Below the pieces are notes generated by a model that saw only the letters and a list, made by a program, of their open reading frames with translations, made no database searches and was not told the origin of the DNA. The translations under genes were made by a program, and so were the position numbers. 64,000 bases of DNA from an uncultured bacterium (GTDB lineage Bacteria; Bacillota_I; Bacilli_A; RFN20; CAG-826): contig CASDRB010000012.1 in NCBI GenBank assembly GCA_949283025.1, forward strand, positions 62,001-126,000, read 5' to 3'. Below, in pieces: positions 1-64,000 of this stretch. Position 1 is the first letter of the stretch. The number at the start of each line of letters is the position of its first letter.

Positions 1-478
1 TTGGATCAAGACGATTTCCCATACCACCCGAAACTACGATAGGAATATTTTTTGATTTAGCATATTTAATCAACGCTACTTTTCCCTTAACATCATCAAT
101 CGCATCAACAATAAAATCTAGGTGGTATTTTCCTAATATGTCTTCTATATTTTCGGCAGTAATTTTAACAGCATGTGAAGATACTTCAATACCATCAGTC
201 AAGATACCAAGATGGGAAGCAGCACAATCAACTTTTCTCAATTCAACATCATCAGCGCTAAATAGAATTTGGCGATTCAAATTACTGTATTCAACACGAT
301 CGCAATCTGCCAAAACAAATTTAGTAAATCCGCTTCTGACTAATGCTTCTAAAGCGGTTCCGCCAACACCACCGAGTCCCAAAACTGCGATGCGTTTAGT
401 TGCAAAATTATCTACGTTATTTTCACCAATTAATTTACATGTTCTTTCTTGAATAAATTTGTTTATGCCTTTTCTCAT
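1..478 (-). CDS. tcdA: tRNA threonylcarbamoyladenosine dehydratase (TcdA/ThiF family), 3' part cut by window edge
   Basis: E1-like ThiF/MoeB family enzyme that would use ATP to cyclise t6A37 to ct6A in ANN-decoding tRNAs. The reading frame starts at the ATG at 478-476 and stays open to base 1. The nucleotide-binding loop GLGGVGGTALE lies near residues 29-39, followed by the DCDRVEYSNLNRQ stretch typical of TcdA/ThiF proteins, an ATP-contacting region, and VDAIDDVKGK (about residue 120). The start overlaps the miaA stop as ATGA, so the two are translationally coupled and both act on tRNA position 37. The C-terminal part is outside the window. A generic ThiF adenylyltransferase is the main alternative; the t6A role is inferred from motif spacing and context. 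Confidence 0.85.
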   Translation of the reverse strand, partial: MRKGINKFIQERTCKLIGENNVDNFATKRIAVLGLGGVGGTALEALVRSGFTKFVLADCDRVEYSNLNRQILFSADDVELRKVDCAASHLGILTDGIEVSSHAVKITAENIEDILGKYHLDFIVDAIDDVKGKVALIKYAKSKNIPIVVSGGMGNRLDP

Positions 479-1368
479 AATAGTGCCTCCTGAATATAAT
501 TTAAAAAATCATCAATGTTATTATACATAATAATACTATCAAATTGATGCTTAAAAAAAGTAATTTGTCGTTTTGCATAATTTCTTGTCTTTTTTTTGAT
601 GAGCTCAATAGCTTCCTTAAGACTCAATTTATTTTCTAAAAAAGAAATGATTTCACTATAACCTATCGCTTTTTGGGCGGTCATAGAAAGATGATATTTT
701 GAGACAAGATTTTTAACTTCATCAATTAACCCATCTTTAATCATTGCATCGACGCGTTTGTTTATTATTTGATATAATTTTTCTCTTGGTGGATTAATAA
801 AAAATATTTTAACATCTTTATAAATCATTTGGTGTTGTTGCTTTTTTAATAAATTTGTTTTGCTTTCTCCATTTGCTTTAATAATAGATATAGCTCTCAT
901 AACTCTTTTTCGATTATTGGGATGTATTTTATTGGCTTCAACTGGATCTAGTTGCTTTAATAAACAATGTAAATCATCGTTATTAAATGTGTCAAAAAAA
1001 GATAAATCAATATCTTCAGTCTCAACATTAAATTGATAGTCATACAAAGTTGCGCGTATATATAATCCAGTTCCACCGACTAAAATAACATCACGATTTT
1101 GCTTAATAGCGTTATCTATTTCTTTTCTTGCCAATTTTTGAAATTCCATCACAGAAAAATTTTGGCAAGGTTTTATAATATCCAAAAGTTTGTATTCACT
1201 ATATAAAGGATCATCAACACTAATTTTTGCCGTTCCAATGTTCATGTCTTGGTATACTTGAAATGCATCAGCGTTAATTAAAACCGGACGATTATTTAAA
1301 AAATCATACAACATTTTTGCTAAATGAGTTTTGCCACAACCAGTCGGGCCGACAATTACATAAATCAT
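475..1368 (-). CDS. miaA: tRNA dimethylallyltransferase MiaA
   Basis: Transfers a dimethylallyl group to N6 of A37 in tRNAs reading UNN codons, the substrate step for MiaB. The 297-residue length is normal. The P-loop GPTGCGKTHLAK is at residues 7-18, the DAFQVYQDMNIGTAK substrate segment near 35, and GGTGLYIRA near 99. The AIGYSEI segment comes near 235, and the C-terminal KKTRNYAKRQITFF helix is characteristic. It lies directly downstream of miaB and the RicA-like gene, overlapping the latter by 4 nt (ATGA), so both enzymes of the ms2i6A pathway are in one transcript. Identification is secure. Confidence 0.97.
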   Translation of the reverse strand: MIYVIVGPTGCGKTHLAKMLYDFLNNRPVLINADAFQVYQDMNIGTAKISVDDPLYSEYKLLDIIKPCQNFSVMEFQKLARKEIDNAIKQNRDVILVGGTGLYIRATLYDYQFNVETEDIDLSFFDTFNNDDLHCLLKQLDPVEANKIHPNNRKRVMRAISIIKANGESKTNLLKKQQHQMIYKDVKIFFINPPREKLYQIINKRVDAMIKDGLIDEVKNLVSKYHLSMTAQKAIGYSEIISFLENKLSLKEAIELIKKKTRNYAKRQITFFKHQFDSIIMYNNIDDFLNYIQEALL

Positions 1369-1655
1369 TGTTTTGACTCCAATATTTCTTTTATTTCAAA
1401 AAGCAAATCTTCAACTTGTTCTTTCAAGTTATAAAAATTTATAATAAGCGGGTGATTATGGTATTTATTTTTTGCCAAAATATATTCATCAAGATGTTTT
1501 TCATCGTGGCAAAATGTTTTAATTGTTTTATACAGTTGATTTAATTCATCGTTGTTATCAATTTGCTTTTTTAACGCCAAAAAATTTAAAATAATTGGAC
1601 TTTCGTGCAATTTATCATGCAATTCATTGGCTTTTTTAATTAAATCATTATTCAT
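1365..1655 (-). CDS. ricA: YlbF/YmcA family protein (RicA-like)
   Basis: A small (96 aa), mostly helical, charged protein of the Com_YlbF family. In Bacillus subtilis, RicA (YmcA) lies directly after miaB and, with RicF and RicT, forms a complex that promotes RNase Y-dependent mRNA maturation. I place the start at the ATG at 1655 because a GGAG lies 9 nt upstream; an upstream in-frame start would add 19 residues lying inside miaB. It overlaps the end of miaB by 8 nt and miaA by 4 nt. Presence in the same gene string as rny supports a role with RNase Y. A paralogous YlbF cannot be excluded, so the symbol rests on synteny. Confidence 0.75.
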   Translation of the reverse strand: MNNDLIKKANELHDKLHESPIILNFLALKKQIDNNDELNQLYKTIKTFCHDEKHLDEYILAKNKYHNHPLIINFYNLKEQVEDLLFEIKEILESKQ

Positions 1656-3087
1656 TATACAATTCTCCAATAAGTGAATATGTATGAGATTCAATGATTT
1701 TAATTTTGACAATTTTACCGATTAAAGATTGGTCTCCAGCAAAATGAACAATTTTATTTGACTCGGTATATCCAGACAAAATGTTTGGATTGTTTTTAGA
1801 TGGGCCATCTACTAAAACGTCATAAACGTGCCCGACCATTTTACTAGATGATGCCGAAATATATTTTTCACATGTTTTTACTAATTCGTTAAAACGACGA
1901 TGCTTTTCTTGCAAAGAGACATCATCATTTTTTTTAGCAGCAGGAGTTCCTTGCCGTGGAGAATAAATAAAAGTAAAAGCAGAATCATATTGAACATAGT
2001 CAACCATCTTTAAAGTGTCAAGAAATTGCTCATAAGTTTCGTTAGGGAAACCGACAATAATATCTGTAGACAATGTTAAGTTTGGTATCATTTTTTTCAT
2101 TTCATCGACTAATTTTTTATACTGAGTAGAATTATACCTTCTTCCCATGCTTTTTAAAATTTCATCATTTCCAGATTGAACTGGCAAATGAATTGATTTC
2201 ATAATATTTGGATATTTTGCAATTACTTCAATAATATCTTTAGAAAAATCCCAAGGATGGGAGGTCGTAAAACGAAGGCGAGGAATACCTAATTTTGCCA
2301 CCTCTTCTAATAGTTGAGCAAAAGTAAGTCCTCCCTTTTTTAAATCCTTTCCATAAGCATTAACATTTTGACCAAGCAATGTTATTTCTTGATAACCAGA
2401 ATCAATTAATTCCTGACATTCATCCAAAATATCTTTTGCTAATCTAGACCTTTCTCTGCCACGCGTATAAGGCACTATGCAATATGTGCAAAATTTATTG
2501 CAACCATACATGATATTGACAAATGCCTTATAAGGATTGGTTCTCTTTGAAGGCAAATTTTCAAATACATCTCCACCTTGTGATTTTATAGAAATAACGC
2601 GTTTATATTTGTCTAAAATAATTTGTTTTAAATAATTCATTAAAAGCGGAACTTCGTGAGTACCAAAAATCAAATTGATATGTGGGTAAGTCGAACGTAT
2701 TTTTTCTACAGCACTAGGTTGTTCGCATACACAACCGCAAACCGCCAAAACATCGCTTTTTTTAGCCATAGACTTTAATGTTCCAATCTCACCATACATC
2801 TTATCTACGGCATTTTCACGCACAGCGCACGTATTGATAATGCAAATAGCTGCTTTTTGATAATCATCAGTTTGTATCATTCCGGCCATAGTCAACATTC
2901 CGGCCATAATTTCAGAATCGCGAACATTAGCTTGACATCCAAAAGTGCGAATATAAAAATATTTAGATTTTAAATAATTACTCAAATTATTATCAATTTG
3001 AAATGCGTCTCGAAAAATTATGCCTTGATTAGCACTTTTTTTTCTTGCATCTTCTAAACAGGGGGTAGAAATAATTAAATCTTTCAT
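1648..3087 (-). CDS. miaB: tRNA-2-methylthio-N6-dimethylallyladenosine synthase MiaB
   Basis: Radical-SAM methylthiotransferase that converts i6A37 to ms2i6A37. From the ATG at 3087 it is 479 aa. Three N-terminal cysteines for the auxiliary cluster are visible in TFGCQANVRDSE, NTCAVRENA and CGCVCEQPS. The radical-SAM CxxxCxxC is in YGCNKFCTYCIVPYTRGRE near residue 200, followed by LLGQNVNAYG. A C-terminal TRAM domain covers about the last 65 residues. I chose MKDLIIST as start because it falls 1 nt after the ymdB stop; a frame extension of 10 residues exists upstream. It needs the [4Fe-4S] supply made by the SUF system in this window. Confidence 0.96.
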   Translation of the reverse strand: MKDLIISTPCLEDARKKSANQGIIFRDAFQIDNNLSNYLKSKYFYIRTFGCQANVRDSEIMAGMLTMAGMIQTDDYQKAAICIINTCAVRENAVDKMYGEIGTLKSMAKKSDVLAVCGCVCEQPSAVEKIRSTYPHINLIFGTHEVPLLMNYLKQIILDKYKRVISIKSQGGDVFENLPSKRTNPYKAFVNIMYGCNKFCTYCIVPYTRGRERSRLAKDILDECQELIDSGYQEITLLGQNVNAYGKDLKKGGLTFAQLLEEVAKLGIPRLRFTTSHPWDFSKDIIEVIAKYPNIMKSIHLPVQSGNDEILKSMGRRYNSTQYKKLVDEMKKMIPNLTLSTDIIVGFPNETYEQFLDTLKMVDYVQYDSAFTFIYSPRQGTPAAKKNDDVSLQEKHRRFNELVKTCEKYISASSSKMVGHVYDVLVDGPSKNNPNILSGYTESNKIVHFAGDQSLIGKIVKIKIIESHTYSLIGELYNE

Positions 3088-3088
3088 T

Positions 3089-3874
3089 TTAATTTTTAAC
3101 AACCTCATTAATAACAATTATTTTAGTACATAAACCAGTATTTTCATTGATATCTAATAAGCAAGCATTAAACATAATGTCACCAGATTTAGGAATATCA
3201 AATCTTGATTGCTTACCAAATACAATTTTGTTGATAACTGATTCTTTTTCAAATCCAATGATGCTATCTAATGTCCCGCACATCCCGACATCGCACATAA
3301 ATGCTGTCCCTTTGGGCAAAATACGAGCATCGTTAGTTTGAACATGAGTATGTGTGCCTATCACAGCGCTAACACAACCATCGATAGCATTAGCAAAGCA
3401 CTGCTTTTCTGATGTTGATTCACCATGAAAATCTACAATATGAATATCTGCTAAAGGTTCGTTATCAAGAACATCTTTTATCGCCAAATAAGGCGAACTC
3501 ACTTCCTCATTAATGAAAGCCGAACCTAACACATTAGTAATTCTTATCAAAATTCCATTTACATCAACTAATTTAGTGCCACAGCCTGGATAGGGTTTAA
3601 TCAAATTGATAGGTCTGATCAAATTATCAACTTGATCTATATATCGCCTTATTTCAAATTTATTATCATAGTGGTTTCCTAAAGTTATAAAATCAACACC
3701 GCTATCACACAATTCATCGTAATTCTTTTCAGTTAAACCTTTTCCATGAGATGCGTTTTCACCATTGGCAATAACAAAATCAAAACTGAAACGATTTTCT
3801 AGTTCAGCAATCTTTGTCTTTATCACATCTCTTCCTGGACGACCAACTATGTCACCAATAAATAATATTTTCAA
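3089..3874 (-). CDS. ymdB: YmdB-family metallophosphoesterase
   Basis: A 261-residue calcineurin-like phosphoesterase of the YmdB family (2',3'-cyclic mononucleotide phosphodiesterase in B. subtilis, where it affects RNase Y activity and biofilm and motility choice). Dinuclear-metal motifs are visible in order: GDIVGRPGRD near residue 7, NGENASHGKGL near 37, GNHYDNK near 67, DFHGESTSEK near 150 and GTHTHVQTND near 173. It follows rny by 12 nt, as in Bacillus, and is followed 1 nt later by miaB. The fold is certain from these motifs; the physiological substrate in this organism is inferred. Confidence 0.92.
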   Translation of the reverse strand: MKILFIGDIVGRPGRDVIKTKIAELENRFSFDFVIANGENASHGKGLTEKNYDELCDSGVDFITLGNHYDNKFEIRRYIDQVDNLIRPINLIKPYPGCGTKLVDVNGILIRITNVLGSAFINEEVSSPYLAIKDVLDNEPLADIHIVDFHGESTSEKQCFANAIDGCVSAVIGTHTHVQTNDARILPKGTAFMCDVGMCGTLDSIIGFEKESVINKIVFGKQSRFDIPKSGDIMFNACLLDINENTGLCTKIIVINEVVKN

Positions 3875-3886
3875 TTTTAATCCTAT

Positions 3887-5449
3887 CTATTTAGCGGTTT
3901 CAATCGCGCGGTATTCACGTATGACAGACACTTTAATTTGTCCAGGATAAGTCATCTCGTTTTCAATGCGATCTTTGATTGTTCTTGCTAAATTATACGC
4001 TGATAAATCGTCAATTTTATCTGGCATAACCATCACTCTAATTTCACGACCCGATTGCATTGCATAACATTGATAAACACCGTCGTATGATTTACAAATA
4101 TCTTCTAATTGTTCAATGCGTTTAACATATGTTTCTAATGTTTCACTTCTTGCACCAGGACGAGCTGCCGATAAAGTATCAGCTGCTTGCACTAAATGAG
4201 AAATAATACAATTTGCAACAACATCACCGTGATGAGATTCAATGGCGTTGATAACAACATCTGGTTCGCCATATTTGCGGGCAAGTCTAGCGCCAATTTC
4301 AACATGGCTTCCATCTAATTCAAAATCTGCCGCTTTACCAACATCGTGCAACAATCCTGCTCTTTTAGCTAAATTTTGATCTAAGCCTAGTTCTGCAGCC
4401 ATTATTCCACACAAATAAGCCACTTCAATACTATGATCATATGCATTTTGTCCATACGATGTACGATATTTTAAACGTCCAACATAAGTTAATAATTCTT
4501 TGTTAATACGTGGCAAACCGAGTCTAAAAGCAGCCTCTTCCCCTGCCTTTTTAACCGAATCATCAACCTCTTTTTTTGCTTTTTCTGACAATTCTTCAAT
4601 TCTGCCAGGTTGAATGCGTCCATCTTTAATTAAATTTTCCAAAGTGATTCTTGCTATTTCGCGACGAATCGGATTAAAACAGGAAATAGTGATTACTTCA
4701 GGGGTATCATCTATTATTAAATCAACTCCTAATAATTGTTCTAAGGTTTTAATATTTCTTCCTTCGCGACCAATGATTCTCCCTTTCATTTCATCGTTAG
4801 GTAAAGCTATAGAATAAACACTTCTTTCGTTGGTAGAATCTTGAGCAAATCTAGCCATAGCTAAACCCAAAATTTCTGTGGCTTTTCGATTGCATATTTC
4901 GTTGGCTTCATCCTCTTTATTTTTCATAAACAAAGCGATTTCTTTTGCCATTTTTGATTCGACGCGAGCAAAAATTTCATCTTTGGCTTCTTGAATGGAC
5001 ATTTTAGAAACTTTTTCCAATTCTTCGATTATACCATCGATTTTTTCCTGCAAAATTTTCTCTTTTTTTACATTTTCAGCAATTTGACGATTTAAGGTGT
5101 CGCTTTTTTGTTCAATGATTGTCTCTTTGTTTATCAAAGCAGCATCACGACGGTCGATATTTTGCTCTCTTTGAAATAAACGATTTTCTGTTTGATTCAA
5201 TTCATTTCTTTTTTCTTTGATTTCTTTTTCTGCTTCAATTTTCATTTCATTGACGGTTTGCTTGCCATCAATTTGGGCATTTTTAACAATGCGATCAGCT
5301 TTGATTTCCGCGTCCTTGATTATTTTATTGCTTCTCTTATTAGAAGCACGTTCACGAACAACTGGAATCAAAAGAATGATGCCTGCACCAATAATAATGC
5401 CTAAAATGGCGGCAACCACAATCCAAACAATGGCTTGGTAAACTTCCAT
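3887..5449 (-). CDS. rny: Ribonuclease Y
   Basis: Membrane-anchored endoribonuclease that initiates bulk mRNA decay in Firmicutes. The 520-residue length fits the family. Order of domains: one N-terminal transmembrane helix (about residues 5-31), a long Lys/Glu-rich coiled coil (about 40-190), a KH domain with [16 protein letters not shown] (about 220-240), then an HD domain with the GLLHDVGKA motif (about 360). The [16 protein letters not shown] tail is typical. It heads a transcript continuing through ymdB, miaB, ricA-like, miaA and tcdA with gaps of 12 nt or less. The SD on the minus strand is AAAGGAAA about 12 nt before the ATG. Confidence 0.98.
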
Positions 5450-5642
5450 GTTCTTTTGATTTCCTTTCTTTTCGCTATGCGAATATGTTTATATAGCAAA
5501 TGCTAAATTACCTAAAAATTACCTTGTGTAAGGCAAAAATATATATTTACGGAACAATCCGATAATAAAATCTCAAAAGAGAATATATAGGTAAGCACAC
5601 TAAGTGCACTTTTATTATACGAATTTAAAATATATCTCACAA
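5450..5642 (-). promoter_or_regulatory. rny operon promoter and roughly 160-nt leader
   Basis: On the minus strand a sigma-A type promoter is visible: -35 TTGTGA (5642-5637), 17-bp spacer, -10 TATAAT (5619-5614). Transcription would start near 5607, giving an unusually long leader of about 160 nt before the rny ATG. The leader has a GCACTTAGTGTGC-type inverted repeat near its 5' end and TTCGCATAGCGAA close to the start codon, and is otherwise AT-rich. Long leaders are common for self-regulated RNases, but autoregulation here is inference. The remainder of this 323-bp gap holds the recA terminator. Confidence 0.6.
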
Positions 5643-5725
5643 GATATAATCAAAAAATAAATTGTATTTATAACAAACACATTTGTGAGAACTGATGAAC
5701 TGTATTTAAAAATTTGTTAATAAAA

Positions 5726-5743
5726 AACCCTAAAATTAGGGTT
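5726..5743 (-). terminator. Rho-independent terminator of recA
   Basis: Minus-strand hairpin with stem AACCCTAA / TTAGGGTT followed by a run of T, about 30 nt after the recA stop codon. It separates recA from the rny promoter. Confidence 0.8.
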
Positions 5744-5772
5744 CTTACATTGCAGTATTAATATAATGCCGT

Positions 5773-6768
5773 CTATTCAATAATTCCTGTTTTAATTTGT
5801 TTGATTAAAGCGTTTGCAACTTCTTCGTTTTCTTTGATGTAAAGTTTAGCAGATTCTCGGCCTTGACCAATTTTATCTCCTTGATATTCGTACCATGAAC
5901 CTGATTTTTTAATTAATCCAAGTTGAGTAGCTAAATCTAAAATTTCTCCTTCTTTTGAAATCCCTTTGCCATAAATTATATCAATTTTGCATGTCTTAAA
6001 AGGTGGATTAACTTTATTTTTAACAACTTTTACGGTGCAGGTATTACCAATAATATCTGCTCCACTTTTAATCGCTTCACTACGACGAATGTCAATACGT
6101 ATAGATGAATAAAACTTTAATGCTCGTCCTCCACTTGTCGTTTCTGGATTTCCGTATATAACACCAACTTTTTCACGAATTTGGTTAATAAAAATAATCG
6201 CACAATTGGATTTGTTTAATATTCCTGCTAATTTTCTCATGGCTTTAGACATTAGGCGAGCTTGCAAACCAACTTGATTGTCTCCCATAACACCATCTAA
6301 TTCAGCTTGTGGTACTAAAGCAGCAACACTATCGACAATAATTAAATCAATTGCTTTAGAAGCGGCAAGCATTTCAACAATTTCTAAAGCTTGTTCGCCA
6401 CTATCAGGTTGAGACAAAATAAGTTCGTCGATATTAACACCTAAATTTTTAGCATATATTGGATCAATAGCGTGTTCTGCATCGACAAATGCGGCTCTGC
6501 CACCTTGATTTTGACATTCAGCAATAGCATGCAAGGCTAGAGTAGTTTTGCCCGATGACTCAGGACCATAAATTTCAATAATTCTTCCTTTTGGATAACC
6601 ACCAACGCCTAAAACATCATCGATTAATAAAGAACCACTAGGAATAACATCAACCTCAACAGGTGGTCGATCTCCAAGTTTCATAACAGAACCCTTGCCA
6701 AATGTTTTTTCGATTTCTTTTAAAGTTTGCTCTAAAGCAATATCTTTTTCATTTTTTTCTTTAGCCAT
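5773..6768 (-). CDS. recA: Recombinase RecA
   Basis: Strand-exchange recombinase; 331 aa, with the acidic C-terminal tail shorter than in most homologues (about 350). The Walker A motif [14 protein letters not shown] is near residue 69. A Walker B segment [10 protein letters not shown] is near 143, [19 protein letters not shown] near 160, loop L2 [20 protein letters not shown] near 196, and [11 protein letters not shown] near 250. SD AAGGAG lies 6-7 nt before the ATG. I see no SOS-type operator in the 53-bp upstream gap. Neighbours pgsA-cinA upstream and rny downstream reproduce the Bacillus order. Confidence 0.99.
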
Positions 6769-6821
6769 AAATACTCCTTAACAATAAATAATAGGTTGTT
6801 TAAATGCATTTTTAATAAAAT

Positions 6822-7298
6822 TTAATAAAAATTTTTTATCTGATCAATAAGTATAGAAATGCCCATATCAACACATTGTTGACGTATTTCATTTCTATTA
6901 CCTTGAAAATGATAGCAGCCAACCATAGTTTTAGTAAAGCAAGATACACCAATATATACTAAACCAACTGGTTTGTTTTCCATGGCGTCAGGACCAGCAT
7001 TGCCGGTGAAAGATATGCAAAAATCAGACGCCATCAATTGTTGACCATGACTACACATTTGCATAGCTATTTCTTGAGAAACAACACCAAACTGGTCTAT
7101 ATCTTCATAAGAAATTCCTAAAATGCGATGCTTTTCTTCACTCATATAAGTCACTAAGGCACCTTTAAAAAATTTGGAAGCTCCACTTATTGATGTCATT
7201 GTTTGAGAAAATAAACCACCAGTTAAAGATTCTACGCTTGACAAACTATATCCTTTAGAAACCAGCAATTGGCTCAGCTCCATCAATTTATTTTCCAT
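6822..7298 (-). CDS. Nicotinamide-nucleotide amidohydrolase (CinA C-terminal domain, PncC-like)
   Basis: 158-residue stand-alone CinA C-terminal domain that would deamidate NMN to nicotinate mononucleotide. SVESLTGGLFSQTMTSISGAS (split here at residue 24 onward) carries the conserved SxTGG segment, and FTGNAGPDA near 100 and VGLVYIGVS near 113 match the family. The N-terminal molybdopterin-binding-like half of full-length CinA (about 415 aa in Bacillus) is absent. I chose the ATG at 7298 because AAGGA lies 9 nt upstream; a TTG 9 nt earlier overlaps the pgsA stop. Position between pgsA and recA is the canonical cinA locus, so this is a shortened cinA rather than an unrelated pncC. Confidence 0.87.
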   Translation of the reverse strand: MENKLMELSQLLVSKGYSLSSVESLTGGLFSQTMTSISGASKFFKGALVTYMSEEKHRILGISYEDIDQFGVVSQEIAMQMCSHGQQLMASDFCISFTGNAGPDAMENKPVGLVYIGVSCFTKTMVGCYHFQGNRNEIRQQCVDMGISILIDQIKNFY

Positions 7299-7303
7299 AT
7301 TTA

Positions 7304-7945
7304 TCAATCCTTTTTAAAAACATGGCGATTTTGAACAACATAAATTATGCCAGACAATAATGAGACGGCAGTACATAGATAAACAAAAAAATCAGCGATG
7401 TGAATACCAATAGGCCACGTAGAATCAAAATAATAAAATGGAAAGCCATTTAATAAAACTAATGTTATTGCTATCATTTGCAAAACAGTTTTAGCTTTGC
7501 CAAAAATATTAGCAGCAATAACTATCTTTTTTTGCGCGGCGATGAAACGCAACGCATCGACAACTATATCTCTTGCCACCAAAATAATAGCGCACCACAT
7601 ATTAAAAGAAACAACTTGACTTCCTGCAACATAAGGGGCAAACAAAGATGGAGCAATTAAAAAAATTACCAAAGAATTGATTAATAATTTGTCAGCGACT
7701 GGATCTAAAAACTTACCTAAATCTGTCACTTGATTATTTTTTCTTGCTAAATATCCATCTAACCAATCAGTCCCGCTAGCAATTAAAAATATTATGCAAG
7801 TTATTAAAAAAACAATATTGATTCCACTGTTGCCGATTGTCAAAGTTAAGCCATCAATGTTCAAAAATGATAAAACAAAAAGACCAATTATCATTAAAAT
7901 TATAATAATAATGCGTGAAATTGTAATTTTAGTAGGCAGATTCAT
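7304..7945 (-). CDS. pgsA: CDP-diacylglycerol--glycerol-3-phosphate 3-phosphatidyltransferase
   Basis: Membrane enzyme making phosphatidylglycerophosphate, the committed step to phosphatidylglycerol. From the ATG at 7945 it is 213 aa. The CDP-alcohol phosphotransferase motif is visible as SGTDWLDGYLARKNN followed by DLGKFLDPVADK (residues about 58-85), giving the DGxxAR...GxxxDxxxD signature. Several transmembrane helices surround it. The start MNLPTKITISR is preceded by AAAGGAG at good spacing; the frame upstream is open but lies in the RNase P RNA gene and should not be counted as protein. Confidence 0.95.
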   Translation of the reverse strand: MNLPTKITISRIIIIILMIIGLFVLSFLNIDGLTLTIGNSGINIVFLITCIIFLIASGTDWLDGYLARKNNQVTDLGKFLDPVADKLLINSLVIFLIAPSLFAPYVAGSQVVSFNMWCAIILVARDIVVDALRFIAAQKKIVIAANIFGKAKTVLQMIAITLVLLNGFPFYYFDSTWPIGIHIADFFVYLCTAVSLLSGIIYVVQNRHVFKKD

Positions 7946-7963
7946 TTTTTTCTCCTTTGATGA

Positions 7964-8297
7964 GTATCGGTCCCGTAAGCCATGTTTTGTTTTAGACAAT
8001 AATTTATCTATGCAATGCATGCTGTTGGCAATTCATTTCTCGCCTTCAGCCTCCCCTACCAAATTTGGGTTTCTCGCTTGTGGGGTTTGCCGCGTTCCAC
8101 TTGATTGTTTCCAATTGCTACGTCACTGTGGCACTTTCAGGAAGTTAACCATAGTTTCCCTTAGGTATTCTTCCGCCGTTATGCGCTCCCGCATACCTAG
8201 CGTTATTTTTTCCGCTAGCGCAATCACTACAGGCATCTCAGCCTGTGCGAGCATGGACTTTCCTCTAGAATTAATCCAGCAATTGTCCAGACCGAAT
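7964..8297 (-). ncRNA. rnpB: RNase P RNA, type B
   Basis: Catalytic RNA of RNase P, which removes tRNA 5' leaders. Minus-strand reading shows the hallmark core: GAGGAAAGTCCATGCTCGCA (P4 5' side), GAAAGTGCCACAGTGACG, GTGGAACGCGGCAAACCCC, GCGAGAAACCCAAATTTGG followed by TAGGGG (the GGU loop that binds tRNA CCA), and near the 3' end AAAACATGGCTTAC. Terminal pairing of TCGGTC (5') with GGACCGA (3') sets the ends. At about 334 nt it is shorter than the roughly 400-nt Bacillus RNA. It lies directly after gpsB, the same neighbour as in B. subtilis. Confidence 0.95.
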
Positions 8298-8302
8298 TTT
8301 AT

Positions 8303-8677
8303 CTATTTAATGTTATTAGGATTTACACCTAATTTCCATAAGTATTTTTCTAATTTGTCAATGCGCTTAATTAAATGAATGTTATCTGCGGTGGCATCTG
8401 GATGATCATCAACATCATCATACCGTGCTTGATAAGACTTAATTTTAATTTCTAAGACTTCGTTTTTTTTCTTCAAAGTTTTATTTTCATTAACTAGTTT
8501 ATCAACATATTTTTTTTCAAATAAATAATTAGCTTCAATAATAGCGTAATCATTAATTATTTGATCCAAAAATTCATCAACTTCGTATGCATCATAAGCA
8601 TTAGCAATAACTATTTTAAATTTCTTTTCTAAAATATCTTTAGAAGATAAGCAAATAGAAACGGCGTTTTTTTCCAT
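8303..8677 (-). CDS. gpsB: Cell-division protein GpsB (DivIVA family)
   Basis: Small coiled-coil membrane-associated division and cell-wall coordinator. The 124-residue protein has the N-terminal DivIVA/GpsB domain (LSSKDILEKKFK near residue 10; YDAYEVDEFLDQIINDY near 27), a heptad-rich coiled coil (about 45-85) and a short C-terminal trimerisation helix (LIKRIDKLEKYLWKLG). Immediately followed by rnpB, as in Bacillus. In other species GpsB works with the class A penicillin-binding protein PBP1, whose gene ponA is not found at its usual place beside recU in this window. DivIVA is the alternative, but the length and rnpB linkage favour GpsB. Confidence 0.9.
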   Translation of the reverse strand: MEKNAVSICLSSKDILEKKFKIVIANAYDAYEVDEFLDQIINDYAIIEANYLFEKKYVDKLVNENKTLKKKNEVLEIKIKSYQARYDDVDDHPDATADNIHLIKRIDKLEKYLWKLGVNPNNIK

Positions 8678-8759
8678 ATTTAATATTTTATATTAATAAT
8701 TATGCTCATACAAACATATTTTTCTTTTTGATTATTCTAGTAAATGATATACTATTCGC

Positions 8760-9488
8760 ATGAATAAATTAGCCAAGTTAATTAAAAAAAGAAAACTAAT
8801 CGTATTTTTGGATTTAGAAGGCACTCAATTATCTCATGAAATGATTGCTATTGGTGCAATTAAATGCACTATAAATTCAAAAGGTCGCATAAAAAAATAC
8901 GGGAAAACGTTCAAACAATATGTCAAAGCCAAAAACAAGGTCGGGAAAGTGGTTAATAAATTAACCGGAATAAGCGATGAATTGTTAAAAGAAAAAGGTA
9001 TCAATTTTAATGATTTACTACATGAATTTAAAAAATTCGTTGGAATCGGATGGAAAAATGCTTTATTTGTTACTTTTGGCAATCACGATTATAAAATTAT
9101 TACTCAATCTGTTCAATATAATTTTTCTGTTCCCAGCGAAATTAGTTCTCATATTTTAAAAAATTATTTAGATTTTCTTCCGATTATTTCCGAATATGTC
9201 AAAGATAAAGACAATAATCCATACAGCCTAATTAATTATTGCCACTTATTTGGTGTAAGTTTAGCAGAACCTGCACATGATCCATGCAACGACGCCATTA
9301 ATTTAGCAAAATTATATGATGCATTTTTGCAAAAGAAAGATATTGTTTTTGAAGAATACAAAAAAGTGCTTGCTCATAGCAATCATTTACCTGAGCCTAT
9401 AAAGGTTGTTATTAAACAACTAGCAGAAGGGCACGATGTTCAAGCGATACAATTTGATGAGGTTGTTAAAAAGTATTTAAATGATTAA
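8760..9488 (+). CDS. DnaQ-like 3'-5' exonuclease (DEDDh superfamily)
   Basis: 242-residue exonuclease-fold protein. ExoI is FLDLEGTQL (Asp and Glu near residues 18-20), ExoII is FVTFGNHDYKII near 105, and ExoIII is HDPCNDAINLAKLYD near 177, giving the DEDDh set. No polymerase, BRCT or helicase domain follows; the C-terminal 60 residues are unassigned. The substrate (DNA or RNA) cannot be read from sequence. It overlaps recU by 8 nt. No Shine-Dalgarno is present, and a TACTAT or TATACT -10 box lies only 5-7 nt before the ATG, so the mRNA may be leaderless. Confidence 0.82.
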   Translation: MNKLAKLIKKRKLIVFLDLEGTQLSHEMIAIGAIKCTINSKGRIKKYGKTFKQYVKAKNKVGKVVNKLTGISDELLKEKGINFNDLLHEFKKFVGIGWKNALFVTFGNHDYKIITQSVQYNFSVPSEISSHILKNYLDFLPIISEYVKDKDNNPYSLINYCHLFGVSLAEPAHDPCNDAINLAKLYDAFLQKKDIVFEEYKKVLAHSNHLPEPIKVVIKQLAEGHDVQAIQFDEVVKKYLND

Positions 9489-10071
9489 CTATCCATATGG
9501 TAAAAAAAGATCCAATTTAACCATTTCAAACAAAAAAAATAAAGATGTCGCCAAATCTTTATCGAATGCTAATCGAGGCATGTCTTTTGAAAATGAAATT
9601 AATTTAAGCAACGAGTACTATGCAACTAATCACATCGCTTTTATTTATAAAAGGCCAACACCCATAAATGTTGTAAAGGTCGATTATACAAAAGGCGCCA
9701 AAATCATCGATGCTTATTTTGAAAAACAATCAACAACAGATTATAACGGCATATATAAAGGACGCTATATTGATTTTGAAGCCAAATCATGTCAGTCTAA
9801 AACATCATTTCCGCTTCATAATATTAGCCCACATCAAATTCAACATTTGAAAAATATTGTTGAGGCGGGTGGAATTGCTTTTTTTATAATTGAGTTCTCT
9901 AAATATAAAGAAGTATATTTAATTGATAGTAAATACATTATCGACGCATATGAAAATGGATTAAAAAAATCAATAACATATCAGCAAATCAAATCAATAG
10001 GTAAAAACGTTAAACAGTCCTTCCGTCCACGATTAGATTATATCTCAATCATTGATGAACTTTATTTTTAA
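9481..10071 (+). CDS. recU: Holliday junction resolvase RecU
   Basis: Structure-specific endonuclease that resolves Holliday junctions in Gram-positives. The 196-residue length is typical. RGMSFENEINLSNEYY (about 32-47) is the family N-terminal signature. IYKRPTPINVV, then TTDYNGIYKGRYIDFEAKSC (about 84-103) provides the catalytic Asp/Glu/Lys set. FPLHNISPHQIQHL and GGIAFFIIEF are the conserved C-terminal strands. Starts 8 nt inside the exonuclease gene. Its 3' end overlaps the convergent nth gene by 23 bp. In Bacillus its partner gene is ponA, absent here. Confidence 0.96.
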   Translation: MINYPYGKKRSNLTISNKKNKDVAKSLSNANRGMSFENEINLSNEYYATNHIAFIYKRPTPINVVKVDYTKGAKIIDAYFEKQSTTDYNGIYKGRYIDFEAKSCQSKTSFPLHNISPHQIQHLKNIVEAGGIAFFIIEFSKYKEVYLIDSKYIIDAYENGLKKSITYQQIKSIGKNVKQSFRPRLDYISIIDELYF

Positions 10072-10699
10072 AATATCGACATTCTTTACACATAAGACAC
10101 ATAGAACAATTTGGATTAATAGATTTGCAAAAATATCTTCCAAAAAAAATCATTTGATGATGTGTTTTAATTTGTATAGAAGACGGCACTAATTTTTTTA
10201 ATTTCTGTTCAACGATTAATGTCGAATCATTCGCATTAGCAAATCTCAGTCTTTTTGCAACTCGTTCGACATGTGTATCAACTGGTAATTCATTTAATTT
10301 AAAAAATTCAGCTCTAACTACATTGGCGGTTTTATTGCCAACCCCTGGAAAAGTTGTTAAAGTATCTTTTTCTTTTGGCACTTTTCCATCAAATTCTGTA
10401 ACTAATTTTTTAGCAATATCCACCACTCTTTGACTTTTTTGTTTAGACATCCCTAAAAATTTAATAATTTGCTCAACTTCATCGACCCTTGCTTGACTTA
10501 ATTCCAACAAAGTTGGATATCTATTAAATAGTTTTTCAGTCGCTTTATTAACGCTTTTGTCAGTCGCCTGTGCTGAAAGCATAACGGCAATTAATAATTC
10601 ATAGTCAAAGCGATAATTAAGTTCGCAATGAGCATTAGGAAACAATTGTTGTAAATAGTTTAGAAAAAAGTTCATTCTTTGTTGATTATTCATCATCAT
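10049..10699 (-). CDS. nth: Endonuclease III
   Basis: DNA glycosylase/AP lyase that removes oxidised pyrimidines. Visible: helix-hairpin-helix LTTFPGVGNKTANVV with the catalytic Lys, VDTHVERVAKRL with the catalytic Asp, and the C-terminal [4Fe-4S] ligands as C-x6-C-x2-C-x5-C (CKSINPNCSMCLMCKEC, with one extra Cys). Three consecutive ATG codons (10699, 10696, 10693) overlap the end of dnaD; any could be the start, and a further Met lies at 10675. About 216 aa. Same order as in Bacillus (dnaD-nth). The 3' end runs 23 bp into the convergent recU gene. Confidence 0.95.
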   Translation of the reverse strand: MMMNNQQRMNFFLNYLQQLFPNAHCELNYRFDYELLIAVMLSAQATDKSVNKATEKLFNRYPTLLELSQARVDEVEQIIKFLGMSKQKSQRVVDIAKKLVTEFDGKVPKEKDTLTTFPGVGNKTANVVRAEFFKLNELPVDTHVERVAKRLRFANANDSTLIVEQKLKKLVPSSIQIKTHHQMIFFGRYFCKSINPNCSMCLMCKECRYFKNKVHQ

Positions 10700-11336
10700 C
10701 TTTAACCCATGGTGTTTGTGCAATTTTAATTGTTTCTTCAATATTTTTATCCCATTGTTCACTTAGGATAGTATGTCCTTCTTTTTCGACATCTTCTCTA
10801 GAAGCCCAAGATAGAAGGATTTTATCAACACTTCTTAAAGTTTTCTTTTTTTGACTCAACGCCTGCTTTAAAGCATCAATTATGGTTTTATCAGAATATC
10901 CAAAAGAAATCCATTCTCTGATTTTTGATATTTCTAAAGGAGACAAAGTACGACCTAAATATTTTTGAAATTCAGAATAAATATTTTCTAAAGATTCTTC
11001 AATTTTTTGATTATTAGAGGCTTCTTGTTCTTTTGCTAAGGAAATTTGAAACTCACGATACAATTTGTTTTTTAATGGTTGTAAAGTAGTAATAGTTTGT
11101 TTTTTATTACTAACATAATCAATCATTCCATTTTTTAATAAATTAGCTAAAATCTTGTCGATTTGCGCGACATTCATCGTCATTTTTAATGATAATAAAT
11201 CTGCAGTTATCAAAGAATTACCTTGCTCAATTAGATGATCAATAATAAAAAGTGTGGTTACTTCAACTTCATCCAATTTTAACTTTTTATAATTTTCAAT
11301 CAACAAATATCTAAAATCAATTGCCTCTCCAACCAT
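10686..11336 (-). CDS. dnaD: DnaD-like replication initiation protein
   Basis: Primosomal protein involved in helicase loading with DnaB/DnaI in Bacilli. The 216-residue protein has an N-terminal winged-helix part (about 1-100) and a C-terminal DnaD domain (about 115-190) with the GYSDKTIIDALKQAL ... ILLSW segment that matches the DNA-binding YxxxIxxxW-type motif. A GGAGG lies 9 nt before the ATG inside the end of the upstream gene, which it overlaps by 20 nt. It is followed by nth, as in Bacillus. The family call is secure; whether it functions as DnaD or as a DnaB-like relative is less so. Confidence 0.88.
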   Translation of the reverse strand: MVGEAIDFRYLLIENYKKLKLDEVEVTTLFIIDHLIEQGNSLITADLLSLKMTMNVAQIDKILANLLKNGMIDYVSNKKQTITTLQPLKNKLYREFQISLAKEQEASNNQKIEESLENIYSEFQKYLGRTLSPLEISKIREWISFGYSDKTIIDALKQALSQKKKTLRSVDKILLSWASREDVEKEGHTILSEQWDKNIEETIKIAQTPWVKDDDE

Positions 11337-12033
11337 AATGAAAACCTCCTATCACATCCGATGGTAAAACGATGTGATAATAATTTAAAGCTTTTTTAAT
11401 TTCAACAATTGAAATACCAGTTTTTTTGATTTTCTCGACTTCTTGTTTAATTTTGTCAAGATTGATTTCGTTTAATAGATATGAATATTTCATCATCGCA
11501 AATTCCAAAGATTCCTCAATTTCAAAATCCAAAACCAAAGAAAAGCGAATGGCTCTTAAGATTCTTAAAGGATCTTCAATGATTCTTTGGCTCGGATTTC
11601 CAATCATTCTTATCAAGTTGTATTTTAAATCCATTAGACCACTACTAAAATCATAAATATGATGGGTTGAATCAATATAAATAGCGTTAATCGTAAAATC
11701 TCTTCTAAAAAAATCTTCTTGAATGCTATCAGTAAAAATAATGTTATTAGGGTGGCGATGATCCTTATATCCGTTTTCTTTTCTAAAAGTTGTTACATCA
11801 AATTTTACATCATCAAATTTAATTCTTGTCGAACCGTATTTTGCAAAAGTTAAATCAACATTAGGAAAAATATTAGCCAATTGCTCAGGAGTAGCATTGG
11901 TAGCAACATCATAATCTTTAAAATAACGGTCTAATAAAAAATCGCGTGAACTTCCACCAACAAGAAAAACTTTAAATCCATTTTTAATAAATTCTTGAGC
12001 AAAATTAACAAAAACTGAGGGTAGTTCTTTCAT
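11317..12033 (-). CDS. tRNA nucleotidyltransferase / poly(A) polymerase head domain, short form
   Basis: Class II nucleotidyltransferase related to the CCA-adding enzyme. Motifs: LVGGSSRDFLLDR near residue 24, DYDVATNATPEQ near 40 (the DxD metal site), FRRDFTINAIYID near 109, and EDPLRILRAIRFS near 150. Only 238 aa, whereas Bacillus Cca is about 400. The head and neck (to about residue 205) are present, but the body and tail domains that contact the tRNA elbow are missing. The reading frame ends normally, with dnaD starting inside it, so I see no local frameshift evidence. Whether it adds CCA, only A, or works with another subunit is open. Confidence 0.8.
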   Translation of the reverse strand: MKELPSVFVNFAQEFIKNGFKVFLVGGSSRDFLLDRYFKDYDVATNATPEQLANIFPNVDLTFAKYGSTRIKFDDVKFDVTTFRKENGYKDHRHPNNIIFTDSIQEDFFRRDFTINAIYIDSTHHIYDFSSGLMDLKYNLIRMIGNPSQRIIEDPLRILRAIRFSLVLDFEIEESLEFAMMKYSYLLNEINLDKIKQEVEKIKKTGISIVEIKKALNYYHIVLPSDVIGGFHYGWRGN

Positions 12034-12052
12034 GATTTATATATTATATAAA

Positions 12053-12832
12053 TTAATATCCTTTTTCAATTAATTCTAAACATAATTGTAAATAAAACAT
12101 ATTCAATCTTTTCATTTTTTCTTTATCTTTTACAAAGCCAATTAGTTCAGTGTGTGAAACCGACTCTTGAAGAACGCGGCCCTTAAAATCACCCCAAATT
12201 GCGCTTGAAAAAGAAACCAAACCATCGCTATCATCATCTTGCCAATATCTAGTTAAAATCCAAGGCACACCCATAATAAAATCGTGTTTAGGACTATCTA
12301 ATTTAGCAGCATAACTTTGATAATATACATTGTTAGAATCAATAATTTTTTGATTAAATTTTTTTAAATAATCTTCACTTAATTGCTGACAAGTTATCAA
12401 AGCATTTGGATGTTTGTCTCCACATATACGATAAATTAAATTAATCCAAAACGCGACAAACCTTTTCATCCAACTAGGCAATTTTAAAACATTATCAGCC
12501 ATAGACGATCCATAATGAGGTGTAGATAAAGTTGTTAAAGATGCAATTTTTTTATCCCCTAATTGGTTAATAAGGTAACGACAATCTAATCCTCCTTTAG
12601 AATGGGCGATAATATTAACTTTTGTGCAGTTAGTTTGTTTGCAAACATAATCAATAAATTTTTTTATTTGACAGGCATTACTTTCAATAGAACCAAATCC
12701 ATCTTGGTTTGATATGAAAACTTCAAAACCGTTTGATTTCAAATATTTAAAAATTCTTCCAAAAGGGCGATAAAAAAGTATTCGTTTATGTGCTATTCCA
12801 TGACATAATATAAAAGGATATTTGCTATTCAT
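12053..12832 (-). CDS. Lipase-like alpha/beta hydrolase (paralogue of the one at 46828-47616)
   Basis: 259-residue alpha/beta hydrolase of the triacylglycerol-lipase type. The oxyanion HG is in ILCHGIAHK near residue 8. The nucleophile elbow AHSKGG is near 77, a likely acid Asp in DDDSDGLVS near 196, and a likely His in SVSHTELIGF near 227. No signal peptide is visible, so it is probably cytoplasmic. It shares long segments such as YRICGDK and KFN-YYQS with the second hydrolase in this window, so the two are paralogues. It is the first gene of a transcript with the nucleotidyltransferase, dnaD and nth (19-nt gap). Substrate unknown. Confidence 0.8.
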   Translation of the reverse strand: MNSKYPFILCHGIAHKRILFYRPFGRIFKYLKSNGFEVFISNQDGFGSIESNACQIKKFIDYVCKQTNCTKVNIIAHSKGGLDCRYLINQLGDKKIASLTTLSTPHYGSSMADNVLKLPSWMKRFVAFWINLIYRICGDKHPNALITCQQLSEDYLKKFNQKIIDSNNVYYQSYAAKLDSPKHDFIMGVPWILTRYWQDDDSDGLVSFSSAIWGDFKGRVLQESVSHTELIGFVKDKEKMKRLNMFYLQLCLELIEKGY

Positions 12833-12847
12833 AGTATAATTATAACA

Positions 12848-12873
12848 AAAAAAGAGGCATTTGCCTCTTTTAA
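12848..12873 (-). terminator. Terminator of the HU gene
   Basis: Perfect hairpin AAAGAGGCA/TGCCTCTTT with T runs on both strands, 15 nt after the HU stop. It may act in both directions but only the HU side has a gene ending here. Confidence 0.85.
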
Positions 12874-12886
12874 AAATATGAAGTTA

Positions 12887-13156
12887 TTATAGACGGGCTT
12901 TTAGTTTTTTACTAGCCTTGAAACCGACGGTTTTAGCCTCGGGGATAACAATGCTGTCGCCTGTTTTTGGGTTTGTGCCGTTGCGTTGTTGACGGACTTT
13001 AACACTAAAAGTACCAAAATCAGTTAATTTGACAACTTCGCCTGCAGCGAGTTGATCGCAAATAGTATTTAATGCGACTCTTAAAACTTCTTCGGCCTCC
13101 TTTTTGCTAAGACCAGTCTTGTTGACGACGACTTCGACTAAATCTAATTTATTCAT
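12887..13156 (-). CDS. hup: DNA-binding protein HU
   Basis: Histone-like nucleoid protein, 89 aa, normal length. The HU signature GTFSVKVRQQRNGTNPKTG (about 48-66) includes the beta-arm tip Asn-Pro that intercalates in DNA. The N-terminal MNKLDLVEVVVNKTGLSKKE dimerisation helices are typical. Strong AAGGAGG SD lies upstream. It stands alone with its own promoter and terminator downstream of der. Codon choice suggests high expression, as usual for HU. Confidence 0.98.
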   Translation of the reverse strand: MNKLDLVEVVVNKTGLSKKEAEEVLRVALNTICDQLAAGEVVKLTDFGTFSVKVRQQRNGTNPKTGDSIVIPEAKTVGFKASKKLKARL

Positions 13157-13178
13157 TATGTGCGGTCCTCCTTACTTA

Positions 13179-13208
13179 ATTTTAGAATAATTGAATTACA
13201 TTTGTCAA
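13179..13208 (-). promoter_or_regulatory. HU promoter
   Basis: Minus strand: consensus -35 TTGACA (13208-13203), 18-bp spacer, -10 TAAAAT (13184-13179), about 22 bp before the HU start codon. Good match to sigma-A promoters. Confidence 0.65.
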
Positions 13209-13242
13209 AAATGTTTTGCTGGACCTATTTTTTTAAGTAAAC

Positions 13243-14550
13243 TTAAATTCTTTTTCTTAAAACAAATTTAATCGGAGTACCATCAAAATTAAAAGTATCT
13301 CTTAACCGATTTTCTAAATATCTTTGATAAGAAAAATGCATCCATTTTGGTTCATTGACAAATAAAACAAATGTTGGAGGTGCAACATCAACCTGATTAG
13401 CATAATAAATTTTTAGTCTCCCGCCATTAAAATTAGGAGATTCATTCATCGTTTGAGCATCTTGAATTACTTCATTTAAAACATTTGTAGCAATTCTTAA
13501 ATGATACGCATTATAAACAAAATGAATTGCTTCAAAAACTTTATTTATCTTAGTTTTATTTAATGCCGAAACGAAAATAATAGGTGAATAATCCAAAAAT
13601 GGCATTTCTTTTTTTAGTTGTTTTTTAAACTCATCTTGCAAAGTAGGAGTCTTATCCATCAAATCCCATTTATTTACTACAATTACTATAGCTTTATTGT
13701 TTTCAATAGCGTACCCAACAACATGTTTGTCTTGCTCTTTTAATCCAGCGTGTGCATCAATCACAAACACGATAACTTCACTTCTTTCAATTGCGCGTAG
13801 AGCTCTCATTGAAGCGTATTTATCAACCGATTCATAAATTTGGCCACGTTTTTTTAATCCAGCGGTGTCAATTGCAACATATCTAGTGCCATCTTTTATA
13901 AATGAAGTATCAATTGAATCCCTAGTTGTACCTTCAATATCAGAAACAATTACTCTTTCCTGATTTAAAATTGCATTCATTAATGATGATTTACCAACAT
14001 TAGGTCTGCCGATGATGGCAAAAGTAATTTCATCTTGATAATCCACTTTATCGTTTTCCGGAAAATAAGTAATTATTTTGTCCAACAAATCACCAATTCC
14101 AATACCGTGAGCGCCACTAATGGCAAGCGGATCTCCTAAACCTAATTTATAAAAATCAGCAATATTTGAAATCATATGATTGTCATCAATTTTATTTACA
14201 GCTAATATAATTGGTTTTTTTGTCTTTCGTAACATTTGAGCAACTAACATATCATCTTTATTAACGCCGATTTTACCATCGCATATAAAAACAATGATGT
14301 CAGCTTCGTTAATAGCAAGCATAACTTGTTCACGAATTTGTGTTTGAAATGGTCGATTAGCAATCTCGATGCCGCCAGTATCAACTAAATCAAAATGACG
14401 ATCAAGCCACTCACCAGAAGCATAAATCCGATCTCTTGTCACGCCTGGTTGATCATCAACAATTGAATGCCTTGTTCCAACAATTCGATTAAAGACCGTC
14501 GATTTGCCAACATTAGGAGCACCTATAATAGCGATGATAGGTTTAGACAT
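13243..14550 (-). CDS. der: Ribosome-assembly GTPase Der (EngA)
   Basis: Double-Era GTPase needed for 50S subunit maturation. From MSKPIIAIIG (ATG 14550) it is 435 aa. First G domain: GAPNVGKST near residue 8, VDTGGIE near 55, VNKID near 115. Second: GRPNVGKSS near 180, DTAGL near 225, VNKWDL near 290. A KH-like C-terminal domain ends the protein. The start is set by GGAG 9 nt upstream within the end of cmk, giving an 8-nt overlap. cmk-der linkage matches Bacillus, except that rpsA (ypfD), found between them there, is absent. Confidence 0.98.
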   Translation of the reverse strand: MSKPIIAIIGAPNVGKSTVFNRIVGTRHSIVDDQPGVTRDRIYASGEWLDRHFDLVDTGGIEIANRPFQTQIREQVMLAINEADIIVFICDGKIGVNKDDMLVAQMLRKTKKPIILAVNKIDDNHMISNIADFYKLGLGDPLAISGAHGIGIGDLLDKIITYFPENDKVDYQDEITFAIIGRPNVGKSSLMNAILNQERVIVSDIEGTTRDSIDTSFIKDGTRYVAIDTAGLKKRGQIYESVDKYASMRALRAIERSEVIVFVIDAHAGLKEQDKHVVGYAIENNKAIVIVVNKWDLMDKTPTLQDEFKKQLKKEMPFLDYSPIIFVSALNKTKINKVFEAIHFVYNAYHLRIATNVLNEVIQDAQTMNESPNFNGGRLKIYYANQVDVAPPTFVLFVNEPKWMHFSYQRYLENRLRDTFNFDGTPIKFVLRKRI

Positions 14551-15226
14551 TTGGTTTAACTCCAGTCTTTTTTTCAATTATTTTTAAAACCATATCAACA
14601 GATTCCTCTATACTTAAAAAAGAAGTATCCAACAAAACCGAATCAGGAGCAGGTTTTAAAGGTGCAAAAGAACGATGAGAATCAATATAATCTCGTGTTC
14701 TAACATCATTTTCTATTTCTTCGTAAGTACAAGGTATACCTTTTTGCATATTTTCATCATATCTACGTACTGCTCGTGTTTGAACACTAGCAATTTGATA
14801 TATTTTTACATCAGCATCAGGCAAAACATATGTACCTATGTCTCTTCCATCCATGACCACTGAAGTTTTATTAGCCATAGCACGTTGTTGCTCAACTAAC
14901 GATAAACGAATATTTTTATATGAAGCGATATATGATACTTTGCTAGAAACTCTAGGTTCACGTATTTGTTTTGATACATCAATTCCGTTGCACAAAACAA
15001 TATGGCCAGGTCTTAATTCAATCGCTACATCTTTAATAACCGCATCACAATCCGCTTCGTTTTCGCAATTAATACCTTTTTCTAAACAATACCATGTAAA
15101 AGCTCGATACATAGCTCCTGTATCAATGTATGTGATATCTAATTTTTCTGCAACCAACTTAGCGACTGTAGATTTTCCAGCAGCAGCAGGACCATCAATA
15201 GCAATAGTAATATTTTTTTTATTCAT
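14543..15226 (-). CDS. cmk: Cytidylate kinase
   Basis: Phosphorylates CMP and dCMP with ATP. 227 aa. The P-loop is IAIDGPAAAGKSTVAKL (residues about 7-23), then DTGAMYRAFTWYC for the substrate pocket, SSKVSYIAS and VVMDGRDIGTYVLPDA for CMP binding, and RAVRRYDEN in the lid. 12 nt separate it from the membrane-protein gene upstream, and it overlaps der by 8 nt. Identification secure. Confidence 0.97.
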   Translation of the reverse strand: MNKKNITIAIDGPAAAGKSTVAKLVAEKLDITYIDTGAMYRAFTWYCLEKGINCENEADCDAVIKDVAIELRPGHIVLCNGIDVSKQIREPRVSSKVSYIASYKNIRLSLVEQQRAMANKTSVVMDGRDIGTYVLPDADVKIYQIASVQTRAVRRYDENMQKGIPCTYEEIENDVRTRDYIDSHRSFAPLKPAPDSVLLDTSFLSIEESVDMVLKIIEKKTGVKPNV

Positions 15227-15237
15227 AATTATGTAAC

Positions 15238-15576
15238 CTACCTAAAAACAAAAATTCCAGCAGTAACAATTGCAGCCAACAAAATTAAACATCCAATAAC
15301 AAGACCAACAATTTTAAGAAATTTTAATAATTTAGCACGTCGTATGCGTTTTTGATTGGCAACGTTTTGAATTTCAGCATCTTTTGTTGCTGACATAATT
15401 TGATCATACGAAACTGACAGCGTAGATAAAGAAGAGCGATTAATTTCTCGTTTTTTTAATCGTTCATCATTAATATCTTTATTAATATCAATACTTTGAG
15501 TCATCAAAACATCATCACCATTATCGGTAAGTGCTTTTCGATATTCTTTATACCTTTTGACCCGCGACTGCTCCAT
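15238..15576 (-). CDS. Small tail-anchored membrane protein of unknown function
   Basis: 112 aa. The first 80 residues are strongly charged and probably cytoplasmic; a basic patch (KRIRRAKLLKFLK) precedes a single hydrophobic helix (about residues 88-111) that reaches the C-terminus, i.e. a tail-anchored topology. I recognise no family. It ends 11 nt before cmk and is likely the first gene of the cmk-der transcript. A role linked to envelope or ribosome assembly cannot be inferred. The start is at an ATG near a plausible purine-rich stretch. Confidence 0.6.
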   Translation of the reverse strand: MEQSRVKRYKEYRKALTDNGDDVLMTQSIDINKDINDERLKKREINRSSLSTLSVSYDQIMSATKDAEIQNVANQKRIRRAKLLKFLKIVGLVIGCLILLAAIVTAGIFVFR

Positions 15577-15680
15577 ATCTATCTTTTATATAATATTATA
15601 TTTAAATATTATTGGCATTAAAAAAATTAAAAAAATACAAAAAATAATATCATTTATCAAAACTCAAATTTTATTGCTTA

Positions 15681-15709
15681 TTGAAATATCAATAAAAAAG
15701 AACTATAAT
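15681..15709 (+). promoter_or_regulatory. Ferredoxin promoter
   Basis: TTGAAA (15681-15686), 17-bp spacer, TATAAT (15704-15709), 28 bp before the ferredoxin start. One of the best promoter matches in the window, implying strong constitutive expression. Confidence 0.75.
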
Positions 15710-15736
15710 TTTTATCGTCTATAGGAGGACAAATCA

Positions 15737-15913
15737 ATGGCGAGAAAGAAAGTTAGAATTGATACTGACGCTTGCATCGGATGTGGTTCATGCGTTGGCA
15801 ATTTTCCAGATGATTTTGCAATGGCAGATACAGGTGTTGCTGAAGTAATTACTGGCGAAGCTGATGAAGAAGCCAAAGACGTTTGCCCAGTTGGTGCAAT
15901 TGTTGAAGACTAA
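15737..15913 (+). CDS. fer: Single [4Fe-4S] ferredoxin
   Basis: 58-residue ferredoxin. Cluster ligands: CIGCGSC near residue 13 (C-x2-C-x2-C) and the distal Cys in VCPVGAI near residue 50, the pattern of the Bacillus Fer type with one cluster. The remaining sequence is acidic, as expected for an electron carrier. SD GGAGG lies 8 nt upstream, and it is flanked by its own promoter and terminator. It is a plausible electron donor or acceptor for the HydABC hydrogenase at 47.7-51.9 kb. Too short for most ORF finders, but clear. Confidence 0.95.
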   Translation: MARKKVRIDTDACIGCGSCVGNFPDDFAMADTGVAEVITGEADEEAKDVCPVGAIVED

Positions 15914-15930
15914 TTAAAAAAATAAAAAAG

Positions 15931-15953
15931 CTAGGCGATAGCCTAGTTTTTTT
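15931..15953. terminator. Bidirectional terminator between ferredoxin and ribU
   Basis: Stem CTAGGC-GATA-GCCTAG with T-run on the plus side and A/T-rich flanks on the other; the convergent ribU stop codon lies at its right edge. Confidence 0.85.
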
Positions 15954-16659
15954 ATGCTTGTTTTCTTTGCGATAAACGATCAACTAATTGATGTATTTTC
16001 TTATATAAAATCAATGTCAGCAAGACAATAATAATATTTTTAAAAGCATTAAATGGAACAGCAACATAAATGAAAAATGGCCAAGTTAAAGAGGTGATGT
16101 TAGGATTAACAGCTTGACACATGCCAATCAACATCTCATATGAAAAGCCCATGACAAACATATAAAAATCTAAAATGACAAAAGTGGTAAAAAAACTAGA
16201 CACTATCAGTTGAACAAAAAAACCAACACTTAAGCCTAAAATCGTACCCTTAAAATTATGGAATTTCCTATAAATAAAAGCACCCGGTAAAATTAAAGCA
16301 CATCCATATATCAAATCCGCTAATTCGCCTACGCCTAAAGAAGAAGTAAAAGGCAATTTTATTATTGTTTTAATCAATAACACAAAAAAGCCTGATAGTG
16401 GCCCATATGCAAAAGCGGCTATGAATGCTGGCACTTCTTCAAAATGCATCTCTAAAAACGCCGGAAAAAATGGTAGATTAAACTTAAAATAAGGAACAAT
16501 ATACAATAACGTAGAAATCGCTGCAAATATTGCCGTACTGCTTATAAATCTAGTACTAAATACCTTGTTTTTGCCGATAAATTTGTATAAAACAAAAATC
16601 AAAATACCCAGTACACAAACAATGGCGACAACAAGTCTAGTCAAATCAAAATTAGACAT
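15952..16659 (-). CDS. ribU: Riboflavin ECF transporter substrate-binding subunit RibU
   Basis: S component that binds riboflavin in the membrane and uses the shared EcfA1-EcfA2-EcfT module encoded at 40.2-42.7 kb. 235 aa with about six hydrophobic helices. FFPAFLEMHFEEVPAFIAAF followed by AYGPLSGF (about residues 63-92) is the RibU signature. KLPFTSSLGVGELADLIYG follows. An extra N-terminal hydrophobic segment precedes the core. Specificity is independently supported by the FMN riboswitch directly upstream. No rib biosynthesis genes are in the window, consistent with uptake. Confidence 0.95.
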   Translation of the reverse strand: MSNFDLTRLVVAIVCVLGILIFVLYKFIGKNKVFSTRFISSTAIFAAISTLLYIVPYFKFNLPFFPAFLEMHFEEVPAFIAAFAYGPLSGFFVLLIKTIIKLPFTSSLGVGELADLIYGCALILPGAFIYRKFHNFKGTILGLSVGFFVQLIVSSFFTTFVILDFYMFVMGFSYEMLIGMCQAVNPNITSLTWPFFIYVAVPFNAFKNIIIVLLTLILYKKIHQLVDRLSQRKQA

Positions 16660-16805
16660 AAAAAAAGCCCTCCATCAGGGCAAAACAGAAAAAAGTTTCT
16701 TCCATCTAGACTTTAACTATCGCTACTTGAATTTCACAAGTTCAATCCATAAAGATGCGCGGAGTATACCACCGGTCGGGAATTTCGCCCTGCCCTGAAA
16801 CAAAA
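16660..16805 (-). promoter_or_regulatory. FMN riboswitch (RFN element) controlling ribU
   Basis: Minus-strand reading gives the RFN core: AGGGCAGGGCGAAATTCCC, ACCGGTGGTATACTCCGCGC, TGGATTGAACTTG, then AGTTAAAGTCTAGATGGAAG. P1 can form between GTTTC (16801-16797) and GAAAC (16699-16695). Next is hairpin GCCCT-GATGG-AGGGC (16681-16667) followed by seven T and then the ribU ATG. TCAGGGC in the aptamer (16798-16792) is complementary to GCCCTGA (16681-16675), as in the known Bacillus antiterminator. Bound FMN should therefore favour the hairpin and switch ribU off. The hairpin also contains the only good SD (GGAGG). Confidence 0.95.
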
Positions 16806-17017
16806 TTATTTTATCACAACTTATATAAACATAAACTGTTTTTTGTCTATTTATTGGATTAACTTTGTTATCAAAATAAAATATGCAGGACTAAACTAAA
16901 AAAATAAATGAGTTTTGTTTGTCTTTTTATTTTTTAACGATAAATGTTGCTTTACTTTAATTCGATAAAAGTTGTATATTTTTAAAATTAATTTAGTATA
17001 AATAATGAGGCAAATGT

Positions 17018-17287
17018 ATGAATAATTTTAAATTGTACCGCAAAAAACAAAAGTTAACGCAAGCCGATATGGCTGAATTGCTTCATGTCACTCGACAAAC
17101 ATATATTAACTATGAAAACGGAACATACGAACCAAACTTTGATACTTTAATTAGATTATCAAAAATTTTAAATACCTCAATTGATTGTCTTTTGGGAAAT
17201 GACGTGGGCACGATGAGTGCTCAAGATTTAGAAACCATAAATAAAGCCATTTCTATATTAGAAAAATTTGCTAATATAGAAAAATAG
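17018..17287 (+). CDS. XRE-family transcriptional regulator
   Basis: 89-residue DNA-binding protein consisting of an HTH_3 domain (about residues 5-60) with KLTQADMAELLHVTRQTYIN as the HTH and YENGTYEPNFDTLIRLSKIL as the following helices, plus a short helical tail. No ligand or sensor domain. Its stop codon abuts the stop codon of the convergent parB gene with no spacing. An AATGAGG stretch lies 8 nt before the ATG. Targets unknown. Confidence 0.88.
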   Translation: MNNFKLYRKKQKLTQADMAELLHVTRQTYINYENGTYEPNFDTLIRLSKILNTSIDCLLGNDVGTMSAQDLETINKAISILEKFANIEK

Positions 17288-18127
17288 TTAATATTTTTTT
17301 GTCTTGTCTATTATTTGTTTTATAAATTGATTTTTATCTTGTTCGGTTTTAAAGGAAAATTGAATTCCATTTTTTGATATATTAACATCAGCATTAACAA
17401 AATCGCGCAAATATTGCTCGGTTTTTTTATAATTTGTGTGATTTTTAAAATCATAAATCATTTTTTCAGTAGATCTAACAGATAAATTATGTTTATAAAT
17501 TTCTGCAACTGTGTCGTTGATTACTTCATCTGGTAAAGTGAGCAAACACTTAGCATGGCCAAATGACAACTTCCCTAATGATACATCAGCTAAAACTGTT
17601 TCTGGCAAATTAAAAAGACGAATAATATTAGTGATTTGAGATCGCGATTGATGAAGCAATTTTGCTATATCTTTTTGAGTATATTTATAATCTTTAGTCA
17701 AGCGGTTACAAACAATTGACAATTCAACCATGTTTGAATAATTTGAGTCGCGTATATCAGCAGCGAGCATAACAAGCATTTCTTCATCATCGACATTTAT
17801 GATGGCGCATGGAACCGATTCTAATTTAAACTTTTTGGCTGCAATTAGGCGCTTTCTTCCTAAAACAATTTCATAATGATCTTTTTTAGGTCTGATAATC
17901 AGGGGAGTATTCAATCCTTTTTCCTTAATGGATATCAACGAATCGCAAATCAACTGTTCGTTGAGTTTAACTTTTTTTAAATAACCATTATCATCAATTA
18001 ATTTTGGCGAAATAAATAGAGGTTTAATTTGACGATATTCCTTTTCCATATTAGCAATAACGTCCGTATTGGCAAACCTTTTTAAAAGTTTAGATAAAGA
18101 TATGTCAACTAATTTATCTTTCTTCAT
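17288..18127 (-). CDS. parB: ParB/Spo0J-type chromosome-partition protein, divergent CTP site
   Basis: 279-residue ParB-family protein. Order: N-terminal CTPase-like domain with [10 protein letters not shown] near residue 67, ending in [12 protein letters not shown] near 90 (usual GERRxRA) and [17 protein letters not shown] near 122 (usual ENxQRxDLNPxEEA). A central HTH follows with [19 protein letters not shown] near 150 and [12 protein letters not shown] near 190, then a C-terminal dimerisation region. The CTP-binding motifs are visibly altered. Start overlaps the end of parA by 14 nt. The Noc nucleoid-occlusion paralogue is an alternative. Confidence 0.85.
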
Positions 18128-18884
18128 GATCCATCACTTCTTTTGCTAAACTAAAATAAGCTAACGAACTAGATGATGTAGGACGGTATAATGTCACTGG
18201 CATTCCTTTGGCGTTGCTTTCAGGAATAGATATATTCCTTGGAATCATACTAATAAATGTATTTTCTTTAAATAGTCCTCGCACTTGCGATGCAATTTCT
18301 ACACTCAGTCGAGTTTTTGAATCATACATAGTCATTAAAAAACCTTCTATTCCTAACGATGAATTATAAGTGTTTTGCACACTAGAAACAGAAGCTAAAA
18401 TTTGTGCTACTGCTTCCATTGCAAAATACTCGCATTGAACAGGAATTAAAATTGTGTTTGCTGCAACTAAAGAATTGATAGTAAGAAGCCCCAAAGATGG
18501 CGGACAATCAATAATAATATAATCATATTGCTTATTAATTTTAGCGATAGATTCCTTTAATAAGTAAAAAGGTTTATCGATTTTCCCTGCTACTACACTT
18601 TCCAAATTAGATAAAATCAATTTAGGGCTGATTAAATCCAAATTTTTTACCAAAGTCTTTCTGATGACTTTATTTATATCATCATCGCCAATCAACACAC
18701 TAAAAATACATCTAGATATCAATGATATATCGACACCTAATCCTCGGCTAGAATTGCCTTGTGGATCCATATCAATAAGAAGTACCCTGCGCTTAAAATG
18801 AGCAAGGGCGCTGCTCAAATTAATGGCGGTGGTTGTTTTTCCTACACCACCTTTTTGATTTGCAATAGCGATAATTTTACTCAT
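18114..18884 (-). CDS. parA: ParA/Soj chromosome-partition ATPase
   Basis: Deviant-Walker ATPase that positions or segregates DNA and regulates DnaA in Bacillus. 256 aa. The signature [16 protein letters not shown] is at residues 9-24, [12 protein letters not shown] near 35, and the third motif [15 protein letters not shown] near 118. Followed by parB in a 14-nt overlap and preceded by rsmG and mnmG, the classic origin-proximal arrangement; dnaA and the origin are not in this window. Identification secure. Confidence 0.96.
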
Positions 18885-18907
18885 ATTAAATCTATTTTAA
18901 CTAATTA

Positions 18908-19612
18908 TCATAATGGCTTGCTAGTAATTTTGCTATATTCACGTGGATATTTTTTAGGGGTCGATGTCTTCTTAAACAACCAAATGTTATGACGAATTGA
19001 ATTAGAAAATGGCAAAGTAATTTTCTCTGTTTTTAAATTTTGCAGTCCTAAAATTTTAATTCCGTTCTTCGCTTTTGCTAATTCGCTTTGTGATTTTTGG
19101 GATTTCATAGCAATTACATAACCATTTTTTTTAACAAATCCGGCACATAATTCAATCAAAATATTTAATTCTGAAACAGCTCTAGAAATGGCAAAATCAT
19201 AAACTTCGCGTTGAATTTTTGCATATTCTTCAGCTCTTTGATTAATTACATCAACATTATTTAATTTTAACTTAGATATAACATATTCAATTTGTTGACA
19301 CTTTTTTGCAGTTGAATCAAGGCAAGTTACATGACAATTTGGATATAAAATAGCAATGACAAGACCAGGAAAGCCTGCACCGCTACCAATATCGATTATA
19401 TTTTTATTAACAACATCGTCTGCTTTAAAGACAATTCCACAATCAATAATCATTTTCTCAATGAATTCGTCTTCATTTTTAATAGCAGTTAAATTTGTTT
19501 TTTTATTAGCGGCAAGCGTTAAATCCATCAATGATAAAAGCAAGTTTGCTTGTTCAAAAGAACAAGGCACCGAATATTTGTCAAAAATTGATACTAAAGT
19601 TTGACTATCCAT
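18908..19612 (-). CDS. rsmG: 16S rRNA (guanine527-N7)-methyltransferase RsmG
   Basis: SAM-dependent methyltransferase, 234 aa, normal length. Motifs: NLTAIKNEDEFIEKMIIDC near residue 40, the SAM loop IDIGSGAGFPGL near 73, VTCLDSTAKKCQ near 95, and YDFAISRAVSEL near 138. Start overlaps the mnmG end by 8 nt. Its 3' end carries a near-palindrome (18935-18950) discussed in the findings. Confidence 0.96.
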   Translation of the reverse strand: MDSQTLVSIFDKYSVPCSFEQANLLLSLMDLTLAANKKTNLTAIKNEDEFIEKMIIDCGIVFKADDVVNKNIIDIGSGAGFPGLVIAILYPNCHVTCLDSTAKKCQQIEYVISKLKLNNVDVINQRAEEYAKIQREVYDFAISRAVSELNILIELCAGFVKKNGYVIAMKSQKSQSELAKAKNGIKILGLQNLKTEKITLPFSNSIRHNIWLFKKTSTPKKYPREYSKITSKPL

Positions 19613-21485
19613 AAGTCTTCTCCTTTTTTATCATCATTATCAGTATGGTTATATCGCTAGGATTGACACCAGAAATACGAGAAGCTTGACCAATGTTATA
19701 TGGTCTTATTTTATCAAGTTTTTGTCTTGCCTCTAAAGCCAAACCATCACAATGTAAATAATCAAAGTGTTGAGGGATAATTAAATCATCCAACTTTTTC
19801 ATTGAATCAGCTTGTTTTTTGGCGTTATTAATATATCCTTCATATTTAACCATAATTTCCACTTCTTCTATAATTTCGTCACTTAAATCAAGGTTATTTA
19901 ATTCATAAACAAAACTAAACATGGACTTTAAAGAAACGTTTTGCCTTTTTAAAAAATCATAAGCTAAAACTCCACCATTTAACCTTCCATATCCAATACT
20001 TGATAAATACTCATCAATTTCGGGTCGAGAACCGAGCCATTTATTTTTTAAAATTCCAATAGTTTGATTGATTTTTTCTTTTTTATGTAAAAAATTTTCA
20101 TACCTCGCTGATGATAACAAACCTAAATTAAAGCCATATTCAGATAGACGCAAATCAGCATTATCGTGTCTTAAAAGCAATCTAAATTCAGCTCTCGACG
20201 ACAATAATCGATATGGCTCTTGAGTCCCTTTAGAAACTAAATCATCGATCATTACCCCGATATAAGCTTCATCACGTCTTAAAATAAACGGTGGACGATT
20301 TTTAATTTTTAAAACGGCATTAATGCCTGCCATTAAGCCCAAAGCAGCAGCTTCTTCATAACCAGAAGTACCACAAATTTGACCAGCAATGTATAAACCA
20401 TCATATTTTTTAATCTTTAATGTTGAGTCATATTCATCTGCGCAAATCGCATCATATTCAATAGCGTAAGCATATTTTAGTATTTTCGCATTATGTAAAC
20501 CAGGTAGTGAATGTACCATCTCTTCTTGAACTTCTTTTGGCATCGACGTTGAAAAACCTTGCAAATATATTGAATCGGTATCTTTTGATTCTGGCTCTAA
20601 AAAAAGTTGATGCCTTTCCTTATCAGAAAATCTAACAATTTTGTCCTCAATGGATGGACAATAACGAGGACCAACGCCTTCTACAATACCACTATACATA
20701 GCAGAATCTAAAAGATGTTTTTTTATAATATTATGAGTTTTTTCATTCGTATATATCAGATAACATGGCTCTTGTTTTTCGTATGGTACAAAATGCTTAG
20801 TTTCATAAGAAAAAGCTAAATTGCCGGGCGTACCATATTGTGGTATTGTTTGTTCAAAATCAATTGAATCTTTTTTAATTCTTTGTGGAGTTCCTGTTTT
20901 TAAACGATATATATTAATGCCCATCTTTTTTAAGTTTTTTGAAAGACCTATAGAAGGATTTTCACCATCTGGACCGCCTTTTTGCTTATTGTGGCCAATC
21001 AAAATATCGCTATCCATGTATGTCCCAGTAGCTAGAATAACTGCGTTACTAGTAAAAATTTTTCCGTTTTTTAAAACGACACCATAAACTTTTTTATTTT
21101 CATGCAATAAATCAATTACTTCGCCTTCAACAACTGTTAAATTTTCACAATTTAACGCAGCGTTTTGCATTTGAAAAGGATAACGTAATTTATCTTCTTG
21201 GGCACGCAAACACCTCACTCCAGGTCCTTTACCAGTATTTAACATTTTCATTTGCAAATATTCTAAATCAGCAATTTTTCCCATCATGCCGCCTAAAGCA
21301 TCAATTTCTCTTACAACAATGCCTTTAGCCGAACCACCAATTGAAGGATTGCATGGCATATTTCCCATCATCTTAATATTTAAAGATATTAAAAGTGTGC
21401 GAACACCCATGTGAGCACACGAAAAAGAAGCTTCTAAACCAGCATGTCCACCACCAACAACTATGACATCATAATCAAAAGCCAT
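19605..21485 (-). CDS. mnmG: tRNA uridine 5-carboxymethylaminomethyl modification enzyme MnmG (GidA)
   Basis: FAD-dependent subunit that, with MnmE, modifies U34 of tRNAs. 626 aa. The FAD loop VVGGGHAGLEA is near residue 10, followed by MPCNPSIGGSAKGIVVREIDALGG-type sequence, GTYMDSDILIG, and AGQICGTSGYEEAAALGLMAGINA for the FAD C-terminal site. The helical C-terminus binds tRNA and MnmE. mnmE is not in the window. The start codon overlaps the sufB stop by 1 nt (TAATG), so it is coupled to the SUF operon. Confidence 0.97.
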   Translation of the reverse strand: MAFDYDVIVVGGGHAGLEASFSCAHMGVRTLLISLNIKMMGNMPCNPSIGGSAKGIVVREIDALGGMMGKIADLEYLQMKMLNTGKGPGVRCLRAQEDKLRYPFQMQNAALNCENLTVVEGEVIDLLHENKKVYGVVLKNGKIFTSNAVILATGTYMDSDILIGHNKQKGGPDGENPSIGLSKNLKKMGINIYRLKTGTPQRIKKDSIDFEQTIPQYGTPGNLAFSYETKHFVPYEKQEPCYLIYTNEKTHNIIKKHLLDSAMYSGIVEGVGPRYCPSIEDKIVRFSDKERHQLFLEPESKDTDSIYLQGFSTSMPKEVQEEMVHSLPGLHNAKILKYAYAIEYDAICADEYDSTLKIKKYDGLYIAGQICGTSGYEEAAALGLMAGINAVLKIKNRPPFILRRDEAYIGVMIDDLVSKGTQEPYRLLSSRAEFRLLLRHDNADLRLSEYGFNLGLLSSARYENFLHKKEKINQTIGILKNKWLGSRPEIDEYLSSIGYGRLNGGVLAYDFLKRQNVSLKSMFSFVYELNNLDLSDEIIEEVEIMVKYEGYINNAKKQADSMKKLDDLIIPQHFDYLHCDGLALEARQKLDKIRPYNIGQASRISGVNPSDITILIMMIKKEKTYG

Positions 21486-22885
21486 TAGCCAACACTACCC
21501 TCCATATCCATTTTAATTAGAGAATTCAACTCAACAGCATATTCCATTGGTAACTCTTTTGAAAATGGTTCAATAAAACCCATAATAATCATTTGTATAG
21601 CATCTTTTTTTGTTATTCCACGAGACATTAAATAAAACAATTGATCTTCATTAATTTTTGAAACCGTTGCTTCATGCTCAATATATGAAGAATTATTTAT
21701 GACTTGATTATTAGGAATTGTATCAGACTTAGATATATTATCTAAAATCAAAGTATCGCACTCCACATGAGAACGACAATTATGCGCATTTTGATGATGT
21801 CTTACTGTGCCACGATAATTAGAAATACCGCCATTTTTTACAATAGATTTAGAAATTATTGTGGAAGTTGTATCATCTGCTAAATGAATCATTCTTGCAC
21901 CAGCATCTTGATATTGTCCTTTGCCAGCAACTGCAATACTAATGCATGTTCCTTTTGCACCCTTACCAGCTAAAATGCAAGCAGGATATTTCATATTGAT
22001 TTGTGAACCAATATTACCATCTATCCAATCCATCCATGCATTTTCATAACATATAGCACGTTTAGTCACTAAATTAATGATATTTGTGGACCAATTTTGA
22101 ACGGTTGAATAACGGCATCTGCCACCTTTTAAAACAATAATTTCTACGACAGCAGCATGCAATGATTCTTTTGAATAAATTGGAGCAGTACAACCTTCAA
22201 CATAATGAACATCAGCACCTTCATCAACAATGATTAATGTTCTTTCAAATTGGCCAGATTTTTCATTATTAATTCTAAAATAGGACTGCAATGGTTTATC
22301 TAATTTAACCCCTTTTGGAACATAGATAAACGAACCGCCTGACCATACAGCTCCATTTAAAGCAGAAAACTTATTATCAGCGAATGGTACTACTGTTCCA
22401 AAATATTTCTTGAATAAATCTGGGCATAACTTAAGGGCCATATCCGTGGAAAGAAAAATAACCCCTTTTTCTTCAACTTCTTTAAGCATATTATGGTAGA
22501 CTACTTCGGATTCATACTGAGTTGATACCCCGGCTAAATATTTTTGTTCTGCTTCAGGAATGCCAAGTTTTTGAAATGTATTTTTAATTGTTTCTGGAAC
22601 ATCTTCCCAATTTGTTTCTTCTTTTTGGCTAGGTCTAATAAAATAAACAAAACTATCAAAATCTAAATGGCTCAAATCAGGACCAAATTTAGGAAGGGGC
22701 ATAGATTTGAAAGCACGATAAGCTTTCAATCGATAATTGAGCATCCATTCCGGTTCGTTCTTATACGACGAGATTTGTTTTATAACCTCTTCATCTAAAC
22801 CAACTTTTGTTTTTAAAATGGAAACATCTTCGTTTTTAAAACCCGTTTTCATCTCATCTTGAAAAACAATATCATTTTTTTTCAT
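21485..22885 (-). CDS. sufB: Fe-S cluster assembly scaffold SufB
   Basis: Scaffold of the SufBC(2)D complex on which [4Fe-4S] clusters are assembled. 466 aa, usual length. Beta-helix core; near the C-terminus [20 protein letters not shown] and [21 protein letters not shown] (split motifs) carry the conserved Cys, Glu and His region. Starts 14 nt inside sufU. It is the last suf gene before mnmG in this transcript. Confidence 0.97.
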
Positions 22886-23309
22886 CGATAAGCTCCTTTA
22901 ATCCATTCCAACCGATTGTAGCACACCTGATTCTAGCTGCTTGTTTAGATGTATTTATAAAGACAATAGCTTCATCTAGAAGCTCTTCATCGAATGGTTC
23001 TTCGTGAATCATCTTTAGATAATTATCAATTATTTCTAGTGCTTCATCTTTAGTTTTTTCTTTAACCAAATCGCACATTATGTCAGTGCTGGCTGTTGAA
23101 ATAGTGCAAGCTACACCATCCCAAAAACATTCGCTGATGCGATTGTTATTCAAAACTTTTAAATAAATATTAATGTCATCGATGCAATTGTCAGATGACA
23201 TATGAATTGTTTGATATTCATACAAATTATCAGGAGTTTTTTTATTATTAGGATGAGAATAATGCTCCATAATAATTGCTCGCATCGTATTATTATCCAA
23301 AATAGGCAT
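22872..23309 (-). CDS. sufU: Sulfur-relay zinc protein SufU
   Basis: Zn-dependent sulfurtransferase that accepts persulfide from SufS in Gram-positives. 145 aa. Three conserved Cys are visible: SSDNCIDD near residue 41, [10 protein letters not shown] near 66, and RCATIGWN near 128; the usual first motif is CGD, here CID, so the Asp is shifted but still adjacent. Overlaps sufS by 17 nt and sufB by 14 nt. Presence of SufU rather than SufE is normal for Bacilli. Confidence 0.94.
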
Positions 23310-24525
23310 CTAATATATCCCCTCCATCCTTAAGAGCATCAACCAGTGCATCAATATCTTCTTTTGTCGTGTATAAATAAGTCGACATCCTAACAGTAGC
23401 AACTTCACCAAGGAAATCAATTAATATTTTGGCACAATGTTGCCCGCTTCTAACTGCTATTCCTTTTGAATTTAAATATGTAGCTTCATCTTGAGCAAAA
23501 ACGCCTTTGACATTGAAAGTGAAAATTCCAGTTGACGCATATTTATTATATATAATAAGATTATCTAAATTTTTTGTTTTTTCTATAAAATAATCTCTGA
23601 GCATTTCCTCATGTTTAAATATATTTTCCATCCCTATATCATTTAAAAATTCAATTGCTGCTCTTAAGCCAATAATTCCAGCTAGATGGATAGTACCGGC
23701 TTCAAATTTGCTTGGTGGGTTTAAATATTTGACATTGCCGCACATATCAAATTTAGAATTCATGCCACCACCTGTTAAAAAGGGATCCATTTTTGACAAC
23801 AAATCATAACGGCCCCATAAAACTCCAATACCAGTTGGTCCACACAATTTATGACCCGAAAAACTCAAAAAATCTATTCCTAATTCCTTAACATCTGTTG
23901 GGATGTGAGGAACAGATTGAGCCCCATCAACAGCAATAACAGCGCCATGATCATGAGCTATTTTGGCTAATTCTTTAACTGGAGTAATATAGCCTAATAC
24001 ATTACCTATATGGGCAACAGAAACTACCTTGGTTTTTTTTGAAATAACTTTTTTTAAATTTTCAGGAGTGATTTTTCCTTCCTTAGTTAGCGGAATATAG
24101 TTAATTTTGCAGCCAGTTAATTCAGATATCCTAAACCATGGTAGAACATTGGAAGCATGTTCTGCTTCAGAAATTAAAACTTCATCGTCCTTTGTTAAAA
24201 ACTTTAATCCATATCCATACGCAATTAAATTTATTGACATTGATGTTCCACTTGTAAAAATGCACTCATTAGTTTCTCCGTTAATGAATTTAGCGACAGC
24301 CTGTCTAGATTTTTCAACTTCGACATCCATATTATAACATAAATCATAATCGCCACGATGAGAGTTAGATGTCATATCCTTATAATAAGAATTTATTGCA
24401 TCAATAACACAATATGGTTTAAAACTAGTCGACGCATTGTCTAAAAAAACAAGAGGTTTTCCTTGCATGGTTTTATTAGAATTTAACATCGGAAATAATT
24501 GTCTAATTTTATAAACATCGTACAT
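23293..24525 (-). CDS. sufS: Cysteine desulfurase SufS
   Basis: PLP enzyme that releases sulfur from cysteine for cluster assembly. 410 aa from the ATG at 24525; a GTG 9 nt earlier, overlapping the sufD stop, is also possible. PLP Lys lies in LSFSGHKLCGPTGIG near residue 225; active-site Cys in AVRSGQHCAK near 360. NASTSFKP near the N-terminus and TSGTSMSINL near 90 are typical. Lies between sufD and sufU in canonical order. Confidence 0.96.
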   Translation of the reverse strand: MYDVYKIRQLFPMLNSNKTMQGKPLVFLDNASTSFKPYCVIDAINSYYKDMTSNSHRGDYDLCYNMDVEVEKSRQAVAKFINGETNECIFTSGTSMSINLIAYGYGLKFLTKDDEVLISEAEHASNVLPWFRISELTGCKINYIPLTKEGKITPENLKKVISKKTKVVSVAHIGNVLGYITPVKELAKIAHDHGAVIAVDGAQSVPHIPTDVKELGIDFLSFSGHKLCGPTGIGVLWGRYDLLSKMDPFLTGGGMNSKFDMCGNVKYLNPPSKFEAGTIHLAGIIGLRAAIEFLNDIGMENIFKHEEMLRDYFIEKTKNLDNLIIYNKYASTGIFTFNVKGVFAQDEATYLNSKGIAVRSGQHCAKILIDFLGEVATVRMSTYLYTTKEDIDALVDALKDGGDILDAYFG

Positions 24526-24530
24526 ATTTA

Positions 24531-25343
24531 TCACACTTTCTCTGTCATTAATGCATTAATTTTTTCATCTAATGAAGTCTTATCAAAAACTTTAACGATA
24601 GGGTTAAAATAACCTAATATAATGATTTTTTTTGCTTCTTCGTATTTAAGTCCCCTAGATGTGAGATAAAAAATGTGTTCTTGATTTACCTCTCCAATTG
24701 AAGCGGAGTGACTCGCTTTTACATCGTTGTTATCAATTTTTAAAATTGGTTTAGCCACGGCGTCACATCCAGAATCAAGTATCATTATTCTAGCATTTTG
24801 AATGGTAAATGTTTGCGTTGCATTTTCAAATATGTGAGATCGGCCCAAAAAATGCAGCTTTGCACAATCTTTACAAATGCCATATGCATCGACTAAACCA
24901 TTCGTATTTTTTGCTAGATGATTTATATTCATCTCAATATATTTTTTATGGTTTCCAAATGCTAAAGACGCTAATTTTATCGTGCCAGCAGAATATTCGT
25001 CTATTAAATTAATATTAAAATTTAAATGAGCGTCGCCATTACAAAAATCTAAGAAAAAAAGAGAGAATTGAGCGTTTTTGTACACATTTACATTTATTTT
25101 TGCGATGTTTAACAAATTGCATGACAAAAGTTTTAAAGTGACAACGCTATTAGGTTCAACAATTAATTCAATATCAGAATTTAAAATATCTAGTTCACCA
25201 ACAATAGATAAAATAGAATCACTTTTTACAATAATTTTTTTGATATTTTTATAATCGGAAAATGAAAAATTAAAAGACTTAGTATCACCATTGAGTAACA
25301 AAGCATTATTAACAATATCATAATGTAAATGTTTATTTGACAT
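24531..25343 (-). CDS. sufD: SufD, short form lacking the N-terminal region
   Basis: Paralogue of SufB that completes the SufBC2D scaffold. Only 270 aa; Bacillus SufD is about 437. The C-terminal part is recognisable: ILDSGCDAVAKPILKIDNND, VKASHSASIGEVNQEHIFYL and TSRGLKYEEAKKIIILGYF (residues about 190-255), including the functionally important His in ASHSAS. The preceding beta-helix is shortened and the N-terminal helical domain is absent. Start at ATG 25343 follows AAGGA by 11 nt and overlaps sufC by 11 nt. Confidence 0.9.
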   Translation of the reverse strand: MSNKHLHYDIVNNALLLNGDTKSFNFSFSDYKNIKKIIVKSDSILSIVGELDILNSDIELIVEPNSVVTLKLLSCNLLNIAKINVNVYKNAQFSLFFLDFCNGDAHLNFNINLIDEYSAGTIKLASLAFGNHKKYIEMNINHLAKNTNGLVDAYGICKDCAKLHFLGRSHIFENATQTFTIQNARIMILDSGCDAVAKPILKIDNNDVKASHSASIGEVNQEHIFYLTSRGLKYEEAKKIIILGYFNPIVKVFDKTSLDEKINALMTEKV

Positions 25344-26160
25344 TTTTGCTTGCTTCCTTAGTTGCGCATACACCAATTGAAATCGCGTTCATTGGCTTTT
25401 CATCTTTTTCAATATTTATCCCATATTCTGTTTTTAAAAATTCATATCCAAATCTATCAATTCTTTGTATCAATTCTTTGCCGCCTTCTAAAACGATTTT
25501 ACCATTAATCATCACTGCCGACCGATTTGGATTTACAAGGTTAAACAATCGAGCATAATGAGAGATAATCAAAAAACTTCTTTCATTAGATTGCATATCG
25601 GTAATCACTTTAGCAACATCATTAATAGCATCCACATCTAATCCAGAATCAATTTCGTCTAAAAGGCAATAGTGAGGTTGTATCAACAACATTTGTAATA
25701 TTTCGTTACGTTTCTTTTCTCCGCCAGAAAACCCTTCGTTAAGATTTCTATTTGCTAAATCTAAAGGCATATTCAGTTGTTTAGTAGCATTATCCAATAA
25801 TCGATAAAATTGATATAATGATAATGGCTTTTCTTTATGTGCATTAATGGCAGCCCTTAAAAAATCTGCATTGATAACACCAGGCACTTCACTAGGATAT
25901 TGCATGGCTAAAAAAAGTCCCATTTTTGATCTTTCATCAGGAGTAAAATTAGTAATATCTACACCATCAACAATAATGCTACCTTTGGTAACAACATATT
26001 TTGGATGACCCATTATGGCATTAATTAATGTTGATTTGCCATGTCCATTAGGACCCAACAATGCAAGAGTGTCACCAGGTTTAATTTCTAAGTTAACACC
26101 TTTCAATATTTCCTTTTCCTCAACTTTTACGTGCAAATCTTGAATAAGTAAACTTTTCAT
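25333..26160 (-). CDS. sufC: Fe-S assembly ATPase SufC
   Basis: ABC-type ATPase that drives conformational change of SufB-SufD. 275 aa from MKSLLIQDLHV (GAGG 7 nt upstream); the upstream open frame is not used. Walker A GPNGHGKSTLINA near residue 35, signature FSGGEKKRNEILQ near 145, Walker B CLLDEIDSGLDVDA near 165. First gene of sufCDSUB, with a promoter just upstream. The about 20-residue tail beyond the usual end is slightly long. Confidence 0.96.
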   Translation of the reverse strand: MKSLLIQDLHVKVEEKEILKGVNLEIKPGDTLALLGPNGHGKSTLINAIMGHPKYVVTKGSIIVDGVDITNFTPDERSKMGLFLAMQYPSEVPGVINADFLRAAINAHKEKPLSLYQFYRLLDNATKQLNMPLDLANRNLNEGFSGGEKKRNEILQMLLIQPHYCLLDEIDSGLDVDAINDVAKVITDMQSNERSFLIISHYARLFNLVNPNRSAVMINGKIVLEGGKELIQRIDRFGYEFLKTEYGINIEKDEKPMNAISIGVCATKEASKNVK

Positions 26161-26183
26161 AGGAATACCTCGAATCGTTAAAG

Positions 26184-26212
26184 ATAATACAATAAAATAA
26201 GTCATTATACAA
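26184..26212 (-). promoter_or_regulatory. Likely suf operon promoter
   Basis: Minus strand: TTGTAT (26212-26207), 17-bp spacer, TATTAT (26189-26184), 24 bp before the sufC start. A TATAAT also occurs at the same place 22 bp earlier. No recognisable Fe-S or Fur operator is visible. Confidence 0.45.
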
Positions 26213-26297
26213 ATAAAACGATAAAAATATTTTTGTAAAAAATAAGGACAAAATCATCAAAAACATCATTCATTTTAAGTTAAAACTCATTTTTTTG

Positions 26298-26326
26298 TTG
26301 CATTAAAAATCTCTAATATATAAAAT
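26298..26326 (+). promoter_or_regulatory. Promoter of the lipoprotein gene pair
   Basis: TTGCAT (26298-26303), 17-bp spacer, TAAAAT (26321-26326); an AAGGAGG SD follows just before the ATG at 26360. Divergent from the suf promoter. Confidence 0.6.
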
Positions 26327-26359
26327 ATTAACGCTATACAAATTAAGGAGGTCGCATTA

Positions 26360-28195
26360 ATGAAATACAATAAACTATCAATTTCAATAGTTTCTGCTTT
26401 CATTGCTGCATTAGGGTTAACTGCCTGTTCCAACGTGACTCCAAATGACAAATCAATTGTCACATTGACTGGTTATGATGGCAACCGCATTAATATTGAT
26501 GCCAACGCTATTTACAACAAATACAAAGTCACGGAAGACGGAATTTCCAGTTTTTACCAAGCAATTCTCGAAGTAATGATTCGTAATTACTTTGAAACAA
26601 GTGATGACGCCGAAGTCAAATCAAGCCTTGAGCAATTCAAAATATCTGCTAAAAACGACGTAGCCGCTGATAAAGAAGACGCTCGCGAAAAGGCTGAAAC
26701 TAACGATACAAGTTATGACACAGAGTGGGAAGCGATTTTAGAAGCTGCCGGCGTTGAAGATGAGGAAGGTTTATATCAAAAACACCTATACTCATATGAA
26801 AAAACCGAATACGAAGACAAGTATTTTGAAACAAACAAAGCTGCTTTAACCAGCGAATTCATTGGTTTCACTGATAATGGAGAAAGCGTTAAGGATGCCC
26901 ACCATGAATCAATGTATCCTTATCACATTCGTCATATATTAGTTAAAACCAGTGCTTCTGCAACAGATTATGTGACTGGCGAAATTACATCTGCTGAAGC
27001 TCAACGTTTAAATACTGTTTATGAAGCTTTAGCAAATGGTCGTAATACATTTGGCCAAGTTGCGTATAGCTGGAGCGAAGATACATCTGCTTCCACTTAT
27101 GGCGATGCTGGTATCATGACTACTACAACCAGCTTTGTTAATGAATTTAAATTAGGAATATACGCCTACGACTGCGTGTATGGTGTTGATGTAACTGGTA
27201 CTGCTAGTAAAACTGATAAATTAGGTTTAAATGGTTCCTATAACGAAGAAGAAAAAACTGTCAAACAAAAATTAGAAGATATTGGTTTAGCAACCGTTCC
27301 TTTTGCTGCATTTAAATTTTTAGGCGATAATTACGACAAGGAAAAATCAGATGCTGGTTTAACTGTCAATGATGGCGTTGCTAAATATTATCCACGTAAT
27401 ATCATTTGGAATAACTACTTAAATTTACACAATGTTTTTGTTATCACAGATGAGTCTATTGATGGATTAACTTATCAAAAACCAGCTGATGTTGTTCCAG
27501 GAAAAACTGGATTTAGAACAATTGATGCTTTAACTCCTATCGTTGGGGCTGGAACCCGCGTCTTAACCGATGAAGATGGACGTGTAATTATTGGTGTACG
27601 AAGTGAATATGGCATTCATTTTATGATTACAGAACGTACTCCATTTGAAATTTCTGGAACAATTTCTGGATATGTCAATGGATCTGAATATTCATACGAT
27701 AATACTACGATTAATGAATACTACACCACTTATAAACCTGGCGATCCACAATACCCACAAACAACTAGCGGTGTTGACAAAATTACATATGTTAATTTCA
27801 TGAAATCTGAAGAATCTACATATTCAAGCCGTGCAAAAACAGTAGAAGATTCTATCAAAGGTTTTGATGAGATGTATGACTATCGTATTTTTGAAGAATT
27901 AGTTTCAAATAAGCAAATCCAAATCAACGATGCAGAAGTTGCTGATGCAATCGATAGATACATTGTTCAAAAACGTCAATACAATGAATGGAATGCTGAC
28001 AAAACATTAAACGATTCATGGAATTCATATTTGGATAAAATTGCATTGCAATATGAAATTCGCGGCGTTGAAAATGGCGGCGATTTAAATAATTCGCAAC
28101 GATTAGTCAAAGTCACATGTGGTATTAATTTTGGAAATTACAATCCAAACGATCCATTGTGGAAAGAAGGAGGAGCTTGCTATTATGAAAAATAA
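26360..28195 (+). CDS. PrsA-like lipoprotein with parvulin-type peptidyl-prolyl isomerase domain
   Basis: 611-residue lipoprotein. Signal peptide with lipobox ALGLTAC gives Cys 23 as the lipid-modified residue. An SurA/PrsA-like helical N-terminal region follows (about 40-180). Then YHIRHILVKTSASATDY (about 198) opens a PpiC/parvulin domain; the RHILV core and, further on, GDAGIMTTTTSFVNEF match PrsA foldases. The C-terminal half (about 290-611) has an interrupted parvulin region and a further helical part. Twice the length of Bacillus PrsA (292 aa). Extracellular folding or quality control is inferred. Overlaps the next lipoprotein gene by 11 nt. Confidence 0.78.
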   Translation: MKYNKLSISIVSAFIAALGLTACSNVTPNDKSIVTLTGYDGNRINIDANAIYNKYKVTEDGISSFYQAILEVMIRNYFETSDDAEVKSSLEQFKISAKNDVAADKEDAREKAETNDTSYDTEWEAILEAAGVEDEEGLYQKHLYSYEKTEYEDKYFETNKAALTSEFIGFTDNGESVKDAHHESMYPYHIRHILVKTSASATDYVTGEITSAEAQRLNTVYEALANGRNTFGQVAYSWSEDTSASTYGDAGIMTTTTSFVNEFKLGIYAYDCVYGVDVTGTASKTDKLGLNGSYNEEEKTVKQKLEDIGLATVPFAAFKFLGDNYDKEKSDAGLTVNDGVAKYYPRNIIWNNYLNLHNVFVITDESIDGLTYQKPADVVPGKTGFRTIDALTPIVGAGTRVLTDEDGRVIIGVRSEYGIHFMITERTPFEISGTISGYVNGSEYSYDNTTINEYYTTYKPGDPQYPQTTSGVDKITYVNFMKSEESTYSSRAKTVEDSIKGFDEMYDYRIFEELVSNKQIQINDAEVADAIDRYIVQKRQYNEWNADKTLNDSWNSYLDKIALQYEIRGVENGGDLNNSQRLVKVTCGINFGNYNPNDPLWKEGGACYYEK

Positions 28196-29957
28196 ATTTC
28201 TCCCTTTATTACTTTTAACAACATTTGCACTAGGTGGTTGTGCAAACGAAATTCATACTTGGCCATCTGACTATGATGATCCATTAGTTGTTGATGCCGG
28301 TACTGATAAATTGAATTCGGATGTAGCAAATAACATTGCTAAAATTATTTACGACGCCAAATTGGATAGCGGTTCGGTTTCTACCGAAGTATTAAATGAA
28401 GTCTTATATCAAATTTCTGTTTCGATTTATGGTTCTTATGATGAATTAACTTCTCTTGACTTAACAACAAACAGTTCTGCGCTTGACGAATTTATCAATA
28501 ATCATAAAGTTTATTGGGTAGTCGACGAAGACGGCAATCGCGTTTCAGGAGAACACGAAAAAGAAGTTCAACGTTTAGATTTAACAATTAAACGAATTGA
28601 GGAACGTATTTGCGAAGCAATGTTTAATGAGGCTAGTGGTTCTTCATATCAACGCAATGGTTATTTTTATGAAACAGATTTCTTGATGTCATTAAGAAAT
28701 TCTGTTTATGATGTTGCAAACCCATTAGACGATGCAAACAAAGCTAAATTGCATGACAAGTATTTAATCGTGCCAGAATTAAAAGCTGAAGATGTCTTCA
28801 CATATGATGAATGGGACGATGTGAATGCATTACCTGGCTTATTAACTAAAGAATTTTATACTAGTTATATTAAATTAGTTCACATCCCAGAAATCTATCG
28901 TGATTTATTGGTTGAACAATATTTGTTTGATTCTAACTATGCTACTCTTGGTCGTGCGTATGCCCGTGAAGTCAATATTATTACTATTACTAAGCACGAT
29001 TCTGCACCTTTATTAGCCGAAAACTTGATGAATTCATACATTGATAATTACATCAATACAAGTGATGCTACATTGGCTAAAAGTGCAAGTTTTGACATCA
29101 TTAGTAAAGCTTGGCGTGGTTATGATGTTCCAACTGATACATTAGATTTTTCTAGCGATAATGAATATGTTAGAGCTGCTGCACTATTAAATGATGCTGG
29201 TGCTGTTGTAGGCACTTATGATAATACTGAAGGATTCATCGATAGCACTGTCAATTATTGGAAAGGTACTTCCTATGGTGATTTATACGAAAAATTAGGT
29301 AAAGTATATCGCGATCCTTTAAAGACAGATTCAACTATTGAAAATGAATTTACTAATAATGGCGAATATACAATCGCTCAAGGACTACAAACTAAAACTA
29401 ATGATATTAGAAAAGAAAATTACATTACCGATGGATGGCATATTCGCAATGGTGGCTTATCTACTTTAAATGAAACTATTCGCACACGCTTATTCAATAT
29501 CGGTGTTGCTAATGCTTTAGCACAAGGTGACGATTATCCTGATCGTTTTGACGCAAATGGTAATTATTCAATCCCTGAAGGTGAAAATAACTACGTTGCA
29601 AAAATTCATGGCCGTTATTATTTAAAACCTGTCACAACCGAACGTGTCGATGGCGATGAAAGATTAAACGATATGCTTTGGATTGATTCTAGCACTGGTA
29701 GTTATACCATTGTTGAAATCACTGAAGCTGTTTCATCATCAAGATTAGCGTTAAATAGCCCAACCAATTATGAACAAACTGATGGTTTTGAAAAAATGGA
29801 AACCATCGCACACGATGTTGCAAAAGAAATTGCTAAAAATGATTCTTATGTTACATTGTCAACTCAATATTGGTTAAAAGCAGCTTCAATTGCTTATCAC
29901 GATGATACTATTTATGAATATTTTGAAACAAATTATCCGGAATTATTTGAAGAATAA
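28185..29957 (+). CDS. Large lipoprotein of unknown function, partner of the PrsA-like protein
   Basis: 590-residue lipoprotein starting at ATG 28185 (AGAAGGAGGAG upstream), inside the last codons of the PrsA-like gene. Signal sequence LPLLLLTTFALGGCAN with lipobox LGGC. The body is acidic and largely helical with no family I recognise. Its first 80 mature residues (NNIAKIIYDAKLDSG ... SIYGSYDEL) resemble in pattern the helical N-terminal segment of the preceding protein, so a distant SurA-N/PrsA-like relationship is possible. Translational coupling suggests that the two act together on the outer face of the membrane. Function not assigned. Confidence 0.7.
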   Translation: MKNKFLPLLLLTTFALGGCANEIHTWPSDYDDPLVVDAGTDKLNSDVANNIAKIIYDAKLDSGSVSTEVLNEVLYQISVSIYGSYDELTSLDLTTNSSALDEFINNHKVYWVVDEDGNRVSGEHEKEVQRLDLTIKRIEERICEAMFNEASGSSYQRNGYFYETDFLMSLRNSVYDVANPLDDANKAKLHDKYLIVPELKAEDVFTYDEWDDVNALPGLLTKEFYTSYIKLVHIPEIYRDLLVEQYLFDSNYATLGRAYAREVNIITITKHDSAPLLAENLMNSYIDNYINTSDATLAKSASFDIISKAWRGYDVPTDTLDFSSDNEYVRAAALLNDAGAVVGTYDNTEGFIDSTVNYWKGTSYGDLYEKLGKVYRDPLKTDSTIENEFTNNGEYTIAQGLQTKTNDIRKENYITDGWHIRNGGLSTLNETIRTRLFNIGVANALAQGDDYPDRFDANGNYSIPEGENNYVAKIHGRYYLKPVTTERVDGDERLNDMLWIDSSTGSYTIVEITEAVSSSRLALNSPTNYEQTDGFEKMETIAHDVAKEIAKNDSYVTLSTQYWLKAASIAYHDDTIYEYFETNYPELFEE

Positions 29958-29984
29958 TTGTGCTAAATATTTAAAATAAAGATT

Positions 29985-30005
29985 AAGGAGCAAACGCTCC
30001 TTTTT
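29985..30005 (+). terminator. Terminator after the lipoprotein pair
   Basis: Hairpin AAGGAGC-AAAC-GCTCCTT followed by a T-run, about 28 nt after the stop codon. Confidence 0.85.
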
Positions 30006-30067
30006 CTTTTTATTTAAAATTAATATTACTAATACTATAATACTTATTAGGAAAGAAGGTGATTACA

Positions 30068-30481
30068 ATGCAAAAAAATTGTATCTTCTGCCAAATTGCT
30101 AACGGGGAAATCCCGTGTCATAAAATATTTGAAGACGATGATGTTTTAGCGTTTTTAGACATTTCTCAGGTAACGAAAGGCCATGCGTTAGTCATTTGCA
30201 AAGAACATTATGAGAATTTCTTATCTACCCCAAAAGATTTAGTTCATAAAGTAATGGATATTGCTCAAAGAGTGGGTCAAGTACAAATTCAAATGTTAGG
30301 GGCAAAGGGTGTCAATATAGTTTCAAATTGCTATGAAAACGCCGGCCAAAGTGTCATGCATTTCCATGTTCATGTAATACCTAGATATGGAAAAACCGAT
30401 TCATTCATATTAGAAATGAAAGATAATTCTAAAGAAAGTCTTAATTTACCAGCGATTGCTGATCAAATTAAACTTAAGTAG
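30068..30481 (+). CDS. hit: HIT-family nucleotide-binding protein
   Basis: 137 aa from the ATG at 30068, placed by AAGG 8 nt upstream (a GTG lies 9 nt earlier). The CIFCQIANGEIPCHKIFEDD N-terminus has the Zn-type Cys pair, and the HIT triad HFHVHV lies in QSVMHFHVHVIPRYG near residue 95. Purine nucleotide phosphoramidase/hydrolase activity is expected for the family. Its neighbour YhaM is convergent and shares the terminator; in Bacillus hit, prsA and yhaM are also near one another (prsA-yhaM region), which supports the PrsA call upstream. Confidence 0.94.
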   Translation: MQKNCIFCQIANGEIPCHKIFEDDDVLAFLDISQVTKGHALVICKEHYENFLSTPKDLVHKVMDIAQRVGQVQIQMLGAKGVNIVSNCYENAGQSVMHFHVHVIPRYGKTDSFILEMKDNSKESLNLPAIADQIKLK

Positions 30482-30491
30482 TCTTCAAAAA

Positions 30492-30518
30492 AAGAAGGGA
30501 TTCAACCCTTCTTATTTT
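30492..30518. terminator. Bidirectional terminator between hit and yhaM
   Basis: Stem AAGAAGGG / CCCTTCTT with 6-nt loop; T-rich on the plus side and A-rich (T-rich on minus) on the other. Confidence 0.85.
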
Positions 30519-31451
30519 TTATTTATTTTTATATAGTATTCTTCCATCTAAAGGGAATATTTTTGATGAATACTCACCATTTTTAACATCTTCCAGCGCT
30601 TTGTCCACAATTGCCATTTTAGAATCTAAATTATCAATCAAATTCAACAATATGGCTTCTTTTGTTTGAGGTAACACAGGCGATCCAAATTCATATTCGC
30701 CATGATGAGATAAAACCATATGTTTTAAAAGCATAGGGATTTCACTAGTAATATTAAATTTTAAAGCAACTTCATCAATAATTGCGCTCATTATCGTAAT
30801 GTGGCCAAGAAGTTTACCCTGCAAAGAATATTTGTAAGCTGTACCACTTTCGAATTCAATAGTTTTTCCAACGTCATGAAGCAAAATTCCACTGATTAAT
30901 AAGTCTTTATTTACATTTGAATAGTGTTTTGATAAATATTCACCTATTTCAGCCATTGAAATAGTGTGATACAATAAACCACTAGAAAAGTCATGATGAA
31001 CGCTTATTGCTGCTGGAAAAACAACAAAATCATTTCGATAAAGTTTAAAAATTTCGCTGACAATTTTTTTACAATCGACATCATTTATTGAATTGATAAA
31101 ATAATCCAATTTTTTTATAAGTTCATCAGGATTAACAGGGCATGGCTTTATAAATTTTGTTAAATCAATTTGATCATCCGCAATTGATTTTATCTCATCG
31201 ATATCTAGTTGCATAATCGATTTATAAGTTTCAACTCTACCACTAACTAATAAAACATTTCCAACAACACAATTGTTCAAATCATCCTCATTAATATTCC
31301 ATTTAACCCCATTTATTTGACCACTGGCGTCTTTAAAACCGATTCTTAAATATGGTTTACCATTAGAAGCAGTCGATTTAGTAAGCGATGAAACAAGCAA
31401 TTGTTCATTGATGTAAGTGTTTTCAACAAAGTCTTTAATCATTGTAGCCAT
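30519..31451 (-). CDS. yhaM: YhaM-type 3'-5' exoribonuclease
   Basis: 310-residue protein with an N-terminal OB-fold (about 1-95: QINGVKWNINEDD, NVLLVSGRVETYK) and a C-terminal HD domain with HTISMAEIGEYL near 165, LLISGILLHDVGKT near 190, and HMVLSHHGEYEFGSPVLP near 250. This is the YhaM/CBF1 arrangement that trims short RNA and DNA 3' ends. The first Met is uncertain (31460, 31451 or 31442); the chosen ATG overlaps recX by 17 nt. The position next to hit and the PrsA-like gene fits Bacillus synteny. Confidence 0.93.
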   Translation of the reverse strand: MATMIKDFVENTYINEQLLVSSLTKSTASNGKPYLRIGFKDASGQINGVKWNINEDDLNNCVVGNVLLVSGRVETYKSIMQLDIDEIKSIADDQIDLTKFIKPCPVNPDELIKKLDYFINSINDVDCKKIVSEIFKLYRNDFVVFPAAISVHHDFSSGLLYHTISMAEIGEYLSKHYSNVNKDLLISGILLHDVGKTIEFESGTAYKYSLQGKLLGHITIMSAIIDEVALKFNITSEIPMLLKHMVLSHHGEYEFGSPVLPQTKEAILLNLIDNLDSKMAIVDKALEDVKNGEYSSKIFPLDGRILYKNK

Positions 31452-32244
31452 AATATTCATCCCAAGCCTTTCTAATATAATTATATGAATAACCTTTTTG
31501 TTTTAAATATTTATATGCAGCTTCAAAACGTTTTTTATCTAAATCGTATTTATTACCGTTTTTAATAATCCAACGTTTTAAGGCGTCTTTTGTCTCTTTT
31601 AGATATAATTTATCATCGTTATCTTTTTTAAGCCAAATAAGCGATTTTAAAGCAATATCGTGAGTAAATCCTTTGCTTAATAAATGACGATATATTTTAT
31701 CTTTTTTTGTTTGATAAGAATAACGATTAAATTTTGACTGATCTTTAATAACTAGCTCTTTGGCTTTCTTTTGTTCTATGTCGTCAACAAAATCTATGTT
31801 TTCTATCAAACTTGAACTGATTCCTTTTTTTAATAAAGTTTCTTTAATTTTTATTTTTCCATCTAGTTTTTGATGGCCCATTTCAATTAAATCATTCATT
31901 AAAGTCTCATCATCAATTAGATGATACTTTTTTAAATAATCAATCGTTTGGTCTACTTGATGTTTAGAAGCTGATTTTTCATATAATTTTTGTCTAATTT
32001 TTAATTCCGATATACGAGTCTTATTAATAATTTTTAATGCATATTTCAAAAATTGTTCGCCACTAATAAAATCAACTATCGACCGATACTCATCGTCGCT
32101 AATTTTTTTATTTTTGTATAAATAAAAACGGGAAAAAGCATCATAAGAAAGATCAATTTTACTTTTATCATTAAAATAAACGACAATTTTATTTTTAAAA
32201 CGACGAATCGACGAAATAGTTTTACCAGTGTGATTTGACACCAC
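31435..32244 (-). CDS. recX: Regulatory protein RecX
   Basis: RecA-modulating protein built of repeated three-helix units. I place the start at a GTG (32244), because GGAGG lies 9 nt upstream; the frame further upstream lies inside the glycosyltransferase gene. 269 aa. Three RecX repeats can be followed: RISELKIRQKLYEKSASKHQ, KIKIKETLLKKGISSSLIEN and KDKIYRHLLSKGFTHDIALK, with a partial fourth at KKRFEAAYKYLKQKGYSYNY. Overlaps the glycosyltransferase by 23 nt and yhaM by 17 nt. It is 25 kb from recA. Confidence 0.92.
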   Translation of the reverse strand: MVSNHTGKTISSIRRFKNKIVVYFNDKSKIDLSYDAFSRFYLYKNKKISDDEYRSIVDFISGEQFLKYALKIINKTRISELKIRQKLYEKSASKHQVDQTIDYLKKYHLIDDETLMNDLIEMGHQKLDGKIKIKETLLKKGISSSLIENIDFVDDIEQKKAKELVIKDQSKFNRYSYQTKKDKIYRHLLSKGFTHDIALKSLIWLKKDNDDKLYLKETKDALKRWIIKNGNKYDLDKKRFEAAYKYLKQKGYSYNYIRKAWDEYYGYND

Positions 32245-33397
32245 GTAGGTATACCTCCATGATATTTTTATAAAAAGTTTCAATTGAATATTGTTCAATA
32301 ATTTTATAGGCATTATCTCTAATTAGCTGCCTTTGCTTTTCATCCATTGAAAAAACTTTATATGCTTTTTCAACAAAACTATGATTGTCAGTAAAGAAAA
32401 ATCCTGTTTCACTATCTTCTATGGTACCAGTTAGGTTATCATCAAATCTTGCTAATACTATCGCGCCAGAGGCCATTGCTTCCATAAAAGTAAGACCTTG
32501 AGTTTCAGTAATTGAAGCTGATGTATAAATGTTTGCCAAATGATAATATAAAGGTACTTTATTTGCTAAGACAGGCCCGACAAATATTACTTTATCTTTC
32601 AATTTTAATTTTGTTACTAAATCAATCAAATTTTGTTGATATGGTCCACCACCAACAACGACTAATTTGGTTTTAATGGATGGATACGTTTTAACAAATT
32701 CATTAAAACCAGCAATTGAAATATCCATTGACTTTTCTTTAGCTAATCTTCCCAATAAAAGGAAAACAAAAGTATCGTCGCCTATTTTTAATTCTTTTTT
32801 AATCTTTAAAAACTCATTTTGATTGATGTTTTCTTTTTTAAACAACGAAAAATCAATTCCAGTTGGAATAACGTTAATATAATCATCAGAACCATAATGT
32901 CGCAACATCTCTTTTGTTTTAATACTGGGAGTAATAAACTCGTCAGATTTTTTTGAAAGTGAAACCGAATAAGCTCTTATCGTTTTTTTAGCAATGCGAT
33001 CAAAATAACCGTGAGTCACTAAATAAGTGTAGTCTTCATATTGAGTATGATATGTATACACATATGGCACATTTAATTGTCTTGCTACTATCCTACCAAA
33101 CAACGCTACTGGCGCATCAGTTTGAATATGAATAATTTGAGGTTTAAATTCTTTTATGATGCGATAAGCTTTTGTATTATAAATCCATGTTCCACGATAT
33201 CCGTATAGTTTTTTTAAAACAAAACCAGGAATCATAATAATATTATCAACAAAATTAAATTTAGCCTCTTCCATGTTTAAAGTGACTAGCAAAACATCAT
33301 TACCATGATCTTTTAATGTGTTGACCAAATTATATGTAGAGGTGGCAACTCCATTAATTTGAGGCGGATATGTATCTGTAAAAATAGAAATTCGCAT
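32222..33397 (-). CDS. GT4-family glycosyltransferase, probably diacylglycerol glucosyltransferase
   Basis: 391-residue GT-B enzyme. N-terminal FTDTYPPQINGVATSTYNL, middle LNVPYVYTYHTQYEDYTYLV, and C-terminal GRLAKEKSMD plus the donor-site EX7E motif in ITETQGLTFMEAMASG (about residues 300-315). This pattern matches the 1,2-diacylglycerol 3-glucosyltransferases that make membrane glycolipids in Acholeplasma and cocci. Linked by TAATG to a flippase-like protein, a pairing that supports glycolipid or lipoteichoic-anchor synthesis. Acceptor and sugar are inferred. Confidence 0.85.
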   Translation of the reverse strand: MRISIFTDTYPPQINGVATSTYNLVNTLKDHGNDVLLVTLNMEEAKFNFVDNIIMIPGFVLKKLYGYRGTWIYNTKAYRIIKEFKPQIIHIQTDAPVALFGRIVARQLNVPYVYTYHTQYEDYTYLVTHGYFDRIAKKTIRAYSVSLSKKSDEFITPSIKTKEMLRHYGSDDYINVIPTGIDFSLFKKENINQNEFLKIKKELKIGDDTFVFLLLGRLAKEKSMDISIAGFNEFVKTYPSIKTKLVVVGGGPYQQNLIDLVTKLKLKDKVIFVGPVLANKVPLYYHLANIYTSASITETQGLTFMEAMASGAIVLARFDDNLTGTIEDSETGFFFTDNHSFVEKAYKVFSMDEKQRQLIRDNAYKIIEQYSIETFYKNIMEVYLRGVKSHW

Positions 33398-34848
33398 TAT
33401 AAATCATCCTCGTCGCCAACATCAATATCGTCCCATTCTGATAAGTTTAAAGGATTCACAACATCTGAATGTTTTTGATTTTGTTGTTCTTGTTTATGCC
33501 TTAAAAGTTCTTTTTCTTTTCTCCTATTTTCTTTTTCTTGCTTGTTTCTTATTTTTAAAGATGACAAAATAGCCGCTCTTGTTAAACGTGTAGTTTCATA
33601 AAGAGTGTCAGCAGATTCTTTTCTTTCAATATAAGTTTCGCGCTGCAACGCGACAAATGTTTTTCGAGATACGCCTTTGCGAATCACCTCTTCTTTTGGA
33701 GAACCGCGATAAAAAGCAGTGACAAATCCACCAACTAAAAGCGGTAAAGTAAATGTTAATGTACGCCAAATTAGTTGAGCGGCCGAAGTAATCGAAACTC
33801 CATCTAAATTAGTTCCATAATAGTTATTAAAAAGTTGGTTAAAGAAATATTCAGAAATGCCAGCACTCCCAGGAATAGGGATTAATCCAGTAACCATTTG
33901 ATGGAAATTAGAATAAAATACAGCATCCCAAAAAGATGACCAACTTATATCATATGTGGCACCCAAGGCTTTTCCAGCAAAACAAGGGACACAAAATGTT
34001 AATGTCATCGCCATTAAGTATAAAAATAAAACAAGCAATGTAAATGGAATGTTAGATAACAAGCGCTTCAATTCGATTTTAAAATTTTCAACTTGAACAC
34101 GCAAATTTTCACGTGCTTCATCGGGATTTTTAACTAATTTAATTTTGGCTAATAAAGAAATAATCGGTCCTAGAATAAAATGATGAAACTTCCTTGAATA
34201 AGACATCAACAATAAAATTGCAATAAAAGCAAGATTAAGTCCAAAACCAATTAAAATCAAAGGTAAAATTGGTAAAGATAAAGGGTGGCCATTAATAACG
34301 ATTGAATCTATTTCTAATGCGGGAATTTTTTCAATGACAATACTATTTTTGATTGATAAAGCCAATATTCCGTAGATGATAAGTGTAACTTGATAAATTA
34401 TTGAAGCCATAACCATAATTGATGCGCCTGCAGATATAGGTAAACCTTGCTTTTTATATGTATAAGCTTGCATAAATTGTCCGCCAGTAGCGCCAGGAGT
34501 TACACCATTATAAAATGTACCAATGTTATCTAATGCCACTGCTTGATGATAATGATATCTTCTAGTGTATAGTCGAGCAAAAGCTAAATAAACTAAAGCC
34601 CTAAATAGCATCGCTCCAACTACGCATCCAAGGCAAGCAAAAATCCATGGCCAGGAAACATTTTTAAAAGTTGCAAAAATGTTATCTTTATCAGTTGTAA
34701 ATGTAATGCCAACAGCCACACTTGTGAAAACTAAAACAACAACAATATTTAAAATGTATTTGATAAAAGATGATTTCTTTTTTGGGGAGTTGCTCTGTTT
34801 TTTTGATTCGTCTAATTCTTCGGGACTAATAATTTTACTTTCTTCCAT
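33397..34848 (-). CDS. Flippase-like polytopic membrane protein (lysylphosphatidylglycerol synthase TM / UPF0104 family)
   Basis: 483 aa with about 8 hydrophobic helices between residues 28 and 355. NIGTFYNGVTPGATGGQFMQAY near 107 and GLIPIPGSAGISEYFF near 330 are the conserved motifs of the UPF0104/MprF flippase domain. The C-terminal 100 residues are charged and cytoplasmic (RKEKELLRHKQEQQNQK, then an acidic end). No MprF aminoacyl-transferase domain is present. Partner of the GT4 enzyme downstream (1-nt overlap), probably translocating its lipid product; that is inference. Confidence 0.85.
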   Translation of the reverse strand: MEESKIISPEELDESKKQSNSPKKKSSFIKYILNIVVVLVFTSVAVGITFTTDKDNIFATFKNVSWPWIFACLGCVVGAMLFRALVYLAFARLYTRRYHYHQAVALDNIGTFYNGVTPGATGGQFMQAYTYKKQGLPISAGASIMVMASIIYQVTLIIYGILALSIKNSIVIEKIPALEIDSIVINGHPLSLPILPLILIGFGLNLAFIAILLLMSYSRKFHHFILGPIISLLAKIKLVKNPDEARENLRVQVENFKIELKRLLSNIPFTLLVLFLYLMAMTLTFCVPCFAGKALGATYDISWSSFWDAVFYSNFHQMVTGLIPIPGSAGISEYFFNQLFNNYYGTNLDGVSITSAAQLIWRTLTFTLPLLVGGFVTAFYRGSPKEEVIRKGVSRKTFVALQRETYIERKESADTLYETTRLTRAAILSSLKIRNKQEKENRRKEKELLRHKQEQQNQKHSDVVNPLNLSEWDDIDVGDEDDL

Positions 34849-34908
34849 ATCAAAAATAATTATACTTTATTTTTGTTATATTGCCATTTATTTATTATAT
34901 TTATTAAA

Positions 34909-35154
34909 TTACATTTTGATAGTTACAAACTCTCCATCATTAGTTTTTATGGTAATTAAATAAAAATGGCCATTTTGTTTCACATATTTTTTTAATTGTT
35001 TATACAAACTGCGCAAAATGTATATCAAATCCTCATTATTTAAATTAATATCATTACTAATCCACCGCCAAAATACTTTAGTTTTTATAACCGAATTAGG
35101 CAACCAAAAATTAATGTTTTTCTTTTTTGATTTATAAGAAATAGCGACTTTCAT
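34909..35154 (-). CDS. Small protein resembling the effector domain of the upstream XRE regulator
   Basis: 81 aa from the ATG at 35154, 1 nt after the regulator's stop. No family recognised directly, but it aligns by eye with the C-terminal part of the regulator: INFWLPNSVIKT against IRINLPIAVIKT, and FYLITIKTNDGEFVTIKM against GEILSIQTCDGDKVHIIVE. It is therefore probably a stand-alone copy of the same beta-strand/helix domain. SD is weak (GAG 4 nt before ATG), implying coupled translation with the regulator. Function unknown. Confidence 0.6.
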   Translation of the reverse strand: MKVAISYKSKKKNINFWLPNSVIKTKVFWRWISNDINLNNEDLIYILRSLYKQLKKYVKQNGHFYLITIKTNDGEFVTIKM

Positions 35155-35155
35155 G

Positions 35156-35644
35156 TTACTCGACGATGATGTGAACTTTATCACCATCACATGTTTGGAT
35201 TGATAAAATTTCGCCAATCACTCCTTCTTCAACCAATGCTAATAATTGTTTAAAATCAATATTTTTTAGTGCCTCGTTACCATTAAATACTTTATCGCTT
35301 CCACCAACATCTATTAATGTTTTAATAACAGCAATTGGTAAATTGATTCTAATTTTATCACCGCTAGTACTGTCAATGCTTATTTTAAACAACAATTTAT
35401 TCAAATCTTTTTTATCACTTTGTTCTACAATTAAGCCTTGTCGTGGAGGTTTTCCTAATAATTCGTCAATGCTTACATCGAAAATATCGGAAATTTTAAT
35501 TAATGTAGAAATATCGGGGTCAGTCAAATCGTTTTCCCATTTGCTGACAGCTTGAGGAGAAATATTTAATTTTTCTGCTAAATCATTTTGAGTCATGTCG
35601 TGTTGTTTTCTTAAATTTGATAATCTTGTTCCAAATGTTTCCAT
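35156..35644 (-). CDS. XRE regulator with C-terminal beta-strand domain
   Basis: 162 aa from ATG 35644 (AAGG 10 nt upstream). N-terminal HTH_3 domain (about 4-62) with DMTQNDLAEKLNISPQAVSK and WENDLTDPDISTLIKISDIF. The linker then leads to a C-terminal domain (about 85-162) with IRINLPIAVIKTLIDVGG and LSIQTCDGDKVHIIVE, similar in outline to the SHOCT/YvlB-like domains that follow XRE regulators in Firmicutes. Followed 1 nt later by the 81-residue relative of this C-terminal domain. The ligand is unknown. Confidence 0.82.
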   Translation of the reverse strand: METFGTRLSNLRKQHDMTQNDLAEKLNISPQAVSKWENDLTDPDISTLIKISDIFDVSIDELLGKPPRQGLIVEQSDKKDLNKLLFKISIDSTSGDKIRINLPIAVIKTLIDVGGSDKVFNGNEALKNIDFKQLLALVEEGVIGEILSIQTCDGDKVHIIVE

Positions 35645-35840
35645 ATTGTTTTTACCTTCCATGATAAAAAATTATAACTGGCGATACATATATTTTTAAA
35701 GCAGCAGAAAGTTGAAATACTAACTTATTAGTTGTTTTTTCTCTCAACCAAAAGTTTATTTTGGTATATCTTTTATATTTTATTAATAAAAACAATAGTA
35801 AAATATTTAAATTTGTTTAATGCTACAAATTAAATAAGTA

Positions 35841-36614
35841 TTAGATAATTTTTTCTAACTCATTAATAATGTTATTCAATTTATCAGCAATCTTTGAATA
35901 ATCAACGTATAAAGTTTGATACAAATCAACAATATTTTTTTCAAAATTAAGTGGCAAGATTTTGCAATTTTGTTTGCAAAGTTGTATCAATCTTTTTTCG
36001 CCAGGATGAGTCAATTCATTTATAGCAAAAATTATATCAAAATATGAGGCCATAAACTCCGTTGTGCGGTGATTGATGCTATTAATATCGTTTCTTTCAA
36101 CAGCCTTTAATATTTGATGTTCAAAATTAGGCAAGCCGTAACGCAATAACTTCATATTTCGCTCAATTATATTTTGTTTTAATTGTAAAGGATATTTACA
36201 TGTATAACGTTTTTTTAAAGCTGCTAATTTACCATTTTTATCGAAAACAATTTTGCAAGTTATTAAATTATGCCACATACATGTCGTGTAACAATTATGA
36301 GCAATGTGTTTATCTACAACAAGAGATATATCGTTTCCAAAATCATCAAGATTTCGATATAAAATGTCAATATCGACACCGTTTTTTAAAACACAATTAT
36401 CCTCATATTCCCAAAAGTGATTTCCAATTTCTATTTTTTGGCAATATTTTTGTAATATGTTATTTCTAGTTTTCTCATCAATTTTGTCATTAATGTATAA
36501 ATAAACATCATAATCAGACTTATCATCAAAAACGGTTCCTGCTCTAGAGCCACCTAACGCTATTGCTTCTACTTCATCTAATTTAGATAATTCTTCAAAT
36601 AATTGATCAATCAT
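35841..36614 (-). CDS. Nucleotidyltransferase-fold protein (DUF4037-like)
   Basis: 257 aa. N-terminal nucleotidyltransferase signature: ALGGSRAGTVFDDKSDYDVY (about 19-38) with the GGSRAG loop and DYD metal site, and a third acidic residue in VDIDILYRN near 88. The C-terminal half is helical with no motif I can name. Aminoglycoside adenylyltransferase-like proteins and DUF4037 enzymes share this layout; substrate cannot be assigned and resistance is not implied. It lies downstream of the Val-Thr-Leu tRNA cluster behind a terminator. Confidence 0.78.
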   Translation of the reverse strand: MIDQLFEELSKLDEVEAIALGGSRAGTVFDDKSDYDVYLYINDKIDEKTRNNILQKYCQKIEIGNHFWEYEDNCVLKNGVDIDILYRNLDDFGNDISLVVDKHIAHNCYTTCMWHNLITCKIVFDKNGKLAALKKRYTCKYPLQLKQNIIERNMKLLRYGLPNFEHQILKAVERNDINSINHRTTEFMASYFDIIFAINELTHPGEKRLIQLCKQNCKILPLNFEKNIVDLYQTLYVDYSKIADKLNNIINELEKII

Positions 36615-36649
36615 TGCATTTCTCCTTTTAAATAATTTTACAATTAAAA

Positions 36650-36670
36650 AGGTTTGATTTACTCAAACCT
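36650..36670 (-). terminator. Terminator of the Val-Thr-Leu tRNA cluster
   Basis: Minus-strand hairpin AGGTTTGA-GTAAA-TCAAACCT followed by TTTTT, 15 nt after the CCA of tRNA-Leu. Confidence 0.85.
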
Positions 36671-36684
36671 AGTATTTCAAATGT

Positions 36685-36769
36685 TGGTGCGGGCGACAGG
36701 AATCGAACCTGCATGCCTTGCGGCGTTAGATCCTAAGTCTAGTGCGTCTGCCAGTTTCGCCACGCCCGC
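36685..36769 (-). tRNA. tRNA-Leu (anticodon TAG)
   Basis: Minus-strand 85-nt cloverleaf with variable arm and encoded CCA. Acceptor stem GCGGGCG/CGCCCGC, T-arm GGTTCGATTCC, anticodon loop CTTAGGA with TAG reading CUN. Confidence 0.93.
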
Positions 36770-36813
36770 ATAATGCGGTGCGTTTATGATTCTCACTATA
36801 TACTTTAACAAAA

Positions 36814-36889
36814 TGGTGCCGACTATCGGAATCGAACCAACAACCTACTGATTACAAATCAGTTGCTCTGCCAATTGAGCTAAGTCGGC
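36814..36889 (-). tRNA. tRNA-Thr (anticodon TGT)
   Basis: Minus-strand 76-nt cloverleaf with encoded CCA. Acceptor GCCGACT/AGTCGGC, D-arm TAGCTCAATTGGCAGAGC, anticodon stem CTGAT/ATCAG with loop TTTGTAA, T-arm GGTTCGATTCC. Confidence 0.95.
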
Positions 36890-36898
36890 GTGTTTTCC

Positions 36899-36973
36899 TG
36901 GTGGACACTACAGGGATCGAACCTGTGACCTCTTCCGTGTGAAGGAAGCGTTCTCCCGCTGAACTAAGTGTCC
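36899..36973 (-). tRNA. tRNA-Val (anticodon CAC)
   Basis: Minus-strand 75-nt cloverleaf with encoded CCA. Acceptor GGACACT/AGTGTCC, anticodon stem CTTCC/GGAAG with loop TTCACAC, giving CAC (GUG codons). A CAC valine tRNA is a secondary isoacceptor; a TAC species is presumably elsewhere. Confidence 0.85.
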
Positions 36974-37186
36974 TCATAAACGCTTGTTTATATTATCAAA
37001 AAATAAATAAATATTCAATATCAATATTTATTTTTTCTTATTTTGCCAATAGATTAAAATCCAAATAAGAAAATTGATAATTCATATGAATTATAAAATT
37101 TATTTTTTGAAATTATATATCTCAAGGGTGTGTTCAGGGTATAATATAGATGGTTCCAAAAAAAGTTCTGTGTAGTTATTACCTTA

Positions 37187-37261
37187 CTATATTATGCCTA
37201 GTAATAAAGCAAAGATAACAATCATAGTTACAATTATTTGGAACTTTTTTTGTAATCTCAT
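37187..37261 (-). CDS. 24-residue hydrophobic peptide, candidate type I toxin
   Basis: Below usual ORF-size limits. The minus-strand ATG at 37261 is preceded by GAAAGGAG with 6-7 nt spacing, one of the best SD sites in the window. The frame has 24 codons and a TAG stop. It begins MRLQKKFQ, then a continuous hydrophobic stretch (IIVTMIVIFALLLGII), i.e. a short positively charged head and one membrane helix, as in Fst/TxpA/Ldr-type toxins. An 11-bp inverted repeat (AAAAAAAGTTC at 37158-37168 and GAACTTTTTTT at 37241-37251) would pair the start region with the 3' untranslated region. No homology search was possible. Confidence 0.5.
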   Translation of the reverse strand: MRLQKKFQIIVTMIVIFALLLGII

Positions 37262-37296
37262 ATTAGACTCCTTTCTAAGAATTAATCTCGTTAATA

Positions 37297-37320
37297 AAAA
37301 CACCACAACTTGCTTGTGGT
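37297..37320 (-). terminator. Hairpin with T-run upstream of the micro-ORF
   Basis: Minus strand: ACCACAA-GCAAG-TTGTGGT-GTTTTT, a good intrinsic terminator or attenuator located 35-60 nt before the micro-ORF start. Confidence 0.6.
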
Positions 37321-37456
37321 ATAATGAGGTTTAATTGTTAGGAAGGATGGGTAGTGTGTTAAATAAGCCTATTTATCAGCGTTAGGTGGATATTAAGTTT
37401 AAAAATAAAAAATGATGGATATTAGGAATATACCTTTTCCATCTAATCTATTTAAA

Positions 37457-37480
37457 AACTAGGCTAGTCCTAGTTATTTT
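37457..37480. terminator. Hairpin downstream of tRNA-Ile, usable on both strands
   Basis: Stem AACTAGG / CCTAGTT with 5-nt loop; T-rich on both sides. On the minus strand it would end the tRNA-Ile transcript. Confidence 0.75.
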
Positions 37481-37485
37481 TATTT

Positions 37486-37562
37486 TGGTGGGCCTTAATA
37501 GACTTGAACTATCGACCTCTCCCTTATCAGGGGAGTGCTCTAACCAACTGAGCTAAAGGCCC
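37486..37562 (-). tRNA. tRNA-Ile (anticodon GAT)
   Basis: Minus-strand 77-nt cloverleaf with encoded CCA. Acceptor GGGCCTT with AAGGCCC, D-arm TAGCTCAGTTGGTTAGAGC, anticodon stem CTCCC/GGGAG with loop CTGATAA, T-loop TTCAAGT instead of the usual TTCGAAT/TTCGATT. Confidence 0.95.
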
Positions 37563-37645
37563 ATTTACGTTTTTCAACGCTTTAATAATATACAATAGAC
37601 TTAAATAAAAAGCAACCATATTTTTATTGATTTATGAAAATAAAA

Positions 37646-37666
37646 AAACTCCCATTTGGGAGTTTT
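37646..37666 (-). terminator. Terminator of rplM-rpsI
   Basis: Hairpin AAAACTCCC-ATT-TGGGAGTTTT about 22 nt after the rpsI stop, with T-rich flank on the minus strand. Confidence 0.85.
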
Positions 37667-37688
37667 AATTAACAATATGCTCAAACGA

Positions 37689-38084
37689 TTAACGTTTAGA
37701 GAATTGTGGAGCTCTTCTAGCAGCTTTAAGACCGTATTTCTTACGTTCTTTAACACGAGCATCTCTTGTAATCATGCCAGCCACTTTTAAGGTTTTGCGA
37801 TCAACACCCGCCTCCAATAAAGCGCGAGCTAAACCTAAACGAATGGCACCGGCTTGACCAGTAAATCCACCACCTTTAACTTCTGCTCTAACATCATATT
37901 TATCAGCAGTATTTGTTAAAGTTAATGGTTGTTTTAAATCCATCACCAATGTTTCATAAGGCATATATTCGTGAACATCGCGTCCATTCACAACAATGTT
38001 GCCCTTGCCTAAAGTGACATAAACGCGAGCAACTGAGGATTTTCTACGACCTGTGCCGTAATATTGAACATCTTTTTTAGCCAT
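37689..38084 (-). CDS. rpsI: 30S ribosomal protein S9
   Basis: 131 aa, standard length. [16 protein letters not shown] at the start, [19 protein letters not shown] in the middle, and the basic C-terminal tail [17 protein letters not shown] that reaches the P-site tRNA. 14 nt after rplM, the universal pairing. Confidence 0.99.
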
Positions 38085-38098
38085 ATCTTACTCCTCTA

Positions 38099-38542
38099 CT
38101 AATATTTGAGCTCAAGCACTTCTGGCTTTTGAGCTTCATGTTTGTGGTCGGCGCCTTCATAAACAAATAATTTCTTTTCAATAGCGCGTCCTAATTTTCC
38201 TTTTGGTAACATCCCATGAACAGAACGTTCCACCATTTCGCATGGATAGTCAGCTAACATGACTTTCGCTGTTCTTTTGCGCAAGCCACCATTATAACCT
38301 GAAACATTGTAATAAACTTTATTTGTGAGTTTATTGTTGCCAGATAAAGAAACCTTATTTGCATTGATGATAATCACATAATCACCACAATCGACATTTG
38401 GAGTCCAAATAGGTTTGTTTTTTCCCATCAAAACGATAGCAACTTCACTGGCTAAACGACCCAATGGTTTGTCAGTAGCATCGATGACATACCATTTACG
38501 TTGAATTTCTAATGGTTTTGCAATAGTTGTTTGACGTTGCAT
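38099..38542 (-). CDS. rplM: 50S ribosomal protein L13
   Basis: 147 aa. [19 protein letters not shown] near residue 17, [18 protein letters not shown]-type segment near 50, and [20 protein letters not shown] near 110 are the L13 hallmarks. Here preceded by yebC rather than directly by truA as in Bacillus. AGAAGGGAG SD. Confidence 0.99.
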
Positions 38543-38646
38543 AACTTTAATTCTCCCTTCTTACCAAACTGTATATCTTACCGGGACTACAATTTTAGCA
38601 ATTAGTGCCGACTAAAATAATATTATATATTATCGACCTTTGTCAA
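38543..38646 (-). promoter_or_regulatory. rplM promoter and leader
   Basis: Minus strand: consensus -35 TTGACA (38646-38641), 18-bp spacer, -10 TATTAT (38622-38617), giving a leader of about 70 nt before rplM. The leader contains GTCGGCACTAATTGC and GTAGTCCCGGTAAGATATAC. An L13-binding autoregulatory leader occurs at this spot in many Firmicutes; I cannot confirm that this sequence folds that way. Confidence 0.5.
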
Positions 38647-38677
38647 TATTTATCTTATATAATTTGTTATACAAAAA

Positions 38678-38699
38678 TAAAAACGCGATAAATCGCGTC
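38678..38699 (-). terminator. Terminator of yebC
   Basis: Minus strand GACGCGA-TTTA-TCGCGTT followed by TTT, directly after the stop codon of yebC. Confidence 0.85.
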
Positions 38700-38700
38700 T

Positions 38701-39408
38701 TTATAATTTTACATTGTGATAAACAGCTTGAACATCTTGGCATTCATCCAGCATATCAAGCAATTGCTTAAATTTTTCTTTTTCTTCACCTTCGGGAATC
38801 TCAATTTCTTCATTTGGTATTAAAGAAATCTCAGCTGTATCAAATTCATTTATATTCATTGAATTTAAGACATCTCTAGCCTTAGCAAAATCACTAGGCG
38901 AAACCAAAACCGAAATATAACCATCTTCATAATTGACTTCCAAAACATCAACATCGCCCAAAATTAAATTTTCTTCAACTTCGTCACGATTTTCACCTTT
39001 AAATTCAAATACGCCATATTCATTGAAATTATAAATGACCGAACCCATGTGGCCGCCTTTTTTGGTGATAGCACTTCTTACTTCAACATTGGCGCGATTA
39101 GTATTATCAGATAAAGTGTCAACGACGATATAAGAATTGCCAGGTCCAAATGCTTCGTAACGTCCAGATTCATAATTTTCAGCTGCCCCGCCTGCGGCTT
39201 TTTTAATAGCACGATCGATGACATCTTTAGGAACAGATTGTCCTTTCCATTTTTCGATAGCGCTTCTTAAAGCAAGGTTAGAATTAGGATCGGGCACTCC
39301 AGATCTAGCAGCGATATAAATTTCTTTACTAGCGCGCATATTAACTGCTGATTTTTTGGCTGCAGTAGCCGCCATGGCTTTTGCTCTAACTTCAAAGTGT
39401 CGTCCCAT
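38701..39408 (-). CDS. YebC/PmpR-family protein
   Basis: 235 aa, typical length. N-terminal MGRHFEVRAKAMAATAAKKS region, KAAGGAAENYESGRYEAFGP near 90, GSVIYNFNEYGVFEF near 142, and an acidic C-terminal domain. Family members are described as transcription regulators and, more recently, as factors that relieve ribosome stalling at proline stretches. Its place between truA and rplM, with own terminator, favours a translation role, but that is inference. 56 nt separate it from truA. Confidence 0.93.
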   Translation of the reverse strand: MGRHFEVRAKAMAATAAKKSAVNMRASKEIYIAARSGVPDPNSNLALRSAIEKWKGQSVPKDVIDRAIKKAAGGAAENYESGRYEAFGPGNSYIVVDTLSDNTNRANVEVRSAITKKGGHMGSVIYNFNEYGVFEFKGENRDEVEENLILGDVDVLEVNYEDGYISVLVSPSDFAKARDVLNSMNINEFDTAEISLIPNEEIEIPEGEEKEKFKQLLDMLDECQDVQAVYHNVKL

Positions 39409-39463
39409 AAATAGTCCTTCTTTCGCTTACATATAATATCAAAACATCCATATATTTTAAAGT

Positions 39464-40198
39464 TTAATATTTAACTTTAACTAAAAATAATCCTTTGGCA
39501 GGAGCTTTAATTGGAGCAAACTTCATCGAAAAATCAATCAAAGAGCGTTTAATGTCTTCAAATGATGTTTTACCTAAACCACACGCTAAGCAAGTTCCAA
39601 CAATAAATCTAATCATATAACGCATAAAACCATCACCTTGAAAATCAATGCGATAAATATTTTTTGTGTGTTTAATAGAAATATTATGGATAGTTCTTAC
39701 ATAACCAAGTTCATCTTCTTCTTTTGAAGTGTAGTTAATAAAATTATGCCGCCCAACAAACAAATTTAAACATTGTTTAAACAATTCAAAATTCAGTTCA
39801 CCATGGACATCATAAATAAATGGATAATTAAAAGCAGATAATTCGTTTAAACTAAACAAATACATATACGTCTTTGATTTAGCGTTTAAACGAGCATGAA
39901 AATTATGATTGACATATTTTAAAGATTTGATTCTTATATCTTTTTGTAACAAACAATTAATAGAATGTTTAAATAGTTTTAAATCCTCAATCTTTTTTTC
40001 AACATCAAAATGAAATGTTTGGCCCAACGCATGAACACCAGCATCAGTTCGACCAGAACCATAAATAGCAATTGGACAATTCAAAATTTTAGATAAAACT
40101 TTTTCAATTTGATTTTGAATAGTCTGACCATTAATTTGTTTTTGCCAACCTTGATATGCGGTTCCATCGTATTCAACCACCGCTAAAATTCTTTTCAT
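39464..40198 (-). CDS. truA: tRNA pseudouridine38-40 synthase TruA
   Basis: 244 aa. Catalytic Asp in YGSGRTDAGVHALGQTFHF near residue 52, N-terminal VEYDGTAYQGWQ near 7, and GDGFMRYMIRFIVGTCLACG near 195. Start overlaps the ecfT stop by 1 nt (TAATG), the conserved ecfA1-ecfA2-ecfT-truA operon of Bacilli. Confidence 0.98.
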   Translation of the reverse strand: MKRILAVVEYDGTAYQGWQKQINGQTIQNQIEKVLSKILNCPIAIYGSGRTDAGVHALGQTFHFDVEKKIEDLKLFKHSINCLLQKDIRIKSLKYVNHNFHARLNAKSKTYMYLFSLNELSAFNYPFIYDVHGELNFELFKQCLNLFVGRHNFINYTSKEEDELGYVRTIHNISIKHTKNIYRIDFQGDGFMRYMIRFIVGTCLACGLGKTSFEDIKRSLIDFSMKFAPIKAPAKGLFLVKVKY

Positions 40199-41067
40199 TA
40201 AAACGGGACCTCAACTTTAAAAATTGTTTCGATTAGATTTAAATTTTTATGAGCGATTGACAAATAAATAACTCCGCCAAATAAAGCGCCGACTAAAATA
40301 AAACAAATTAAATCCGACCAATGAAATCTCAACTGATGATATCTGGTTCTTTTCCTATTAGGATCATAGCCCCTTGCTTCCATGGCGTCTGCTAATTGTT
40401 CACTTCTTTCAAATGCCGAAATAAACAAAGGAATGATTAAAGAAATAATCGCTTTTAATCTTTTAATCAATCCTCCTTTTGAAAAATCGACACCGCGTGA
40501 TTCTTGAGCTTTCATGATTCGGTCGGTTTCATCTAAAATAGTAGGAATAAAACGTAAGGCTATAGAAATCATCATTGCGATAATGTGGACTGGAAATTTT
40601 AATGGCTTCAATGGGGTCATATACCATTCCAATCCATATGTTAAATCTAATGGTTTAGTGGTCGCTGTTAAAACCATTGTGATACAAATCATTAATATTA
40701 AACGCAAAATAATATATCCGCTTTGGTAAAAACCATCCCAATAAATAACATACTCGTTAATGTTAAATGCAGGTCTAGTATAATTAGGATTAGGTATCAA
40801 AATATAAACAATCATTAAAAATATTACCAAGAACCACATCGCTTTCAAACTTTTAAAAAGTTGGATAAAACTAACATGAGAAAAAAGCATAATTCCAATC
40901 ATTAAAAGCAAATAAAGGCCAGACATAATTAAACTAGTTGACCAAACACTAAATGGCATGAAAACAACAACCATAAGCAAAATCATAAACAAAATTTTGC
41001 TTCGAGGGTCAAGACGATGAACAAAAGAATTATGAGGGACATATCGTCCAAAAGTAAGCGACGTCAT
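40198..41067 (-). CDS. ecfT: ECF transporter transmembrane component EcfT
   Basis: 289 aa with 5-6 hydrophobic helices. The two coupling motifs are visible: QESRGVDF near residue 190 and MEARGYDPNRKRTRY near 230. It carries the energy from EcfA1/A2 to interchangeable S components such as RibU in this window. Overlaps ecfA2 by 4 nt (ATGA). Confidence 0.96.
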   Translation of the reverse strand: MTSLTFGRYVPHNSFVHRLDPRSKILFMILLMVVVFMPFSVWSTSLIMSGLYLLLMIGIMLFSHVSFIQLFKSLKAMWFLVIFLMIVYILIPNPNYTRPAFNINEYVIYWDGFYQSGYIILRLILMICITMVLTATTKPLDLTYGLEWYMTPLKPLKFPVHIIAMMISIALRFIPTILDETDRIMKAQESRGVDFSKGGLIKRLKAIISLIIPLFISAFERSEQLADAMEARGYDPNRKRTRYHQLRFHWSDLICFILVGALFGGVIYLSIAHKNLNLIETIFKVEVPF

Positions 41068-41921
41068 TTTATACTCCCTTTCTTTTCTTCAATTTGTTGA
41101 ATTAAAGAATCAATATCTTTAATCGACGAAACATCAATATCAAGACCTTTTTCTTTTAATTTCCGGCACAAAGAAAAAATCATCGGCACTTCAATAGAAC
41201 TATCATCAGGGAGTGATGAAAATACTTCATAAGGTAAACCAGACTTTATCATACGTCCGTGATCAATGACAAACACTTTACTGCAATATTTCAATACTAA
41301 ATCCATATCGTGAGTAACAAGAATAATAGTTGTACCATTATCATTCATTTGTTTAACTAAATTCATCAAATCTTTTGCTCCATTAGGATCTAATCCAGCA
41401 GTAGGTTCATCTAAAACTAAGATATCTGGTTGAATAGCTAAAATTCCGGCGATAGCAACACGCCTTTTTTCTCCACCAGATAATTCAAATGGAGAACGTT
41501 GAAAATAAGTTTCGTTAAGTCCAACACTAATTAAGGCATCATGTGCTCTTTTTAAAGCCTCTTTTTCATTGACTTTAAAATTTTTTGGTCCGAAAGCAAC
41601 ATCTTTTTCTACGGTTTCTTCAAATAATTGATATTCAGGAAATTGAAAAACTAAACCAATGTGCTTGCGAAGTTGATGAATATTTTTATTTTTTCTTTTT
41701 TTATTAACAATGATAAAATCATCAACTTGCACTTCTCCTTTGGTAGGAATTAAAAGTCCATTTAAGTGCTGAACAATAGTTGATTTTCCCGATCCTGTTG
41801 CGCCAATAAACGCCACAAAAGAACCGCTATCAATTGTCAAATTAACATCATATAACGCTGGAGTTTCAAATGGAGTTTTCAATGAATATGTATAAAATAC
41901 ATTTTTTAAATTTATTGACAT
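41064..41921 (-). CDS. ecfA2: ECF transporter ATPase EcfA2
   Basis: 285 aa. Walker A GATGSGKSTIVQHL near residue 40, LVFQFPEYQLFEETVEKDVA near 95 (EcfA2-type Q-loop), signature LSGGEKRRVAIAG near 145, Walker B ILVLDEPTAGLDP near 165. Heterodimer partner of EcfA1; genes overlap by 10 nt. Confidence 0.97.
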   Translation of the reverse strand: MSINLKNVFYTYSLKTPFETPALYDVNLTIDSGSFVAFIGATGSGKSTIVQHLNGLLIPTKGEVQVDDFIIVNKKRKNKNIHQLRKHIGLVFQFPEYQLFEETVEKDVAFGPKNFKVNEKEALKRAHDALISVGLNETYFQRSPFELSGGEKRRVAIAGILAIQPDILVLDEPTAGLDPNGAKDLMNLVKQMNDNGTTIILVTHDMDLVLKYCSKVFVIDHGRMIKSGLPYEVFSSLPDDSSIEVPMIFSLCRKLKEKGLDIDVSSIKDIDSLIQQIEEKKGSIK

Positions 41922-42727
41922 AAAAAATTCACCAAATCATCAATAGTTTCAATATTTGAAACACCAATTCCCCTTCTTTTTAATTTGTCTTTAAATTCTT
42001 GTAAAAATGGAACACTTAGCGACGTTTCTTTTAAAATTTCAGGATGCGAAAATACCTCCTTTTTATCACCTTGCAAAACAATTTTCCCTTTTGAAATAAC
42101 AAGTATATAATCAGAAAGATAGGCTTCTTCAATATCGTGCGTTATCGAAATAATTGTTAAATCTGGATTTTCTTTTTTCATATTAGCAATCAAATCTCGA
42201 ATTTCACGACGACCTTTTGGATCTAACATTGAAGTAGCTTCATCGAATATGATGATATTAGGTTGCATTGCTAAAACACCGGCAATAGCGACTCGTTGTT
42301 TTTGCCCGCCACTTAAATTGGATGGCTCTTTTTTTAAATAGTCAATCATGCCAACTTCTTCAGCGTATTTTTTTACCAATTTTGGCATCTCCTGACTGCT
42401 AATTTGTCGATTTTCTAACCCAAAAGCAATATCATCTTCAACCGTTGCAGAAATAAATTGGTTATCTGGATTTTGAAAAACAATTCCAATTTTCTTTCTA
42501 ATTTCACAAATATTTTCTTTGTTTAATAGCAAATCAAAAACTTTTATCTCACCAGATTTTTTGTTCAATAATCCAGTAATCAATTTTGCTAAAGTTGATT
42601 TGCCCGAACCATTAGGACCAATGATGGAAACATATGTCCCTTTTTTTATTTCAAATGATATATTGTTGATAGCATTACTAGTGCCACCGTAATTAAATAT
42701 TAAGTTTTTAACTTCAATCGCATTCAT
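41912..42727 (-). CDS. ecfA1: ECF transporter ATPase EcfA1
   Basis: 271 aa. Walker A GPNGSGKSTLAKLITG near residue 36, IVFQNPDNQFISATVEDDIA near 82, LSGGQKQRVAIAGVLAM near 138, Walker B IIIFDEATSMLDP near 159. First gene of the ECF module. In Bacillus it follows rplQ directly; here it follows the sigma-like gene with a 30-nt gap. Confidence 0.97.
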   Translation of the reverse strand: MNAIEVKNLIFNYGGTSNAINNISFEIKKGTYVSIIGPNGSGKSTLAKLITGLLNKKSGEIKVFDLLLNKENICEIRKKIGIVFQNPDNQFISATVEDDIAFGLENRQISSQEMPKLVKKYAEEVGMIDYLKKEPSNLSGGQKQRVAIAGVLAMQPNIIIFDEATSMLDPKGRREIRDLIANMKKENPDLTIISITHDIEEAYLSDYILVISKGKIVLQGDKKEVFSHPEILKETSLSVPFLQEFKDKLKRRGIGVSNIETIDDLVNFLCQ

Positions 42728-42757
42728 ACGTTGGCATTATATCATAAAAGATTAAGT

Positions 42758-43372
42758 TTACTTAATGTTTTTCAATTTTGCTAATTTTTTATGAACTTTA
42801 TCAATAATATATCGAATATGTTTTGGATTAGAAAACATCATTTTTGCAATATTTTTAATAGAATAATCTGAAATATAAAGTAAAAATATTTCTTTTTCTT
42901 CTTCGCTTAAATTTGAATTTGGATTATCACTTACATATGTGATAGCCTCGTTTTTATCAATTGTTTGATGAATTCGATTATCAATAAAGCCAATCACTTC
43001 ACTATAAGTCATATCGTCACCTTTTTTAATGTGGGCATCAAAAGATAAATTACCATTATTGAAATGGCGATTATTATCTTTTAACATTTTTTGAATTTCG
43101 TGAAATGATATTTTTTCCCAATATGCTTTAAAACGATTAGCGCCTGTTTTATATCGCTTTAACGCTAATTGAAAACTAGAAAGACAGACGCTTAAAAAAT
43201 CATCTTCGTTTAATCCTGGCGCATAGCTTTGTAAATAATAAATAGTACTCAATCGTTTAGCATGAGAAAAATAACGATAGAATAAAACATTGAAAACTTC
43301 ATCGTCTCCATTTTGAAAAAGTTCAATCAAAAAATCATCTTGTTGATTGACAAGTTCGTTTGAATGTTTCAT
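42758..43372 (-). CDS. Sigma-70-like factor in the SigH position
   Basis: 204 aa. An N-terminal sigma2-like part (about 10-105) contains VNQQDDFLIELFQNGDDEVF, NEDDFLSVCLSSFQLALKRY and AYWEKISFHEIQKMLKD. The C-terminal sigma4-like part (about 150-204) has LSEEEKEIFLLYISDYS and IAKMMFSNPKHIRYIIDKVH as a weak HTH. In Bacillus sigH lies just after rlmB, as this gene does (17-nt gap), so it is probably a diverged SigH descendant. Similarity to consensus is modest, so its function as a working sigma factor is uncertain. Confidence 0.65.
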   Translation of the reverse strand: MKHSNELVNQQDDFLIELFQNGDDEVFNVLFYRYFSHAKRLSTIYYLQSYAPGLNEDDFLSVCLSSFQLALKRYKTGANRFKAYWEKISFHEIQKMLKDNNRHFNNGNLSFDAHIKKGDDMTYSEVIGFIDNRIHQTIDKNEAITYVSDNPNSNLSEEEKEIFLLYISDYSIKNIAKMMFSNPKHIRYIIDKVHKKLAKLKNIK

Positions 43373-43389
43373 AAAAATTTACGTAGGAT

Positions 43390-44112
43390 TTAATTGCCGT
43401 TTTGTTTATATCGAATATGAGATAGCATAACTCCTGTAGCAACAGAAGCATTTAAACTATTGACATGACCATACATTGGGATTTTAACGACGTGATCACA
43501 TCTTTTTAATAATAATGATGAGATTCCATCTCCTTCAGAACCAATTATCAATGCAACTGGAAAATCATACTCCAAATTATGATATTCTAATTTAGCCATT
43601 CCATCTGTTGCGACCGACCAAAAACCATTGTCATGTAAAGTTTGCAATGTTTGAGATAAATTACCGACAAGTGCAACTTTGACATGATTAATAGCGCCAG
43701 TCGATGTTTTTGCTACAGTAGAATTGATCATGACTTGTCCATGTTTCTTAATAATAACGCCAGCAACATCAAATGCGTCAGCGCTTCTTAAAATGGCTCC
43801 AAAATTACCAGGATCATTTATGCCATCTAATATTAGTATAATTGGGTGAGTTTTGCATTTAGCAATGCGCATTATTTCTTCTAAAGAAGAATATTCATAT
43901 CGTTTAATTTCAGCAACAACGCCTTGATGATTGCCCTGAACCATTTTATTTAGTTGAGCATTATTTACAAAAACCAACTCAATCTTTTGATTTTTTACTT
44001 CCTCAATAAATTTTTTATCAGTAAAATTTTCAGCCACAAAAACTTTAAATACTTTAATGCTATTTAAAGCGTCTTTGACGGTGTTTTTTCCAAAAATATA
44101 GGTTTTTTGCAT
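43390..44112 (-). CDS. rlmB: 23S rRNA (guanosine2251-2'-O)-methyltransferase RlmB
   Basis: 240-residue SpoU-type enzyme with a SPOUT knot. LDGINDPGNFGAILRSADAF near residue 98, LIIGSEGDGISSLLLKRCD near 187, IPMYGHVNSLNASVATGVML near 210. N-terminal substrate-binding domain present. In Bacillus, mrnC lies between cysS and rlmB; here an MgtC gene does. Confidence 0.96.
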   Translation of the reverse strand: MQKTYIFGKNTVKDALNSIKVFKVFVAENFTDKKFIEEVKNQKIELVFVNNAQLNKMVQGNHQGVVAEIKRYEYSSLEEIMRIAKCKTHPIILILDGINDPGNFGAILRSADAFDVAGVIIKKHGQVMINSTVAKTSTGAINHVKVALVGNLSQTLQTLHDNGFWSVATDGMAKLEYHNLEYDFPVALIIGSEGDGISSLLLKRCDHVVKIPMYGHVNSLNASVATGVMLSHIRYKQNGN

Positions 44113-44114
44113 AA

Positions 44115-44867
44115 TTAATGATGATTTATGACTTTAATATCGATGGCTCCAGTACGAACTTTTAATTCATTACAAAAACCAGTAGTGTCAATATCAAGTA
44201 GCGCATTATTCTCCCCAGATAACCTAAAAACAATTTGTATTTTTTCATCGTCGCCATCTTGAATTATTTGTGATGTGACATCACCAACAATGACATTATA
44301 TTCTTTAGCAACTGCTAAAATATCACTCAATATTGGACGTTTTGAACTTCCTAAAATAATAACCATTGGGTGATGTTTTGTTACTCTTCTTTCCAATCTT
44401 CTAAAAGTAATTAAAACAATCATTACCAAGATAGTAGAAATAATAGCAAGGATAAAATTCATGCTACCACAAGCTAAACCTATCGCCATAGATAGCCAAA
44501 TAGTTGAAGCAGTCGTCAATCCTTTAATACCACCAGCATAATGGATAATAGCACCAGCACCCAAAAAACCAACACCAGTGACTACTTGTGCGGCAAGGCG
44601 AGCTGGATCGCGCGTTTGACCAGATACGAGAGCCGGAAAACCATAAATGGATATAATCATAATAATCGCTGATCCAACAGATACTAATAAATGAGTTCTT
44701 AAGCCAGCACTACGACCTCTAACTTCTCTTTCTAAACCAATAAAACTAGATAAAATTACTGTTAAACTCAAAGAAATTAATATGAGTAACATATTTCCCC
44801 AGCCGTTGCCACCCCATAGTTGGTTAAAAAAATCAGCGATTTGTTGATCGATACTAATAATACTCAT
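44115..44867 (-). CDS. MgtC/SapB-family membrane protein
   Basis: 250 aa. Hydrophobic N-terminal domain of 4-5 helices (about 23-150) with FIGLEREVRGRSAGLRTHLL near 42, DPARLAAQVVTGVGFLGAGA near 87 and GLTTASTIWLSMAIGLACG near 115, all MgtC hallmarks. The cytoplasmic C-terminal domain (about 165-250) is ACT-like. In pathogens MgtC modulates the F-ATPase and Mg adaptation; the role here is unknown. Sits between cysS and rlmB with gaps of 11 and 2 nt. Confidence 0.92.
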   Translation of the reverse strand: MSIISIDQQIADFFNQLWGGNGWGNMLLILISLSLTVILSSFIGLEREVRGRSAGLRTHLLVSVGSAIIMIISIYGFPALVSGQTRDPARLAAQVVTGVGFLGAGAIIHYAGGIKGLTTASTIWLSMAIGLACGSMNFILAIISTILVMIVLITFRRLERRVTKHHPMVIILGSSKRPILSDILAVAKEYNVIVGDVTSQIIQDGDDEKIQIVFRLSGENNALLDIDTTGFCNELKVRTGAIDIKVINHH

Positions 44868-44878
44868 AATAACCTCCT

Positions 44879-46222
44879 TTACATAATACCTTTTTCAATT
44901 AATTTTTGTCTTATTTGATCACTTAGTGTGAAATTTTTATTAGCCTTTGCGGACAAATATTGGTTATATAAGTCAATGTCTTCTTTACTTAATCTTTGAT
45001 AAGCTAAAGTTAATCCTAAAACATAAAGCATGTCTTTAAAAGTATGATAATATTCCTCAAGTTTAACCAAATTTAAAGGTTTTTGTCGCAAAGTAATATT
45101 TATATTTTTGATTAATTCGTATAATTCAGATAGAGCATTGGAAGTATTTAAATCATCAGCTAAAGCACTTAAAAATTTGTCCATGCCATAGGTTTTATTT
45201 TTTTTCTCAAGATCAACACCATTAATTTGCAAATTGAAAGTCAATTGTTTATAAGTATTTTTGATTTTATTCATTTCATTAATCGCGCCTTGAATGGTAT
45301 CATCGCTGAAATTAATTGGTTGGCGATAAGGAGCTGACAAAATCAATAAACGAACAGTCAATCCACCATATGCATCAATTAAATCTTTAGCAAATTTGAC
45401 ATTCCCTAATGATTTAGACATTTTTTCATTATTGATATTAACAAAATTATTATGCAACCAATAATGGGCAATCTTGTTGCCATGTTTTGCTTCAGCCTGA
45501 GCAATTTCGTTTTCATGATGTGGGAATTTTAAATCGTATCCACCACCATGGATATCGATGCAACCACAAGGAGAAAAAATAGAATCAATCATGACGCAAC
45601 ATTCAGTATGCCAGCCAGGGCGACCTTTAGACCATGGAGAATCCCATTTAATTCCGACGTCAGTTTTTTTCCATAATGCAAAATCAAGAGGGCTTTCTTT
45701 TTTAGATGATGTTGATACTCTAGCACCAGCAATTAAGTCATCCAAATTTATTCCACTTAATGAACCATAATCCTTAATAAGCGATACCCGAAAATATACA
45801 TCACCATCAGCTTCATAAGCAGCTCCTTTGTCGATTAAGGATTGTATATAAGCTATAATTTGAGGAATGTATTCACTGACACGTGGAGTGATATTTGGAT
45901 CTAATGATCCGACATCGTGAATTGATTTTTTAAAAGCTTCAATATAAAAATTGGCAAGTTCAAATTCACTTTTTTGTTCCTTAATTGCTTCGTTGATTAT
46001 TTTATCATCGACATCAGTAAAATTAGAAACGTAAATAACATTAAATCCAATGTAAGTAAAAAAACGACGCAAGGTATCAAAAACAACGACTGGTCGCATG
46101 TTTCCAATATGAGGATAACCATATACAGTCGGACCGCATACATACATTGATACTTGATTGTCAATGATTGGAGTAAACTTTTCAATTTTTTTTGTTAATG
46201 AGTTATAAAATTTAATGTCCAT
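44879..46222 (-). CDS. cysS: Cysteinyl-tRNA synthetase
   Basis: 447 aa. Zn/HIGH region YVCGPTVYGYPHIGNMRPVV near residue 27, GYDLKFPHHENEIAQAEA near 225, KMSKS motif NEKMSKSLGN near 262. The C-terminal tail is short. A TATAAT lies only about 20 nt before the ATG, with no clear T-box leader in the 51-bp upstream gap, so its expression is not obviously tRNA-controlled. Confidence 0.98.
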   Translation of the reverse strand: MDIKFYNSLTKKIEKFTPIIDNQVSMYVCGPTVYGYPHIGNMRPVVVFDTLRRFFTYIGFNVIYVSNFTDVDDKIINEAIKEQKSEFELANFYIEAFKKSIHDVGSLDPNITPRVSEYIPQIIAYIQSLIDKGAAYEADGDVYFRVSLIKDYGSLSGINLDDLIAGARVSTSSKKESPLDFALWKKTDVGIKWDSPWSKGRPGWHTECCVMIDSIFSPCGCIDIHGGGYDLKFPHHENEIAQAEAKHGNKIAHYWLHNNFVNINNEKMSKSLGNVKFAKDLIDAYGGLTVRLLILSAPYRQPINFSDDTIQGAINEMNKIKNTYKQLTFNLQINGVDLEKKNKTYGMDKFLSALADDLNTSNALSELYELIKNINITLRQKPLNLVKLEEYYHTFKDMLYVLGLTLAYQRLSKEDIDLYNQYLSAKANKNFTLSDQIRQKLIEKGIM

Positions 46223-46273
46223 ATTACTTTTTAATTATATAACATTTTCTTTTATACTTAAAAGAATATATGT

Positions 46274-46822
46274 TTATTTAAAAAATTCATCAATTTCGCT
46301 AAATGTTTTTTCGCATTGATAAGAAAAATCATTCGCGTTTAAATGCATAATTTTGCCTTTTAAATCCCAATTGCGATTTTTAAGAATATAATCTTTAAAA
46401 TTTTCATAAATGTCCAATTTAGCAGATAGGTGTGCAGGGTGACGATTTTGATGAAATGCGCGATTAACAAATCTAGGATATAAAATGTCTATGTCGCCAG
46501 TTAAAACTATTGATAGATATTCATATTCTAAATTATCAAGCAACATATAAAGCTCGTTCAATTCATCTTTATGGAAATTAGATTCTAAAATCAAATCATA
46601 ACCAAATGGCGCAATTTTTAAAAGCATGAACTTAATCAATTCATAAGTGGCATGAGATAATTTTAAATTTTCTTGCCTTGATTCAAAGCCAATGCAATCT
46701 GCTAAAATTTCTTTAATGTTATCTTTATTAATTAATAAGCAATGATAACGGTTAGCCAATATATTAGATAGGGTTGATTTTCCTGTTGCTAAATCTCCGA
46801 ATAATAAAATTATTTTTTTCAT
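46274..46822 (-). CDS. P-loop kinase-like protein (AAA_33/zeta-toxin fold), substrate unknown
   Basis: 182 aa. Walker A LFGDLATGKSTLSNILA near residue 7, INKDNIKEIL near 31 (position of the substrate Asp in small-molecule kinases), LILESNFHKDEL near 77, and RFVNRAFHQNRHPAHL near 112 as an Arg-rich lid. Architecture fits the family of nucleoside/sugar/antibiotic kinases and Zeta-like ATPases. 5 nt after the lipase gene, so cotranscribed with it. No epsilon-type antitoxin is nearby. Confidence 0.75.
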   Translation of the reverse strand: MKKIILLFGDLATGKSTLSNILANRYHCLLINKDNIKEILADCIGFESRQENLKLSHATYELIKFMLLKIAPFGYDLILESNFHKDELNELYMLLDNLEYEYLSIVLTGDIDILYPRFVNRAFHQNRHPAHLSAKLDIYENFKDYILKNRNWDLKGKIMHLNANDFSYQCEKTFSEIDEFFK

Positions 46823-46827
46823 TTTTA

Positions 46828-47616
46828 TTACAATCCTTTTTCAACTAAACAATTAATTATATAGAACAAATTGCTAATAGCAATTGATTTTTTAGCTTTT
46901 GAAGTTCCAATTCCAATCACATTTAAATGAGTCATGTGCACGTTATTATCAAAAAGATGAAAATGGCCCCAACTTGCAGTGCTGACATTAATCATACCGT
47001 CGCTTGGTTCGTTTGATATTTTGTCAGTCGGTCCTCTAAAAAAACGCAACCAAAAATCATCTTTTTTATTTAATGATTGAGTCAAAAAACTTTGATAATA
47101 AACACCTTTAACATCTGGACATTCAAGATTAAATTTGTGTACATTTGAACTGCTCATTTCTAAACAACTTAAATATGGATTACATCTTTTATCGCCACAT
47201 AATCGGTATATAATTCGAAGAAAAAAAGATGAATTTTTAACTAATCGCAAATGATGCATTAACATATAATCAGCATATATCATTCCATAATTTGGGGTAG
47301 CATACAAACTAACCGATGCTATTTTGTCTTTCATCTCGTCAAGGCAGGCAATATATCTAGCTTCTAATCCCCCACGAGAATAGCCAATCAAATTAACTTT
47401 ATCAGTCCCAGTGTTTTTTAAAACATTAAAAATTAATTTTTTGATTTCATTAGCATTATTAACTATCGAATCAAAAGCGTCGTGTCTACTAACAAAAAAA
47501 TTATTAAAACCTATTTTTTGCATGTATTTATATAAACGATTATAAGTATAACTAAAAATATGTCTGCCAACCGTAGCACCATGAATAAAAATAATCGGAT
47601 ATTTAGTCTTTCTCAT
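46828..47616 (-). CDS. Lipase-like alpha/beta hydrolase (paralogue of the one at 12053-12832)
   Basis: 262 aa. HGATVGRHIF with oxyanion HG near residue 11, nucleophile elbow IGYSRGGLEARYI near 79, likely acid EPSDGMINVS near 203, likely His VHMTHLNVIG near 226. Shares YRLCGDKRCNPYLSCLEMSS and VYYQS segments with its paralogue. No signal peptide. First gene before the kinase and cysS. Substrate unknown. Confidence 0.8.
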   Translation of the reverse strand: MRKTKYPIIFIHGATVGRHIFSYTYNRLYKYMQKIGFNNFFVSRHDAFDSIVNNANEIKKLIFNVLKNTGTDKVNLIGYSRGGLEARYIACLDEMKDKIASVSLYATPNYGMIYADYMLMHHLRLVKNSSFFLRIIYRLCGDKRCNPYLSCLEMSSSNVHKFNLECPDVKGVYYQSFLTQSLNKKDDFWLRFFRGPTDKISNEPSDGMINVSTASWGHFHLFDNNVHMTHLNVIGIGTSKAKKSIAISNLFYIINCLVEKGL

Positions 47617-47681
47617 AAATATAAGTAAATTTTATCATTTAAAGATATAAAATTAAATGTTTGATATTTATCAACTAAAAT

Positions 47682-47700
47682 AAGCCGCATTATGCGGCTT
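47682..47700. terminator. Terminator of the hydrogenase operon
   Basis: Stem AAGCCGCAT / ATGCGGCTT with TTATTTT on the minus strand, 12 nt after the hydA stop. Confidence 0.88.
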
Positions 47701-47711
47701 ATTGAATATAA

Positions 47712-49484
47712 TTATTTATGAGGATATCTTTCTCGATTTGCATTATAGAAAGTATGGAGCAATTCCTCAGCTTTTTCTGAACATGGTTCGCCTAAATAAT
47801 CTTTATATAATTTAATTATGTCAGGATTATTATGTGACTGACGAATTTTTTGTCGTTCGTCTTCGCTGTATAATACACTAGCGCGTTTTTGACGATATGT
47901 GTATAAAATATCATCATCTTCATTAGGTAAAAACATCGGTTTGACATATGGTTGACCACCACCATTAACACATCCGCCTGGACAACCCATAATCTCAATA
48001 AAAGCATAAGGAGACTTTCCATCACGGATTTGATCTAGCAAAACTTTAGCTGATTTCATACCGGAAGCCATCGCTACTTTAATTTTAGTTCCATTAATAT
48101 CAATTTCAGCATCTCGAACCCCTTGTAAACCACGCACTTCCTTAAAAGATATTAAATCATGCTCATGACCAGTCAACACTTTATAAGCAGTTCTTAACGC
48201 TGCTTCCATAACGCCACCAGTTACGCCAAAAATAACACCGGCTCCAGAATATGACCCAATTAAATCATCGTCAAATTCTTCATCGGGCAAATGTTTCCAA
48301 TCAATGCCGCTACGTTTAATCATCCTTGCCAATTCTCTTGTTGTCAAAACAGCATCGACATCATTTATTCCATCGTGGCCTTGGCCAGGTCTTTCTTTTT
48401 CATATTTTTTTGCAGTGCATGGCATAATAGAAACAACAAATAAATCTTTTGGATCAATGCCATGATTTTCAGCATAATAACTTTTGATAATAGCACCTTG
48501 CATTTGATGAGGTGATTTGCATGTTGACACATTTGGAATTAAATCAGAATAAAAATATTCCATATAATTAATCCATCCAGGTGAACAAGATGTAATTTGA
48601 GGTAAAACACCGCCATTTTTTATTCTATGTAGCAATTCTGTTGCTTCTTCCATTATCGTTAAATCAGCGCCAAAATTTACATCAAAAACACGATAAAATC
48701 CTAAACGATGCAAAGCAGCCACCATTTTTCCGGTAGCTGGAGTGCCGATGCGATCGCCAAACTCTTCGCCGATAGCAGCACGAACTGCTGGGGCGGTTTG
48801 AACGATGACATATTTACCTTCTTTCATCGCTTTGTCGACTTTACCAATTTCAGATTTTTCCATCAAAGCACCAGTCGGACAAACCAAAACGCACTGTCCA
48901 CATTGCATGCATGGAGAGTTAGCAAAACTTCTATTTTCGGTTGGGCCAACGTAGGTCTTAAAACCTCTTTTTTGAAAACTCAAAATTCCTATTCCTTGCA
49001 ATTCGCGGCATGTTTCCACGCAACGTCCGCAAAGAATGCATTTAGATGTATCACGAATAATTGATGGCGCGACTTCATCATAAGTTGTTGGACTCATTTC
49101 ACCGATAAATTTGCCTTCTCTTGCTCCAACCATTTTAGAAACTTCTAATAATTCACAACGGCCATTTTTATCGCATTGCAAACAATTTTTATGGTGATTT
49201 GATAATAATAATTCAACTGATGTGCGGCGTGCTTCAATTGCTTTTTGACTAGAGATAGTTATTTCCATGCCTTCACTAACTGGATAGACACACGAAGCAA
49301 CCAATCCTCTAGCTCCTTTGACTTCAACCAAACAAACACGGCAGCTCGCTTTAGAGCATCTTCCATCCATATAAGCGCATAACGATGGGATTTTATATCC
49401 ACATTTTCTGGCTGCTTCTAAAATAGTTAGTCCTTCTTCAACTTGATAGGAACGTCCTTCAATTTTAATATTTACCATTGCCAT
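47712..49484 (-). CDS. hydA: [FeFe]-hydrogenase catalytic subunit HydA (NAD-linked type)
   Basis: 590 aa. An N-terminal [2Fe-2S] domain (about 1-80, CAYMDGRCSKASCRVC), a His-ligated [4Fe-4S] domain (HHKNCLQCDKNGRCEL near 96), two [4Fe-4S] in CILCGRCVETC and CMQCGQCVLVCP (about 148-205), then the H-cluster domain. H-cluster motifs: TSCSPGWINY, MPCTAKKYE and EIMGCPGGCVNGGGQP. The Cys-Ser form of the first motif is what I associate with multisubunit NAD(P)-linked enzymes. With HydB and HydC it would couple H2 to NADH and ferredoxin. No maturases (hydE/F/G) are in the window. Confidence 0.96.
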   Translation of the reverse strand: MAMVNIKIEGRSYQVEEGLTILEAARKCGYKIPSLCAYMDGRCSKASCRVCLVEVKGARGLVASCVYPVSEGMEITISSQKAIEARRTSVELLLSNHHKNCLQCDKNGRCELLEVSKMVGAREGKFIGEMSPTTYDEVAPSIIRDTSKCILCGRCVETCRELQGIGILSFQKRGFKTYVGPTENRSFANSPCMQCGQCVLVCPTGALMEKSEIGKVDKAMKEGKYVIVQTAPAVRAAIGEEFGDRIGTPATGKMVAALHRLGFYRVFDVNFGADLTIMEEATELLHRIKNGGVLPQITSCSPGWINYMEYFYSDLIPNVSTCKSPHQMQGAIIKSYYAENHGIDPKDLFVVSIMPCTAKKYEKERPGQGHDGINDVDAVLTTRELARMIKRSGIDWKHLPDEEFDDDLIGSYSGAGVIFGVTGGVMEAALRTAYKVLTGHEHDLISFKEVRGLQGVRDAEIDINGTKIKVAMASGMKSAKVLLDQIRDGKSPYAFIEIMGCPGGCVNGGGQPYVKPMFLPNEDDDILYTYRQKRASVLYSEDERQKIRQSHNNPDIIKLYKDYLGEPCSEKAEELLHTFYNANRERYPHK

Positions 49485-49496
49485 GAATTGTTCCTC

Positions 49497-51371
49497 CTAT
49501 TTTTTAATAATCGCACCAAAGCGACAATTTGAAACGCAAGCACCGCATTTAATGCATTTACTTTGGTCAATATGATATGGTTCTTTACCTATTACACCAT
49601 TAATTGCATTAACTGGACAATTGCGAGCACATAAAGAACATTTTTTACATTTATCTGCCTGAATTTCATAAGACATCATCGCCTTACAAACATGGGCAGG
49701 ACATTTATGTTCAACAACATGGGCTAAATATTCCTCGCGGAAATTATTCATAGTTGATGCAACTGGATTTGCAGCAGTTTGTCCAAGACCGCAAACAGAA
49801 TTGTTTTTAGTAGCATTTGCTAATTCTTTTAAATCCTCAATATCTTGCAAAGTACCTTTGCCTTTAGTTATTTTTGTTAACACCTCAAGCATACGCTTTG
49901 TTCCAATTCGACATGGGGTACATTTGCCACATGATTCGTCGCAAATAAATTCCATATAAAATTTTGCAACATCAACCATGCAGTTGTCTTCATCCATAAC
50001 AATAGCGCCACCAGATCCCATCATTGACCCTCTAGCAATCAACGTATCATAATCAATAGGAACATCTAAATCTTTTTCAGTTAAACATCCCCCTGATGGA
50101 CCGCCAGTTTGAATAGCTTTAAACTTTTTGTTATTTGGAATTCCACCACCAATATCAAAAATCAATTCTCTTAATGTTGTTCCCATAGGAACTTCAACTA
50201 ATCCAACGTTATTAACCTTTCCGCCAAGAGCAAATACTTTAGTGCCTTTTGATTTTTCGGTGCCAATTTTAGCAAACTCCTTGCCACCGACACGAATAAT
50301 GTAAGGTACATCCGCTAAAGTTTCAACATTGTTAATAATAGTTGGTTTACCCCACAATCCTTTTACAGCAGGAAACGGAGGTCTTGGACGAGGCATACCA
50401 CGTTGACCTTCAATTGAATTTAATAAAGCTGTTTCTTCACCGCAGACAAAGGCCCCAGCACCCAAACGAACGTGGCATCTAAATGAAAAACCGCTTCCTA
50501 AAATATCATCGCCTAATAAACCAACAGCTTCTAATTGTTGAATAGCAGTACGCAATCTTGCAACAGCAATTGGATATTCAGCACGAACATAAAAATAACC
50601 ATTCTTAGCGCCAATTGCATATCCAGCAATCATCATGCCTTCAATGACAGCGATTGGGTTACCTTCTAAAATCGATCGATCCATAAATGCGCCTGGATCA
50701 CCCTCATCGCCATTGCAAACAACATATTTTTCTTCGCTGTTTTGATCTTTGGCAAATTGCCATTTGCGGCCTGTAGGAAATCCTCCACCGCCGCGACCAC
50801 GCAATCCAGAAGTTAATATTTCATCAATAACTTCTTGTGGTTGCATAGTTAATACTTTTGCCAATGCTTTGAAAGCATCATATCCTAAAGCTTCATCTAA
50901 AATTTCAGGATTAATCAAAGAACACCCATGCAAAGCAATTCGAATTTGCTTTTTATAGAAGTTGATATCATCTTGTTTTTCTACTTTTTGATGGGTGGTT
51001 GGATCTTCGTATAACAATTCAACGATGCATTGACCACCAATAATGTCTTGATCAATAATACGAGTGCAATCAGACACCTTAACTGCGTGATATAAACGGT
51101 CTTCAGGATATATTTTTACAAATGGTCCTTGACTACAAAATCCAAAACAACCAACAACATTAACAGTTACTTTGTCTTCAATTCCGCGCTCCTTAATTAA
51201 ACGGTTCAATTCATTGATAATTTCATGTGAATCAGATGATAAACAGCCAGTTCCGCCACAAACGACAATATGTCTTTTACCATCTCTGCCATTAATTTTA
51301 TCATCCAAACATTTTGTGCAATTTTTAATGCGAGCTTGAAGTTGCTCCATAGATTTAATGATATCTGCCAT
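49497..51371 (-). CDS. hydB: HydB, NuoF-like NADH-binding subunit of the hydrogenase
   Basis: 624 aa. An N-terminal thioredoxin-like [2Fe-2S] domain (VCGGTGCLSS near 38, VVGCFGFCSQGP near 72), then the NuoF core with GRGGGGFPTGRKW near 190 for FMN and NADH, FVCGEETALLNSIEGQRGMP near 316 and ESCGKCTPCRIGTKR near 477 for a [4Fe-4S]. Two C-terminal ferredoxin clusters follow (CKKCSLCARNCP, CIKCGACVSNC). FMN dependence links it to the RibU uptake gene. 12 nt before hydA. Confidence 0.96.
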   Translation of the reverse strand: MADIIKSMEQLQARIKNCTKCLDDKINGRDGKRHIVVCGGTGCLSSDSHEIINELNRLIKERGIEDKVTVNVVGCFGFCSQGPFVKIYPEDRLYHAVKVSDCTRIIDQDIIGGQCIVELLYEDPTTHQKVEKQDDINFYKKQIRIALHGCSLINPEILDEALGYDAFKALAKVLTMQPQEVIDEILTSGLRGRGGGGFPTGRKWQFAKDQNSEEKYVVCNGDEGDPGAFMDRSILEGNPIAVIEGMMIAGYAIGAKNGYFYVRAEYPIAVARLRTAIQQLEAVGLLGDDILGSGFSFRCHVRLGAGAFVCGEETALLNSIEGQRGMPRPRPPFPAVKGLWGKPTIINNVETLADVPYIIRVGGKEFAKIGTEKSKGTKVFALGGKVNNVGLVEVPMGTTLRELIFDIGGGIPNNKKFKAIQTGGPSGGCLTEKDLDVPIDYDTLIARGSMMGSGGAIVMDEDNCMVDVAKFYMEFICDESCGKCTPCRIGTKRMLEVLTKITKGKGTLQDIEDLKELANATKNNSVCGLGQTAANPVASTMNNFREEYLAHVVEHKCPAHVCKAMMSYEIQADKCKKCSLCARNCPVNAINGVIGKEPYHIDQSKCIKCGACVSNCRFGAIIKK

Positions 51372-51372
51372 A

Positions 51373-51864
51373 TTAATTGTCCTCTTTTGCTTTCATATGA
51401 TATTCATTGATGATTGCAGGAACTTTGGACTCATCCACTTTTGGATAAACTTTGCCATTAATTGAAATTGCGGGTGCAATGCCACAAGCACCAATGCAAC
51501 GCAAAGCGTCCAAAGTAAACAAGCCATCAGCAGTTGTTTGCCCTGGTTTAATATTTAGCAATTCAGCAAATTTATCCATTACATGTTGAGAGCCTTTAAC
51601 ATAACATGCAGTTCCTAAACAAACACCAATAACATATTTTCCTTTTGGTGTTAAAGAAAAAAATGAATAAAATGTGACAACACCATAAATTTCTGCGACA
51701 GGGATATTCAATAACTTTGAAACCAATTCTTGAACTTCAATAGGAATGTAACCATATTCAGTTTGAATTGTTTCCAAAATCATCATCAGTGGTGTCGGCT
51801 CATGTTGAAAACGTGATACAATTTCACGAATTTGCTTTTCAGCGTGCTCTTGTAATCTAGCCAT
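51373..51864 (-). CDS. hydC: HydC, NuoE-like [2Fe-2S] subunit of the hydrogenase
   Basis: 163 aa. Helical N-terminus, then the thioredoxin-like domain with ligands in VCLGTACYVKGSQ near 88 and RCIGACGIAPAI near 130 (C-x4-C ... C-x3-C). 1 nt before hydB. SD GGAGG upstream. Order hydC-hydB-hydA is that of electron-bifurcating hydrogenases; bifurcation itself is inferred. Confidence 0.95.
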   Translation of the reverse strand: MARLQEHAEKQIREIVSRFQHEPTPLMMILETIQTEYGYIPIEVQELVSKLLNIPVAEIYGVVTFYSFFSLTPKGKYVIGVCLGTACYVKGSQHVMDKFAELLNIKPGQTTADGLFTLDALRCIGACGIAPAISINGKVYPKVDESKVPAIINEYHMKAKEDN

Positions 51865-51902
51865 CTTTAGCCTCCGTCAAAGTAAATGTGATAACGTTTT
51901 TA

Positions 51903-51935
51903 ATTATAATTAAAAAAAAGCAATTTAACAATTGC
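51903..51935 (-). promoter_or_regulatory. Hydrogenase operon promoter with overlapping inverted repeat
   Basis: Minus strand: TTGTTA (51931-51926), 17-bp spacer, TATAAT (51908-51903). The -35 lies inside a perfect inverted repeat GCAATT-TAAC-AATTGC (51920-51935), a possible operator. It contains one TTAACAA half-site resembling redox-regulator Rex sites, but no matching second half. Confidence 0.55.
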
Positions 51936-52003
51936 TAATTGAATATATATTTAAAAAGATAACAAAATTGCAAAAATTGTACCTGTTTTGCAAAGTTTTC
52001 AAT

Positions 52004-52480
52004 TTAATTAATATTTTTTCTTTTGTGCTTTTTTCTAAAACATTCTTTGATAGCAATATATTTATCCGCAAGACAAACCAACCATGCTTCTTTAGATTTA
52101 GGGATATGGAGAAATGTTAATGGCCACATATGATTAACGATAATCCCTGCAACTCTATGATTAATATTAAAATATGTTTGAGCATTCTTTAAAGAGATGC
52201 GCGGATGTCTTAACCAATGATGTTTATAGCGATGTTTAATATTGTGATCATACAAATAAAAATCATGAAGCATGCTTCCTAATATTAAATCGTCTATATT
52301 AAATTTAAATGGTAATTTATATGCCCATTTTAAACTTTGTTCTCCAACCTTACAAACATGATTATATGTTGTCGAATGACGATGATGGACGATTGTTTTC
52401 ATTTCAAAAAAGCGTTCATCTTTTTTTAAGTCATTAAACTTTTTTTGATAATATGTTTTTTCCTGTTTGCTAATTTTCAT
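52004..52480 (-). CDS. HD-domain protein of unknown substrate
   Basis: 158 aa from ATG 52480 (an in-frame GTG lies 24 nt upstream). HD motif residues: TYNHVCKVGEQSLKWAY near 38 (first His), LGSMLHDFYLYDH near 68 (HD pair), and a late Asp in CLADKYIAIKECFRK near 142. Very rich in His and Lys. Phosphohydrolase activity on nucleotides is the family expectation. No SD is visible, and expression is uncertain. It lies alone between the hydrogenase operon and rplQ. Confidence 0.72.
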   Translation of the reverse strand: MKISKQEKTYYQKKFNDLKKDERFFEMKTIVHHRHSTTYNHVCKVGEQSLKWAYKLPFKFNIDDLILGSMLHDFYLYDHNIKHRYKHHWLRHPRISLKNAQTYFNINHRVAGIIVNHMWPLTFLHIPKSKEAWLVCLADKYIAIKECFRKKHKRKNIN

Positions 52481-52524
52481 GTTATGAATGATATCATGTT
52501 GCACACATTAATTAAAGGAAAATG

Positions 52525-52552
52525 AAAAGGAGTCAATCATATGACTCCTTTT
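52525..52552. terminator. Terminator at the end of the ribosomal operon
   Basis: Perfect 11-bp stem AAAAGGAGTCA / TGACTCCTTTT 24 nt after the rplQ stop; A and T runs allow use on either strand. Confidence 0.88.
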
Positions 52553-52575
52553 AATGATTATTAATCCGAAAATCG

Positions 52576-52983
52576 TTATTTTGTCCAAGCAATCAAAACC
52601 AATTGAGCGTTATCTCCACGACGATTAATCGTTTTATAAGATACGACGCTACCACCATTTCGGTCTTGATAACGAGGGCCAATTTCGTTGAATAATTTAT
52701 CTAAAGCAGAAACTTTTTTATCTTCGTCAACAAAGATATTTCTAACTACTTTAGCAGCTAAACGACGAGCATGAACTTTGTCTTCTTTTTTAGTTAAAGT
52801 AACTAGTTTTTCTGCTTCAACAATTAAGTCTTTAGCAACACCACTAGTGACGGTGACATGCTCATGAACGATCAATTCGGAAACGACGTTGCGGAGCATA
52901 TTTTCATATTTGCTCTTTGTATAAGCCGCTTTAAATCTAACACCGGCTTTACCATGGACATTTTTTCTACCTTGCGCTGGCAT
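52576..52983 (-). CDS. rplQ: 50S ribosomal protein L17
   Basis: 135 aa; slightly longer than Bacillus (120) at the N-terminus (MPAQGRKNVHGKAG instead of MGYRKLGR), with the conserved RNVVSELIVHEHVTVTS-type segment and RNGGSVVSYKTINRRGDNA near the end. Last gene of the operon, 15 nt after rpoA. Confidence 0.96.
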   Translation of the reverse strand: MPAQGRKNVHGKAGVRFKAAYTKSKYENMLRNVVSELIVHEHVTVTSGVAKDLIVEAEKLVTLTKKEDKVHARRLAAKVVRNIFVDEDKKVSALDKLFNEIGPRYQDRNGGSVVSYKTINRRGDNAQLVLIAWTK

Positions 52984-52998
52984 TGTCTTTCCTCCTTA

Positions 52999-53967
52999 TT
53001 AATCAAAGTTTTTAAAGCCTAAACCAATAGCGGCTAGTTTTTCTTTGATTTCTTTCAATGATTTTTTACCTAAGTTCTTAAATTTAATCATTTCTTCTTC
53101 AGTCTTTTCAGTTAATTCAAGAACAGTTTGAATACCGCCGCGTTTCAAGCAATTATAAGAACGAACAGATAAGTCTAATTCTTCAATCATCACATTTTCG
53201 TATTTATTTTCTTCTTGAACGACGACTTCTTTTTCAATATTAATATCGCGAGTAATTTCTTCTAAATTTAAATATTTAGAGAAATGGTCGACTAAAATTT
53301 TACTGGCAAGAGCCAATGCACTTTGCGGTGTGCAAGAACCATTAGTTTGAACTTCTAAAACTAAACGATCAAAACGAGAATCGTGACCAACACGAGCTGG
53401 TTCGACAGTATAAGATGCTTTGACAATAGGAGAATAATTACTATCAGTAGCAATTACTCCAACTGGCAAATGAGGATGTAAAACTTTGTTGTATTCATCG
53501 GTCACATAACCGCGACCGCATCTAGCATATAAAACAACTTGTAAATGTCCTCCATCGACGACATGAGCTAAAACAACATCGGAATTAACGACGCTGACAC
53601 CAGTTGGACAAACAATATCCTTGCCAGTGACAACTCTTGGACCATGAACATCAATGACTAATCGTTTATTTTCATCAGAGAAATTATCAAACTTTAAAAT
53701 TAAGTCTTTTAAATTTAAGATGATGGTCGCCACATCTTCTTCAATACCTTCTAAAGACGAGAACTCATGACGAGCACCATTAATCTCTACCGCATAGATG
53801 CTAGCACCTGGTAAAGATGATAATAAAACTCTTCTTAAGGCGTTGCCAACAGTGAGGCCAAATCCGCGGCTCAACGGTTCGATTACAAAGCGACCATGAT
53901 TTTCGTTGCCGTCATAATCGGCATGAGTGATGCTGAATTTTTCAAATGGATCTGGTAATTTAACCAT
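52999..53967 (-). CDS. rpoA: RNA polymerase alpha subunit
   Basis: 322 aa. N-terminal assembly domain with FVIEPLSRGFGLTVGNALRR near residue 27 and LLSSLPGASIYAVEINGARH near 48; C-terminal DNA-binding domain with LDLSVRSYNCLKRGGIQTVL near 265 and KNLGKKSLKEIKEKL near 298. Usual place between rpsK and rplQ. Confidence 0.99.
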   Translation of the reverse strand: MVKLPDPFEKFSITHADYDGNENHGRFVIEPLSRGFGLTVGNALRRVLLSSLPGASIYAVEINGARHEFSSLEGIEEDVATIILNLKDLILKFDNFSDENKRLVIDVHGPRVVTGKDIVCPTGVSVVNSDVVLAHVVDGGHLQVVLYARCGRGYVTDEYNKVLHPHLPVGVIATDSNYSPIVKASYTVEPARVGHDSRFDRLVLEVQTNGSCTPQSALALASKILVDHFSKYLNLEEITRDINIEKEVVVQEENKYENVMIEELDLSVRSYNCLKRGGIQTVLELTEKTEEEMIKFKNLGKKSLKEIKEKLAAIGLGFKNFD

Positions 53968-53988
53968 GCAATTAACCTCCTTGTTGAT

Positions 53989-54390
53989 TTATCGACGTGG
54001 TCTTTTTGGTGGACGGCAACCATTGTGAGGAATAGGTGTGCTATCCGTTATGGACAAAATTTGTAAACCAGCTACTGCTAAAGAGCGAATAGCACCTTCG
54101 CGTCCTGGACCCGGACCTTTGACATCAACATCAACTTGTCTAATGCCTTGATCAAAAGCGACTTTGCCACAAGCTTCGGCAGCTTGTTGAGCGGCAAATG
54201 GAGTCGATTTTTTAGAACCTTTATAACCTAAGGCGCCGGCACTTGACCAAGAAATAACATTTCCTTGTTCATCAGAAATAGTGACGATGGTGTTATTGAA
54301 AGTGGAATGAATGTGAGCAACGCCACGAGTAAACGAGCGTTTAATTTTCTTTTTTCTAGTTTTGCTAGATGTTTTCTTTGCTGCTGCCAT
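53989..54390 (-). CDS. rpsK: 30S ribosomal protein S11
   Basis: 133 aa. [20 protein letters not shown] near 25, [20 protein letters not shown] near 62, [17 protein letters not shown] near 88, and the end [14 protein letters not shown] are diagnostic. Confidence 0.99.
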
Positions 54391-54409
54391 AAACTACTTC
54401 TCCTTTCAA

Positions 54410-54787
54410 TTAACCTTGATTGGCTTGCTTTTTATTAGCGATGGTTTTGCGTGGTCCTTTGCGAGTGCGAGCATTGGTTTTAGTTCTTTGCCCACGAACT
54501 GGAAGGCCTTTGCGATGACGCAAACCACGATAGCAGCCAATTTCTTGCAATGTTTTGATATTTAAGGCGACTTCTCTTCTTAAATCACCTTCTAATTTAT
54601 AATTTGCTAATTCTGCACGAATCGCATTGAATTGATCATCTGTTAAATTTTTAACGATGGTTTGTTCATCTACTTTTGCAGCTTGACAAATCTTTTTTGC
54701 AGTTGTTTTGCCGATACCATAAATATAGGTAAGGGCGATTACGATATGTTTATCATTTGGAATATCTACACCAACAATACGTGCCAT
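54410..54787 (-). CDS. rpsM: 30S ribosomal protein S13
   Basis: 125 aa. [20 protein letters not shown] at the start, [20 protein letters not shown], and [20 protein letters not shown] then [17 protein letters not shown] at the basic tail. 19 nt after rpmJ's neighbour region, usual order. Confidence 0.99.
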
Positions 54788-54806
54788 ATATTCTATTTCC
54801 TCCTAA

Positions 54807-54920
54807 TTAACCTTGTCTTTGTTTGTGCTTAGGATTAGAGCAGATGACCATTAATTTTCCATGTCTTCTGATAACTCTGCACTTAGGACAAATTGGTTTG
54901 ACTGAGGGTCTTACTTTCAT
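54807..54920 (-). CDS. rpmJ: 50S ribosomal protein L36
   Basis: 37 aa, below usual ORF cut-offs. Reads [17 protein letters not shown] then [20 protein letters not shown], with the zinc ligands Cys11, Cys14, Cys27 and His32, i.e. the zinc-binding (C+) form. Located between infA and rpsM as in all Bacilli; SD GGAAT-type stretch before the ATG. Confidence 0.97.
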
Positions 54921-54942
54921 AAATAATTCCTCGACTTTCTTT

Positions 54943-55161
54943 TTATTTAAATCTAAATGTTATTCGGCCCCGTGTTAAATCATAAGGCGAAATTTCGACG
55001 GTAACTTTATCACCTGGTAGGATGCGAATGTAATTCATTCGGATTTTACCAGAAACGGTAGCCAATATTACAACGCCGTTTTCTAACTCAACCTTAAACA
55101 TTGCATTAGGAAGAGTTTCTTTAACAATCGCCTGAACTTCGATGACATCAACTTTTGACAT
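54943..55161 (-). CDS. infA: Translation initiation factor IF-1
   Basis: 72 aa from the ATG at 55161, the standard size; an upstream open frame inside map adds 31 residues that do not resemble IF-1. OB-fold segments [40 protein letters not shown] and [14 protein letters not shown] cover almost the whole protein. Overlaps the end of map by 14 nt. Confidence 0.97.
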
Positions 55162-55927
55162 TATTAATTTTTTCTCCTTCGTAGGTGGTGAGAACCTCGT
55201 ATCCGTCGCTAGTGACGACAATGGTGTTTTCATAATGAGCAGATAATTTCCCATCTCTCATTTTGACTGTCCATTCATCAGGAAGGACACGCGTTTGATG
55301 CTTTCCAGATGCTACCATCGGTTCGATAGCTAAGCACATTCCTTCTAATAAAATTGGCCCAGTCCCTGCTTTACCATAATTAGGAATCATAGGATCTTCA
55401 TGAAGGTGCGTGCCAATGCCATGTCCAGTATAATCGCGCGGAATTGAATAGCCGTGGCTTTCATTATACTGTTGAATAGCGTTAGAAACATCGCCAAGTC
55501 GAATTCCTGGTTTGATTTTAGAAACACCATACCAGAAACTTTCTTCGGTCACTTTCATTAATCTAGCTGCTTCATCGCTCACTTGCCCAACAGGATAAGT
55601 GCGACAAGCATCACCACAATAACCATTATATGTTGCGCCGACATCTAATGATACGATGTCGCCTTCTTTTAAAATAACTTTTTTAGAAGGAATACCATGA
55701 ATTAAAGTTTCGTTGATAGAGACGCATATCGCTCCAGGGAACCCCCCATAACCTTTAAAAGTTGGGGTGGCTCCTTGAGAACGAATAATATTTTCGGCAA
55801 TATCAGCGAGCTCTTGAGTTGATACACCAGGTTTGATATGAGGTTGTATTCCCTTAAAAACACTAGCCACAATCGCCCCTGCCTTACGCATCAATTCAAT
55901 TTCACGTTTTGACTTGCACTCAATCAT
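55148..55927 (-). CDS. map: Methionine aminopeptidase, type I
   Basis: 259 aa. Metal ligands in [20 protein letters not shown] near 95, [18 protein letters not shown] near 170, [15 protein letters not shown] near 200, and [17 protein letters not shown] near 233. 2 nt after adk. Removes the initiator Met from nascent proteins. Confidence 0.98.
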
Positions 55928-55929
55928 GA

Positions 55930-56586
55930 TTATTTTTGACCTCTGATTAATTTAGTTAAGTCATCGAATAATACGTCGCTGCCAATTGAACCATCAAAGG
56001 TTTTTAACAATCCCTTATTTTGATAATAATCAAGCAAAGGTTTTGTTTGATTGACATAATGGCCTAACCGAACTTCTAATGCGTCTTTATTATCATCTTT
56101 TCGTTGATATAAAGGCCCACCACAAATATCGCATACACCATCAACTTTTGGCTTCATAGTATCGACATGATATGGAGCGCCACAATTTTTGCAAACACGG
56201 CGCCCTGAAATTCGACGTATCAATTCGTTTTTGTCGCAATCAATATTGATTACAACGTCAATTGGTCTTGAGATTTCTTGGCCAATTTTTTCTAAAGCTT
56301 CAGCTTGAGGAATAGTTCTTGGAAAGCCATCCAACAAGAATCCGCTAGCACAATCTTCCATCGCTAAACGTTCTTTAACGATACCGATTGTTACTTCATC
56401 TGGAACCAAATCACCTCGATTGATGTAACTTTGAGCCATTAAGCCCAATTCAGTGCCAGCTTTAATTGCATCTCTAAACATATCACCAGTAGAAATATGA
56501 ACAAGATTGAATTCGCTGACTAATTTTTTAGCTTGCGTCCCTTTTCCAGCACCTGGAGGACCCATAAGAATTATATTCTTCAACAT
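55930..56586 (-). CDS. adk: Adenylate kinase, zinc-binding long form
   Basis: 218 aa. P-loop MGPPGAGKGTQAKKL near residue 8, LDGFPRTIPQAEAL near 84, and the lid with four Cys (CKNCG near 130, CDICGG near 150), so a structural Zn is expected as in Gram-positive enzymes. Overlaps secY by 1 nt (TAATG). Confidence 0.98.
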   Translation of the reverse strand: MLKNIILMGPPGAGKGTQAKKLVSEFNLVHISTGDMFRDAIKAGTELGLMAQSYINRGDLVPDEVTIGIVKERLAMEDCASGFLLDGFPRTIPQAEALEKIGQEISRPIDVVINIDCDKNELIRRISGRRVCKNCGAPYHVDTMKPKVDGVCDICGGPLYQRKDDNKDALEVRLGHYVNQTKPLLDYYQNKGLLKTFDGSIGSDVLFDDLTKLIRGQK

Positions 56587-57974
56587 TAATTTGCACCTCC
56601 ACCAGCAATAACTTCATCAAATGACTTACCAGCTAGTAAACCATCAATTTGGTTATTTAATTCTAAGGCGACGCCAACGACGATAATTAAACCAGTACCG
56701 CCTAAAGCTAATGATGTTTCGTTTCCAAAAATTCCAGATAAAGTCAAAACGACAGGTAAGGCTGCGATAAATGTTAATGATAAAGCACCAATAACACAAA
56801 TGCGATTTAACACTTTTCGAACATAGCGTTCGGTTTCATTTCCTGGACGGATGCCTGGAATATAACTGCCATTTTTTTGGAAATTTTCAGCCAATTGTTG
56901 AGGGTTAATCGTGATATTAGAATAAAAGAACGTAAAGAATAATATCAAGATAATATAAATGATTAAACCCCATGGCATGCCCCATGTTGTTCCGTTGACT
57001 CCTGGCATTTGATATAAACTTTGAGTTGAAAATATATTCAACCACTCAGCGCTTGTCAAATTCGGATCAATGAAGGCAACAATAACAGATGGCGCCATCA
57101 ATATTGACGAAGCAAAGATGACAGGGATAACTCCAGCTGGATTTAATTTAATCGGCAAGAAGCTAGCCTTGGCCATCGATTGAGTTTGACCGCCAGATTT
57201 TCCAGAATGTTGAACAGGAATCTTACGTTTGGCCAATTCAATATAAACAACAAAGGCAATTATTAACACGAAGACAAGAATATACAACAAGAATTGGAAA
57301 ATTCCGGTTAATTCATTACCTGTACCCCATTGTGTCATAACCCATTTTTGGAAAGCGACAACGATTTGTTGTGGCAATGAGACAACAATACCAGCAAAGA
57401 TAATCATAGAAATACCGTTGCCAATACCTTTGACAGAAATTTGATCGCCAAGCCACATGACGACCATAGAACCCGCCATCATAACAATGACAAGATAAAT
57501 GTAGCCAAGCCATTCAAGTTGAGATCCTAATGTATCTAACAATGTAAACGTGATACCTTCTCCCATTGAACCGCTTTGCAAAGTACGAATGATACCATAT
57601 GCTTGAACAGCTCCTAAAAGAAGTGTCAAATATCTGGTAGCCATATCTATCTTTTTACGGCCATATTGACCTTGCCTTTTTAATTCACTTAAAGCTGGCA
57701 AGACATCGGTCGATAAAAGTTGAATAATAATTTGAGCCGTGATATAAGGCGATACGCCAAGAGCAAAGATAGAAAATGTTTGCAATGTGCCACCGCCTAA
57801 CATATTCATCAATGATAAGGCATTATTGCCTTGAAGTGAATCTTTAAGACCGCTAGCATCAACACCTGGAACGGTAATCAAGGCTCCGATTCTAAAGACA
57901 AATAGAATCATGATGGTAAAGAAGATTCTATTCATAATCTCCTTATTTTTTAAAATGGAGAGAATCTTCTTCAT
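56586..57974 (-). CDS. secY: Preprotein translocase subunit SecY
   Basis: 462 aa with 10 transmembrane helices, somewhat longer than Bacillus SecY (431). FRIGALITVPGVDASGL near 26 (TM1/plug), SIFALGVSPYITAQIIIQLL near 70, KGIGNGISMIIFAGIVVSLP near 180, GSYIPGIRPGNETERYV near 369. Start overlaps nothing; it follows rplO by 1 nt. Confidence 0.98.
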   Translation of the reverse strand: MKKILSILKNKEIMNRIFFTIMILFVFRIGALITVPGVDASGLKDSLQGNNALSLMNMLGGGTLQTFSIFALGVSPYITAQIIIQLLSTDVLPALSELKRQGQYGRKKIDMATRYLTLLLGAVQAYGIIRTLQSGSMGEGITFTLLDTLGSQLEWLGYIYLVIVMMAGSMVVMWLGDQISVKGIGNGISMIIFAGIVVSLPQQIVVAFQKWVMTQWGTGNELTGIFQFLLYILVFVLIIAFVVYIELAKRKIPVQHSGKSGGQTQSMAKASFLPIKLNPAGVIPVIFASSILMAPSVIVAFIDPNLTSAEWLNIFSTQSLYQMPGVNGTTWGMPWGLIIYIILILFFTFFYSNITINPQQLAENFQKNGSYIPGIRPGNETERYVRKVLNRICVIGALSLTFIAALPVVLTLSGIFGNETSLALGGTGLIIVVGVALELNNQIDGLLAGKSFDEVIAGGGAN

Positions 57975-57975
57975 A

Positions 57976-58416
57976 TTAGATTACCTCAGCTTTTCCACCT
58001 GCTTTTTCAATCGCTTCAACGGCAGATTTTGAAAATTTATTAGCTTGAACTGTTAATTTAACAGTCAATTCACCATTTCCTAAAATTTTAACGCCGTCAA
58101 ATTCTTTGCGGACTAAACCACTTTCGACTAATAAAGCTGGGGTGACAACTGTTCCTTCTTTAAATTTATTCAAAGAAGCGATGTTCACGATAGCATATTC
58201 ATTGTGGTTAATATTATTAAATCCACGTTTTGGCAAACGACGATAGATGGGCATTTGACCACCTTCGAATCCTAAACGGACACCGCCGCTAGTTCTAGCA
58301 TTTTGACCTTTTTGACCACGGCCAGAAGTCTTTCCGTTGCCAGATCCAACACCGCGACCAACGCGGAAGTTTTTATTTCTAGAACCTTGTGTTGCTTCGA
58401 GTTCATGCAGTTTCAT
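57976..58416 (-). CDS. rplO: 50S ribosomal protein L15
   Basis: 146 aa, usual length. [20 protein letters not shown] near 19, [20 protein letters not shown] near 47. 38 nt after rpsE, with no room for rpmD (L30), which lies between these two genes in most Bacilli. Confidence 0.98.
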
Positions 58417-58454
58417 ATTTACACCTCCTATACTAAATTATAATTATCTTTACT

Positions 58455-59078
58455 TTATTTACCACGTAAAGCCATGACTTCACTATAGGTGTGTAAACTT
58501 TCAAGACCTTGATTAGTAGCTCTAATAATGTTGATTGGAGCGCGGCTACCATAAACTTTTGAACAAACGTTTCTAACGCCTGCCAATTCTAAGATAGCAC
58601 GAACTGGACCACCGGCAATGATACCAGTACCTTCAGGAGCGGATTTTAGATAAACTGAGCAAGCGCCAAATTTACCAACCACTTCATGGGCTAAAGTACC
58701 GGTTTTAGTAATGTGAATAGTAAACATATTCTTTTTAGCAGCCTCTAATGCTTTTTTAATTGCATCTGGGACTTCACCAGCTTTGCCAGTTCCAAATCCA
58801 TAATTTCCTTTGCCATCACCGACGACGACAAGAGCAGAGAATTTCATGCGGCGGCCACCTTTAACGGTTTTGCAAACACGATTGATAGCAACAACTCTTT
58901 CCTCGTATTCTTTTTTATCTCGTTCACCGCGATTGAAACGTCTTTCTCCTTTTTTAGCGCCGTCGCGACGTGGACGACGATCGCCGCGTGGAGCGCGATT
59001 TTCAGTTGGTTTATTTTCTTCAGTTTTAGGAGCTTCATTAGTCGCTTCGCTAGCGACATTTAATTCTTTTTCTTCCAT
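58455..59078 (-). CDS. rpsE: 30S ribosomal protein S5 with N-terminal charged extension
   Basis: 207 aa; Bacillus S5 is 166. The extra N-terminal 45 residues are Glu/Asn-rich, then Arg/Lys-rich ([19 protein letters not shown]), before the normal start around [20 protein letters not shown]. Core motifs [20 protein letters not shown] and [19 protein letters not shown] are intact. SD GGAGG supports the long form. Confidence 0.97.
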
Positions 59079-59093
59079 GCAGTATTATTCCTC

Positions 59094-59459
59094 CTAGAAT
59101 TTCAAGCCGCTATTGCGAGCAGCTTCAGCAAGAGCTTTGATACGGCCATGGTAGATATAACCAGAACGATCAAAGACGACATTTTCAATTTTTAAAGCTA
59201 ATGCTTTTTTAGCGATATCTTCGCCAACTTTAGCAGCAGCTTCAATATTTGAACCATTTGCTAATTTAAGGGCGACTGAAGAAGATGAAGCCAAAGTTGT
59301 TCCTTTAACATCATCAATCAATTGAACTTCAATGTGTTTATTTGAACGATAGACACATAAACGTGGAAGAGTTGGAACACAAGATGCGCCGAACAATTTA
59401 GCGCGAACACGTTTGTGACGACGAATGCGAGCAACGTTTTTAGATTCTTTTTTAATCAT
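59094..59459 (-). CDS. rplR: 50S ribosomal protein L18
   Basis: 121 aa. [20 protein letters not shown] at the start, [18 protein letters not shown], and [20 protein letters not shown] at the C-terminal end where 5S rRNA is bound. Confidence 0.98.
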
Positions 59460-59473
59460 GCATCTTTACCTCC

Positions 59474-60031
59474 TTATTTCTTTCCACCGGCAGCACGTTT
59501 GCCTTCTTTTAAGATGATACGTTCACCTTTATATCTAATACCTTTACCTAAGTAAGGTTCTGGACGACGAACTTCTCTAATGCGTGCTGCAGTTTGACCA
59601 ACTGCTTGTTTATCAATACCAGAAACGGTGATTTCTGGCTTGTTATTAACTTGTGCTACGCTAATTTTAACACCAGCATCTGGATGAATGGTAACGGTGT
59701 GAGAATAGCCCGCCGATAAAACAATCGACTCGCCTTGCATAACAGCCTTGTAACCAATACCTTCCATTTGCAATATTTTAGTATATCCATCATGGACACC
59801 AACTATAGCGTTATGTAAGTTAGCGCGACTAGTACCATGATTTTGTTTAACTTGTTTGGTATCGTTTTGACGAATTACTTTAATTTCATTTCCGTTTAAT
59901 TGAGCTTCAATACCATGATTTAAAGTAACGGTTAATGTTCCTTTTGCACCTTGACAAGTCACATTTGAACCATCAATGGTAACTTTGACACCTTCTGGGA
60001 CGATAATAATTTTGTTTCCAATACGTGACAT
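59474..60031 (-). CDS. rplF: 50S ribosomal protein L6
   Basis: 185 aa. MSRIGNKIIIVPEGVKVTID at the start, VGVHDGYTKILQMEGIGYKA near 80, ISGIDKQ-type VSGIDKQAVGQTAARIREVR near 148, and PEPYLGKGIRYKGERIILKE near the end. Confidence 0.98.
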   Translation of the reverse strand: MSRIGNKIIIVPEGVKVTIDGSNVTCQGAKGTLTVTLNHGIEAQLNGNEIKVIRQNDTKQVKQNHGTSRANLHNAIVGVHDGYTKILQMEGIGYKAVMQGESIVLSAGYSHTVTIHPDAGVKISVAQVNNKPEITVSGIDKQAVGQTAARIREVRRPEPYLGKGIRYKGERIILKEGKRAAGGKK

Positions 60032-60045
60032 AAATAATTATCCTC

Positions 60046-60438
60046 CTACCAAACATAGGCGAGAATTTCGCCACCAATTCCTAATGTTTTAGCTTGAGTG
60101 CCAGTCATCACACCTTTTGAAGTGGAGATGATAGCAATGCCTAAGCCTTTTAAAACGGTAGGAATATTTGCACAGCCAACGTTGACGCGTAAACCTGGTT
60201 TAGAAATTTTCTTTAATCCAGAAATAACACGAGTGCCATTGGCAGCGTATTTTAAATTGATTGTCAATTCTTTTTTAGCATCACCTTCAACTGCATAGTC
60301 AACGATGAAGCCTTCTTCTTTTAAGATTTTCGCAATTTCCACTTTCATCTTGCTGGAAGGCATCTTAACGCTTTCTAAGCGAAGTTGATTGGCGTTGCGA
60401 ATGCGGGTAAGCATATCCGCGATTGGATCTGTCATCAT
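60046..60438 (-). CDS. rpsH: 30S ribosomal protein S8
   Basis: 130 aa. [20 protein letters not shown] near the start, [19 protein letters not shown], and [20 protein letters not shown] at the rRNA-binding C-terminus. Two adjacent ATG codons (60438, 60435) could start it. Confidence 0.98.
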
Positions 60439-60457
60439 ACGTTAAGTTTCCTCCTTT

Positions 60458-60643
60458 TTACCAAGATGATTTTTTCATGCCAGGAATTTCACCTTTATAT
60501 GCTAATTCTCTTAAGCAAATGCGGCATAAATGGAATTTAGAATAGACAGCGTGAGGACGTCCGCAACGTTCACAACGAGTATATTCTCTGACCTTAAATT
60601 TTTGTGGTCTAGCGCAACGAATTTTTTTACTTGTCTTTGCCAT
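60458..60643 (-). CDS. rpsN: 30S ribosomal protein S14, type Z (zinc-binding)
   Basis: 61 aa. [20 protein letters not shown] (about 24-43) gives the C-x2-C...C-x2-C zinc site, so this is the short zinc form normal in Bacilli. Ends [12 protein letters not shown]. Confidence 0.98.
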
Positions 60644-60657
60644 TTCGGACTCCTTTC

Positions 60658-61308
60658 TTATTTAGCAAACGGCATGCCTAATAATGTCAATAAGGCAAAC
60701 GCTTCTTCATCAGTGTTAGCAGATGTGACAATAACAATGTCCATACCTCTAATTTTACTGACTTTATCATAATCAATTTCTGGGAAAATCAATTGTTCTT
60801 TTACACCAAGTGTATAGTTGCCACGTCCATCAAAAGCATTAGGATTGACGCCGCGGAAGTCACGAACGCGTGGCAAGGCGATAGAAACTAATTTATCATA
60901 AAATTCATACATTCTTGTTCCGCGTAAAGTAACTTTACAACCGATTTCTTGACCAGCTCTTAACTTATAATTAGCGATTGATTTTTTAGCTTTAGTAACT
61001 ACTGGATGTTGGCCAGCAATAAGAGATAACTCATTGACGGCTTCTTCTAAACGTTTTCCGTCAGTTAAAGCATCACCAACACCAATATTAATTACTATTT
61101 TTTTGATTTCTGGCACTTGCATGACGGAAGTGTAATTAAATTTTTCCATCAGTGCTTTTTTAATTTCAGAATCATATTTAGCTTTGACGCGGTTGACGCG
61201 ATTAGCTTCAGGAGCGACAGTGGTTTTGGTTTCGCTCACCGTTTCGGCCTTTTTAGCCTTAGCAGCTGCTGGTTTTTTAGCAGTCGCGGTTTTCTTTTCT
61301 TCTGCCAT
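60658..61308 (-). CDS. rplE: 50S ribosomal protein L5 with Ala/Lys-rich N-terminal extension
   Basis: 216 aa; most L5 proteins are about 179. The first 36 residues ([18 protein letters not shown] and following) are low-complexity; the standard protein starts near [20 protein letters not shown]. Core motifs [38 protein letters not shown]-type segment, and [20 protein letters not shown] are intact. SD GGAGG 4-5 nt before the ATG at 61308 supports the long form. Confidence 0.97.
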
Positions 61309-61321
61309 ATGTCCCTCCTTA

Positions 61322-61627
61322 TTAGATTACTGAGCCACTAGCTTTGGTGACTCTTACTTTTTTACCTTTGACTTCTTTATGTCCAACACGGGTTGGTTTT
61401 TTAGTCTTAGGATCAACTAACATCACATTGGAAACATGAATTGGAGCATAAACTTCAACAATGCTTCCCTCTGGATTTTTTTGTGATGGTTTTTTATGTT
61501 TTTTGCGAACATTGATATTTTCGACGACGACTTTGTCGAGTTTAGGATACACAACTTGGACGACGCCTTCTTTGCCCTTATCACGGCCAGCGATGACAAT
61601 AACTTTGTCGCCTTTTTTGATATTCAT
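61322..61627 (-). CDS. rplX: 50S ribosomal protein L24
   Basis: 101 aa from [20 protein letters not shown] (ATG 61627, GGAGG 8 nt upstream); the longer frame lies in rplN. KOW motif [19 protein letters not shown] near 7 and [20 protein letters not shown] near 35. Confidence 0.98.
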
Positions 61628-61640
61628 ATCGCTTTCCTCC

Positions 61641-62018
61641 TTATAAGACTTCAAGGGCGAGAGAGACAATCTTCATGAATCCTTCTTCGCCTTTTTCTCT
61701 TAATTCACGTGCAACAGGACCAAAGACACGAGTTCCGATAGGCGCCTTGTCATCATTAATAATTACAACGGCGTTATCATCGAAACGAATCGTCGATCCA
61801 TCAGCTCTTTGAATTGGATATTTAGTTCTGACAATAACTGCTTTAACTACATCGCCTTTTTTGACTTTGCCGTTTGGAATAGCGTCTTTAACAGCGCACA
61901 AGACGACATCCCCGACGCTAGCAGATTTACGATGTGATCCACCATATAAGCGGAACGCACGTACGCTACGGGCACCCGAATTATCAGCAACAACAAGATT
62001 TGTTTCAGTTTGAATCAT
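61641..62018 (-). CDS. rplN: 50S ribosomal protein L14
   Basis: 125 aa, 3 longer than usual. [20 protein letters not shown] at the start, [20 protein letters not shown] near 57, and [20 protein letters not shown] near 98. Confidence 0.98.
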
Positions 62019-62020
62019 AC

Positions 62021-62359
62021 TTATTCGCCCTCCTTAGCATCATTTGCAATTTCGCCAGACAAAATTTCTTCTTTTAATTCTGCCTCAGCTTCTTTAACAG
62101 ACATTTCGGCCTTTTTATCAATGGAAACCAAGCGGAAACGTTTGGTAGCAGATAAAGGTCTAGTGCCCATAATGGTGACAGTATCACCAACTTTGGCAGT
62201 ATTTAATTCATCGTGAACATAATATTTTTTACGATATTTGACACGTTTACCATATTTTTTATCTTTTTTGTGGGTTTCAACAAGGACGACAATGGTTTTA
62301 TCGTTTTTGTTTGAGATGACGACGCCTTGAATGACGTTGCGGTGATTTCTTTCTAACAT
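62021..62359 (-). CDS. rpsQ: 30S ribosomal protein S17 with acidic C-terminal extension
   Basis: 112 aa, versus about 87 in Bacillus. Core: [20 protein letters not shown], then [20 protein letters not shown] and [20 protein letters not shown]. The last 27 residues are Glu/Ala-rich ([20 protein letters not shown]) and not part of the usual fold. Confidence 0.97.
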
Positions 62360-62373
62360 ATCATTGCTCCTCC

Positions 62374-62580
62374 TTATTTTTTAACATTGATGTTTAATTC
62401 GCGTTCTCTTAATACCATTAAGCAACGCGCGATGTCTTTTCTGACGCGAGTGACTTCTTCACCATGTTCTAAAGCACCCACAGCTTTTTTACGGCGAAGT
62501 TCGAAGAGCTGTTCTTTAAGCTCATAAACTTTGGTGTTTAATTCGCCAGTCGACATCTCACGGATTTCGTTGAGTTTCAT
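62374..62580 (-). CDS. rpmC: 50S ribosomal protein L29
   Basis: 68 aa from [20 protein letters not shown] (ATG 62580, 2 nt after rplP; GGAG upstream). [19 protein letters not shown] and [18 protein letters not shown] complete the two-helix fold. Confidence 0.97.
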
Positions 62581-62582
62581 CG

Positions 62583-62996
62583 TTATTTGCTCTCCTTTAC
62601 TACCACTTTGCATTTAATTGGAAGTTTATACGCGGCTAAGCGCAAAGCTTCACGAGCAGTTGCTTCTGGAACACCGCCAATTTCAAACATAACGCGACCA
62701 GTTTTGACAACTGCAACCCATTTTTCTGGGCTACCTTTACCAGAACCCATACGAGTTCCAGCTGCTTTTACGGTTTTGCCAATATGTGGGAAAATGCGAA
62801 TCCACACTTGACCAGAACGATTAGTATATCTTGATAAAACGATACGAGCTGCTTCAATTTGATTAGCAGTAATCCAAGCACCTTCTGCAGCTTGCAAACC
62901 GAATTCACCAAAGTCGACTTTATTGCCAGCTTTAGATTTGCCTTCGTAATAGACACGATGAGGACGACGGTATTTTACTCTTTTTGGTTGTAACAT
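62583..62996 (-). CDS. rplP: 50S ribosomal protein L16
   Basis: 137 aa. [20 protein letters not shown] at the start, [20 protein letters not shown] near 31, [20 protein letters not shown] near 82. Trp codons here are TGG, which argues against the Mycoplasma code. Start overlaps rpsC by 1 nt. Confidence 0.98.
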
Positions 62997-63673
62997 TATT
63001 TGTCTCCTCCTTTATCTTGAGATTTGACGCTAGGACGAATTTCGCCACGGCAGATCCAAACTTTCACACCAATACGACCATAGGTCGTAGCAGCTTCAGC
63101 AACAGCATAGTCGATGTCGCTTCTTAATGTATGTAAAGGGATAATGCCTTCTTTATAGCCTTCGCTTCTAGCAATTTCAGCTCCACCTAAACGACCAGAG
63201 ACCAAGGTACGGCAACCTTTAGCACCAGCTTTGCGAACGCGTTGAATAGCTTTCTTTTGAGCAGTTCTGAAACTAGCGCGTTCTTCTAATTGTTTAGCGA
63301 TGCTTTGAGCAACTAATGTAGCATCTAAATCAGGTTGTTTGACTTCGACAACATCAACACGTAAGTTGCCATCTTTAACTAATTTTGATAATTCATTCTT
63401 AATTTTGTTGATGTTTGCACCTTCTTGTCCGATAACCACACCAGGACGAGCGACAAACACCATGACAACGACATTGTTACCTTTATCGGTTTTTTGTCTT
63501 TCGATTTCGACATGAGACAACATCGCATCTTTTAATTCTTTGATGAGATATTCGCGGATTTTAATATCTTCATTCAAGAAGACATGGAATTGTTGATCGT
63601 TAGCATACCAACGCGATGTCCAATTACGGTTGACGCCAACACGCATACCGACTGGATTAACTTTTTGACCCAT
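62996..63673 (-). CDS. rpsC: 30S ribosomal protein S3
   Basis: 225 aa. [20 protein letters not shown] at the start, KH motif [20 protein letters not shown] near 78, and [20 protein letters not shown] near 155 then [14 protein letters not shown]. 13 nt after rplV. Confidence 0.98.
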
Positions 63674-63686
63674 TGTTTTTCCCTCC

Positions 63687-64000
63687 TTATCTCATCTTGA
63701 CCACTACTGTGACGTTAGCGGCTCTTTTAACCATGCCAGATGCGCTGCCTTTAGCACGTGGCAAATATCTTTTCATTCTAATGCCATCATTGGCATAAAT
63801 TTCAGCGATATATAATCTAGATTCATCCATGCCGAAGTTATTAGTTGCATTAGCGGCAGCGGATTTAATAACTTTGATAACATCACTTGTTGCAGCTTTA
63901 TTAACATTGTTTAAGATGCCTAATGCTTCTTTAACATCCTTATTTCTAACTAAGTCGATAACCAATCTAACTTTGCGAGGAGTAGTACGAATGTTTTTAG
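63687..64000 (-). CDS. rplV: 50S ribosomal protein L22, 5' part cut by window edge
   Basis: The frame stays open through base 64000, so the N-terminus lies outside. Visible: KTIRTTPRKVRLVIDLVR, KSAAANATNNFGMDESRLY, and RMKRYLPRAKGSASGMVKRA (the tunnel hairpin) to the end VTVVVKMR. About 103 residues are inside the window. Confidence 0.97.
   Translation of the reverse strand, partial: KNIRTTPRKVRLVIDLVRNKDVKEALGILNNVNKAATSDVIKVIKSAAANATNNFGMDESRLYIAEIYANDGIRMKRYLPRAKGSASGMVKRAANVTVVVKMR

Follow-up and report, generated by a model that had tools for sequence, protein, structure and literature searches.

A probable membrane micro-gene between two tRNA genes

Downstream of rpsI, we found a 24-codon minus-strand ORF (37261-37187) encoding the peptide MRLQKKFQIIVTMIVIFALLLGII, which is very probably a real micro-gene for a membrane peptide. 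The window, the whole 64-kb stretch of DNA analysed, covers positions 62001-126000 of one contig (C12) of a 1.2 Mb genome (G000), whose nearest relatives by ribosomal protein L13 were MAGs from rumen and gut that carry the names Bacilli, Erysipelotrichaceae or Bacillales. The statistics lend good support to a translated membrane micro-ORF whose mRNA pairs with itself. A type I toxin-like membrane peptide is the leading but unproven function, to which we give slightly less than even chances.

The ORF, its Shine-Dalgarno (SD) sequence GAAAGGAG (37275-37268, minus strand) and the peptide's basic head and one hydrophobic helix were directly observed, confirming this part of the original prediction. 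The stop codon is TAG, followed by TAA as a double stop, and the frame is not continued downstream. For comparison, 3000 dinucleotide-preserving shuffles of the 512-nt intergenic gap were screened for ATG ORFs of 15-60 aa behind AAGGAG, AGGAGG or GGAGGT. Any such ORF occurred in 0.5% of the shuffled gaps, and one with a membrane-grade helix in a single shuffle (1/3000, 0.03%). The real 64 kb contained three SD-preceded ORFs of this kind, of which the micro-ORF was the sole hydrophobic one. Given this rarity in shuffles and its singularity in the window, there is very little chance that the micro-ORF is noise. It is accordingly quite unlikely that the AT-rich spacer holds just a chance ORF or a truncated signal peptide. 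In favour of that reading are the lack of conservation, the frequency of hydrophobic frames in DNA of this composition and the other weak hits that were signal peptides (L161), but the 1/3000 frequency and the TAG TAA ending speak against it.

Distribution of the micro-ORF and turnover of the tRNA gap

The micro-ORF is located between tRNA-Ile(gat) (37486-37562) and tRNA-Val(cac) (36899-36973). The gene order rpsI, Ile, Val, Thr, Leu was constant across the taxonomic family, with an Ile-Val gap of 512 nt in the window genome and of 40-160 nt in most family members. In the congener G003 (L241, 88-5655) the same gap held 5.6 kb of other genes, named from their translations alone as an opposite-strand nucleotide-binding ATPase, a long ABC-transporter frame and a 134-aa membrane protein. 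A second congener, G001, had the Val-proximal part of the gap in common with G003, and the promoter-like TTGAAT...TAATAT of tRNA-Val (36993-37022, minus strand) was alike in both. The variability of the site is a direct observation, and on this comparison the gap reads as a site of turnover with the micro-ORF as its cargo in the window genome. Judging from the 5.6-kb content in G003, it has the appearance of a recurrent insertion site. The original prediction had described tRNA-flanked gaps as common sites for toxin modules; the gap is variable within the genus, with completely different contents between congeners, while the toxin module itself remains plausible only. Between the micro-ORF and tRNA-Val we also observed a 58-nt AT-rich palindrome centred on CATATG (37057-37114) and, near it, a second inverted repeat (36999-37039).

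A homologous ORF in close relatives, named beforehand as a check, was found neither in the 4 congeners nor in 219 other family genomes. Searches with the peptide across 224 family genomes returned hits with E values of 0.016 or worse, mostly in long frames. No homolog was found in phages and plasmids, pattern searches of viral contigs gave no match, and the genome itself carried no second copy of the micro-ORF. The gap DNA gave nothing but short AT-rich matches against 39 relatives. Because the whole gap differs in those congeners where it is readable, the absence in congeners is best read as a missing island rather than as decay of the ORF.

The peptide had no match in Pfam, NCBIfam or PHROG, and Rfam recognised tRNAs only on the window stretch. 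These searches also bear on a second explanation, a non-toxic small membrane protein, i.e. a regulatory or structural miniprotein whose RNA structure is incidental. The micro-ORF looks translated, its N-terminal basic head resembles that of Prli42-like miniproteins, and similar peptides from other genomes (L163 and L164) showed weak similarity to the NCBIfam Prli42 model (E 1e-4 to 9e-4, below cut-off). The window peptide itself, however, had no hit to Prli42 (NF033880), hence lies below the curated cut-off, and such proteins are usually conserved within a genus, which this peptide is not. We therefore regard a miniprotein as a somewhat unlikely explanation.

Predicted structure of the micro-ORF transcript

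The inverted repeat reported between the start region and the sequence after the stop is present and slightly longer than claimed, with 12 rather than 11 perfect base pairs and an extension to 15 nt at 93%. Its 5' arm CAAAAAAAGTTC spans codons 4-7 (37252-37241) and its 3' arm GAACTTTTTTTG lies in the 3'UTR (37168-37157, both read on the minus strand). A repeat of at least 12 bp at these pre-fixed arms occurred in 4 of 5000 shuffles. The repeat is suggestive but not decisive, because about 4% of shuffles have one of this length somewhere in the gap. In the predicted fold the 3'UTR pairs with the region around the start codon and with codons 4-7, and in the MFE structure of an RNA that extends as far as 37141 the helix of the 5' arm continues over the AUG. 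The hiding of the start originally proposed for the mRNA is thus predicted for this longer form, with an AUG pairing of 80%, but much less so for an RNA ending at 37158, where pairing drops to 17%. The minus-strand fold of 37440-37140 had an energy of -53.2 kcal/mol (z -2.1).

A predicted imperfect 84-nt hairpin (37347-37264, minus strand) covers the SD and encloses a terminator-like hairpin ATACCACAAGCAAGTTGTGGTGT with a U run (37322-37300) upstream of the micro-ORF. The arms of the larger hairpin, CCTTCCTAACAATTAA (37346-37331) and TTAATTCTTAGAAAGG (37285-37270), are paired at 14 of 16 positions. Its MFE of -21.5 (z -4.2) was equalled by none of 500 shuffles. By pairing probability the SD was hidden equally well in 58 of 200 shuffled leaders, and pairing of the SD with just the leader therefore counts as weak evidence. 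Ribosome sites of type I toxins are often sequestered (PMC4147584).

Promoters, terminators and a possible antisense RNA

A convergent antisense RNA had been proposed to start from a plus-strand TATAAT at 37140-37145. This motif exists, but as a -10 only: there was no TTGACA-like -35 at spacers of 15-19 and no TG in front that would make an extended -10. The window plus strand contains 57 TATAAT motifs, i.e. about 0.05 per 60 nt. The motif was thus rejected as a proven promoter, and the antisense RNA from 37140 is unsupported. A better site on the same strand is the extended -10 (TRTGN-TATAAT) promoter-like TGTGGTATAAT (37315-37325), which is directed away from the micro-ORF and towards a terminator-like hairpin AACTAGGCTAGTCCTAGTT with a T-rich tail (37457-37475, plus strand). 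With the terminator about 140 nt after the promoter (37315-37475), the two delimit a candidate small RNA of about 145 nt. Such an RNA would be antisense to the micro-ORF leader, provided that the leader is transcribed. Its 5' end would complement the anti-SD arm of the leader, so that pairing could free the SD and not block it.

Read on the minus strand, the hairpin at 37475-37457 is followed by TTTTTAAAT and would terminate the tRNA-Ile transcript. Because tRNA-Ile reads into this hairpin, the module would be transcriptionally separate, barring read-through. The best promoter candidates for the micro-ORF, TTTAAA-18-TATATT and TTAACA-17-AACAAT, were both within shuffle expectation, as were promoters on either strand of the module overall (6 found and 5.0 expected). 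The scan of the module sequence yielded no convincing promoter for the micro-ORF or for an antitoxin RNA.

A structured-mRNA peptide family in related genomes

A weak hit of the window peptide (L126/L164, MVMRKKFRKVVTLLIVVALLLALLGA) led to further loci, among them a family termed R1 here. The R1 covariance model, built from three loci (L165, L166 and L175), detected 18 loci in 16 of the 224 family genomes, several with E values below 1e-20. One more genome, from another family of the class (G411, L245, E 3.6e-30), brought the number to 17, and because this locus lies outside the family, horizontal spread of R1 is suggested. The R1 peptides are KK...ALLL membrane peptides of 21-27 aa and of the KKTIILLIIAALLL type; intact members encode MSSIKKTIILLIIAGLLLALIN, MRLIKKTIILVIIAALLLTLVS, MCLIKKAIILLIIAALLLVLMN, MRSFRKTITVLIIVALLLAVC, MQKKRAIIALLLVVSLLLALFG and alike. 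Loci assigned to R1 include L222, L223, L225, L226, L227, L231 (1501-1690), L238 and L245. Decayed copies, frameshifted or without the 5' half, were also found (L224, L228-L230, L232-L235), as would be expected of toxin genes.

An unfitted MAFFT alignment of 11 R1 members indicated pairing between 5'UTR and 3'UTR and a hairpin within the coding sequence, with compensatory changes in 18 of 39 pairs. The R1 SD is strong and hidden in the predicted RNA. Most intact members have an antisense promoter (TTGnnn-16/18-TATTAT-like) on the opposite strand about 36 nt past the stop, and its position is constant although the flanks differ. No Pfam or NCBIfam family scored over cut-off for R1, and there was no significant PHROG or Rfam match. 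R1 has the look of a type I toxin-antitoxin family of gut Bacilli that has not been described before, and it is a firmer candidate for novel type I biology than the window locus.

We also noted two GC-rich relatives, L163 (genome G093) encoding MSRKRRRKVIALLIIAALLLALLGS and L164 encoding MVMRKKFRKVVTLLIVVALLLALLGA. At L164 (1400-1650) a 30-codon ORF lies behind AGGAGG and its TGA overlaps the ATG of the peptide, resembling the translational coupling of mok/hok. The host of L163 and L164 is uncertain because G093 is 6% contaminated.

The window locus and R1 resemble each other in peptide length (21-27 aa), KK head, ALLL core, a strong SD predicted to be hidden, a predicted 5'/3' fold-back and an intergenic position. 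They differ in that the R1 arms pair 5'UTR with 3'UTR, whereas the window arms pair codons 4-7 with the 3'UTR. The micro-ORF could be a decayed or stand-alone relative of R1, a family of sister genera, with an RNA part diverged beyond recognition. MRL-KK and ALLL are common to MRLQKKFQIIVTMIVIFALLLGII and MRLIKKTIILVIIAALLLTLVS, the spacing from stop to antisense -10 is similar (41 nt at the window and 36 nt in R1), and the best pairwise match, to L164, was equalled or beaten by a single one of 2000 segment shuffles. However, the window peptide scored 11.6 bits against a profile from which it had been left out, and 313 of 5000 segment-wise shuffles equalled or exceeded this (p ~0.06); the RNA model gave no hit in 36500-38000 of the window, in its genome or in its genus; and the antisense site has no -35, with no R1-style promoter downstream of the micro-ORF. 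Membership in R1 fails on the RNA model and the antisense promoter. We rejected homology to the R1 peptides as unproven, and a diverged R1 relative is improbable. The window ORF is better described as an apparent analog of R1 that would, if it works, work in the same manner. It is unlikely, though conceivable, that uncultured gut Bacilli possess a broad, undescribed group of type I toxins of 21-27 aa, in which the window ORF is an outlier that evolves fast and R1, characterised by self-inhibiting 5'/3' fold-back mRNAs and a conserved convergent antisense promoter, is the better-behaved branch.

Proposed function and comparison with known systems

The toxin interpretation is made plausible by the ORF, SD, helix and repeats and is weakened by the lack of a relative and of a clear antisense antitoxin. 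In its favour are an SD-preceded transmembrane micro-ORF beyond chance, the 12-bp repeat, the SD hairpin (z -4.2) and the island-like gap, as well as R1 from the same taxonomic family, which likewise combines a hidden SD with a 5'/3' fold-back and in addition shows covariation and conserves an antisense promoter. Against it, the peptide had no homolog in the 224 family genomes, in phages or in plasmids, promoters were not above shuffles and 58/200 shuffled leaders hide the SD. The positive charge of the window peptide is N-terminal, while in type I toxins it is mostly C-terminal (PMC8309996).

We propose that a small accessory gene for a 24-aa single-pass membrane peptide was inserted between the tRNA-Ile terminator and the tRNA-Val promoter. 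Its full-length mRNA would be poorly translated, the SD being paired to the leader and the start-codon region to the 3'UTR. Only once processing, truncation or the loss of an RNA partner opens the fold-back would the peptide be made; it might then insert in the membrane and depolarise it. Transcription, membrane insertion and toxicity are what we infer from the architecture. Annotation passes over genes of this length, and next to nothing has been charted of the type I toxins of uncultured gut Bacilli. By itself the window locus is a modest candidate; R1 offers covariation-backed loci for direct tests of a type I mechanism.

Membrane type I toxins are shorter than 60 aa with one helix (PMC8309996), which the window peptide fits in size and hydrophobicity, and as in their genes we found a short hydrophobic ORF with its own SD. 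Fst/Ldr toxins are likewise small single-helix membrane peptides of type I loci, but the window peptide contains no proline and hence no PXXXGC, the motif of that family (PMC8309996), and has no charged C-terminal tail. The Ibs/Sib systems of E. coli share no sequence similarity with it, and there Sib, a strong antisense RNA, spans the entire ORF and the SD, whereas no such RNA is demonstrable at the window locus; alike are the almost purely hydrophobic peptide of about 20 aa, the intergenic position and the absence of a protein partner. The toxins of bsrG/SR4, txpA/RatA and yonT/SR6 in B. subtilis are longer (YonT 58 aa), and their antitoxins are proven, compared with a bare -10 at the window. 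Their antisense RNAs converge from the 3' side, an arrangement that had been proposed for the window locus, and they share with it a host among the Bacilli, a strong SD and, by prediction, a structured mRNA.
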